Assembly (NCBI GenBank): GCA_002729235.1
Contig: PBTY01000080.1
Coordinates: 1 to 38,528, forward strand
DNA: 38,528 bases
Source of the DNA: Rickettsiales bacterium
GTDB lineage: Bacteria > Bacteroidota > Bacteroidia > Cytophagales > Cyclobacteriaceae
Direction: 5' to 3'
Shown here: one piece after another, positions 1-38,528 of the stretch
Position numbering within the stretch: the first letter of the stretch is position 1
How the letters are laid out: every line of letters begins with the position of its first letter
Notes under the pieces: model-generated
The model's input: the letters and a program-made list of their open reading frames with translations, nothing else
Database searches by the model: none
What the model was told of the DNA's origin: nothing
Position numbers and translations under genes: made by a program

Positions 1-3000
1 AGAATCCATCTCCAAAATAGTTTGGATCTGAGGACAAATCATAAGACCAGTAACCTGCAGAATCAACTGACGCAAATGACAAGGTGGATCCATAATCCAG
101 CGATATCTCAACAGTAGCCGTCGGATCACTTACATAACCTGTAATATAAGTATCATCATATAACGTATAGCCATCCTCGAAAAAGTCTATGTTAAGCGAT
201 GGAGATGAGGATTTGATATAAAACAAACTACTAGCCGTCAGTCCGCTATCCAGTTGTGTAGCTCCCTGGAACCCAAAATAACTGTCAGCAAGAGGGGCTA
301 AGAAAGCAAATGTGCCGTCTGACGCAATAGTGTCAGACATATCAGCAGTTACATAGATATAGACATCTTGTCCTGGATTGTACAAATTGCTCCACAAATA
401 GCCAACAAAACCGTCAGGCATACCACTTGGGTGAGAAGAGAAGAATGGTTCTGACCCAATGTATGATGCCGAATCAAAATTATCCACACCAACCGATTCA
501 TAGAAATTGAATGTAGCAAAATCCGATTGACTATAAACGGCAGCTGAATCTGGCTCTAAGACAAAACCCTCAACATTTGCTGGAGCATCATATATGGAAA
601 ACTTTAACTTATAAATTAGGTTATCAAACGAACCAGCGTGTAATGTATCCGAGGATACTGGAATCGTTGAAATAGCTACTCTCGGAGTAACAGGTGTAGT
701 AAAACCAGCGGAATCCACAGCAGAATACAATCCTGGATTACTCCAATCCTCCGCCACCCAGAAACTATAATATTGTTGTCCAGGCACAAGCACATTCGGA
801 GTGTTTAAATTGGAGGTACCAGTCAATCCTCCATAGCTGTTTGTATAAACAGCCGCTGTGCTGTCTCCATCAAGTCCGGCTTTCAATTGATCCGGTGTAG
901 GGATGGATGGTGAGGTGGAAATGACATGGTAAACATCCGAATAAAGATCTACCTGTACATCGATATTCGCTGAAGAGTCAAGGGCATTTATAGACTGCAC
1001 GACCAATACTGGGGCATAAATAGAATCACCAGCATAAGGTGTGAACGATAAATCATCGATTATTACGTTCTGATCACTAACCAAGTCCAGAGAAGAAATT
1101 CTTAATCGAACTGATGAATCTACCCCTTCGTCAAGTACAAAATTGTACTGATTAAAAGTAGTACTCGTAGCTGTAGGTTGTGCAAATACAACATACTCAC
1201 CACCATTTGTAGATCTTTCTATTTGGAAGTGCGCCTCGCCTGTCCCGGTAGCAGAATAGTAGAAACTTACAAGGGTACTATCTCCATCCATTGGTGGTGT
1301 AACCATCGAACCATAGGAGAATTCCGCTGCATAGCTACCAGAGTAAGACTGGAAATTATTAGACAATGGTTGTGCAAAGTGATAATCACCAGTTGTTAGG
1401 TTCATCAAGGTACCATTGAAGGTAAAGGACTCAAAATCTTCTGTTACACTTGAAGGAGGAGTCATAGCAGTAGATGTCACCCAATCAGTTCCGTCCATTC
1501 CTCCAGACAATACTCCATCAAACCCATTACCCGACAGGTCAGGAAGGGTGGTTCCAGCTGTTTCATCGAATCGATAATAAGCCAAAAGACCATCTTCATT
1601 TCCAACTAATTTATTATATCTATGGTCCTGAAGTTCCGTTGGAGTTCTAGCATCTGACCAGATTCTGACTTCATCGATCAATCCGTCAAAATCATTGGAT
1701 GTACTATTTGCTTGAGTTCCAAACTGGAGTGAAGTGGCATTCGTCAAGTCATCAGAGTTCACAAAAGGAGTTCCTACAGCAACTCCATCGAGGTATAATT
1801 GCAAAGACCCAGAAGATCTTACAGCCGCCACATGGTACCATTGGTTAGGTACTATTGTTCCACCAAAAGATTGATCTCCACCATAGTACCAGGTCAAAGC
1901 ACCAGCGCTGCTAATAGTTAGTAATGGCTCGGAGCCCCCATTGTGCTTCGAGATAATATTATTGTATCCCGATACGGTTGTTGGGTATATAAATGCTTCC
2001 CAGGTAAAATCTCCTGGAAAATCGACAACATCACCAATATCCACATAACCTGTAAGCTTATCAAAATCAAGGGCGTTATTTGGGGAATTAGCCAGGATAC
2101 TGAACTGAGTAGTTGAGTCGCTGATGTTTCCAGTGTAGTCAAATGCCGCGGCTGAAGGAATGTCAACAGTCAATGTGCCAACAGAATCAGGATATAGGTC
2201 AGCCGAATACAGCTGGCCATCTATGTTGGTGAAGTTGTGAACAAGCGCATTTGTAACAATAAGGTCTGTCTCATCAAAACCGACAACTGATTCTCCAAAA
2301 TCAATATCAATAATAATTGGTGAATCTGTTGTTGCGCTTGATGATGTTATGAATGGTGTCGGTGCTATGGTATCCAATGGACCAGCTGGAGCGACTCCAT
2401 GTGTGGCAGCCACATAGTCTGTCACATTATCCATGTTAATCATGGTTCCCGTATTTCCACTTACAGAATAATCTGGAATCGTATCATTCCCAGGTCCATT
2501 ACTGAAGTTCCAGTATCCAACTAAATTGGGTTCTCCCCCATTTAACTCCACATCCTTAAAGACATTGACCTGTTCGATAGTCCTTGAGGTATTCCAAACC
2601 CTAACTTCATCCATTTGGCCGTGAAAAGGAGATCCAAGGGCTGAATTGGTCAGGTTATCTCTGGCTGCAATTCTGAATTCGTTTCCATTTACAATACTTC
2701 CGGTAAGACTATCCTTATTGACTGTAAGTGATTGAGCGACACCGTCTACATACAAGGAAACTCCAGAAGCAGCACTACTTCCATCGTAAGAGACAGCAAT
2801 ATGGTGCCAGGTATCATCATAGAGATTTCCTCCACCATACACTTCAAAATCATTTGTTCCAGCAGTGTTGACAAGAGTAAAATAAATACCGTCAACTCCT
2901 CCAGCTCCCATCAATAAACCATAACCTTGATAAGTACCTCCTTGCAGCATATTACCCGCAATCATTTGCCCAGAGCTAAATGAAGTCTTAATCCATGCTT

Positions 3001-5434
3001 CAATGGTAAATGCATCCGTTCTCTCGAATTGTAGGCTTGCATTGTTACCCGCCCTAATATGATCATCAGTACCATCAAAATCCAAAGCGTAGTTTGGAAG
3101 TACATCCGTCGTGAAGTTCAGTGTTGTTAGATCTCCTATACCAGCATAGAAAACAGAACTTGAATCTACAAATACGGTACTTCCTATTTGTAGAGCATAC
3201 GTTTCAGAAGGGTCCAGGTCTGATATCGGATTAATAGCAATGATAGACGTACCAAATCCTGTCACTGCGGCAGATGGTACTGTAATGGTTTGAGTTCCTG
3301 TAGAGTCTCCAGTATCCACTATTAGAATATTACCGCTTCCTTCGCTTACTGGCTCTGAAAAGTTCAGGATGATGTCATTAAAAATGGCAAAGACCGTATC
3401 TTCATCTGCAGGAGAGGATGAAATCAAGACAGGAGGAGCCAAATCTTGAGTGGTCAATAGCTGATTTCCCCCATTGACTACTCCATTTAAATCCTCTAGA
3501 GCTCCCGACAATAAAGTGATGGTGGGTGTCACATCAGTATCTGAGCTTCCGCTTTCTGGAAAAGTGACAGCCATTTGGGTTGCATTGAATGATGATGCGA
3601 AGTTTGGTGTGAATCCTGATACTAAAAAGTCCCCTCCCGAACTATTCAGGCTAGCTCCAAAATTCGTTGACTCGGACATAGTAATGTTAATACCATCAAT
3701 CTGACCATTGACATCATTATCAAACGTTGTTGCCGAAACCATCACTGGGCCAGCACCATCTGCTGGGGTGATGCTTTCTGTAACATTACCCACGCCATTA
3801 AGATCTTGTAAGGTTGCCGCCAAAAGAGTAACCACCGGCGTCTGATCGGTATCAGGGCTACCAGAAGGTGTCAAAATGATATCAACGGAATTGCTTCCGT
3901 TCATTGCGCTACCTGAGATGGTATAACCAGCCACTGTAAATTCTGCGGGTACATCAGCAACACTAGCTGCATCCAGGTCTTCCGAGAAATTAACAGTAAT
4001 CAAGTCTATTTGGCCATCCAGGTCTGTATCATCAGTAAAAGCAGATAAAATGGTAGGAGGGAAAATATCTGAAGACATAGCTCCGGAAGTGACCCAGTTG
4101 GAACTAGTCCCGAGTAATGCAAAAGGTCCATTTAGTGTTCCATTATTACCATTTCCTGATATGTCAGGAAGCGTGGTTAATCCAGAGTTGTCAGATTCTG
4201 GAACTCCCTGGTTGAAATCGTACGAAGCAACCAGCCCTGCTCCCGAGGTGAGGCTAGAGTATGCATTATTGATGATTTGATCTTTAGTGCGAACTGTATT
4301 CCAATACCTAAACTCATCTATCTGTCCATCGAATACAGGATGCACATCAGCTCCACCACCTAAACGCAGTTGATCACCGACAGCCCATAGAGTGGTAACA
4401 GAAAGTGGGGTACCTTCTTCAACTCCATTGACATACAATTTCATCAACCCTCCGTTTTCTGCCGTAACAGCCACATGGTACCACAGACCTACATTGACAG
4501 GTGTAGTCCCTGTCACTTGTTTTACAGCCCCATCAAAGATATAATGCTCAAAATAAGTACCTGTTGCATCCAGTTTCATCCATTGCGACACCTGCGCCGG
4601 ATCGGCATCTTGCGTCCATCTGGAAATAGTCATATGACCAAGAAGGGTATCAAATTTTACCCACGCTTCGGTGGTATAAATTGATGGACTAGCAAATGGT
4701 ACGGATACGTAATCATCAATTCCGTCAAAATCAAGTGCATTGTTATTTGGTGCAAAAGGAACATCTACTGACCAAATCGGGGTTCCTGCAATTGATCCAT
4801 TATTAGAATTAACAGATAAATCATTTACCACAGTACCAGAACCCTCATTGAAATTGTAATAGGCAACTAGTCCTACTTCGTTTCCAACAAGTTCAGAATT
4901 CATTTGTGACGAAACAGTACTGGTATCACTAAAGTTAGACCACATTCTAAATTCATCAATTCTAAACGTGCTCGCACTTATTGATGAACCAATATCAAAA
5001 CTCTCAGCTCCTAACCCTGACAGGGTGGTACTTGGATTGGTTACCGTTGCCACAGAAATTCCATTAATATAGATATGTGCCTGAGCTGCTTCACTTGCAA
5101 TGGTAAAATGAAACCAGGAATTGTCTCGTGGAAATACGTCCGCTACACTTTCTACATCTCCTGATGGACTTACAAAAACGATGGACCCATCTGCATTAAA
5201 AACAAAATAATCTGCCGGTGTAAGAACTACCGGTGTGGCTCCGCCTGGAGGAGACTGCATCCAAAACTCTATTGTCCATGAGTTATCCCCATTCAATATG
5301 CCTGAAGAATTTGCCGGCGTGGTTAGGAAATCATCTCCACTAAATTCAAGAGAGAAATTCTGGGAAATCCCTTTGAATGACAGTATCAGAAATGCCAGAA
5401 AGAAGGTAAATCGAATAACATTTTTCCTGCTCAT
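1..5434 (-). CDS. Giant secreted multi-LamG / Ig-like domain protein (3' end outside window)
   Basis: The frame is open from an ATG at 5434 to the left edge (1811 codons, no stop, C terminus missing). The first ~24 residues (MSRKNVIRF..., hydrophobic FFLAFLILSF, then GISQ) look like a Sec signal peptide; an in-frame ATG at 5461 would put nine residues before it and is less likely. Four LamG/concanavalin-A-like domains are visible: the first from residue ~25, the others announced by ALDFDG-type strands near residues 230, 780 and 1118, each ending in IDE(F/V)R-W and a GLVAYY-F strand. Between them lie two tandem modules with a D-x-D-x-x-G-Q-I-D motif (~458 and ~555), an SbsA-like Ig domain (~665, APPVLISSSPADEDTV) and another Ig-like domain (~1017-1110). 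Such proteins are usually surface or secreted binding proteins, often exported by type IX secretion; the sorting domain would lie beyond the edge. Ligand unknown. Confidence 0.9.
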   Translation of the reverse strand, partial: MSRKNVIRFTFFLAFLILSFKGISQNFSLEFSGDDFLTTPANSSGILNGDNSWTIEFWMQSPPGGATPVVLTPADYFVFNADGSIVFVSPSGDVESVADVFPRDNSWFHFTIASEAAQAHIYINGISVATVTNPSTTLSGLGAESFDIGSSISASTFRIDEFRMWSNFSDTSTVSSQMNSELVGNEVGLVAYYNFNEGSGTVVNDLSVNSNNGSIAGTPIWSVDVPFAPNNNALDFDGIDDYVSVPFASPSIYTTEAWVKFDTLLGHMTISRWTQDADPAQVSQWMKLDATGTYFEHYIFDGAVKQVTGTTPVNVGLWYHVAVTAENGGLMKLYVNGVEEGTPLSVTTLWAVGDQLRLGGGADVHPVFDGQIDEFRYWNTVRTKDQIINNAYSSLTSGAGLVASYDFNQGVPESDNSGLTTLPDISGNGNNGTLNGPFALLGTSSNWVTSGAMSSDIFPPTILSAFTDDTDLDGQIDLITVNFSEDLDAASVADVPAEFTVAGYTISGSAMNGSNSVDIILTPSGSPDTDQTPVVTLLAATLQDLNGVGNVTESITPADGAGPVMVSATTFDNDVNGQIDGINITMSESTNFGASLNSSGGDFLVSGFTPNFASSFNATQMAVTFPESGSSDTDVTPTITLLSGALEDLNGVVNGGNQLLTTQDLAPPVLISSSPADEDTVFAIFNDIILNFSEPVSEGSGNILIVDTGDSTGTQTITVPSAAVTGFGTSIIAINPISDLDPSETYALQIGSTVFVDSSSVFYAGIGDLTTLNFTTDVLPNYALDFDGTDDHIRAGNNASLQFERTDAFTIEAWIKTSFSSGQMIAGNMLQGGTYQGYGLLMGAGGVDGIYFTLVNTAGTNDFEVYGGGNLYDDTWHHIAVSYDGSSAASGVSLYVDGVAQSLTVNKDSLTGSIVNGNEFRIAARDNLTNSALGSPFHGQMDEVRVWNTSRTIEQVNVFKDVELNGGEPNLVGYWNFSNGPGNDTIPDYSVSGNTGTMINMDNVTDYVAATHGVAPAGPLDTIAPTPFITSSSATTDSPIIIDIDFGESVVGFDETDLIVTNALVHNFTNIDGQLYSADLYPDSVGTLTVDIPSAAAFDYTGNISDSTTQFSILANSPNNALDFDKLTGYVDIGDVVDFPGDFTWEAFIYPTTVSGYNNIISKHNGGSEPLLTISSAGALTWYYGGDQSFGGTIVPNQWYHVAAVRSSGSLQLYLDGVAVGTPFVNSDDLTNATSLQFGTQANSTSNDFDGLIDEVRIWSDARTPTELQDHRYNKLVGNEDGLLAYYRFDETAGTTLPDLSGNGFDGVLSGGMDGTDWVTSTAMTPPSSVTEDFESFTFNGTLMNLTTGDYHFAQPLSNNFQSYSGSYAAEFSYGSMVTPPMDGDSTLVSFYYSATGTGEAHFQIERSTNGGEYVVFAQPTATSTTFNQYNFVLDEGVDSSVRLRISSLDLVSDQNVIIDDLSFTPYAGDSIYAPVLVVQSINALDSSANIDVQVDLYSDVYHVISTSPSIPTPDQLKAGLDGDSTAAVYTNSYGGLTGTSNLNTPNVLVPGQQYYSFWVAEDWSNPGLYSAVDSAGFTTPVTPRVAISTIPVSSDTLHAGSFDNLIYKLKFSIYDAPANVEGFVLEPDSAAVYSQSDFATFNFYESVGVDNFDSASYIGSEPFFSSHPSGMPDGFVGYLWSNLYNPGQDVYIYVTADMSDTIASDGTFAFLAPLADSYFGFQGATQLDSGLTASSLFYIKSSSPSLNIDFFEDGYTLYDDTYITGYVSDPTATVEISLDYGSTLSFASVDSAGYWSYDLSSDPNYFGDGF

Positions 5435-5612
5435 TATGGTAGCGGTAGAAGAGTAGGTCATCACAGTGATTGTGTCTTGCGACAAATAGATTAATATGTA
5501 TTACCTACAGACTTATTACATTTACTTCCATCGAAAACTAGAGATGGGAATTTGGTTGCATCAAAAAATATTAGTTATTTTATATTTTCTATTAAAAAAA
5601 TTTAATTCCGCC

Positions 5613-8600
5613 ATGGTTCGAATAGCATTTTCAGCCCTATTAACTCTTTTTTGTCTGAGTGCGATTCACGCACAATCTCCTTTTAAGGATAAGAAGGATG
5701 AAAAATTTTACAAAAAAATTGATAAACTCTATGTTAACGGTGAGTATGAAAAAATTCTTGCCAACGAAGAAGCCATACTCGCCTATGTAGAAGGACGTAC
5801 AGACACTGTTGCTGCGGTCATGAACTTTTTCGTAGGAGATGCATATCTCTTACTATACAATGACCTGGAAACCAGTTCCGGTTACTACAGAAAGGACTAT
5901 GAACTGCGTAAACTAGCAGGATTTACTGATGAAGCATTCACTCAGTCTGCCTTCAATTTAGGTTATGTCCTGGATGAACTCGGCTACTACAACCAAACAG
6001 AGGATATCTACCTGGATTTATTGGAAATCGAAGAAAAAAATCTGGGAAAGAAAAGTGACTCCTATTTTGTAACGGCCTCCTCATTGATGGAGCACTACAT
6101 GTACACCAACGAGTATGAAAAAGGACTTGATTTAGCGAAAGACTTAAGTAAAGCAGTTGCTAACAATTCCGTAAATGAAGCCATGCTGCTCAAGTATGAA
6201 GGAGACTATTTAGAAATGTCTGGCTCCTATAAAAAGAGTGAAAAGGCTTTAATGAAGTCTTTGGAGATTTTGGAAGAAAATGGCATGTACGCTTCTGTTG
6301 AGTATGTAGGTGTTCTTAGTAGTCTCGGAGGATTGTATAGCAGCATGGGCAAAATACCAGTTGCGGAAGAGGCATACAGAGAAGCCTTGAGCATTTTAGA
6401 TCGCTTACCAAGTGATTATTCTGATTATCGTCTGGCTGTTCGTGGAAACCTGGCATCAGTTCTTTACTTGTTAGGCAACTATGATGCAGCAGAAGAGATC
6501 TATAAGGATAATCTGGAGAAAGACCTTGAGTTATTCGGCGGTGAGTCCTTCTACTATGGTAGCGATGCCTACAGCTTGGCAATCAACTATATGCGTGCTG
6601 GCAAATACAAAGCAGCAGAAGAGAATTTCTTAACAGCAGCTGGAATATTTGAGGAAATTTTGGGCAAAGAGAGTATTTACTATGCAAGGGTTCTCCAAAA
6701 CCTAACCTATCTATACACCAAAACAAGACAGCTAGAAAAAGCAAAAGAAACTGGCCTTAAAGCCATTGAACTTGTAGAAGCAGCATCTGAGGATCTTCAT
6801 CAGGTTTCGTTTGCTTACTACAACCTGGGTGACGCCTATTATACCGATGGTGAAATTGACAAAGCCACAGAGTATCATAAGCGTGCACTGGAGCTCCGAG
6901 AAAAAGGAGTTGGTAAGAATCATATTGACTATGCAGAAAGTACCAATAAAATGGCCATCCTCAACTGGAATAAGAAGCAGTTGGATGAAGCCATCAAGTT
7001 GTATCATGAGACTTTTGATAATTACTTTGATCAGATCAATTTGATCTTCCCAATTCTAAGTGAAGATGAAAAAGCGAAATTCTATTACAACAGATTAAGA
7101 CCAACTTTCGAGCAATACAACTCATTTATTGTAGAAACTAGCGTGGAGGATAAAAAGCTTATTGGTGAAATGTATAACTACCAATTGGCAACCAAAGGAT
7201 TGATCCTTTCTGCTACAAATAAGGTTCGCGAGTCGATCATGAACTCTGGTAACGAAGAATTGATTAAGCAATACGAAGAGTGGGTTGAACAAAAAGAAAA
7301 ATTGGCTAAGCTATTTAGCTCGTCGGAGATTCCTGTAGAAATCAGAAATGTTAAAATCGATTCCTTAAGCAAATTGGCTGATGACCTGGAAAGAGCGCTT
7401 AGTAGAGAGTCTTCTGAGTTCAAACAAACATTTGCCAACCGTGACCTGAAATGGCAGGATATTCAGGCAAAACTAAAGCCTGGTGAAGCTGCAGTGGAAG
7501 TGGTTAGATTCCGTGACTTTACACCTGATTCAGCTGGTATTTTCACTGATGAGGTTTACTATGCTGCATTGATTGTCACTTCTGAAACCGAAGATTATCC
7601 AGACTTAGTGTTGATGAGAAACGGTAAAATGATGGAGACCAGATATCTATCAAACTACCGAAATGCGATTAAATATAAAATTGACGAGGACTTCTCCTAC
7701 AAATTGTTTTGGAGACCAATTGCCAACAGGCTAGAAGGCATCAAAAAGGTGTATTTTTCACCCGATGGCGTATTTAACCAAATAAGTATTTACACCTTGA
7801 GAAATCCAGCTACTGGTAATTTCACCATAGATGAATTGGAAATTCATGTAGTGACCAATACCAAAGACCTGGTAGCATTCAATGGGTCTGCAAACCCTGG
7901 AAACAAATCCTATCTATTCGGTTATCCCAACTACAATATGGGAGCAATAGATCAAAAAAGAGAAGCTGAGGGTCCAACTGATGCATCAAAAATTACACAA
8001 GCTGCTAAAGAAGATAGAAGTGTTAGAGGGGCAAGTCGTGGTGTTAGAGGCTCTCGTGGAGGTGACGATAATTTGGAAAGCTTGAGTAGAGGTGGAGCAA
8101 TTCCGAGAGGACTTAGAGGTAACCTACTCAGATACATGAGATCTAATCAAATGCTGGCCTTATTGCCTGGTACCAAGAAAGAGGTTAATCTAATCGACAG
8201 TTTATATAACCATAAAGCGCTACCGGCAACTACTTATCTAAGTAATGATGCACTAGAGGACAGTATTAAAAGGTTAGACAACCCAAGAACTTTACATATT
8301 GCGACTCACGGATTCTTCCTGGAAAGTAGTCATGACGAAGAAGAACAAGCAGACGAATACGTTCAGAACCCATTGCTTAGATCCGGACTAATCCTTGCCG
8401 GAGCGAACAGTTTCATCAGTGAGGGAGCGATCTCCAATGAAATTCGCCATGACGAAGACGGGATTCTCACTGCCTACGAGGCAATGAACCTGAAATTGGA
8501 TGGTACTGAACTAGTGGTACTTTCAGCATGTGAAACTGGACTCGGTGAAGTCAAAAACGGTGAAGGTGTTTATGGTTTGCAACGTGCTTTCCAGGTAGCT

Positions 8601-8792
8601 GGTGCAGATGCCATCATCATGTCCATGTGGACGGTAGATGATGATGCCACACAAGAATTAATGACCAACTTCTACGAAGAATGGTTAAGTGGTAAAAACA
8701 AGCAAGAGGCATTCATCACAGCACAAAAAAGATTAAAAGACAAGTGGAAATCACCATATTATTGGGGTGCATTCGTCATGATCGGAAATTAA
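5613..8792 (+). CDS. Exported TPR-repeat protein with C-terminal CHAT (caspase-like) peptidase domain
   Basis: The ATG at 5613 is preferred because it opens directly into a signal peptide (MVRIAFSALLTLFCLSAIHA, then Q); an in-frame ATG at 5496 would add 39 residues that hide it. Length 1059 aa. Residues ~30-520 are tetratricopeptide repeats (recurring A-x-x-Y and Y-x-x-A-L patterns). The C-terminal ~350 residues are a CHAT domain: His899 in HIATHGFF and Cys973 in LSACETGLG form the expected dyad, followed by GVYGLQRAFQVAGAD and MSMWTVDD. CHAT domains belong to the caspase/separase/gingipain clan; here the dyad is intact, so proteolytic activity is likely but substrates are unknown. An Arg-Gly-rich stretch (~800-838) interrupts the domain. 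The gene diverges from the LamG gene and is closed by a strong terminator. Confidence 0.92.
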   Translation: MVRIAFSALLTLFCLSAIHAQSPFKDKKDEKFYKKIDKLYVNGEYEKILANEEAILAYVEGRTDTVAAVMNFFVGDAYLLLYNDLETSSGYYRKDYELRKLAGFTDEAFTQSAFNLGYVLDELGYYNQTEDIYLDLLEIEEKNLGKKSDSYFVTASSLMEHYMYTNEYEKGLDLAKDLSKAVANNSVNEAMLLKYEGDYLEMSGSYKKSEKALMKSLEILEENGMYASVEYVGVLSSLGGLYSSMGKIPVAEEAYREALSILDRLPSDYSDYRLAVRGNLASVLYLLGNYDAAEEIYKDNLEKDLELFGGESFYYGSDAYSLAINYMRAGKYKAAEENFLTAAGIFEEILGKESIYYARVLQNLTYLYTKTRQLEKAKETGLKAIELVEAASEDLHQVSFAYYNLGDAYYTDGEIDKATEYHKRALELREKGVGKNHIDYAESTNKMAILNWNKKQLDEAIKLYHETFDNYFDQINLIFPILSEDEKAKFYYNRLRPTFEQYNSFIVETSVEDKKLIGEMYNYQLATKGLILSATNKVRESIMNSGNEELIKQYEEWVEQKEKLAKLFSSSEIPVEIRNVKIDSLSKLADDLERALSRESSEFKQTFANRDLKWQDIQAKLKPGEAAVEVVRFRDFTPDSAGIFTDEVYYAALIVTSETEDYPDLVLMRNGKMMETRYLSNYRNAIKYKIDEDFSYKLFWRPIANRLEGIKKVYFSPDGVFNQISIYTLRNPATGNFTIDELEIHVVTNTKDLVAFNGSANPGNKSYLFGYPNYNMGAIDQKREAEGPTDASKITQAAKEDRSVRGASRGVRGSRGGDDNLESLSRGGAIPRGLRGNLLRYMRSNQMLALLPGTKKEVNLIDSLYNHKALPATTYLSNDALEDSIKRLDNPRTLHIATHGFFLESSHDEEEQADEYVQNPLLRSGLILAGANSFISEGAISNEIRHDEDGILTAYEAMNLKLDGTELVVLSACETGLGEVKNGEGVYGLQRAFQVAGADAIIMSMWTVDDDATQELMTNFYEEWLSGKNKQEAFITAQKRLKDKWKSPYYWGAFVMIGN

Positions 8793-8817
8793 TCTAGAAG
8801 AAATTTCACAAATAAAG

Positions 8818-8842
8818 GGGGCATATTCAATGCCCCTTTTTT
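8818..8842 (+). terminator. Rho-independent terminator after the CHAT gene
   Basis: A 7-bp stem GGGGCAT / ATGCCCC (8818-8824 with 8830-8836) closes a 5-base loop and is followed by six T. It lies 25 bases after the CHAT stop and just before the histidine-kinase start, so the two genes are probably transcribed separately or with attenuation. Confidence 0.85.
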
Positions 8843-8854
8843 ATTTTAAGGGTT

Positions 8855-10219
8855 ATGCCTCCAAACGTAAGTGGAAAAGACAAACTAGAGAAGATTCTAT
8901 TCGAGATTATCTGCCTGATGATCATCATGGTCATGCTGCATGGTATGATTCAAGGCTTGATTTTGTATCATTTCAACCTGCTTTCCACTGTAGAATTTAT
9001 TGTTGCTCTTATTGGAGCCTTGTTCTTCTATCTTTCCAGGTTTAAAAACCAGTTTGAATCACTAAGAATACCTCTAGTCATATTTACCAACCTATGCCTG
9101 GTTTTCTTTTGGTTTTGGTTGTCCGGATATGTGGGTCCCACAGGTATTGGAGCCGCTGCAATCGGCATCATTTCCATCATCTTACTACCTGCAAAACACC
9201 GCAACCTGTTTTTAATCATCAACTTTGGGCTTTTAACAACACTCGTGTTGGTTCAAAAGAATACCGATTGGGTCCGAACCAAAATTGGTGACTATGAGAC
9301 GCTGCCTTACGATTACCTGGTGGTCCTATTCAGTCTATTGCTTATCGTCAATTATTTGAAATCAGAATATGATAAGGAAAAAGCCATTGCATCTCAACAA
9401 AACAAAGAACTTGATTTTCTTAATAAATCTTTGAAGGATGCCATCAGGGATAAACAAGAAACAATACGAACTCTGCAATCAACTCAAACCAAATTGATTG
9501 ACTCAGAGAAAATGGCCTCGGTTGGTCGACTCACTGCCGGTCTGGCACATGAATTAAACAACCCACTCAATTTCATAGGTGGAAATGTTCAGCCCATTTT
9601 AAATGATCTGGAAGACATTAAGAACTCCATGTCCGATGATTTGAAATCAAAAAATCATGCAATATTTGAAGAAATTGAGCAGCTGCTTGACAATGTACTG
9701 ACCGGTTCACGACGTGCAACGGATGTGGTGAGCAATCTATTGAAAATTTCACCGCGTGGTAAGGATGATAACATTACAGACATTTTACTCAATGATTTGC
9801 TCACTCGAACCATCCTCTTGCTCAAAAATGCTCACCCAGATGTCATCTTTTCCACAGATTTCAAAAAGAATATTCGCGTTAGTGCCAACTCCATAGAGAT
9901 CAATCAGGTCTTACTCAATATTCTTAAAAATGCTGTGGACTCTTTGCCAACCAGAAGAGCACGGGTAAGCATCAAACTCTATCAGGAAAACAAGACGGCT
10001 GTCATTGAGATTTGTGATAATGGTAGGGGCATCCCTGCTCAGTTTCGTTCCCAAATTTTCGAGCCATTCTTCACCACAAAGGAAGAAGGTAAAGGAACAG
10101 GTCTTGGCCTTTACATTTCGTATGGAATTATCAAAAAACATGATGGTGAAATTTCCTATCAACCCCTGGATAAAGGATCTTGCTTCAAAATCACCCTTCC
10201 TGCATTGGTCGCCGAGTAA
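8855..10219 (+). CDS. Membrane-bound sensor histidine kinase
   Basis: 454 aa. About six hydrophobic segments fill residues ~14-165. A coiled linker (~168-220, rich in K, E and Q) leads to a HisKA domain with phospho-acceptor His232 in LAHELNNPL, then a HATPase domain with N box (LLNILKNAVDSL), G1 (DNGRGIP), F box (FEPFFTTK) and G2 (GTGLGLYI). It should autophosphorylate and signal to a response regulator, but no regulator is adjacent; the nearest REC protein is at 29662-30297 on the other strand. No periplasmic sensor domain is visible, so the signal is probably sensed in or at the membrane. It follows the CHAT gene across a terminator. Family assignment is secure; the pathway is unknown. Confidence 0.93.
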   Translation: MPPNVSGKDKLEKILFEIICLMIIMVMLHGMIQGLILYHFNLLSTVEFIVALIGALFFYLSRFKNQFESLRIPLVIFTNLCLVFFWFWLSGYVGPTGIGAAAIGIISIILLPAKHRNLFLIINFGLLTTLVLVQKNTDWVRTKIGDYETLPYDYLVVLFSLLLIVNYLKSEYDKEKAIASQQNKELDFLNKSLKDAIRDKQETIRTLQSTQTKLIDSEKMASVGRLTAGLAHELNNPLNFIGGNVQPILNDLEDIKNSMSDDLKSKNHAIFEEIEQLLDNVLTGSRRATDVVSNLLKISPRGKDDNITDILLNDLLTRTILLLKNAHPDVIFSTDFKKNIRVSANSIEINQVLLNILKNAVDSLPTRRARVSIKLYQENKTAVIEICDNGRGIPAQFRSQIFEPFFTTKEEGKGTGLGLYISYGIIKKHDGEISYQPLDKGSCFKITLPALVAE

Positions 10220-10226
10220 AACAATC

Positions 10227-10265
10227 TGTTGGGTTATTTGATTGAATAAGTGAAACAAACCAACA
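10227..10265 (+). repeat. Imperfect inverted repeat before the hydrolase start
   Basis: TGTTGGGTT (10227-10235) can pair with AAACCAACA (10257-10265), one mismatch in nine, across a 21-base loop. It sits 6 bases upstream of the hydrolase ATG. It lacks a T-tract, so it is not an obvious terminator; a leader hairpin or chance are both possible. Confidence 0.3.
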
Positions 10266-10271
10266 ATTCCC

Positions 10272-11147
10272 ATGAAAATCAATGTTTACTCATTTCCGAT
10301 ATTAGCCATATTGCTGTTAGGCAGCCTGGGGCTCAATCCAAAAACAGGTATTTCCAACCCAGAAAAATTAGATGCCGGGATCACCCAATGCCATGCCACC
10401 ACACAAGCCTTCGCTGCACTGGGAGACGATCTCTCTTTTATTGCGGAACACGAAGACCCTAAGCCATTCTCGTATCAGGGTGATGGAGAAATGATTACAT
10501 ACCCTGTGCACGGTGGAGATAAAGCCAATGCTTTTATGATCAAAGCAAGCAAAGCTTCTAATGACTACTTATTTGTTATTCATGAGTGGTACGGATTGAA
10601 TGCGTATGTCAAGAATGAATCAGCCAAATTCGCTTCCCGGTTTGAAGGGATGAACGTAATAGCGCTTGACCTGTATGATGGAAAAGTTGCTGACAATAGT
10701 GCGGATGCTGGCAAATACATGCAAGCGGTAAAAACCGAAAGAGCGCTCGCCATCATTAATGCAGCCCAGGATTTCGTTGGTGAAGATGCCAATATCTACA
10801 CCATAGGATGGTGTTTTGGTGGAGGCTGGTCTCTACAAACGGCTATCGAAATGGGTGATCAGGCAAAGGCCGCAGTAATGTTTTATGGTATGCCCGAAAA
10901 AGACATGGATCGATTAAAAACGTTAAAGTGTGATGTGCTGGCCATTTTTGCGGAGCAGGATAAGTGGATCAGCCCTGAAGTGGCAGCAGAATTTGATAAA
11001 GCCATGGCAAAGCTGGACAACAAACTGGTATTGAAATCATATGATGCTGATCATGGATTCGCCAATCCAAGTAATCCAAAATTCAATGAAAGCGCCGCAA
11101 TTGATGCTTACAACAACATGTTCGAGTTTGTGAGTGCTCGTAGATAA
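10272..11147 (+). CDS. Exported dienelactone hydrolase-like alpha/beta hydrolase
   Basis: 291 aa. The N terminus is hydrophobic (MKINVYSFPILAILLLGSLG), which suggests export or anchoring. The rest matches the dienelactone hydrolase family: FVIHEWYGLN near the start of the core, nucleophile Cys181 in GWCFGGGW, Asp230 in AEQDKW and His261 in DHGFANP form the Cys-Asp-His triad typical of the family. A leader region with two cysteine-poor segments (residues ~35-75) precedes the fold. The natural substrate cannot be told from sequence; family members hydrolyse dienelactones and assorted esters. The start lies 52 bases after the kinase stop, behind an imperfect hairpin, and the gene converges on the STAS-like gene. 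Confidence 0.88.
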   Translation: MKINVYSFPILAILLLGSLGLNPKTGISNPEKLDAGITQCHATTQAFAALGDDLSFIAEHEDPKPFSYQGDGEMITYPVHGGDKANAFMIKASKASNDYLFVIHEWYGLNAYVKNESAKFASRFEGMNVIALDLYDGKVADNSADAGKYMQAVKTERALAIINAAQDFVGEDANIYTIGWCFGGGWSLQTAIEMGDQAKAAVMFYGMPEKDMDRLKTLKCDVLAIFAEQDKWISPEVAAEFDKAMAKLDNKLVLKSYDADHGFANPSNPKFNESAAIDAYNNMFEFVSARR

Positions 11148-11158
11148 TTGAGATATGT

Positions 11159-11197
11159 GTTCTAAGTTTTAGGTTGAGTCAATCTAAAACTTAGAAC
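11159..11197. terminator. Perfect 14-bp palindrome between convergent genes (bidirectional terminator candidate)
   Basis: GTTCTAAGTTTTAG (11159-11172) is exactly complementary to CTAAAACTTAGAAC (11184-11197), with an 11-base loop. It occupies nearly the whole gap between the hydrolase stop (11147) and the STAS-like stop (11206). Position favours termination in both directions, although there is no long T-run after the stem. A related sequence recurs upstream of lgt near 22089-22116. Confidence 0.6.
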
Positions 11198-11205
11198 TAC
11201 CTATT

Positions 11206-11559
11206 TCAGGAAACCAACCAGTCTTTAGCTTCCTCCACACTATCAAATGCACGGGCATTATTACCTGAAACACGGTTAAATGCATTGAAAAGCACCTTTT
11301 TCGCCCCCGTTATTCCAACAGCCGCCCTTTTGATCGTCAGGTGTTTAGTTTTTTTACCACTTTCTTTGGCCTTTTCAACCACACTTGAAACTCCAAAAAC
11401 ATCAGTCATATTGGACAATCGTAACAACGGACGATTTTCTTTCAATGCAAAATCAGTGGCATCATCCATCTCCTTCAGAATTTCATTTTCGCTCATTCCC
11501 TGATAATCCACATAGAGGATTTCTTTGCCTTTGTGTAAGATGATTTCGTGTCCAGCCAT
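11206..11559 (-). CDS. Small STAS/SpoIIAA-like protein
   Basis: 117 aa, no signal peptide or membrane segment. The pattern of an N-terminal strand pair (EIILHKGKEILYVDYQG), a helix (ENEILKEMDDATDFAL), a strand (RPLLRLSNMTDVFG) and a C-terminal helix (FDSVEEAKDWLVS) resembles the SpoIIAA/STAS-SEC14-type fold of small hypothetical proteins common in Bacteroidota. The conserved phosphorylatable serine of true anti-anti-sigma factors cannot be placed with certainty, so no partner-switching role is claimed. It is monocistronic, convergent with the hydrolase and divergent from polA. Its function is unknown. Confidence 0.75.
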   Translation of the reverse strand: MAGHEIILHKGKEILYVDYQGMSENEILKEMDDATDFALKENRPLLRLSNMTDVFGVSSVVEKAKESGKKTKHLTIKRAAVGITGAKKVLFNAFNRVSGNNARAFDSVEEAKDWLVS

Positions 11560-11725
11560 TGATAGTTAGTTATTCTGCTGATAAGTATAGTTTGAATCCT
11601 AAATAGTTCCAAACTCCCATCGATGAACCCGACGTAAACTTAAAATCCATTTCCGTTTTTATAAGCATTGAAATGAAGGAGTCTCCTTCCATCCAAAATG
11701 TTCCATAAAATACTCCTTGTCTTCT

Positions 11726-11733
11726 TACCTTTA
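11726..11733 (+). promoter_or_regulatory. Possible -7 box of polA
   Basis: TACCTTTA matches seven of eight positions of the Bacteroidota TAnnTTTG element. It lies only 5 bases before the polA ATG, which would make the transcript leaderless or nearly so. No clear TTTG at -33 was found, so the call is weak. Confidence 0.3.
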
Positions 11734-11738
11734 CCCAC

Positions 11739-14510
11739 ATGAGTGAAAAGAAGACCCTGTTCCTTTTGGATGCCATGGCACTGATCTACCGTGCCCATTT
11801 TGCCCTAAGTAAAAACCCAAGAATCACCTCAACCGGCATTAATACTGGTGCCATCATGGGTTTCACCAATTCAGTCCTGGAAATCCTGACTAAAAAAGAC
11901 CCAACTCACATTGGTGTTGCTTTTGACACACACGCTCCTACTTTTCGTCATATTGAATACAAAGAGTATAAAGCCAATAGAGAATCTCAACCCGAAGAGA
12001 TAGCAGTTGCTATTCCTTATTGCAAAAAAATATTGAAAGGGATGAATATCCCTATCCTGGAGTTAGATGGATATGAAGCGGATGACCTCATCGGAACGCT
12101 AGCCAAAAAAGCCTCAAAAGAGGGTTTTGAAGTTTACATGATGACTCCTGACAAAGATTACGCTCAGCTAGTAGAAGAAAAGATATTCTTGTACAAACCA
12201 GCTTACATGGGTAATGCGGTTGATATTTTAGGTATTCCTGAAGTGCTAGAAAAATTTGATATCGAGCGCGTAGACCAGGTAATTGACATCCTTGGTCTGA
12301 AGGGTGATGCTGTAGATAACATTCCTGGAATCCCTGGGGTTGGTGACAAAACCGCCGCCAAATTATTGAAAGAGTATGGCTCGGTCGAGAATATCGTAGC
12401 GCATGCGGATGAGCTAAAAGGTGCTCTTCAAAAGAAAATTCAGGAATTTGGCGAACAAGGAATTTTTTCGAAAAAGCTAGCTACCATAGAGATCAACTCT
12501 CCGATAGACTTTGATGCTGAGTTGCTGAGCAGAAAAGAACCTGTGAAAGACGAGTTGGTTCCAATCTTTGAGGAATTAGAGCTGAGAACTATTGCCAAAC
12601 GCATTTTTGTTGAGCAAGTCGTTGGTAAGCCTGCCAAAGACAGTTCACAACTAGGGTTGTTTGGAGGAGCTAATGAACCTGTTGAGTTGGAAACATCCAA
12701 AGACACTTTTGATGCAGAAAAAAGCAATTACCACCTCGTAAAAACCAAAGAAGAGCGAGTAGATCTGATCAAAAAGCTGGAATCCTCTAAAGAAATTTGC
12801 TTCGATACGGAAACAGATAGTTTAGAAACCCGTGAAGCCAAACTGGTGGGCATCGCCTTTTCCATCAAAAAAGGAGAAGGATACTTTGTATTGATCCCTG
12901 AAGATGATGCCGAGGCTCAGGTAATCGTGGACGAATTCAAACCACTTCTGGAGAATGATCAAATCTTGAAAATTGGTCAGAACTTGAAGTATGATATCCA
13001 GGTACTGCGCAACTACAATGTGCATGTGAAAGGCAAAATTTTCGATACCATGTTGGCTCATTACCTCATAGATCCTGAGACGCAGCATGGAATGGACATT
13101 CTTGCGGAAAATTATCTGAATTACAAGCCTGTCAAATTCACGGATATGGTGGGCACCGGTAAAAAGCAGATTTCAATCCGTGAAGTAGAAGAGGAAGATC
13201 TGAAGAATTATGCCTGTGAAGACGCAGATATTACGCTGCAACTGAAAGAGAAATTAGAACCTGAAATAGCCGAAAAGAATCTGGTAAGTCTACTTCAAGA
13301 TGTAGAAGCTCCACTTTCCTTTGTCCTGGCCGACATGGAATATGAAGGGGTGAAAATAGATGAGGGAGCTTTGGCAACTATGTCCAAAGAGTTGGAATCT
13401 GAAAGTCTTCGCGTACAAACGGAAATTTTTGAAATCGCCGGACAAGAATTCAATATCGGTTCACCAAAGCAACTCGGAGAAATCCTATTTGACAAGCTGA
13501 AACTGGTAGACAAGCCGAAAAAAACCAAGACTGGGCAGTATGCCACTGGTGAAGAAATCCTATCCAAACTGGCAGATGAGCATGCTATTGCGGCCAAAAT
13601 TCTTGAATTCAGAGAATACAATAAACTTAAATCCACCTATGTGGATGCCTTACCTAAAATGGTAAGTGTGGCCGATGGCAAAGTACATACCGATTATCGC
13701 CAGACCATTGCAGCAACCGGGCGACTAAGTTCCAATAATCCGAACCTCCAGAATATTCCAATCCGAACGGCTAAAGGGCGTGAAATTCGAAAAGCTTTTA
13801 TCCCGCGAAGTGAAGACTATGTGATTATGTCTGCCGATTACTCGCAAATCGAGCTACGCATCATGGCTGCCTTCTCTGGTGATGAAAGCATGGTGGAAGC
13901 TTTCAAAAATGGGGTAGATATTCATAGCAATACCGCCAGTAAAGTCTTCAAAGTTCCTCTGGAAGAAGTGGATTCCAACATGCGTAGGAAAGCCAAAGAA
14001 GTCAATTTTGGGATCATTTATGGCATCTCTGCTTTTGGCTTGAGTCAAAACCTGAACATTCCGAGATCAGAAGCAGCTGATATTATTTCTGCATACTTTG
14101 AGCAATTCCCAAAGGTGAAAACCTACATGGACAATACAATTGCCAAAGCCCATGAGGATGAATACGTGGAAACCATTTTGGGTAGACGCAGATATCTTAG
14201 GGATATCAATACGAAGAACTTCACGCAGCGAGGCTTCGCAGAGCGAAACGCCATTAACGCACCAATTCAGGGGAGTGCCGCAGACATGATCAAAATGGCT
14301 ATGATCAAAATCCATGATTGGATGATCAAAGAAAACCTGAAGTCAAAGATGATTATGCAGGTACATGATGAATTGGTTTTCGACACACATAAAGATGAAC
14401 TGGAATTGCTCACTTCCAAGGTAGATGAGTTCATGAAAACAGCCATTGAGTTGGATGTTCCGATGGAAATCGGAATCGGTAGTGGAAGTAATTGGTTAGA
14501 AGCTCATTAA
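11739..14510 (+). CDS. polA: DNA polymerase I
   Basis: 923 aa, the full three-domain length. Residues 1-~290 form the 5' nuclease (FLLDAMALIYRAHFAL, DGYEADDLIG, GDAVDNIPGIPGVGDKTA). The 3'-5' proofreading domain is intact: Asp356 and Glu358 in FDTETD, NLKYDIQVL, and YACEDADIT. The polymerase has motif A with Asp700 (DYSQIELR), motif B (RRKAKEVNFGIIYGIS) and motif C with Asp877 (QVHDELVF). It removes RNA primers and fills gaps in replication and excision repair. The stop is one base before the next start (TAA-T-ATG), so the aminopeptidase gene behind it is probably translated from the same message. Confidence 0.98.
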   Translation: MSEKKTLFLLDAMALIYRAHFALSKNPRITSTGINTGAIMGFTNSVLEILTKKDPTHIGVAFDTHAPTFRHIEYKEYKANRESQPEEIAVAIPYCKKILKGMNIPILELDGYEADDLIGTLAKKASKEGFEVYMMTPDKDYAQLVEEKIFLYKPAYMGNAVDILGIPEVLEKFDIERVDQVIDILGLKGDAVDNIPGIPGVGDKTAAKLLKEYGSVENIVAHADELKGALQKKIQEFGEQGIFSKKLATIEINSPIDFDAELLSRKEPVKDELVPIFEELELRTIAKRIFVEQVVGKPAKDSSQLGLFGGANEPVELETSKDTFDAEKSNYHLVKTKEERVDLIKKLESSKEICFDTETDSLETREAKLVGIAFSIKKGEGYFVLIPEDDAEAQVIVDEFKPLLENDQILKIGQNLKYDIQVLRNYNVHVKGKIFDTMLAHYLIDPETQHGMDILAENYLNYKPVKFTDMVGTGKKQISIREVEEEDLKNYACEDADITLQLKEKLEPEIAEKNLVSLLQDVEAPLSFVLADMEYEGVKIDEGALATMSKELESESLRVQTEIFEIAGQEFNIGSPKQLGEILFDKLKLVDKPKKTKTGQYATGEEILSKLADEHAIAAKILEFREYNKLKSTYVDALPKMVSVADGKVHTDYRQTIAATGRLSSNNPNLQNIPIRTAKGREIRKAFIPRSEDYVIMSADYSQIELRIMAAFSGDESMVEAFKNGVDIHSNTASKVFKVPLEEVDSNMRRKAKEVNFGIIYGISAFGLSQNLNIPRSEAADIISAYFEQFPKVKTYMDNTIAKAHEDEYVETILGRRRYLRDINTKNFTQRGFAERNAINAPIQGSAADMIKMAMIKIHDWMIKENLKSKMIMQVHDELVFDTHKDELELLTSKVDEFMKTAIELDVPMEIGIGSGSNWLEAH

Positions 14511-14511
14511 T

Positions 14512-17067
14512 ATGAAGATACTGGTATGGATGCTGGGGATCACCACACTGATGATGTCGTGTTCCAAACCAACAGAAGATTTGCTGGATGTAGGAATTCC
14601 GCTGAAAATGGCTGAATACCGGAAACAGCAAGTCTCAGATATCCAATACCAGATGTCTTTCGATATCCCAGAGAAACTAGAAGACCCTGTAGTGTCTAGT
14701 TTAGAGCTAAGCTTAAACTTGAAAGACCTAACACAGCCACTGTACCTGGATTTCAATGCTTCAGCTTCTTTGTTGCTAGCACTTGAAGTAAATGGCAAAA
14801 CTGTCAGCATCAAGCATCAAAAAGAGCATTTGATTGTCCCAACAGAGTCATTGAGAATAGGTGAAAATATCATCAATGTAGATTTTCATGCTGGAGAACA
14901 ATCTTTGAACAGAAATGAAGAGTTTCTCTACACTTTATTGGTGCCAGACAGGGCCAGCACCCTGTTTCCCTGTTTTGATCAGCCAAACCTAAAAGCCACT
15001 TACACACTTGAAATAACTGTTCCTGAAGGCTGGGTTGGCCTGGCAGGAGGTCCTTTAATTGATACCAAGGGGTTGAATGGTAAAACGATCTACTCTTTTG
15101 AAGAAAGTGACCCCATGAGCACTTATTTGTTCTCTTTTGTAGCTGGCAAGTTTGAAATGGCAGTAGGAACTCGAAATGACCGGGTCATGAACATGCTCTA
15201 CCGTGAGACCGATTCCACCAAAATTACCTTAAGCATTCCAAAAGTGATGGACCATCATGGTGAAGCTTTGAGTTTTCTAGAGGAATACACCAACTATCCA
15301 TTTCCCTTCCAAAAATTAGATTTCGCCGCTATTCCTGGATTCCAATATGGAGGGATGGAACATGTTGGTGCCATCCAATATCGGGAATCATCCATGTTTT
15401 TAGATGAAAGTGCCACTGATTCACGCAAGTTGGGTCGTGCCAAGCTAATAGCGCACGAAACAGCCCACATGTGGTTTGGAGATTTGGTCACCATGGATTG
15501 GTTTAGCGACGTGTGGATGAAAGAAGTTTTTGCCAACTTCATGGCAGACAAGATAGTGAACCCTACTTTTCCGGAGATCAACCACTCGTTAAACTTCTTT
15601 ACCTCGCACTATGCGAGTGCCTATTCCGAAGACAGAACTCAGGGTAGTAACCCGATTCGACAGCCATTGGACAACCTGAAAAATGCAGGCACACTGTATG
15701 GCCGAATCATTTACAACAAGGCACCAATCATGATGCGCCAACTGGAAACTTTGGTTGGTGAGGAGCCTTTCCGAGATGGAATTCGAGAATACATGAAAAC
15801 CTATGCATACGACAATGCCGTATGGAACGATTTGGTAACCATTCTGGACAAACGCACCGAAGCAGACTTGCTGAAATGGAGTGAGGTTTGGGTAAATCAA
15901 CCGGGTAGACCAATCATTGAAGCATCTATCAATTATGAAGAAGGTGCTATCAAATCATTTGATCTAGCACAAAAAGCAGAAAATGGAACTGATCTCATAT
16001 GGCCACAAGTCTTCACTGTGGATTTGATCTACTCGGATGAAGTAAAAACCATTCCTGTGACCTTGGAAGAAAAGTCTGTTATTGTAGAAAAAGCGGTTGG
16101 GTTAAAGAAACCACAAGCAATCATTTACAATGCCAATGGATATGGTTACGGTGTTTTCCCTGTTGACGAAAGTAGCCTTGACTTAATCTCCTCAATGAAG
16201 GATGAAGTAGCTCGCGCATCGGCTTACACCAATATTTACGAGAACATACTTTCAGGAAACCTGGATGTAACTCAAGGAATGGATGTCTATTTAAAAGCAA
16301 TTACCAGCGAAGAAAATGAGTTGGTTCTTTCCCTGTTGACTTCTAAACTAAGGCATCTATTTTGGCATTTCTTATCAACAGGGGAGCGAAGTTCTTATCA
16401 ACCAACATTAGAAAAAACACTGCTTGAAGAATTAAACAACAATCGTCCAGCCAATCAGAAAAAAGTGTTGTTTGGATTGTTTGAAAGCATTGCTTACTCA
16501 GATTCAGGGATCAACACATTGTACTCGTTGTGGAATAAAAGTTCCTCCATCGAAGACTTAAAACTTAACCAGGATGATTTTACTGGTTTAGCTATGACCT
16601 TGTCGTTGTACCGTCATCCTAAGTCCGAGGAGATTCTGAAAGAAGCGAAGGAGGCTCTAACCAATAGTGACAAAATCAAACGATTTGAGTTCATAGAACC
16701 TGCGTTATCTACTGATAAAGCAGTACAGAATGCATTTTTTACCTCACTAAATGACGCCAGAAATCGTGAAAAAGAAGCATGGGTGCTTACGGCAATTGGG
16801 TTTATTCATCACCCATTGAATCAAGAGAATTCCATCAAACATTTAAAAACATCATTGGATCTACTCCAGGAAATTCAGCTAACGGGTGATATTTTCTTCC
16901 CAAAAAGATGGTTGGTAGCTACGATCGGGCAATACCATTCTCAGAAAGCTTATGAGATTTTAAACACTTTTCACAAGGAGAACCCGGAATACAATCAGGT
17001 TCTAAAGAATAAACTGATGCAGGCCTCTGATGATTTGATCCGGTTCAACACTGTGATCAACAATTAG
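14512..17067 (+). CDS. M1-family zinc aminopeptidase, lipoprotein
   Basis: 851 aa. The N terminus (MKILVWMLGITTLMMSC) has a short charged start, a hydrophobic core and a lipobox-like cysteine at 17, so it is probably a lipoprotein at the inner face of the outer membrane. The zinc site is complete: His315, Glu316 and His319 in HETAH, with the third ligand Glu338 eighteen residues on (VWMKEVFANF). The exopeptidase motif, usually GxMEN, reads GGMEH (280-284). The N-terminal beta domain (~30-215) and a long C-terminal helical domain (~560-851) fit the family. It should release N-terminal residues from peptides in the periplasm. The start is one base after the polA stop, suggesting coupling without an obvious functional tie. 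Confidence 0.94.
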   Translation: MKILVWMLGITTLMMSCSKPTEDLLDVGIPLKMAEYRKQQVSDIQYQMSFDIPEKLEDPVVSSLELSLNLKDLTQPLYLDFNASASLLLALEVNGKTVSIKHQKEHLIVPTESLRIGENIINVDFHAGEQSLNRNEEFLYTLLVPDRASTLFPCFDQPNLKATYTLEITVPEGWVGLAGGPLIDTKGLNGKTIYSFEESDPMSTYLFSFVAGKFEMAVGTRNDRVMNMLYRETDSTKITLSIPKVMDHHGEALSFLEEYTNYPFPFQKLDFAAIPGFQYGGMEHVGAIQYRESSMFLDESATDSRKLGRAKLIAHETAHMWFGDLVTMDWFSDVWMKEVFANFMADKIVNPTFPEINHSLNFFTSHYASAYSEDRTQGSNPIRQPLDNLKNAGTLYGRIIYNKAPIMMRQLETLVGEEPFRDGIREYMKTYAYDNAVWNDLVTILDKRTEADLLKWSEVWVNQPGRPIIEASINYEEGAIKSFDLAQKAENGTDLIWPQVFTVDLIYSDEVKTIPVTLEEKSVIVEKAVGLKKPQAIIYNANGYGYGVFPVDESSLDLISSMKDEVARASAYTNIYENILSGNLDVTQGMDVYLKAITSEENELVLSLLTSKLRHLFWHFLSTGERSSYQPTLEKTLLEELNNNRPANQKKVLFGLFESIAYSDSGINTLYSLWNKSSSIEDLKLNQDDFTGLAMTLSLYRHPKSEEILKEAKEALTNSDKIKRFEFIEPALSTDKAVQNAFFTSLNDARNREKEAWVLTAIGFIHHPLNQENSIKHLKTSLDLLQEIQLTGDIFFPKRWLVATIGQYHSQKAYEILNTFHKENPEYNQVLKNKLMQASDDLIRFNTVINN

Positions 17068-17187
17068 TACCGCTTACCACAGATTAGCTCTCGTTTAGTA
17101 ACCATCGGTTAGAATTCATCAAGTTTTTGGCTACTTTCGATCTTAAGATTAAGCAACTTAAATATCACCACAAACGCGGTAAAACAG

Positions 17188-18135
17188 ATGGACTCAATTC
17201 CAAGTCTTAGTGACATAAAACGTGCACATCAGCGTATTTCCAAAATTATTCTGGAAACACCTGTAATGACCTCACATTCGATCAATGAAATGGCGGGATG
17301 TGATATCTACTTCAAGTGTGAAAATTTTCAGAAAGTAGGAGCATTCAAAATGCGAGGTGCAGCCAATATGATTCTTGGGTTCCGACCAGAAGAACGTGAA
17401 AATGGCTTTGCTACTCATTCCTCCGGTAACCATGCTCAGGCAGTTGCTCTTGCAGCCAAACTTTCTGGCACGAAAGCCTATGTGGTAATGCCTGAAAACA
17501 GTACTTCGGTGAAAATTGAAGCAACAAAAGGGTATGGTGCTGAGGTCATTCTTTGTGAACCAAATGAAGCATCACGTATCAAAACTTGTGATGAAGTAAT
17601 CGAAAGAACAGGAGCCATTTTCGTGCCTCCATTTGACGATTATCGAATCATTGCGGGGCAGGCAACCGTAGCAAAAGAGTTAATGGAAGAAGTTCCCGAT
17701 TTAGACATTTTGATGACACCTGTAGGTGGTGGGGGATTAGCAGCTGGTACAGCATTGGCGGCTCATCTTTTGGACCCCAACACGGAAGTAATTCTTGGAG
17801 AGCCTAAAAATGCAGACGACTGCTACAAGTCCATGCAAAAAGGTAAAATCGTTCCTGTCAAAAATCCTGATACCATTGCGGATGGACTAAAAACCACTGT
17901 CGGTGAGCGAAATTTTGAGATCATTAAAAATCACGTGGCGGACATTTATACCGTAACGGAAGAAGAAATCATTGATGCAATGAAAATGATTTGGGAACGG
18001 ATGAAGATCATTATTGAACCTTCGTGTGCGGTGCCATTTGCCGCCCTACTCAAAAATAAGGATCGATTTGCTGGAAAACATGTTGGCATTATCCTCACTG
18101 GAGGAAATGTGGACCTGGCGAACCTTCCTTTCTAA
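17188..18135 (+). CDS. PLP-dependent serine/threonine dehydratase-family enzyme
   Basis: 315 aa, a fold-type II PLP enzyme without the C-terminal regulatory ACT domain of biosynthetic IlvA. The Schiff-base lysine is Lys54 in GAFKMRGA; the phosphate-binding loop is the glycine run at 180-183 (VGGGGLAAGT). SSGNHAQ, which positions the cofactor, is present at ~76-82. At this length it could be a catabolic threonine/serine dehydratase, a serine racemase or a threo-3-hydroxyaspartate ammonia-lyase; sequence alone does not separate them. The 120-base upstream gap suggests its own promoter. The DPP-IV gene follows after 36 bases, probably in one transcript, linking peptide release to amino-acid breakdown. 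Confidence 0.92.
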   Translation: MDSIPSLSDIKRAHQRISKIILETPVMTSHSINEMAGCDIYFKCENFQKVGAFKMRGAANMILGFRPEERENGFATHSSGNHAQAVALAAKLSGTKAYVVMPENSTSVKIEATKGYGAEVILCEPNEASRIKTCDEVIERTGAIFVPPFDDYRIIAGQATVAKELMEEVPDLDILMTPVGGGGLAAGTALAAHLLDPNTEVILGEPKNADDCYKSMQKGKIVPVKNPDTIADGLKTTVGERNFEIIKNHVADIYTVTEEEIIDAMKMIWERMKIIIEPSCAVPFAALLKNKDRFAGKHVGIILTGGNVDLANLPF

Positions 18136-18171
18136 GAAGAAAAGTTGAAACATATCAAATAAACACAAGAC

Positions 18172-20325
18172 ATGAAATATACCTTATCCTGTCTATTGCT
18201 TGCTATCACTATGATGACCCAAGCTCAAAAACAAATTACAATTGAAAACATAACAGACGCTACCTTCTCTCAAAAGTCAGTTCGTAGTGTCAACTGGATG
18301 AATGATGGTCGGTTTTACTCCGCTTTATCAGACAATAAAGTCCAGAAATATGATGTAACCACAGGTGAAATGGTGGAAGTGTTGGTCGATGGTGATGAAT
18401 TGGACATCCGAATCAATGACTATAATTTCAGTGCAGATGAGTCTCAAGTTCTATTGCTTACTGAAAGAAAATCCATTTATAGGAGATCATTTACGGCAGT
18501 CTATTATGTGTACAACCGAAGCACTAAAGAGTCACAAAAACTAAGTGATGGCGTACAGTCTTATGCGACCTTCTCTCCTGATGGGTCCAAAATTGCCTTT
18601 ACCCGTGATAACAACCTGTTTTATAAGGATCTTTCTTCTGATAAAGAGGTCACAATTACTACTGATGGTGAATTCAACAAAATCATCAATGGTAGCAGTG
18701 ACTGGGTGTATGAGGAAGAATTGTACATCACCAAAGCTTTTGAATGGTCTGTAGATAGTAAGAAAATTGTCTACTATCAGTTTGATGAAAGCAATGTGCG
18801 AGAATACAACATGCAACTTTGGAATGATGGAGACCTTTATCCGGAAGATTATGTGTACAAATACCCAAAAGCTGGAGAGGATAATTCGGTGATAAAACTA
18901 TTTATCTATCATCTAAGCGGAGAAAAGAAAGTCTCTGTGGATATTGGTGAAGAGACAGATATCTACATCCCAAGAGCGTATTGGACGCAAGATGCTGAGT
19001 TGATCAGCGTTCAGCGATTGAATCGATTACAAAATCAATTAGACATTCTTCATGTGAATGCTTCAACTGGTGAATCTTCAGTAGTCCTCAGTGACAAAAG
19101 TGATACTTACATTGATTTCACCTTTTGCGATGATTTGACCTATTTAGACAATGGCAAAGAGTTCTTGTTTAGTAGTGAGAAGAGCGGTTTCAAGCACTTC
19201 TATCTATACAATATGAAAGGTGAGATGATCCGCCAGATCACTTCAGGTGACTTTGAAGCAGTGGAATTAGTGGGTTTGAATCAAAGCGCTAAAACTCCTG
19301 TATTGTATTACACTTCCACAGAAATTTCTCCATTAGAGAAGCACTTCTATAGCATTGACCTTAAAGGGAAAGGAAAGAAAAAATTGAGTGCTGAGAGTGG
19401 AAATAGCCGTATCAACATGAGTAATGACTGTAGTTATTACATGAATTATCACAGCTCAGCAGATCAGCCACTTAAAGTTTCTCTATACAAAACTTCAGGA
19501 AATCAGTTGATCAAGGTTCTGGAGGACAACTCTGGTCTTGCAAAAGTCTCTGAAGAGTATGGCTTGAGTGATAAGGAGTTTTTCACCTTCAAAACCGTGG
19601 ATGGAACAAGTCTAAACGGGTTTTACTTAAAGCCTAAAGATTTCTCTGCGGGTAAAGAATACCCTGTTTTAGTTTATCAGTATTCTGGCCCTGGATCTCA
19701 AAACGTATCCAATGGATGGTCTGGAAGTCACTTTATCTTCCATCAATACCTGGTTCAGCAAGGTTATATCATAGCTGTGGTTGATACTCGAGGCACCGGA
19801 TATCGTGGTGAGGCATTCAAAAAAATCACTTACAAACAACTCGGTAAGTACGAAACAGAAGACTTAATAGCTACTGGTAATTATCTTGCTGATCTCCCGT
19901 TTGTTGATTCCAAGCGAATTGGTGTGTGGGGATGGAGTTATGGAGGGTACATGTCCTCATTAGCTATTTTAAAAGGTGCTGATGTTTTCAGTCTCGCAAT
20001 TGCCGTAGCACCTGTGTCCACCTGGAGATTCTATGATACCATCTATACGGAGAGATACTTGCAACGACCTCAAGACAATGCTTCTGGATATGACGACAAT
20101 AGCCCAATCCATCATGCAGAGAAACTAAAAGGAAAGTATTTATTGGTTCATGGAACCGGTGATGACAATGTGCATTTCCAAAATGCAGTGACTCTCCAAA
20201 ATGAGCTAATCAAAGCTGGCAAGCAGTTTGACTCTTTCTATTATCCTGATAAGGCACACGGTCTTGGTGGGCGAAGAGGTCATCTATACCAGATGATGAC
20301 TGACTTTATTTTAGAAAATTTATAA
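18172..20325 (+). CDS. Dipeptidyl peptidase IV-like serine peptidase (S9 family), exported
   Basis: 717 aa, with a signal peptide MKYTLSCLLLAITMMTQAQ. Residues ~20-470 form the beta-propeller, which carries the DWVYEEEL motif (Glu181-183), the double-glutamate element that binds the free N terminus in DPP-IV. The C-terminal alpha/beta hydrolase has the catalytic triad Ser589 (GWSYGGYMS), Asp665 (HGTGDDNVHF) and His704 (RRGHLYQ). It should remove X-Pro or X-Ala dipeptides from oligopeptides in the periplasm, consistent with the M1 aminopeptidase and dehydratase just upstream. All key residues are present; the substrate range is inferred from the family. Confidence 0.96.
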   Translation: MKYTLSCLLLAITMMTQAQKQITIENITDATFSQKSVRSVNWMNDGRFYSALSDNKVQKYDVTTGEMVEVLVDGDELDIRINDYNFSADESQVLLLTERKSIYRRSFTAVYYVYNRSTKESQKLSDGVQSYATFSPDGSKIAFTRDNNLFYKDLSSDKEVTITTDGEFNKIINGSSDWVYEEELYITKAFEWSVDSKKIVYYQFDESNVREYNMQLWNDGDLYPEDYVYKYPKAGEDNSVIKLFIYHLSGEKKVSVDIGEETDIYIPRAYWTQDAELISVQRLNRLQNQLDILHVNASTGESSVVLSDKSDTYIDFTFCDDLTYLDNGKEFLFSSEKSGFKHFYLYNMKGEMIRQITSGDFEAVELVGLNQSAKTPVLYYTSTEISPLEKHFYSIDLKGKGKKKLSAESGNSRINMSNDCSYYMNYHSSADQPLKVSLYKTSGNQLIKVLEDNSGLAKVSEEYGLSDKEFFTFKTVDGTSLNGFYLKPKDFSAGKEYPVLVYQYSGPGSQNVSNGWSGSHFIFHQYLVQQGYIIAVVDTRGTGYRGEAFKKITYKQLGKYETEDLIATGNYLADLPFVDSKRIGVWGWSYGGYMSSLAILKGADVFSLAIAVAPVSTWRFYDTIYTERYLQRPQDNASGYDDNSPIHHAEKLKGKYLLVHGTGDDNVHFQNAVTLQNELIKAGKQFDSFYYPDKAHGLGGRRGHLYQMMTDFILENL

Positions 20326-20341
20326 AAATCCTACCATTATG

Positions 20342-20381
20342 ACTGGTCTTTGTAGAAACGATAGTTTTTATGGAGACCAGT
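20342..20381 (+). repeat. Inverted repeat in the DPP-IV/lipid-kinase gap
   Basis: ACTGGTCT (20342-20349) pairs perfectly with AGACCAGT (20374-20381) over a 24-base loop. It fills much of the 102-base gap before the kinase ATG. The loop is long and only a broken T-run follows, so it could be a weak terminator, an operator, or chance. Confidence 0.35.
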
Positions 20382-20427
20382 TGTTATTTTGGCGGTTGAC
20401 TTTGCAACCACAGTTCGACACAGAAGT

Positions 20428-21306
20428 ATGACAAGAAGGCTTTTCATTGTAGCCAACCCAACAACTGGTACCAAACAACTCGAAATCATCCTTCGTGAAT
20501 TGATGGATTTCTGTGTGGCTAGGGACTTTGAATTTGAAATATTCCTGACTGCTGCTTCTCAGAATGCCTGGAAAACAGTGGAGAAGCATTTTGATGAAAC
20601 CTACACCGACCTGGTCATAGTGGGTGGAGATGGTACGATCAACGAAGCGATCAATGGACTGAAATATCCGGTACCTGTTTCAATCATTCCAAACGGATCT
20701 GGTAATGATTTTGTCAAAAACATCAACATTGGTGAGGACCTGGAAGATCATATTCAGGTGCTTAGATCAGGCAAGGTTCATTCCATTGATTTGGGTGTTT
20801 GCAATGGACGCAAATTTGTCAATGGCGTAGGTATTGGGTTTGATGGTCAGATTGTTGCAGACATGCAACAGAAGAAAAGCTTTTTAAAAGGCCCGGCGAA
20901 ATACTATTCTTTTGTACTAAGGATACTCGCTACCTACAAATCCAGGGTCTTCCGATTTACTCAAGATAAGCATCTTCAGCAAAAAGAATTGATATTACTG
21001 ACGGTAGCCAATGGCACTACGTTTGGTGGTGGCTTTAAGCTCACCCCAGAGGCCGAAGTTGATGATAGTATTCTGGATGTTTGTGAGATTGGTAAAATCA
21101 GTGGCTTCAAACGATTCATGAATATTCATCGACTCCAGGAAGGCACACATGATAAATTACCAGAAGTGAAGTTTTCGAGATGCAAACACCTACATGTGGA
21201 TGAAAACCCAGACCTTCATGCACATATTGATGGGGAGTATTTCGGTCATCCTCCATTTGAAATCGGTATCCTTCCAAATGCTCTTAAAATAAGAGTGAAA
21301 GGTTAA
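20428..21306 (+). CDS. Diacylglycerol/YegS-type lipid kinase
   Basis: 292 aa from the ATG at 20428; an in-frame TTG at 20389 would add 13 residues (AVDFATTVRHRS) that are not typical of the family. The DAGK catalytic domain is clear: FIVANPTTGT at the N terminus, the nucleotide-binding GGDGT motif at 66-70 (VGGDGTINEAINGL), and PNGSGNDF. The C-terminal beta domain ends in the usual HIDGEYF-type strand. It should phosphorylate diacylglycerol or a similar lipid at the inner membrane using ATP. The 3' end overlaps that of lgt by four bases on the opposite strand (TTAA). Whether the product feeds phospholipid recycling after Lgt-type reactions cannot be told. Confidence 0.93.
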   Translation: MTRRLFIVANPTTGTKQLEIILRELMDFCVARDFEFEIFLTAASQNAWKTVEKHFDETYTDLVIVGGDGTINEAINGLKYPVPVSIIPNGSGNDFVKNINIGEDLEDHIQVLRSGKVHSIDLGVCNGRKFVNGVGIGFDGQIVADMQQKKSFLKGPAKYYSFVLRILATYKSRVFRFTQDKHLQQKELILLTVANGTTFGGGFKLTPEAEVDDSILDVCEIGKISGFKRFMNIHRLQEGTHDKLPEVKFSRCKHLHVDENPDLHAHIDGEYFGHPPFEIGILPNALKIRVKG

Positions 21307-22079
21307 TTCGTTTTCTTCTGCTTCTTCACCACGATCATTACGACTATTGTTACGGCAATGATAATGAGTGAAATCAATTGGCTGTGGGATAAAATTCCAT
21401 CAATGATAAACCCTCTGCGTACGTCTCCGCGGAAAATTTCGATAATACCTCGACCAACAGAGTACATGATGATATAAATGAAGAAAAGCTGTCCTTCAAA
21501 TCGATTGTGACGCTTCATCATCAACAACACCACCAAAATGATGGCAATCCACGTTACTTCATACAGCTGAGTAGGGTGTAATGGCACATTCAATGGCTCT
21601 GCCTGGCTTACAGGATCTGTGAAAGTCACTCCCAGAAAACTATCCGTTGGTAGACCATGACAGCAGCCCGCAAAAAAACATCCCAAACGACCACACATGT
21701 GAATAATACAACCTGTGATGGCTATTCGATCAAGCAATGCCCAAACAGGCCACTTCTGCTTTCGGAAATACCAAATGACTGTGGGAATCACGAAAAGTAA
21801 CGATCCATAAAAAACGAACCCGGTTCTAAACCCCTTAAACATGTTGGAAGGTGTTCCGAAATAGTATCCAGGGTCTTCAAAGTAGAAAAAGACTTTTCCC
21901 CCAACAAATGCTGCTACTATGATTAGTATCGCCAGGTTTTGAATTTTGTCTGGTGTAATTCCCAGTTCTCGCTTGACGGTGGTGGACATGTAGAAATAAC
22001 CCAATGTGGCTCCCAGCATGATCATGAAGCCATAGGTGTGAACTGTAAAATCGCCAATGCTGAAGAGTTCCGGGTGCAT
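21303..22079 (-). CDS. lgt: Prolipoprotein diacylglyceryl transferase family protein (variant signature)
   Basis: 258 aa with about seven hydrophobic segments. The N terminus (FTVHTYGFMIMLGATLGY) and the HPTQLYE motif (168-174) are typical of Lgt, as are Arg210, Glu214 and Arg217 in GRGIIEIFRGD. Lgt moves diacylglycerol from phosphatidylglycerol to the lipobox cysteine of prolipoproteins, needed for the lipoproteins encoded nearby. The canonical GRxGNFxNxExxG signature instead reads GRLGCFFAGCCHG (130-142): Arg131 is kept, but cysteines replace the asparagine and neighbouring positions. This cysteine-rich form exists in other Bacteroidota and Deltaproteobacteria annotated as Lgt, so it may be a real transferase or a paralogue. 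It converges on the lipid kinase with overlapping stops. Confidence 0.85.
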   Translation of the reverse strand: MHPELFSIGDFTVHTYGFMIMLGATLGYFYMSTTVKRELGITPDKIQNLAILIIVAAFVGGKVFFYFEDPGYYFGTPSNMFKGFRTGFVFYGSLLFVIPTVIWYFRKQKWPVWALLDRIAITGCIIHMCGRLGCFFAGCCHGLPTDSFLGVTFTDPVSQAEPLNVPLHPTQLYEVTWIAIILVVLLMMKRHNRFEGQLFFIYIIMYSVGRGIIEIFRGDVRRGFIIDGILSHSQLISLIIIAVTIVVMIVVKKQKKTN

Positions 22080-22178
22080 GGTTTGGTCTTAAGTTTTTAG
22101 GTTCAAGGTTCTAAGATAACGCCACTACAGGACATTCTATTATCTGGAGCCTTATTAGCATGCTTTAGTTGGAATCGT

Positions 22179-22235
22179 CTACTTGAACAGTTTTCGCATC
22201 CTCTTGCTCCAAGAACTTTTCAGCAACACTGGATC
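22179..22235 (-). pseudogene. Possible tail of a truncated host gene next to the nuclease island
   Basis: Directly past the stop of the nuclease gene the minus strand reads DPVLLKSSWSKRMRKLFK and a stop, in a frame different from the nuclease. A second frame over the same bases reads EKFLEQEDAKTVQVDDSN and a stop at 22165. Both look protein-like, and neither has a start. GC over 22171-22230 is 26/60, like the host genes and unlike the 18/60 of sampled island lines. The first reading, with DPV followed by a basic tail, recalls the end of YidD proteins, which I believe neighbour lgt in some Bacteroidota. This is a guess; both readings may be chance. Confidence 0.25.
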
Positions 22236-24085
22236 TATTTAGCTATAGATTTTAAAATCCTATCTTCTTGAATCAAAACATCTCTCATGAATAAATTATG
22301 AGGAAGCGTTTTGTGTTTTGTTTCCTTAAATCCTTCAAGAATTAAATTCAAAGATTTTGCAGTGATTAATGATAGGTTCAATTCATAATCCAAACCACAT
22401 TCCTTAATAAAATCATCAGAAAACTCCGGTGCAACAAGTAACGACTTGATTACTTTATAGCCATTCTTTTCCGCCAATTGAATATAAGACTTAAGCTGTC
22501 TTGAAACGGAACTAAACTTATTATATCCACTTTCTTTAACCGATTTACACTCAATTAAAATAAGGTCCTTTTCAGATATTTTGACCACAATGTCCGCCTT
22601 GTCTTTACTGGTGTTGATCGATTTTCTAAGATCTTCATCGACCTGAAAGCCAAGCTTGGAAAGAATTTTACGAGTTAAATCCTCAAATAATATTCCAAGT
22701 TCACTTTCCTTTACTTTAATGCCATTTTCTTTCAAACCCGCTAAATCTCGATATCCTACTAATTCATAGTTTTCTATATAAAGATTTTCGGCATCTTTAA
22801 AATTCTCTAGAATATTTTCAACAAGACTACCTCTTGTTTTTATCCCTTTCTTATCACAGAACTTTGTAAGAGAATCAGAAGGAATAATCTCTAAAACATC
22901 TTTTGGTTTAATATTATAATCAAGCAGATAAGAGCTTCGCATTACATTTTCTTCCTGTAACTCAAATTCCTTTTTAATGAGATCTTTAATCTTTGGTAGG
23001 GTCTCTGTAAGCTCTGTCAGTAATTTTTCATATCCATCTACAGAAATACCGACCTTGTCATCCGCTTCAATTTCATCAAAGTATTTTACAAGATTCGCAA
23101 GTTTATCATCAAGTGTAGCTCCTCCTATTTTAGGGGATATTCCAAGGTTCTTATCACAAAGTTCATTGACAAACTTCTTACGGTCAGTTATTGCCAAATC
23201 AGGTTTATAAATATCAGTCGATAATACTGCATGCATGGAAATGCCTTCATTTATTATCTCTTTAATCTTTTGATCAATGGACTGCCTCCAATCAATATTA
23301 TGTTTTTTGCATACCAAATTAATTTGAGGCTCTCTGAGTTGTCTTAGAATTCTCCTAAAATACTTATCCGCAATTTCTTTCCCTTTAATCTTTCTGATCA
23401 ATGTTACGATTTCATCAGCAACATATACTACGTTGGTTTTCTTTGAAAAAAACACCATCCCAAGATTTCTCAGTTCAGTAATTATTTCATCAATTTCCAG
23501 CTGCTTGAGAGGAATGATCATATAATTGATCAACTTGATCTCTTCGATCGAAAGTTCAAGATTAGTTGAGAGTGTATTTAATATAGTTTGCTCGTCAAAT
23601 GTGATTTTTCTCTCTTGATTGTTGAGGTCGTCATTGACATAAGCCGTGTGAACGCATGCTTTATAAATGAGATAATCTCTTTTCCTACTCTCATCTAAGT
23701 CCGATTTTTCAGCACTCAACTCTGATTCAAAAACCTTTATCTTCTTCTTTAATTGCTTAAGTTCGGTATCATACAATCGTGATAACCAATCTTGCTTCAT
23801 AATACAATTTCCATCCCTTATCAGAATGTCTGTTAGTATATCTACTTGTGAAGTTGATTTTTGAAACTCATCATATAAATAGCTCGAAAACTCATTCTTT
23901 AAGAGATTAAAAACTCTGGATATATTTAAACTATCCATCGCCTTTAAATCACCACTTGCATCATTAAGAATTTTATCAATTTCTTTTATCTGCTTTGGTT
24001 TATCTGCAATTAGATTATCAATTATTTTCAGAAATGAATTTTTCTCAAAGGAATTGAGATTATTAAGGATCTTCTCCAGTTTCAT
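22235..24085 (-). CDS. Uncharacterised protein with C-terminal PD-(D/E)XK (Mrr-like) nuclease domain
   Basis: 616 aa, soluble, strongly helical and lysine-rich, with no signal peptide. The last ~160 residues form a restriction-endonuclease-like fold: Glu468 in the first helix (GILFEDLTRKILSKLGF), Asp498 (KADIVV), then Glu512-Cys-Lys514 (LILIECKS) thirteen residues on, and a later Q-containing helix (SRQLKSYIQLA). Just before it, ~403-427 (SDSLTKFCDKKGIKTRGSL) resembles a SAP-type DNA-binding helix pair. The first ~400 residues match no family I recognise; ~90-130 looks coiled. GC is about 30% on two sampled lines versus 48-50% in flanking lgt and thioesterase, which indicates transfer. No methylase, helicase or integrase is adjacent, so it would be a stand-alone nuclease. 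An anti-phage role is inference. Confidence 0.85.
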   Translation of the reverse strand: MKLEKILNNLNSFEKNSFLKIIDNLIADKPKQIKEIDKILNDASGDLKAMDSLNISRVFNLLKNEFSSYLYDEFQKSTSQVDILTDILIRDGNCIMKQDWLSRLYDTELKQLKKKIKVFESELSAEKSDLDESRKRDYLIYKACVHTAYVNDDLNNQERKITFDEQTILNTLSTNLELSIEEIKLINYMIIPLKQLEIDEIITELRNLGMVFFSKKTNVVYVADEIVTLIRKIKGKEIADKYFRRILRQLREPQINLVCKKHNIDWRQSIDQKIKEIINEGISMHAVLSTDIYKPDLAITDRKKFVNELCDKNLGISPKIGGATLDDKLANLVKYFDEIEADDKVGISVDGYEKLLTELTETLPKIKDLIKKEFELQEENVMRSSYLLDYNIKPKDVLEIIPSDSLTKFCDKKGIKTRGSLVENILENFKDAENLYIENYELVGYRDLAGLKENGIKVKESELGILFEDLTRKILSKLGFQVDEDLRKSINTSKDKADIVVKISEKDLILIECKSVKESGYNKFSSVSRQLKSYIQLAEKNGYKVIKSLLVAPEFSDDFIKECGLDYELNLSLITAKSLNLILEGFKETKHKTLPHNLFMRDVLIQEDRILKSIAK

Positions 24086-24154
24086 TTTGGGCGGTAAATT
24101 GGTGAATGATCCGTTAATTTAAATAATATTGGTAAGATCCTAACTAACAGACAA

Positions 24155-24637
24155 CTACTTAAAAGGATTGTCTCCTTTGTGGGTACTACTGTCAAACACT
24201 CGGATAGCAATCACATCTGCCTCAGCGGTAACTTCACCTTCCACTGTGGCCGTGCATGTCATCACCGTCTTTTTGCCTTTTACTTCCGTGACTTTCGCTC
24301 GTAATTCAATGACTTTGTCATTTGGTGTGGGTTTGACGTATTTTACCGTAATGGTTCCAGTGGCATATCGGTAAACTGGGTCACTATCCAAATAACGGTC
24401 TTCTCGGCGATAGGCATCAGCCATCGCTGTACCCATACAGTGACAGTCAATCAGCGTGGCTAAAATCCCTCCGTTAAGCAAATTGGCCCATCCGTGGTAC
24501 TTTTCCTCTGATTGCCAGAGGCAAACTGCCTCCTCACCTTCCCAGAAACTCCTGATCTGTAGCCCGTTCATGTTGTTTATTCCGCAGCCGAAACAAACAT
24601 TTTCCGGCATATGTAATTGAAAATAATCTTTCTCCAT
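24155..24637 (-). CDS. PaaI-type hotdog thioesterase
   Basis: 160 aa from the ATG at 24637; an upstream in-frame TTG at 24667 would add ten residues and approach the divergent gene. The hotdog fold is shown by the central helix GWANLLNGGILATLIDCH with its N-G-G turn and the following strands (TGTITVKYVKPTP and RAKVTEVKGKKTVMTCTATV). An N-terminal CFGCG motif is typical of a PaaI-like subgroup. It likely hydrolyses acyl-CoA or other thioesters, and it is divergently placed from an acyl-CoA synthetase, which suggests linked fatty-acyl-CoA metabolism. Both genes would start within about 50 bases and share a control region. Confidence 0.88.
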   Translation of the reverse strand: MEKDYFQLHMPENVCFGCGINNMNGLQIRSFWEGEEAVCLWQSEEKYHGWANLLNGGILATLIDCHCMGTAMADAYRREDRYLDSDPVYRYATGTITVKYVKPTPNDKVIELRAKVTEVKGKKTVMTCTATVEGEVTAEADVIAIRVFDSSTHKGDNPFK

Positions 24638-24646
24638 CCTGTTATC

Positions 24647-24654
24647 TAATTTTG
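24647..24654 (+). promoter_or_regulatory. -7 box candidate for the acyl-CoA synthetase operon
   Basis: TAATTTTG is an exact match to TAnnTTTG and lies 31 bases before the ATG at 24686. No good TTTG at the -33 distance was found, so this rests on one element and its position. Confidence 0.4.
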
Positions 24655-24685
24655 GGGTGTACTTCAAGGCCTTAAATTATACAAT

Positions 24686-26524
24686 ATGTCTGCGAGCGCC
24701 ATCAACAAACTCCGAACATTTGACTTACTATTCCATCAACTCAAATTCTTTCCGCTTGAAGATGCCTTCAATTATAAGGTCAATGGGAATTGGAAAAAGT
24801 TTAGCACCAAACAGAGTCTTCAGATCATCAACCAACTAAGCCTGGGGCTACTGGAATTGGGTATCAAAAAAGGAGACCGGGTAGCCCTGATTTCTGAAAA
24901 TAGACCTGAGTGGAATTTTATTGATTTTGCTTGTCAGCAAATTGGAGTAGTGGTAGTACCGATGTATCCCACGATCAGCTCATCTGACTATCGATACATT
25001 TTCCAACACTCAGAAATTAAGTATGCCTTTGTTTCCAATAAGGAGATCCTAGCTAAAATCAACACGGCAATTCCTGGATTGGACGTGGCAGGCGTTTATT
25101 CCATTAACAAAATCAACGGAACGAAGAACTGGCAGGAAATACTAGAACTCGGTAAAAACAAGAAAGTAGAGGAAGTCGCAGCAATTCGTCAAGAAATTAA
25201 ACCGGAGGATTTGATGAGCATTATCTACACCTCTGGCACAACGGATAAGCCCAAAGGGGTGATGCTCTCTCATAAAAATGTGGTGAGTAATGTACTTGCT
25301 TGCACCAAATACTCATATGTGGAATCTGGAAAAGATCGTGCATTGAGTTTTCTTCCACTAAACCACGTTTACGAGCGCACCGGAGTCTATTTATACATTT
25401 ATTTAGGTGTGGCCGTTTACTATTCGGAGATTATGGATACTATTGGGGATGACCTCAAAGATGTCAAACCGCACACTTTCAATACCGTTCCTCGTCTTCT
25501 GGAGAAGGTCTTTGACAAAATCATGAAGAAAGGGAATGAGCTCGGTGGACTCAAAAAAGGAGTCTTCAATCGATCTGTTTCCATTGGGTTGAAATATGAC
25601 CCCAACATCAAGCAGGGAAGTGTTTACAACAGTCAATTGGAATTAGCAGATAAACTCGTTTTCTCCAAATGGCGAGAAGCTCTCGGTGGCAACATCAAGC
25701 AAATACAATGTGGTGCAGCAGCTTTGCAACCAAGATTGCTCCGAGTGTTTTGGGCAGCAGGCATCAAACTATTGGAAGGCTATGGCCTTACTGAAACTTC
25801 TCCAGTAATTACCGCAAATACTCCTGATGCACTTAAAATTGGAACGGTTGGTAAACCAATAGATTTTACAGAAGTACGTATTGGTGCTGAAGGCGAAATC
25901 GAAGTGAAGGGTCCAGGTGTGATGATGGGTTACTACAACAATCCTGAGCAGACTGCCGAAGTAATGACCCAGGATGGTTGGTTCAAAACAGGAGATGTTG
26001 GCATCATTGATAATGGATTTTTGAAGATCACTGATCGCAAAAAGGAGCTTTTCAAAACTTCAGGAGGGCTTTACATTGCCCCACAACAAATAGAGAACAA
26101 ACTCAAAGAGTCAAGACTCATAGAGCAGGCAATGGTTGTTGGAGAAGGAAAAAAATTCCCAGCAGCATTGATCGTTCCAAATTTCGAAGCACTAACAGAG
26201 GAGCTAAGCAAGCAGTTTGTATTTGTCACAGAGCAGAGTGAGTTGCCAAAAGACCCTGTTGTCATCAAACTGTATGAGAAGGAAATTGCAAAAGTGAATG
26301 AGGAGCTAGGTAAATGGGCCGGAGTGAAACAATATCGCATTGTTTCTGAAAGCTGGACTCCAGACTCTGGAGAGTTAACTCCAACATTAAAACTCAAAAG
26401 AAGAGTACTTCACGAAAAATATGAACATATGATTGCCGATATTTATAGCGCAGACGGTTCTGTTGATTTTGCGGAAGCGGAATCTGATACTTCAGAGCTC
26501 GATCTGGAAGAATCAAATAAATAG
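24686..26524 (+). CDS. Long-chain acyl-CoA synthetase (AMP-forming)
   Basis: 612 aa. The ANL-family motifs are in order: the P-loop YTSGTTDKPKG near residue 182, LPLNHVYERT, GYGLTETSP near 365, and FKTGDVGIID followed by DRKKELFKTSGG near 435-460. Length and the DR.KEL-T-GG..I.P arrangement fit long-chain (FadD/FAA1-like) synthetases rather than acetyl-CoA synthetase. It activates free fatty acids to acyl-CoA with ATP at the membrane face. The C-terminal 30 residues are acidic and look disordered. An MBL hydrolase gene follows after nine bases, so the two are co-transcribed, and a thioesterase lies divergently upstream, forming an opposing activation/hydrolysis set. Confidence 0.95.
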   Translation: MSASAINKLRTFDLLFHQLKFFPLEDAFNYKVNGNWKKFSTKQSLQIINQLSLGLLELGIKKGDRVALISENRPEWNFIDFACQQIGVVVVPMYPTISSSDYRYIFQHSEIKYAFVSNKEILAKINTAIPGLDVAGVYSINKINGTKNWQEILELGKNKKVEEVAAIRQEIKPEDLMSIIYTSGTTDKPKGVMLSHKNVVSNVLACTKYSYVESGKDRALSFLPLNHVYERTGVYLYIYLGVAVYYSEIMDTIGDDLKDVKPHTFNTVPRLLEKVFDKIMKKGNELGGLKKGVFNRSVSIGLKYDPNIKQGSVYNSQLELADKLVFSKWREALGGNIKQIQCGAAALQPRLLRVFWAAGIKLLEGYGLTETSPVITANTPDALKIGTVGKPIDFTEVRIGAEGEIEVKGPGVMMGYYNNPEQTAEVMTQDGWFKTGDVGIIDNGFLKITDRKKELFKTSGGLYIAPQQIENKLKESRLIEQAMVVGEGKKFPAALIVPNFEALTEELSKQFVFVTEQSELPKDPVVIKLYEKEIAKVNEELGKWAGVKQYRIVSESWTPDSGELTPTLKLKRRVLHEKYEHMIADIYSADGSVDFAEAESDTSELDLEESNK

Positions 26525-26533
26525 CAATCCAAA

Positions 26534-27418
26534 ATGATACATGTTTTAGATCTTAACTTTTTAGGCATTGATCACGCCATTGCATCATTCCTTATCGAAT
26601 CATCTGCTGGACCTATTCTTATCGAAACTGGTCCGCACTCCACGTTTGAGTCGATGAAATCACAACTGGCCAAACATGGTTATCAGCCTGAAGATGTTAA
26701 ACACGTGCTTTTGACCCATATTCACTTTGATCACGCTGGTGCAGCCTGGGCCTTTGCTGATCACGGAGCCAAAATCTACTTACATCCATTCGGCAAACCA
26801 CACCTGGAAGACCCCACCAAGTTGTACAACTCTGCAAAAATGATCTATGGTGATGACATGGAGCGCTTGTGGGGAGCGATGGAGAAAATTCCAGGAGATC
26901 TTTTGATCACTCCAGAGCATTTGGATGAAATCACTATTGGAGATAAAAAATTTACTGCATTACATAGCCCAGGGCATGCCAAGCACCACATTGCCTGGCA
27001 GCTAGATGACATCATCTTTACAGGAGATGTGGCTGGAGTGAAAATTGGAAATGGCCCGGTAGTACCACCATGTCCTCCTCCGGATATCAATCTGGAAGAT
27101 TGGAATCAATCGTTGGATATCTTGATGGAGCGTAAGGCTAAGTCACTTTATCTGACCCATTATGGAGAGGTAACTGCTATTGGCGACCATGTACATGAAC
27201 TAAGAAACATGCTGACCGACTGGGCCAATTGGATTAAGGAAAAATGGGAGTCTGGATTGACAGCAGATGAAATTACTCCTAAGTTTTCTGAATACACCGC
27301 CAATCAACTAAGAGGTCTTGGCGTATCAGAGCATGGCGTCAAACAATATGAAGCAGCGAATCCAAGCTGGATGAGTGTGGCTGGTCTGATCAGGTATTGG
27401 AAAAAGAAGAGCCAATAA
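26534..27418 (+). CDS. Metallo-beta-lactamase-fold hydrolase
   Basis: 294 aa. The metal-binding motif HIHFDH is at 62-67 (LLTHIHFDHAG), with further ligands in HSPGHAKHH and the aspartate of FTGDVAG, followed by a late histidine in LTHYGE. The C-terminal ~90 residues are helical (HELRNMLTDWANWIKEKW). No signal peptide is present. Glyoxalase-II-like and thioesterase-like members share this layout; the fadD-type gene nine bases upstream makes a CoA- or lipid-thioester substrate plausible, but that is inference from context. Closed by a clear terminator. Confidence 0.92.
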   Translation: MIHVLDLNFLGIDHAIASFLIESSAGPILIETGPHSTFESMKSQLAKHGYQPEDVKHVLLTHIHFDHAGAAWAFADHGAKIYLHPFGKPHLEDPTKLYNSAKMIYGDDMERLWGAMEKIPGDLLITPEHLDEITIGDKKFTALHSPGHAKHHIAWQLDDIIFTGDVAGVKIGNGPVVPPCPPPDINLEDWNQSLDILMERKAKSLYLTHYGEVTAIGDHVHELRNMLTDWANWIKEKWESGLTADEITPKFSEYTANQLRGLGVSEHGVKQYEAANPSWMSVAGLIRYWKKKSQ

Positions 27419-27448
27419 TTAATCCATTCCTGCGTTTTAAAAGCTTTG

Positions 27449-27485
27449 AAGAGAAGGGTACGTGGTATTCTTCTCTTATTTTTTC
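27449..27485 (+). terminator. Rho-independent terminator after the MBL hydrolase
   Basis: AAGAGAAG (27449-27456) pairs with CTTCTCTT (27470-27477) over a 13-base loop, then ATTTTTTTC. It ends the synthetase/hydrolase operon just before the DUF2339 gene. Confidence 0.75.
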
Positions 27486-27499
27486 ACCTTTACTGAGTT

Positions 27500-29665
27500 A
27501 TGGAAGACCGCCGGATTGATGAACTACAGGAAAAGCTACAAGGACTAATCCATCAGCAGCACAAGATCTCAAATGAAATTCGTGAGCTACAAATAGCTGT
27601 GGATTCCTTGAAACAACCTTCCAAAAAAGAAAACCCTGTTCTGGAACAAGTCCCCACTTCCAAACCTGTTCTGGAAACATCTGCTGCAGAGAAAAAACCT
27701 CGTGTCAAGCGTGATTTGGAACAATTCATTGGTGAGAATCTCATCAGTAAACTCGGCATACTTATCACCGTAATTGGAGTGGGAATTGGGACTAAATACG
27801 CGATAGATAATGAAATGATTAATCCAGTAACCAGAATCATTCTCGGTTACCTGGTGTCTCTTGGTCTTTTGGGCTTCGCCATTTTCCTGAAAAAGAACTA
27901 TTTGTCTTTTAGTGCAGTACTATTAAGTGGCGCTTTTGCGATCATGTATTTTTTGACTTTTGCGGCTTACAACTTTTATGGGTTCATCGGAAAAGGTCCT
28001 GCTTTTGGCGTGATGGTCATTCTCACAGTTGCCACGGTGTATTCCGCATTGCGATATGATAAGTCAATTATAGCCCACATGGGATTGGTCGGCTCGTATG
28101 CCGTCCCTTTTTTGCTAAGTGATGGAAGTGGGCAGGTATTGTACCTCTTTATTTACATTACCATAATCAATATTGGCATTGTCGTGGTGAGTGTAAAAAA
28201 GTACTGGCAATCACTGTATTATGCCGCTCTGATCTTCACCTGGCTGATTTACACCGCCTGGTTCCTCAATCGATATACCAAGGATGAGTTTACAATTGCC
28301 ATTCTTTTTGCTGGAGTATTCTTTATTCTTTTCTACACCTCCTTTCTTGCCAATAAAGTGCTCTTCAAAAAGGAGCTTGTACGAGGAGACATTTTTTTGA
28401 TTTTAACCAACTCATTGATCTTTTACAGTCTCAGCTTTGCGTTGTTGGACAAGAGGTTTGGACATGACATGACACTTGGCCTATTCACCCTGGGAAATTC
28501 CGCTTTACACTTCCTGGTTGCCTTTGCTATAAAACGAATCAATTCAGAACATCAGGCATTATTTCGCTTGATTGTTGGTGTAGCAATAGCCTATCTGACT
28601 TTGACCATCCCAGTAATTTTTGAAGGTGCCTGGATCACAGTGCTCTGGGTAGGTGAAGCTGCAGCGCTCACCTGGGCTGGACAACCCAAAGAAGGCCTCC
28701 CATACCGCAGAATGTCCTATGTGTTAATACTTCTGACTTCTTTCAGCTTATTCACCACCTGGATTAATAGAAGCGAAGCAAGTTCTCTCACGCCTTTTTT
28801 TAACACCTATTTTCTAGTAAACCTACTCTCTATTGCTGGTCTATCGGTGGTAAACTGGCTTAATTATAGGACGATAGATAATGGCAATCATTGGTATGAT
28901 CGACTATTCTCATTCATCAAGCCAGGTCTTTTACTATTGACTGTCTACGCATGTTTTGCCTTAGAGATTGCCGGTTACTGGCAAAAGTCCCCTCTCATAA
29001 TTAATGGGGAGTTGTTGCAGGTATGGCTAATGATCTATTCTCTGGTCTATCTGGGGATATTGGCTTTGTTTAACCAAAAGACTATCCAAAGTAAAAATCT
29101 AACAGCCGTTATTCTGGTCCTGGGAATTCTAACAATTCCGACGCTATTGAACACTTCATATACTTTAAATGAGATCCGTCAATATTATTTGGAAAAAGGC
29201 AACATGATGATTTTGAGCTTGAGGTATTTCTTGTTCGCCGCAATTGCGTTTTTCGGTTTTAGTATCAAGCCCTATTTCAAGAAAGAATCAACCAACAGGC
29301 TCCAAAAAAACACATCCGAAATTATTCTACTCGGTTTAATCCTGTGGATAACCAGTATAGAGCTAATCCATTGGTTGGATCTGTTTGATTTCAAATCCTC
29401 TGACAAACTTTCGTTGACAATATTATGGGGAATAAGTGCCCTTGCGTGGATTGGATTGGGGATTACCCAATTGAAAAAGCATGTTCGAGTAGTGGCAATA
29501 GGGTTGTTTGCCGTAGCACTAATCAAATTGTTTTTCTATGACATTGCACATTTGGACAACCTCTCAAAAACAATAGTATTTGTTTCGCTGGGAATTTTGA
29601 TGCTTGTGGCTTCTTTCCTTTATAACCGATTTATGAAATCAACGGAGGAAAGTCAACAAGATTAA
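27500..29665 (+). CDS. DUF2339 multi-pass membrane protein
   Basis: 721 aa. Residues 1-~45 form a charged coiled coil (IDELQEKLQGLIHQQHKISN), then a linker with prolines, then FIGENLISKLGILITVIGVG, the hallmark opening of DUF2339. From ~85 to 710 the protein is a chain of roughly twenty hydrophobic helices. It therefore sits in the inner membrane with a cytoplasmic coiled coil; no function is known for the family. The gene is monocistronic, preceded by a terminator, and its stop overlaps that of the REC-PAS gene on the other strand by four bases. TCACCTTTAC 10-14 bases before the start resembles the element before polA. Confidence 0.9.
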   Translation: MEDRRIDELQEKLQGLIHQQHKISNEIRELQIAVDSLKQPSKKENPVLEQVPTSKPVLETSAAEKKPRVKRDLEQFIGENLISKLGILITVIGVGIGTKYAIDNEMINPVTRIILGYLVSLGLLGFAIFLKKNYLSFSAVLLSGAFAIMYFLTFAAYNFYGFIGKGPAFGVMVILTVATVYSALRYDKSIIAHMGLVGSYAVPFLLSDGSGQVLYLFIYITIINIGIVVVSVKKYWQSLYYAALIFTWLIYTAWFLNRYTKDEFTIAILFAGVFFILFYTSFLANKVLFKKELVRGDIFLILTNSLIFYSLSFALLDKRFGHDMTLGLFTLGNSALHFLVAFAIKRINSEHQALFRLIVGVAIAYLTLTIPVIFEGAWITVLWVGEAAALTWAGQPKEGLPYRRMSYVLILLTSFSLFTTWINRSEASSLTPFFNTYFLVNLLSIAGLSVVNWLNYRTIDNGNHWYDRLFSFIKPGLLLLTVYACFALEIAGYWQKSPLIINGELLQVWLMIYSLVYLGILALFNQKTIQSKNLTAVILVLGILTIPTLLNTSYTLNEIRQYYLEKGNMMILSLRYFLFAAIAFFGFSIKPYFKKESTNRLQKNTSEIILLGLILWITSIELIHWLDLFDFKSSDKLSLTILWGISALAWIGLGITQLKKHVRVVAIGLFAVALIKLFFYDIAHLDNLSKTIVFVSLGILMLVASFLYNRFMKSTEESQQD

Positions 29666-30297
29666 TTCATCTCGTACTTTTTCATCTGGGTGCTTCCTAC
29701 CCGTAGATGACCGATTTCACCGATGGTATTTCCTTTATTGTCTTTGATTGGTCGGAAATCTACTGGTACTTTCACGTCTCTAGAACCCACTAGATCAGCG
29801 CTACCTTTTCCAAGTTGCAGGCAGGCGATATCACTTACATGAGTAATGAATCCATAGTTGTTGCGAATGATGATCGGATCCGAAATCTGTGTTAAGATGG
29901 TTGTAAGAATATTTGCCTCCTCATTCACATGAATTTGAAGCAACGCATTTTCTACAACTTCAGGTAGTCTCTCCACCTCCATCTTATTCAAGACCTCTTT
30001 TGCTCCATCAGAAAGTAGTTTGGATCTGATCGCCGCTACGGACGAATTGGTCAAAAATATGAATGGTGCTTCTGGAATCTCAATTCGACAGGTTTTAAGA
30101 AAAATTTCTCCTGAATGACTAGCCAAACCGTAATCGGATATGATAATATCCGGAGGTGTACTTTCAATGAATTGAATGAAGTCCTTTAGGTTGTTGACAT
30201 GGTGCACTTCCACGTCTGGGAAATGCATCACCAGGATGCGCTCGACCAAACGGGCGTCCTTGCCGTTCTCTTCGATATGTAGTACTGAAAATCTCAT
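29662..30297 (-). CDS. Response-regulator receiver (REC) plus PAS-like protein, no output domain
   Basis: 211 aa from the ATG at 30297; an upstream in-frame start would add 20 hydrophobic residues before the first REC strand and is unlikely. REC domain ~1-120: acidic pair Glu9/Glu10 (HIEENGKDA), phospho-acceptor Asp55 (IIISDYGL), Thr83 and the conserved Lys105 (VLNKM). The C-terminal half (ILTTILTQISDPIIIRNNYG onward) looks like a shortened PAS domain, with no DNA-binding or GGDEF module after it. It could relay or tune a phosphorelay by protein contact; a histidine kinase without a partner is encoded at 8855-10219, though the link is only inference. Confidence 0.82.
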   Translation of the reverse strand: MRFSVLHIEENGKDARLVERILVMHFPDVEVHHVNNLKDFIQFIESTPPDIIISDYGLASHSGEIFLKTCRIEIPEAPFIFLTNSSVAAIRSKLLSDGAKEVLNKMEVERLPEVVENALLQIHVNEEANILTTILTQISDPIIIRNNYGFITHVSDIACLQLGKGSADLVGSRDVKVPVDFRPIKDNKGNTIGEIGHLRVGSTQMKKYEMN

Positions 30298-30396
30298 TTC
30301 GCTGTGAAGGATGAAAATAAGAAGAGTATTCGACAAAACAAGACAGTCTTCGATCAATCACTTATTTGCGAAGATCATCCTGCTTTTTTTCCTGAT

Positions 30397-30432
30397 CAGT
30401 CATTTGACATGTATCACAAATCCATCTGACTG
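30397..30432. repeat. Dyad in the universal-stress-gene upstream region
   Basis: CAGTCA (30397-30402) and TGACTG (30427-30432) are complementary, and between them TTTG and CAAA also pair around ACATGTATCA. It lies about 80 bases before the ATG at 30509. It is a possible operator; no matching regulator is known. Confidence 0.3.
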
Positions 30433-30508
30433 CTGTCATTAAAAAATGCTGAAAAAGGACATACCTTAATTACTTGAAACAACAGGATCCTTAGAAGGTC
30501 GTGAAGTC

Positions 30509-31336
30509 ATGAAAAAAATACTTGTCCCTACCGATTTCTCCGATTGCGCCAACAACGCTACGGATATAGCCATAGACATTGCCAAGCACTATGGAGCGGA
30601 GTTGCACTTCTACCATTTTGTATCCGTGCCGATAGACTGGGTCCACCTGGACTTTGCTCAAAGTGCTATGTACCCTGATGTAACCGAAGAGGTTAATCGG
30701 GTTCAAAAAGAAATGAAGAAACTGGTCAAATATGTTGAGAAAAAAGGTGTGACAGCCTACTCGTATGTAGACTTTGACAACAGCACAGGAGCCGTAGCCA
30801 AATACGCCAAGAAAAATGACATTACGTTTATCGTGATGGGATCGCACGGGGCCAAAGGAATTCAGGAATTTTTCCTTGGATCCAATGCACAAAAAGTGGT
30901 TCGCTACTCTGAAGTACCTGTCTTGATAGTGAAAACCAAACTAGATACCGTTGAAATAAAAGATATTCTATTTGTTTCGGACTTCCAGGAAGAAATGACC
31001 GTACCGTTCGAAAATGTAGTGATGTTTGCGAAGATGCTGGGAGCGAAAATACACCTCGTCTATCTCAACACTCCATCAGACTTCCAAAGATCATGGACCA
31101 TCAAAGAGCGAATGGAGAGTTTTGAAAAGCTAGCTACAGGTCATTTGGCCAAATCCGAAATTGTTAATTGTCTATTTCTCGAAGAAGGAATGGAAAAATA
31201 CTGTGAACAAAACCATGTTGGTATGATTGCAATGGCCACCCACCATCGAAAAGGGTTATCCAGGACATTTCTGGGCAGCTTGACTGAAGAAGTAGTCAAT
31301 CACATGGATATTCCAGTCGTAAGTTTTCCAATTTAA
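30509..31336 (+). CDS. Tandem universal stress protein (two UspA domains)
   Basis: 275 aa with two Usp domains, ~1-147 and ~148-275. The first has KKILVPTDFSDCANNA at the start and the ATP-type motif G-x2-G-x9-GS (GSHGAKGIQEFFLGSNAQKV) near residue 110. The second is weaker (DILFVSDFQEE and MATHHRKGLSRTFLGSLTEE), with an altered glycine motif, so nucleotide binding there is uncertain. The protein is cytosolic and such proteins respond to starvation or redox stress by unknown means. It is monocistronic, with a long leader containing a dyad and a strong terminator behind it. Confidence 0.94.
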   Translation: MKKILVPTDFSDCANNATDIAIDIAKHYGAELHFYHFVSVPIDWVHLDFAQSAMYPDVTEEVNRVQKEMKKLVKYVEKKGVTAYSYVDFDNSTGAVAKYAKKNDITFIVMGSHGAKGIQEFFLGSNAQKVVRYSEVPVLIVKTKLDTVEIKDILFVSDFQEEMTVPFENVVMFAKMLGAKIHLVYLNTPSDFQRSWTIKERMESFEKLATGHLAKSEIVNCLFLEEGMEKYCEQNHVGMIAMATHHRKGLSRTFLGSLTEEVVNHMDIPVVSFPI

Positions 31337-31376
31337 TGTTTCGTTATCATTTTAAATTGTTATGACGCAAGTTTAT

Positions 31377-31408
31377 GAATAGGGCTCTCCGGGGCCCTAT
31401 TCTTTTTT
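31377..31408 (+). terminator. Strong Rho-independent terminator after the stress protein
   Basis: GAATAGGGCT (31377-31386) pairs with GGCCCTATTC (31393-31402), ten pairs including one G-T, with a 6-base loop and six T. Confidence 0.92.
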
Positions 31409-31440
31409 ATGCATCACAATCATCAGGAGTTAAGCCCTCC

Positions 31441-31470
31441 TTGTAGTAGCTTTATAGGCAGGTAACATTG
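31441..31470 (+). promoter_or_regulatory. Promoter candidate of the GH97 gene
   Basis: TTG at 31441-31443 and TAACATTG at 31463-31470 (seven of eight against TAnnTTTG) are 19 bases apart, the spacing usual for Bacteroidota primary promoters, and lie 20 bases before the ATG. Confidence 0.45.
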
Positions 31471-31489
31471 AATTTAAGTATAAAGAAGA

Positions 31490-33565
31490 ATGAAAAAGTA
31501 TTTAGGCCTCCTACTGACAGGAGTTATCCTGGTCAGTTGTGGAGAATCTGATGATTTAACCTATCAGGTCAATTCTCCCGACAATCAAATCACCGTCAGT
31601 TTTATGACTCTGGATGGTAAACCGGCATACGCGGTAAGCTATCAAGGAAAAGCTCAAATTGATACTTCCTACGTGGGTTTTGAGTTCAAAGACCAAACTC
31701 CTCTTACTGGAAACCTATCTGTAATCAACCAAACTATGAGTTCTGCTGATGAAACCTGGGAAATGCCCTGGGGAGAACAGCGCGAAGTGCGTAATAACTA
31801 CAACGAGTTGCGCTTAACTCTACAAGAATCTTCATCACCAGGACGTGTCTTTGATTTAGTTTTTAAAGCATACGATGATGGTATCGGTTTCCGATTCGAA
31901 TTTCCTGAACAAGAAGCATTTCCAAGTGAGGTGGTTATCACAGAGGAAATGACGGAGTTTAATTTGACAGGTGACCATAAAGTCTGGTGGATTCCAGGTG
32001 ACTGGGATATTTATGAATACCTATATACGGAAAGTCAATTCTCCGAAATCAACGCATACGACCAGTTCATCGAGGGAGATCATTTAGGTCAGGTTTATCT
32101 GAACAGCAATGCTGTAAATACACCTGTGACCATGAAAACCAATGAAGACATTTACCTGAGTTTTCATGAAGCCGATTTGACCGATTATGCAGGAATGACC
32201 CTGAAAGTAGATACCTCAAACCTTACCATGGTCAGTGAACTGGTTGGTAATGATGCTGGAATAAAAGTGAAAACGGCTGCTCCTTTCGTCACACCATGGA
32301 GAACCATCCAAATTGCGGACCGGGCTGGAGATCTTTTAGAATCCAAACTGATTGTCAATCTGAATGATCCAAATGAGCTTGGTGATATCTCTTCCTGGTT
32401 TAAGCCGATGAAATATATCGGTATCTGGTGGGACATGCACCTAAACCGAAGAACATGGGATTATGCCTCAGGAAATCATGGCGCTACTACCGAATACACA
32501 AAAGAATTGATTGATTTTGCTGCAGAAAATGATATGGGCGGTGTTTTAGTAGAGGGTTGGAATACCGGTTGGGAAACCTGGACGGACCCCAACATGCGAG
32601 ATACCATCTTTGATTTCACTACACCTTATCCAGATTATGACCTGGAATATCTAGCAGGGTATGCCGCAGGAAAGGGTGTTCAGATCATCATGCACCATGA
32701 AACTTCCGGCGCAGTGGCTCGATACGAAGAAAGAATGGAGCCAGCTTACCAGTTGATGAACAAACTTGGTATCCATTCAGTGAAAACCGGGTATGTGGGT
32801 ACAGTTATCCCGGCTGGAGAATACCACCATGGACAGTGGATGGTGAACCATTACCAAAATACGTTGAATAAGGGTGCAGAATACCAGGTGGCAATCAACA
32901 TGCATGAGCCAATCAAAGCAACAGGCTTGAGAAGAACCTATCCAAACATGATTTCTCGAGAAGGTGCCAGGGGTCAGGAATACAATGCCTGGGCAGGTGA
33001 AGGAGCAAGTCCACCTTCACATTTACCAACCATCGCATTTACAAGAATGCTATCTGGTCCATTTGATTACACTCCGGGTATCTTCAATTTGAGTTTAAAA
33101 CCTTACAAAGAAAATCACCCAATCAAATCAACTCTGGCACTACAGCTCGGATTGTATGTCAACATCTACAGCCCCATCCAAATGGCCGCTGATTTGATTG
33201 ATTATTACAAAGGAAATCCGGCCTTCCAGTTCATTTTAGATGTAGGAGTAGACTGGGAGCAGAGTAAAGTGCTTGATGGAGAGCCTGGAGATTTCTTAGT
33301 TACTGCCCGTCAGGAAAAAGGTACGGATGATTGGTTTGTTGGAGGAATGACTGATGAAAATGCTCGTCCTTATACTTTGAAATTAGATTTCCTTGAAGCC
33401 GGCAAAATTTACACAGCCAAAGTATACCGTGATGCCGATGACACGCACTACCTGGATAACCCAACTTCCATTGACATTGTGGAGATGGAAGTGACAAAAG
33501 GCGATGAGATTCCAGTAAATATGAAAGAAGCTGGCGGTTTTGCCGTTAGTCTTATAGCTAAGTAA
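31490..33565 (+). CDS. GH97 alpha-glucosidase lipoprotein (SusB-like, inverting type)
   Basis: 691 aa. The N terminus MKKYLGLLLTGVILVSCGES is a lipoprotein signal with lipobox cysteine 17. An N-terminal beta domain (~25-290), a catalytic barrel (KYIGIWWDMHLNRRTWDYAS onward) and a C-terminal beta domain follow the GH97 plan. Glu404 (HHETSG), Glu473 (NMHEP), Glu491 (SREGARG) and Glu497 (GQEY) show the same spacing (69, 18, 6) as the catalytic and calcium glutamates I recall for Bacteroides SusB (439, 508, 526, 532), which points to the inverting alpha-glucosidase subgroup. It should cleave starch-derived oligosaccharides in the periplasm. No SusC/SusD pair lies beside it, so it is not in a visible utilisation locus. 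Confidence 0.94.
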   Translation: MKKYLGLLLTGVILVSCGESDDLTYQVNSPDNQITVSFMTLDGKPAYAVSYQGKAQIDTSYVGFEFKDQTPLTGNLSVINQTMSSADETWEMPWGEQREVRNNYNELRLTLQESSSPGRVFDLVFKAYDDGIGFRFEFPEQEAFPSEVVITEEMTEFNLTGDHKVWWIPGDWDIYEYLYTESQFSEINAYDQFIEGDHLGQVYLNSNAVNTPVTMKTNEDIYLSFHEADLTDYAGMTLKVDTSNLTMVSELVGNDAGIKVKTAAPFVTPWRTIQIADRAGDLLESKLIVNLNDPNELGDISSWFKPMKYIGIWWDMHLNRRTWDYASGNHGATTEYTKELIDFAAENDMGGVLVEGWNTGWETWTDPNMRDTIFDFTTPYPDYDLEYLAGYAAGKGVQIIMHHETSGAVARYEERMEPAYQLMNKLGIHSVKTGYVGTVIPAGEYHHGQWMVNHYQNTLNKGAEYQVAINMHEPIKATGLRRTYPNMISREGARGQEYNAWAGEGASPPSHLPTIAFTRMLSGPFDYTPGIFNLSLKPYKENHPIKSTLALQLGLYVNIYSPIQMAADLIDYYKGNPAFQFILDVGVDWEQSKVLDGEPGDFLVTARQEKGTDDWFVGGMTDENARPYTLKLDFLEAGKIYTAKVYRDADDTHYLDNPTSIDIVEMEVTKGDEIPVNMKEAGGFAVSLIAK

Positions 33566-33587
33566 TTAGCTTCTTATAATCGTATCA

Positions 33588-33617
33588 AACCCTGACGGTA
33601 AATCGTCAGGGTTTTTT
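33588..33617 (+). terminator. Strong Rho-independent terminator after GH97
   Basis: AACCCTGACG (33588-33597) and CGTCAGGGTT (33604-33613) form a perfect 10-bp stem with a 6-base loop, followed by further T. It stands in the gap between the GH97 stop and the convergent thioredoxin-like gene. Confidence 0.92.
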
Positions 33618-33622
33618 GTTGA

Positions 33623-34492
33623 TTAGTCCTCGAGTAATGCCAACTGTTTCAGCGCATTTTCATTGTCTGAGTCCAGTTCCAGTACTTTTTTGTAATTGAC
33701 AATGGCGTTTGCCGTATCCCCTGAAATCGCTAATGCTTCTCCATAACTGTCATAAACATTGGGATTGGTTCTAAACAGATAGGTGTTGAAATTGAATGCA
33801 ACCAATGCCTCATCAATTCTTCCACTACGCAGTAAGACATAACCCAGCGTATTCAATTCTGCACTTTTGCTTACTCTCTTGTACATGTGATAGTAGTGAG
33901 CATTGGCATCTTTATAGAATTCCTCGACTGTCATCTTTTTTAAAGCGTCCTGTAAATATGTAGCTGCTCGATAGTTTGGAGTAACCGGATAACCCAAGGC
34001 AATCTGTGCAAGATCAGTTTCCAAATCCGTCACAGGAAACTCCACAATTCGCCCAATCTCTTTTCCCTCTTCTTTGAATATGAATGTCGGGACACGATGG
34101 ATATCAAGCCCTTTTTCTTCTTGATTCGGTCCTTGCTTGTACTTTTCCTCGCCATCATACAAGGCGATAATGTTAAGTTGATCTCGACTAAGGCCAAGTT
34201 CATCCCATAGATGAATGAATTGTGGAACCCAGTTTTTACTGTCTCCACACCATGACCCGAGATAAATATCAACTTGGGTCTTTTTCAGGTTCTTTTTCCA
34301 GGTGGAAGATGGTTGGGTGGGCTTAAATTCATCGTAATGCTCCTGGTACCAATCTCCATGATTCATCAAATCAGTAATAGACACAGGTCCACACAAATGG
34401 GTCTCCTCTCGACTGTTTACATAGGTTTCTGGATTCTGAGCAATAAGGTTTCCAGCTATCACCAGGATAGCGGCATAAAGGATAGGTTTCAT
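33623..34492 (-). CDS. Exported thioredoxin-fold protein with C-terminal TPRs
   Basis: 289 aa, signal peptide MKPILYAAILVIAGNLIAQ. Residues ~65-170 have a thioredoxin fold: strand QVDIYLGSW, then WCGDS (Cys82, Ser85) where redox-active members have CxxC, and a cis-proline at 135 (HRVPTFIF). With one cysteine it cannot act as a simple dithiol reductase; it may form mixed disulfides or be a binding protein. Residues ~215-285 contain two TPR units (LGYVLLRSGRIDEALVAF, YGEALAISGDTANAIVNY). Likely periplasmic. It lies downstream of the sigma/two-TM pair with 86 bases between, behind a 9-bp inverted repeat, so it may have its own control. Confidence 0.86.
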   Translation of the reverse strand: MKPILYAAILVIAGNLIAQNPETYVNSREETHLCGPVSITDLMNHGDWYQEHYDEFKPTQPSSTWKKNLKKTQVDIYLGSWCGDSKNWVPQFIHLWDELGLSRDQLNIIALYDGEEKYKQGPNQEEKGLDIHRVPTFIFKEEGKEIGRIVEFPVTDLETDLAQIALGYPVTPNYRAATYLQDALKKMTVEEFYKDANAHYYHMYKRVSKSAELNTLGYVLLRSGRIDEALVAFNFNTYLFRTNPNVYDSYGEALAISGDTANAIVNYKKVLELDSDNENALKQLALLED

Positions 34493-34496
34493 AATA

Positions 34497-34536
34497 GTTT
34501 GGTTTTTGATTTCGGTAAAGAAACGTCAAACCAAAC
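34497..34536. repeat. 9-bp inverted repeat directly upstream of the thioredoxin-like gene
   Basis: GTTTGGTTT (34497-34505) pairs exactly with AAACCAAAC (34528-34536) over a 22-base loop. On the minus strand it sits 4 bases before the ATG. There is no T-tract, so a leader hairpin or operator is likelier than a terminator. GACCAAACG nearby at 34565-34573 repeats part of it. Confidence 0.4.
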
Positions 34537-34578
34537 GGCAGCGCTGTTAATGAAGTGTTAAAGAGACCAAACGAAATG

Positions 34579-35016
34579 TTAATGGCTGGAGTGAAATAAC
34601 CTGGTTTGGTAACTGATCATGAAGGATACTCCAATGATAATCAATGCTGAGAGAGCCGCAAGAAGACTGAATGGCACCTCTGGAAGCTGAAAACTCAATC
34701 CATCAAACGCCTGCGTAAAGTCATTGGACCATTGGTTTAGTCTATTGAAATCCATAGAAGGCAACTCCACTTGAAAATAAGGTTTACCAGCTTCATTTTT
34801 ATAACCAAACAGTAAGTATGCCATCAAAGAAATGAAACCAGAGCCAATAAACCACCAGGCTCTTTTACTGATCACCGGCTGATACTCAAAAGTGCTTTTT
34901 GGCTCAATAGAAGCCATAATTTGCTCCTTGAGAAAGGCTTGGGGTGTCTTTTCACCTTGCCGAAATAGGTCTTTCAGCATTTGATCTTCAGGATTCATAT
35001 TTTGTTCTTCTCTCAT
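34579..35016 (-). CDS. Two-TM protein coupled to the ECF sigma gene (possible anti-sigma factor)
   Basis: 145 aa from the ATG at 35016, which overlaps the sigma stop as ATGA; an in-frame ATG at 35025 would overlap by 13 bases. Residues 1-~50 are a polar, probably cytoplasmic segment with a helix (EDQMLKDLFRQGEKTPQAFLKEQI), followed by transmembrane helices at ~53-72 and ~116-136 and a loop between. I recognise no family. Position, coupling and layout resemble anti-sigma factors that hold ECF sigmas at the membrane, but no zinc anti-sigma motif (HxxxCxxC) is present. This role is inference from context. Confidence 0.78.
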   Translation of the reverse strand: MREEQNMNPEDQMLKDLFRQGEKTPQAFLKEQIMASIEPKSTFEYQPVISKRAWWFIGSGFISLMAYLLFGYKNEAGKPYFQVELPSMDFNRLNQWSNDFTQAFDGLSFQLPEVPFSLLAALSALIIIGVSFMISYQTRLFHSSH

Positions 35017-35570
35017 GATGCCCACTCTGTTATGCCCATTTTCAATAGGACCTGATTCAGTTTCTTTCGAGATCGGTGTAAGATAATCTTCACGTTGGAG
35101 TCTGTCAAACCCGAGATCTCACATATTTCTTTTACGGATTGCTCATTGTAGTAAAATAACGTTACAATTCCCTTTTCGTCATCTGACAATTGATCCATTG
35201 CTTTTGTCAAAACAGATCGCATATCATTTAGCTCCGACTGCTCATTTACATTGTTTTCATTCAAATGCCCCGAGTGATTATCAATATCCACCAAATTCGG
35301 TTTCACCTTTCTCAATCGAGTCAGGCAGGCATAATAAGCTATTCGAAGCATCCAGGTAGACAATTTGGATTCGTTTCTGAAGGTATTTAATGACTTATGT
35401 ACTTTCAAAAAGGTATCCTGAACCACCTCATATGCGTCCTCCTCATTTCGAAGGATGTTCAATACAAAATTGAACACACGCACCTGATACTTATCCACGA
35501 GATCTCCAAAGGCACGGTTATTCCCTGCCAGGATTTGCTCAATCAAATAGGTATCGTCGGTCTGGTGCAT
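35013..35570 (-). CDS. ECF-type RNA polymerase sigma factor
   Basis: 185 aa, the usual ECF length. Region 2 (~12-90) shows FGDLVDKYQVRVFNFVLNIL, the acidic EDAYEVVQDTFLKVHK core helix and STWMLRIAYYACLTRLRK; region 4 (~125-180) has LSDDEKGIVTLFYYNEQSVKEI and the recognition helix SNVKIILHRSRKKL. No extra C-terminal domain is present. It directs core polymerase to a small regulon. Its own promoter region is half of a symmetric dyad, which suggests autoregulation, and the following gene overlaps its stop. Confidence 0.95.
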   Translation of the reverse strand: MHQTDDTYLIEQILAGNNRAFGDLVDKYQVRVFNFVLNILRNEEDAYEVVQDTFLKVHKSLNTFRNESKLSTWMLRIAYYACLTRLRKVKPNLVDIDNHSGHLNENNVNEQSELNDMRSVLTKAMDQLSDDEKGIVTLFYYNEQSVKEICEISGLTDSNVKIILHRSRKKLNQVLLKMGITEWAS

Positions 35571-35582
35571 TTGTACTTGTTA

Positions 35583-35609
35583 GACTACCTAATTTACGAA
35601 GCGGTTACA
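35583..35609 (-). promoter_or_regulatory. ECF-type promoter candidate of the sigma gene
   Basis: On the minus strand TGTAACCG (35609-35602) is followed after 11 bases by AGGTAGTC (35590-35583). TGTAACC resembles ECF -35 elements and GTAGTC a -10 element. It ends 12 bases before the ATG at 35570, so the leader would be very short. The same pair occurs in mirror image at 35627-35653. Confidence 0.6.
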
Positions 35610-35626
35610 TTTTTTTTTCGAAATGT

Positions 35627-35653
35627 TGTAACCGGATTTAAAACCAGGTAGTC
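35627..35653 (+). promoter_or_regulatory. ECF-type promoter candidate of the DUF6249 gene
   Basis: TGTAACCG (35627-35634), 11 bases, AGGTAGTC (35646-35653), identical in elements and spacing to the promoter facing the sigma gene; the spacers differ in sequence. The ATG of the membrane-protein gene is 35 bases downstream. Confidence 0.6.
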
Positions 35654-35688
35654 AATAAGGGCAAATCACAAAATCTAAATTGACTAAT

Positions 35689-36042
35689 ATGGAACCAATG
35701 ATTGTATTTCTGGCACTTTTCGCAACGATATTCGGAATTGCCTATGTATTTCTAACCACAAGAAACAAAGAGCGCCTTATGATGATCGAAAAAGGAGCTG
35801 ATGCTACTTTATTTGAGAGAAAAGGGACCAAATTCTCAATCGCTAAATTCATTCTAAACATTGCCCTTCTGTTCGTTGGAATCGGTTTTGGAATTTTCGT
35901 GGGTTGGGTACTTGGAGAATCCTTTGGTGGTCGAAATAATGTTGAGGTTTATATGTTCTCAACCATTTTCATATTTGGTGGCCTAAGCATGATTGCTGGG
36001 TTCTTCATCACCAGAAAAATTGAGAAAGCAGATAACGAATAA
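35689..36042 (+). CDS. Small DUF6249-type membrane protein
   Basis: 117 aa from the ATG at 35689 (an in-frame TTG at 35680 would add three residues). Three hydrophobic segments: ~2-22, ~53-75 and ~90-108, with a charged loop TTRNKERLMMIEKGADATLF after the first. This layout, including the R-x-x-x-I-E-K-G motif, is typical of DUF6249 proteins, which are often found beside ECF sigma genes in Bacteroidota. The function is unknown. It is divergent from the sigma gene and shares the mirrored promoter region, so it is the most likely direct target of that sigma factor. A terminator follows. Confidence 0.85.
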   Translation: MEPMIVFLALFATIFGIAYVFLTTRNKERLMMIEKGADATLFERKGTKFSIAKFILNIALLFVGIGFGIFVGWVLGESFGGRNNVEVYMFSTIFIFGGLSMIAGFFITRKIEKADNE

Positions 36043-36066
36043 ATTATAATAGTCTTTCGGTCAAAG

Positions 36067-36094
36067 CCCTGGATAGCAATATCTGGGGTTTTTT
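36067..36094 (+). terminator. Rho-independent terminator after the DUF6249 gene
   Basis: CCCTGGATA (36067-36075) pairs with TATCTGGGG (36080-36088), nine pairs including two G-T, with GCAA as loop and six T. Confidence 0.85.
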
Positions 36095-36180
36095 ATTCAG
36101 ATAATCCCGAATTGTCATTCCCTGAATTTTTAGAGTGACTGAACTATTAATGTCCAATCAACAAAAATTCTAAGGGAATC

Positions 36181-36753
36181 TTATTTAGTCATCTGACTTC
36201 TAATTCTACTCAACGATTGTGGAGTAATTTTCAAATACGATGCAATGTATTGCTGCGGTACAGAGAGAGCTAAATCAGGATAGCGTCTCAGAAACTCCTG
36301 GTATTTTTCACTTGCCGTACCAAAATTGAGGAAGTCATTGTCTTTGATTTTATTCAAAAGATTGGCTTCCGTTAATGATTTACTCAGCAGAAATAGTTTG
36401 GGTACCTCCTCATTCAGTTGATCCCAAACACTTCTTTTCACTGAATACATTTCAGTATCCAATACCGCCTCAATGCCCGTTTCGCTGGGTTGCAAACTGT
36501 AGTAACTCTCAAGATCCACGGCAAACTGATTTGGACGAACAAAATATTTGACTACTTCCAGCCCATCATTTCCATAACCAAACACTCTAAGGGCCCCCTT
36601 CTCGACAAACCCTAGTTTGTTGGCAATGTTTCCAATGGTGTGAAACGAATCTCCAGCTTTCAAATTATGGAACTGGAAATTCTGAATCAGCAAGTCAATA
36701 TCTGACTCGGGCAAAATCCCGCCAAACCCTAAAACGGCTCTAAGTCTATTCAT
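36181..36753 (-). CDS. Crp/Fnr-family transcriptional regulator
   Basis: 190 aa. The cyclic-nucleotide-binding-like beta roll spans ~15-125 (FVEKGALRVFGYGNDG, VKYFVRPNQFAVDLESYY), a long helix follows, and the C-terminal helix-turn-helix is short (SVPQQYIASYLKITPQSLSRIR). The cAMP-pocket arginine-serine pair is not evident, so the ligand may differ or be absent. This is the compact Bacteroidota type often found with a single target enzyme. The start abuts the stop of the upstream reductase gene (TAAATG), so the two are one operon and this regulator may control it. Confidence 0.92.
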   Translation of the reverse strand: MNRLRAVLGFGGILPESDIDLLIQNFQFHNLKAGDSFHTIGNIANKLGFVEKGALRVFGYGNDGLEVVKYFVRPNQFAVDLESYYSLQPSETGIEAVLDTEMYSVKRSVWDQLNEEVPKLFLLSKSLTEANLLNKIKDNDFLNFGTASEKYQEFLRRYPDLALSVPQQYIASYLKITPQSLSRIRSQMTK

Positions 36754-37773
36754 TTATTGAACGATTCCATGACTAATTACCGATCTGGCACAGGAAAGAA
36801 TCGCCTCCTCATTGGATAACGGTTTCCATCCAAGTTCGTTGACCGCTTTGGAATGATTGACTCGGCGCTCAGCGCTCAGATCAATCAAAATGGGCTTCAA
36901 TGTTTTGTCAAAGTTGCTGAACAACCGCACCATAAAGTCTGGCAATGTGACTTTTGGTACTTTTTTAGTCGGATAAGCTTTTCTTAACACATCGGCTACT
37001 TCACTAAACTTAGAAAATCCGGAAGAACCGATGTAGCGTTGATTGGCTGCAAGTGCATTTTCCATGGCCCGAACATGTAGATCGGCAACAGATCGAACAT
37101 CCACCATATCGAATCCAATATTGGGCAAAGCTGGTGAACTGCCATCGAGCGCCTTGATGACAATATTGGCAGAAGTACCGAAATCTTGTTCCAAAACAGG
37201 TCCGAGTATGGCTCCAGGACAAACGGTAACCAGTTCTAGCCCTGAGTTATCTTGCTCAATAAAATCCCATGCTGCTTTTTCAGCAATGGTCTTACTCCGA
37301 AAATAGGGTGTAGTGTCCTTTTTGTTGGAAACGTCAGTCCAATCCGATTCAGTGAATTCATTATGTTTCCCTTTCGAATTACCATAAACAACCGCTCCAG
37401 TCGATGAGGTGATCACCACTCGTTTCACACCTAATTTGGAAGATGCATTAAGTACATTTAGAACCCCCGCCTTTGCTGGCCTGATCAATTCATCGTCATT
37501 TTTAGGTAGTTTTCTAGGAAATGGAGACGCAATGTGCATCACAAAATCCTTGTCCTTACAAAGTGTTAACCAGATGGACTCATCCTCCAAATCTGCCTCA
37601 GCAAAAGCAAGATTCTCCACTTTGGAGGTGTGTTTGGCAATCACTTCTCTCATAGAGTCTGCTCGACTCATGTTTCGGAGCGTTCCTGTGACGTGATATC
37701 CCTTTTCCAATAATTGAATGGTTGTATGCGAGCCAAGAAACCCGGTTACGCCGGTCAATAGTACTTTTTTCAT
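36754..37773 (-). CDS. NAD(P)-dependent epimerase/dehydratase, dihydroflavonol-reductase-like
   Basis: 339 aa from the ATG at 37773. The Rossmann motif TGVTGFLGSH is at 7-16 and the catalytic Tyr-x-x-x-Lys pair in TPYFRSKTIAEKAAW; SSTGAVVYG supplies the upstream serine/threonine. This is the extended SDR pattern of dihydroflavonol-4-reductase and aldehyde-reductase-like enzymes, which reduce carbonyls with NADPH. The actual substrate is unknown. The Crp-family gene follows with no gap. A perfect 15-base palindrome lies 28-42 bases upstream of the start. The AraC-type gene diverges from it, giving a reductase flanked by two regulators. Confidence 0.92.
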   Translation of the reverse strand: MKKVLLTGVTGFLGSHTTIQLLEKGYHVTGTLRNMSRADSMREVIAKHTSKVENLAFAEADLEDESIWLTLCKDKDFVMHIASPFPRKLPKNDDELIRPAKAGVLNVLNASSKLGVKRVVITSSTGAVVYGNSKGKHNEFTESDWTDVSNKKDTTPYFRSKTIAEKAAWDFIEQDNSGLELVTVCPGAILGPVLEQDFGTSANIVIKALDGSSPALPNIGFDMVDVRSVADLHVRAMENALAANQRYIGSSGFSKFSEVADVLRKAYPTKKVPKVTLPDFMVRLFSNFDKTLKPILIDLSAERRVNHSKAVNELGWKPLSNEEAILSCARSVISHGIVQ

Positions 37774-37800
37774 GATTATGATCTTTGTTTCAATCAAAGT

Positions 37801-37815
37801 TGATCAGACTGATCA
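37801..37815. promoter_or_regulatory. Palindromic operator candidate for the reductase/Crp operon
   Basis: TGATCAGACTGATCA is a perfect palindrome (7-base arms, one central base). On the minus strand CAACTTTG (seven of eight against TAnnTTTG) begins at its edge, at about 37802-37795, so a bound protein would cover the promoter. It is also within the control region shared with the AraC-type gene. Confidence 0.5.
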
Positions 37816-37926
37816 CCATCACAATTACCAAATGTTAAGAAATGAATTTTAAGTTAAATCCTGTTTCGGAGACTTAGTTTTATATTCACATAAAGAACTT
37901 CCCATCACATAACTCGTCTTTAGGTT

Positions 37927-38528
37927 ATGACTCGCGACATCATCGACATCAATGACTTCACTATTCTGGTTGAAACCGCAAATGCTGAAAGTCCTACTAC
38001 AGACTCTTGTTTCTTTGACGAGCCCGTAATTGCAGTGGCTTTTTACGGTTCAGGCAACGTGGAGCTCGCGGTAAAATACCCTGATACTCATAAAGAGTTC
38101 AATTATACCAATGGCTTAGCTCTCTCCTTTTATGCTGATGAACAGGTGGAGTTTGAACATACTGTTTCCGCTGGGAAGCCACTTGAGAGCATCGTTATTG
38201 CCACCACAATGCCGAATCTGGAGAAACTTCCCAATCAAGAAGGTGAATTGTTTGGTGAAATGTTGCAACAGTTGGTGAATCCAAAAGATCACTATGTGGA
38301 GGGCCCTAGCTTTTTCATGACTCCTGAAATGCAATCCATCGTGGATCAGGTTATTAACAACCAGTATGAAGGCAAAGCACGAATGATGTTTTTCAGAAGC
38401 CAAATGACCACTTTGCTCGCACACTTCTTTGGGCAGCTTTCATTGATTTCAGAGGATACTATTCCATCCGACGAAAGGGCCAAGCTTCAACAGGCCCGAG
38501 ACATCCTGATCAATAATCTGGAGCATCC
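37927..38528 (+). CDS. AraC-family transcriptional regulator (3' end outside window)
   Basis: The frame is open from the ATG at 37927 to the right edge (200 codons). The N-terminal part has alternating strands (VIAVAFYGSGNVELAVKYP, LALSFYADEQVEFEHTV) then helices (FMTPEMQSIVDQVINNQYEG, MMFFRSQMTTLLAHFF). The last visible residues, LQQARDILINNLEH, are the usual lead-in to the AraC DNA-binding domain, which would follow beyond the edge. No membrane segment. It diverges from the reductase/Crp operon and may regulate it. TAGTTTTA at 37875-37882 is a weak -7 box. The family call rests on the N-terminal pattern and the linker helix only. Confidence 0.75.
   Translation, partial: MTRDIIDINDFTILVETANAESPTTDSCFFDEPVIAVAFYGSGNVELAVKYPDTHKEFNYTNGLALSFYADEQVEFEHTVSAGKPLESIVIATTMPNLEKLPNQEGELFGEMLQQLVNPKDHYVEGPSFFMTPEMQSIVDQVINNQYEGKARMMFFRSQMTTLLAHFFGQLSLISEDTIPSDERAKLQQARDILINNLEH

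Follow-up and report, generated by a model that had tools for sequence, protein, structure and literature searches.

The window, a stretch of 38,528 nucleotides, carries on its reverse strand the AT-rich gene that an earlier sequence-only reading of this DNA had described; its open reading frame is intact from ATG to stop. The gene is present as a single copy in its genome and, again in agreement with that reading, stands as one gene between two core genes, lgt and a 4HBT-type thioesterase gene (Table 1). Its GC content is 31.8%, against 42.7% for lgt, 45.2% for the thioesterase gene and 40.8% for the window; the reported AT-richness is therefore real, but the neighbours had been placed at 48-50% and the contrast is smaller than claimed. 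In all five other species of the genus (5/5), lgt adjoins the thioesterase gene without an intervening gene, with a spacer of approximately 33-177 nts, which bears out non-vertical inheritance at this site and identifies the window gene as a one-gene insertion. When compared with the window, the similarity of locus L091 ends at approximately 22174 and restarts at approximately 24153, and a repeat search found no convincing terminal repeats at the insert.

Table 1. Features of the locus and of the encoded protein, in window coordinates
Feature	Position	Strand	Basis or remark
lgt, core neighbour, downstream side	21303..22079	-	Pfam LGT, E 4e-58
Inserted segment (approximate, versus same-genus species G002)	22175..24152	.	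Carries the nuclease gene alone
Putative solitary nuclease gene	22235..24085	-	ORF call; 616 aa, PHROG 34709, sole copy in genome
PD-(D/E)XK nuclease domain, residues 461-590	22316..22705	-	Invariant residues, hhalign, Foldseek
E512-C-K514	22544-22552	-	Predicted active site
D498	22592-22594	-	Predicted active site
E468	22682-22684	-	Predicted active site
Possible SAP-like repeat 3, residues 391-430	22796..22915	-	Weak profile match
SAP-like repeat 2, residues 298-341	23063..23194	-	Profile comparison
SAP-like helical repeat 1, residues 246-281	23243..23350	-	Aligned to SAP of L097; putative DNA-binding
Winged-helix-like segment, residues 162-235	23381..23602	-	Secondary structure, both models
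Helical N-terminal region, residues 1-130	23696..24085	-	AlphaFold2 models; no known family or fold
4HBT-type thioesterase, core neighbour, upstream side	24155..24667	-	Pfam 4HBT, E 3e-4

The protein matches the PHROG 34709 profile over its full length (residues 1-614, E 1.9e-113). No function is assigned to PHROG 34709, and a literature search covering open-access papers found none on this family. A total of 106 homologues were found and 80 were kept, all of them full length and 54-66% identical, hence the open reading frame is more than a chance observation. The homologues occur across Bacteroidota and in Pseudoalteromonas, in approximately 76 different neighbourhoods among 80 loci (those sharing two neighbours being counted as the same). 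The homologue gene is AT-richer than its neighbours at 75 of 77 loci and is the lowest-GC gene at 48 of the 77, compared with 6.3 expected; three loci were left out because they offered fewer than three genes for comparison. Counting the window's own genome, presence is limited to 6 of 59 relatives, or 7 of 98 by profile, and to 3 of 395 genomes of the phylum, the last including one remote relative. In the tree, four proteins from the window's own family fall in four places. The empty site in five of five species, the patchy presence (6/59) and this scatter within its own family make it well supported that the nuclease gene was acquired horizontally as a single gene with its PD-(D/E)XK core intact. 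Relatives of the gene move between marine bacteria; small metagenome contigs assigned to other phyla (L009, L012, L014, L020 and L079) are possibly mis-binned and were not counted as proof of transfer. Two loci, L002 (in-frame stop) and L006 (fragment), were excluded from all alignments, and L096 entered one tree as a 333-aa piece only. Insertion linked to tRNA genes was considered and rejected, a tRNA lying within 1 kb at just 3 of 80 loci.

Remote full-length relatives were found at loci L097 and L103, on the Natrinema plasmid pNVE500 (L105) and in the Halorubrum virus Humcor1 (L106), and thus reach into haloarchaea and one haloarchaeal virus. They align to the family with an hhalign probability of 96.8 over 476 columns at approximately 21% identity, possess an Asp-x-Lys active site in the alignment and show a Pfam SAP domain (E 3e-10 in L097) together with a weak FokI_cleav_dom match. 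These four relatives are likewise uncharacterised.

The C-terminal domain displays the hallmark of the PD-(D/E)XK superfamily, a conserved E, D and (D/E)xK. The residues singled out by the sequence-only reading, Glu468, Asp498 and Glu512-x-Lys514, do not vary in any of the 88 aligned sequences (an alignment without the broken L002, the fragment L006 and the later loci L096 and L133), and both Foldseek and hhalign match the domain to nucleases, so that the predicted catalytic residues lie, as proposed, in a nuclease-like domain. The attribution to Mrr, on the other hand, was not upheld. Mrr_cat scores 16 bits in the window protein (E 0.013), below the gathering score of 21, and hhalign gives a probability of 10.5 against an Mrr set, compared with 85.2 against a four-sequence FokI_cleav_dom set (0.2 for the reversed control). 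Since the two reference sets resemble each other with a probability of 65.9, the comparison is one between related profiles, and it favours FokI's cleavage domain over Mrr as the closer match. Among the 81 family members, Mrr_cat was detected at E<=0.1 in 36, the best match being 6e-4. Mrr, a type IV enzyme (Pfam PF04471), shares the PD-(D/E)XK core with the family and differs in its N-terminal half.

A Foldseek search of the PDB with the full model returned FokI first (E 1.8e-3, probability 0.98) and EndoMS second (probability 0.98), no match reaching E 0.001; agreement with FokI over the whole chain is poor (TM 0.20/0.22, rmsd 21). Similar to the window protein, the type IIS enzyme FokI (Pfam FokI_cleav_dom, PF09254) places a C-terminal PD-(D/E)XK cleavage domain after a larger N-terminal part. 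The active-site motif of FokI is Asp-x-Lys, whereas the window protein has Glu-x-Lys. At E<=1, Pfam did not detect FokI_cleav_dom in the window protein, nor is that family among the 25 of 37 Pfam families listed for the 81 members. Nothing along the window protein exceeds a curated threshold, and the family profile, run against PDB sequences, gave one chance-level match. Weak PD-(D/E)XK matches confined to few members were found to Cas4 (PDLC00943; 5/81, best 2e-6), PDC-S05 (PDLC04877; 16/81, best 3e-4), Card1_endonuc (4/81, best 3e-5) and NucS_C (3/81 at E<=0.1). A PADLOC match to PD-T4-7 (E 0.0008 in the window protein, 1/81 members) falls in a helical stretch and was taken as chance.

The match to EndoMS and the three NucS_C matches raise the question of a role outside defence, in DNA repair or recombination as a NucS/EndoMS-like nuclease, or as a selfish homing-type element, which would agree with a gene that moves alone. 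However, a core repair gene would be expected neither to be patchily present nor to leave an empty site in relatives, and homing to one target is at odds with approximately 76 neighbourhoods for 80 loci; such a role is therefore given only a slight chance.

The large N-terminal part was said to lack a recognisable family, and residues 1-460 indeed have no PDB match at E<=0.001 by Foldseek. Two AlphaFold2 models, built on a shallow alignment (Neff ~2), have mean pLDDT values of 86.5 and 84.3. Within the family, this half is almost as conserved as the nuclease domain. In both models, residues 162-235 form helices followed by strands at 211-213 and 218-220, and the N-terminal part aligns with the remote family (columns 136-339, hhalign probability 96.2), although residues 162-235 alone reach 29.6; a winged-helix-like segment is tentatively assigned here. 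The SAP-like segment of the earlier reading fared partly well. The Pfam SAP domain of L097 aligns to residues ~246-281 of the window protein, which makes a SAP-like segment plausible, but Pfam reports no SAP domain in the window protein and the short segments compared alone (repeat 1 versus the remote SAP) give a probability of 12.4. Repeat 2 matches, with a probability of 90.8, a segment following the SAP domain of the remote family, a segment that is itself not recognised as SAP; against repeat 1 and the remote SAP it reaches 59.6 and 0.5, respectively. Repeat 3, which may be the segment originally called SAP-like, matches repeats 1 and 2 weakly (24-27) and the remote SAP at 2.9. A TerB-like domain at residues 80-190, suggested by sequence motifs, was set aside: neither the Pfam nor the Foldseek matches listed include it, and segment 76-195 scored 0.1 against the remote family.

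No methyltransferase motif or match was found in the window, hence nothing beside the gene corresponds to the cognate methyltransferase of a FokI-type system. Around the 80 loci, two single-query searches of 1105 neighbours, a coarse approach, likewise detected none. Individual candidates do occur: the L098 contig encodes a ParB-type DNA methyltransferase, the remote Natrinema relative has an N-6 DNA methylase nearby, the 127 immediate neighbours include one type IIG enzyme, and a large NPPY protein lies at a distance of four genes from L022. The first two would suit a type IIS-like restriction enzyme orphaned by the loss of its methyltransferase or served by one encoded elsewhere, and so would FokI's rank as the first PDB match and the preference for its cleavage-domain set over the Mrr set in profile comparison. 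This origin is nevertheless considered very improbable, given the negative searches in the window and among the 1105 neighbours, the many solitary intact copies that would need to tolerate self-cleavage, and an N-terminal half that does not match the recognition domains of FokI (found by the N-terminal model at E 6.5, probability 0.05).

The solitary gene, with no methyltransferase in the window or, coarsely, beside the 80 loci, also agrees with a type IV (modification-dependent) enzyme, in which the winged-helix/SAP-like arm would read a modified phage base and the FokI-like domain would cut nearby. Winged-helix fusions such as DpnI, HhiV4I and others are type IV endonucleases expected to stand alone, according to one report (PMC11037411). 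That type resembles the window protein in combining a winged-helix-like segment with a nuclease in a stand-alone gene, and differs from it in nuclease type and domain order, the window protein also possessing SAP-like repeats. Two Pseudoalteromonas copies also have a type IV enzyme gene nearby. However, Pfam, PADLOC and NCBIfam report no modification-reader domain of a known type, and the winged-helix-like segment is itself assigned tentatively (29.6). A GATC-m6A reader would be ruled out in Pseudoalteromonas, which is expected to be Dam-positive. A type IV enzyme is thus possible, though on balance unlikely.

Relatives of the gene were found on three prophage-type contigs (L098, L125 and L126), while the window protein as query retrieved no viral contig and no phage record at E 1e-5. 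The sequence-only reading had named enrichment of homologues beside known defence genes as a sign of support, and known defence genes do lie near some loci. The copy on L098 adjoins PDC-M48B (E 1.5e-100), the copy of Pseudoalteromonas HL-AS2 adjoins SIR2 (7e-178), HerA (4e-155) and mREase_IV (5e-210), and mREase_IV is also found near the P. donghaensis copy. Known defence genes therefore lie near two of the three Pseudoalteromonas copies; by locus, they lie near L088, L089 and L098, but no listed defence gene was found downstream of the third Pseudoalteromonas copy, L087. Across the family, 71 PADLOC models were matched among 127 immediate neighbours and 40 among 109 control proteins encoded six positions away from the loci; these counts are of models, not distinct proteins, and each model hit one protein at most; the neighbour sets exclude L059 (a near-copy of L055) and neighbours shorter than 90 aa. 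At the 80 loci, defence enrichment of immediate neighbours over control genes is not clear. Hence the single-gene defence system proposed earlier is supported indirectly, by prophage-borne relatives and the Pseudoalteromonas defence genes, and fits the mobile, patchy distribution of an accessory gene, but it draws no support from a clear enrichment at the 80 loci.

Prophage carriage, an N-terminal half nearly as conserved as the nuclease and the occasional coupling to a channel gene described below would also suit a nuclease of abortive infection or one triggered by a phage protein, which would stay silent until its N-terminal half bound a phage component and would then cut DNA indiscriminately. 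Against it, Pfam reports no NTPase, TIR or nucleotide-signal domain in the window protein and no sensor fold is recognisable; taken as the specific mode of action, this is rather unlikely.

The best reading of the window gene is a stand-alone, mobile, FokI-like nuclease, acting in restriction or abortively. Because its relatives move between marine bacteria and ride prophages, a one-gene defence against foreign DNA is probable. We infer a defence role in which the endonuclease would most likely protect its host or carrier prophage from other mobile DNA, a view held with modest confidence, and an N-terminal half that senses the trigger. The winged-helix-like and SAP-like N-terminal part would bind DNA and recognise a mark, a structure or a partner on invading DNA, and this recognition would license the C-terminal domain to cut the invading DNA, probably as a dimer as in FokI. 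If no methyltransferase guards host sites, either the trigger itself would distinguish self from non-self, in the manner of type IV restriction, or the enzyme would stay inactive until switched on, as an abortive-infection system does. An uncharacterised prophage-carried family, PHROG 34709, thereby gains a hypothesis on its function, a defined active site and an outline of its domains. If phages were restricted without a protecting methyltransferase, the family would represent a FokI-like nuclease with another means of distinguishing self from non-self, in one compact, testable gene.

In a minority of lineages, a membrane effector may be added by an ion-channel gene directly following the nuclease gene. 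Such a gene, of the voltage-gated type, directly follows the homologue at 5 of 76 loci, with examples of the Litoribacter and Lutibacter type; the window copy has none. Membrane proteins are encoded just downstream in 5 of 14 cases, four of them ion channels, compared with 32 of 160 controls, an excess that is not convincing by itself. A separate clade of channel-associated homologues was also considered and not retained, its support being just 63/90 in a 12-row tree. It is conceivable, but improbable, that the family is central to a modular kind of defence not yet described, with a FokI-like sensor that cuts DNA, alone or with a co-transcribed voltage-gated-type ion channel, and that would respond to foreign DNA by cutting it and opening the channel, depolarising the cell. 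Were the recurrent channel gene to act with the nuclease, a DNA-cutting enzyme would be paired with a membrane effector, which is an unusual combination.

The window protein is best accounted for as a solitary nuclease with FokI-like cleavage that moves horizontally and would use a large half of its own for DNA binding or sensing. Its gene, an ORF on the minus strand encoding 616 amino acids, is the sole copy found in the 6.55-Mb genome. At the C-terminal end lies a PD-(D/E)XK nuclease domain with a conserved core, E468, D498, E512 and K514 being invariant in 88 of 88 sequences. The sequence-only reading had called this core Mrr-like. The nuclease was borne out but the Mrr assignment was not: Mrr_cat matched the window protein under the curated Pfam threshold, and hhalign gave a probability of 10.5 against 15 Mrr_cat proteins (reversed control 0.6) versus 85.2 against four FokI_cleav_dom sequences (reversed control 0.2). 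This ranking of FokI_cleav_dom above Mrr_cat is suggestive and not final, because the two reference sets resemble one another (hhalign 65.9) and all profiles are small. At E<=0.1, Mrr_cat was matched in 36 of 81 members, together with scattered other PD-(D/E)XK families including Card1 and NucS, and FokI_cleav_dom was absent from the 25 families listed, out of 37 Pfam families matched by these members. Membership of the FokI group itself was rejected, as neither FokI-type N-terminal domains nor, in the window, a methyltransferase beside the gene could be found. The AlphaFold2 models, which rest on shallow alignments (Neff about 2), were fairly confident (whole protein, pLDDT 86.5 and pTM 0.74; residues 1-460, 84.3 and 0.81). 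Foldseek with the whole model returned FokI as first PDB match (E 1.8e-3, probability 0.98) and EndoMS as second, none reaching E 0.001, while TM-scores near 0.2 indicate a domain arrangement unlike that of FokI. Elsewhere in the window's genome, three Mrr_cat matches were observed (G000:C36, C103 and C70), two with identical scores, and G001, a species of the same genus lacking the family, encodes a different FokI-cleavage-domain protein of 446 aa.

In the N-terminal part, where the sequence-only reading had recognised no family, structure prediction and search likewise revealed no recognisable fold: no solved structure matched this half, the best hit having E 0.075 at a probability of 0.12, and FokI E 6.5. 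The window family could be aligned over 476 columns (probability 96.8) with a remote family of four proteins, of which L097 has a SAP domain recognised by Pfam (E 3e-10) as well as a weak match to FokI_cleav_dom (E 0.005). On the basis of this alignment together with secondary-structure prediction, residues 162-235 may be winged-helix-like and residues 246-281, 298-341 and 391-430 SAP-like. These are working labels, because segment-by-segment comparisons were mostly weak (winged helix 29.6, first SAP 12.4, third repeat 2.9), the second SAP-like repeat reaching a probability of 90.8 against the segment following the remote SAP. The N-terminal half may bind DNA and respond to a trigger.

Coordinates of the nuclease gene, remote relatives and neighbouring or related features
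Feature	Locus	Coordinates	Strand	Remark
Nuclease gene	window	22235-24085	-	616 aa
Remote family member	L097	787-2337	-	SAP + FokI-like nuclease; Bacteroidota-phylum genome
Remote family member	L103	1501-3051		Bacteroidota-phylum genome
Remote family member	L105	5842-7482		Natrinema plasmid, near integrase and N-6 methylase; annotated hypothetical
Remote family member	L106	5860-7500		Halorubrum virus Humcor1; annotated hypothetical
Ion_trans (PF00520) channel gene	L020	3578-4357	same as nuclease	directly downstream
Ion_trans (PF00520) channel gene	L022	11851-12376	same as nuclease	directly downstream; cut by contig end
Ion_trans (PF00520) channel gene	L035	11861-12616	same as nuclease	directly downstream
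Ion_trans (PF00520) channel gene	L077	2279-3055	same as nuclease	directly downstream
Ion_trans (PF00520) channel gene	L082	11841-12647	same as nuclease	directly downstream
8xMP membrane-protein gene	L032	11842-12546
230-aa protein and PDC-M48B	L098	8088-9811		adjoining nuclease
FokI-cleavage-domain protein	L099	1438-2778	-	G001

The window gene is an insertion between the thioesterase and lgt genes. In all five other species of the genus (5/5), the thioesterase orthologue adjoins lgt and the site is empty, the kind of presence/absence difference that the sequence-only reading had named as supporting evidence; the spacer is roughly 33-177 nt in these species and 2075 nt in the window. DNA similarity between the window and one of them (G002) ends near 22174 and starts again near 24153, therefore the insert consists of the window gene and nothing else sizeable. 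The GC content of the gene is 31.8%, versus 42.7% for lgt, 45.2% for the thioesterase and 40.8% for the whole window; the contrast described earlier is real, although the 48-50% then given for both neighbours was an overestimate. No convincing terminal repeats were found at the insert, nor does the family show a link to tRNA genes (a tRNA within 1 kb at 3 of 80 loci).

The family, PHROG 34709, has no assigned function, and no papers on it were found in the literature searched. Scanning one genome per species with a pattern yielded 106 homologues. The best 80 were kept; all are full length, with matches spanning 611-618 aa, and share 54-66% identity with the window protein. Three large Pseudoalteromonas replicons carry more distant members at about 35% identity. 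The family occurs rarely and patchily, with copies in 6 of 59 relatives (own genome counted; 0/5 other species of the genus) and, by profile search, in 7 of 98. Phylum-wide it was found in 3 of 395 genomes: the window's own, one with a further member and one with a remote relative. In the tree, the window protein pairs with a Crocinitomicaceae protein, and four proteins from its own taxonomic family fall at four separate positions. The 80 loci fall into 76 neighbourhoods when loci are grouped on having two close neighbours, within three genes, in common. This is an upper figure, because several further pairs have one close neighbour in common (e.g., L049/L070, L057/L060, L072/L086, L031/L045 and L011/L025) and short contigs leave few genes to compare. 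In 75 of 77 loci the nuclease gene exceeds the other genes present in AT content, and in 48 of 77, with 6.3 expected, it has the lowest GC of all. One relative (L002, G010:C94) has an in-frame stop codon and is apparently inactivated.

Relatives are also carried on prophages. Scans of viral contigs gave three distinct contigs with members (L098, L125 and L126); with the window protein and with L097 as queries none was found, and a search of phage records returned no family member. L098 encodes a head maturation protease (PHROGs) and, on a reading of its ORFs, putative capsid and primase-like genes; its nuclease gene lies on the strand opposite to the phage-type genes and adjoins PDC-M48B, a phage-defence candidate (E 1.5e-100). 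There, a 230-aa, seemingly membrane-bound protein (no Pfam match) accompanies the MBL-fold PDC-M48B. L125 and L126 share 87% identity over 6.7 kb; in L125, the nuclease comes after genes for tape-measure and baseplate proteins, with one 171-aa ORF on the opposite strand in between, and in L126 the contig end cuts the nuclease gene.

Defence genes were found beside some copies. In Pseudoalteromonas sp. HL-AS2 (L089), the nuclease is followed by SIR2 (E 7e-178) and HerA (E 4e-155) and, farther on, by a gene for a 2TM/SLATT effector-type protein as well as one for type IV restriction (5e-210). The P. donghaensis copy (L088) also has a type IV gene nearby (7e-209), and no SIR2-HerA, SLATT or type IV genes were listed downstream of the CF6-2 copy (L087). 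The three loci seem to share a variable hot spot beside the nuclease. PADLOC matched 71 models in the 127 immediate neighbours of the 80 loci versus 40 in 109 proteins six genes away, figures which count models and not distinct proteins, with no model occurring more than once among the matches listed. Of the 25 Pfam families listed, out of 124 matched by immediate neighbours, most relate to metabolism or transport. Immediate neighbours do not clearly stand out as defence genes, which counts against a general rule; the proximity to defence genes proposed from sequence alone was seen at L089, L088 and L098, with no clear excess across the 80 loci. The single-gene system proposed with it is partly supported, in that the nuclease is solitary and mobile with relatives on prophages; its role would probably be one-gene restriction or abortive defence of the host or a prophage.

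A classical type II pair was not seen here but may exist for some members; methyltransferases occur at a distance near some mobile relatives. In the 38.5-kb window, neither of two methyltransferase queries found a match and ORFs of at least 90 aa contained no NPPY-type motif, and the 1105 neighbour proteins of the 80 loci showed no match to one C5 and one N6/N4 query, which is a coarse test. NPPY-type motifs were present in 11 of these 1105 proteins, including one of 1274 aa, four genes from the nuclease at L022, which may be a type IIG enzyme; 1 of 127 immediate neighbours matched a model for type IIG restriction-methyltransferases. On the L098 contig, the gene for a DNA methyltransferase of ParB type lies about 8 kb from the nuclease gene, and the N-6 DNA methylase of the Natrinema relative lies about 5 kb away.

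At five loci, homologous voltage-gated-type channel genes follow the nuclease (PF00520 E 4e-30 to 3e-24 for the three scanned singly), with spacing from an 11 nt overlap to a 103 nt gap and no other neighbour in common within three genes. With shared descent ignored, the chance of all five lying at the downstream position (62 of 1105 neighbours) is 5e-7. At four of the five loci, channel and nuclease genes are equally AT-rich; at L082, neither is AT-rich. Nuclease and channel possibly form a two-gene variant of the system. The window copy has no channel partner, a five-channel profile found no further copy at the loci analysed, the partner channels were not firmly supported as their own clade (63/90), and six genomes of the window's genus contain 1-5 channel-like matches each. 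At L032, the last 4 nt of the nuclease gene overlap with a gene for an 8xMP membrane protein.
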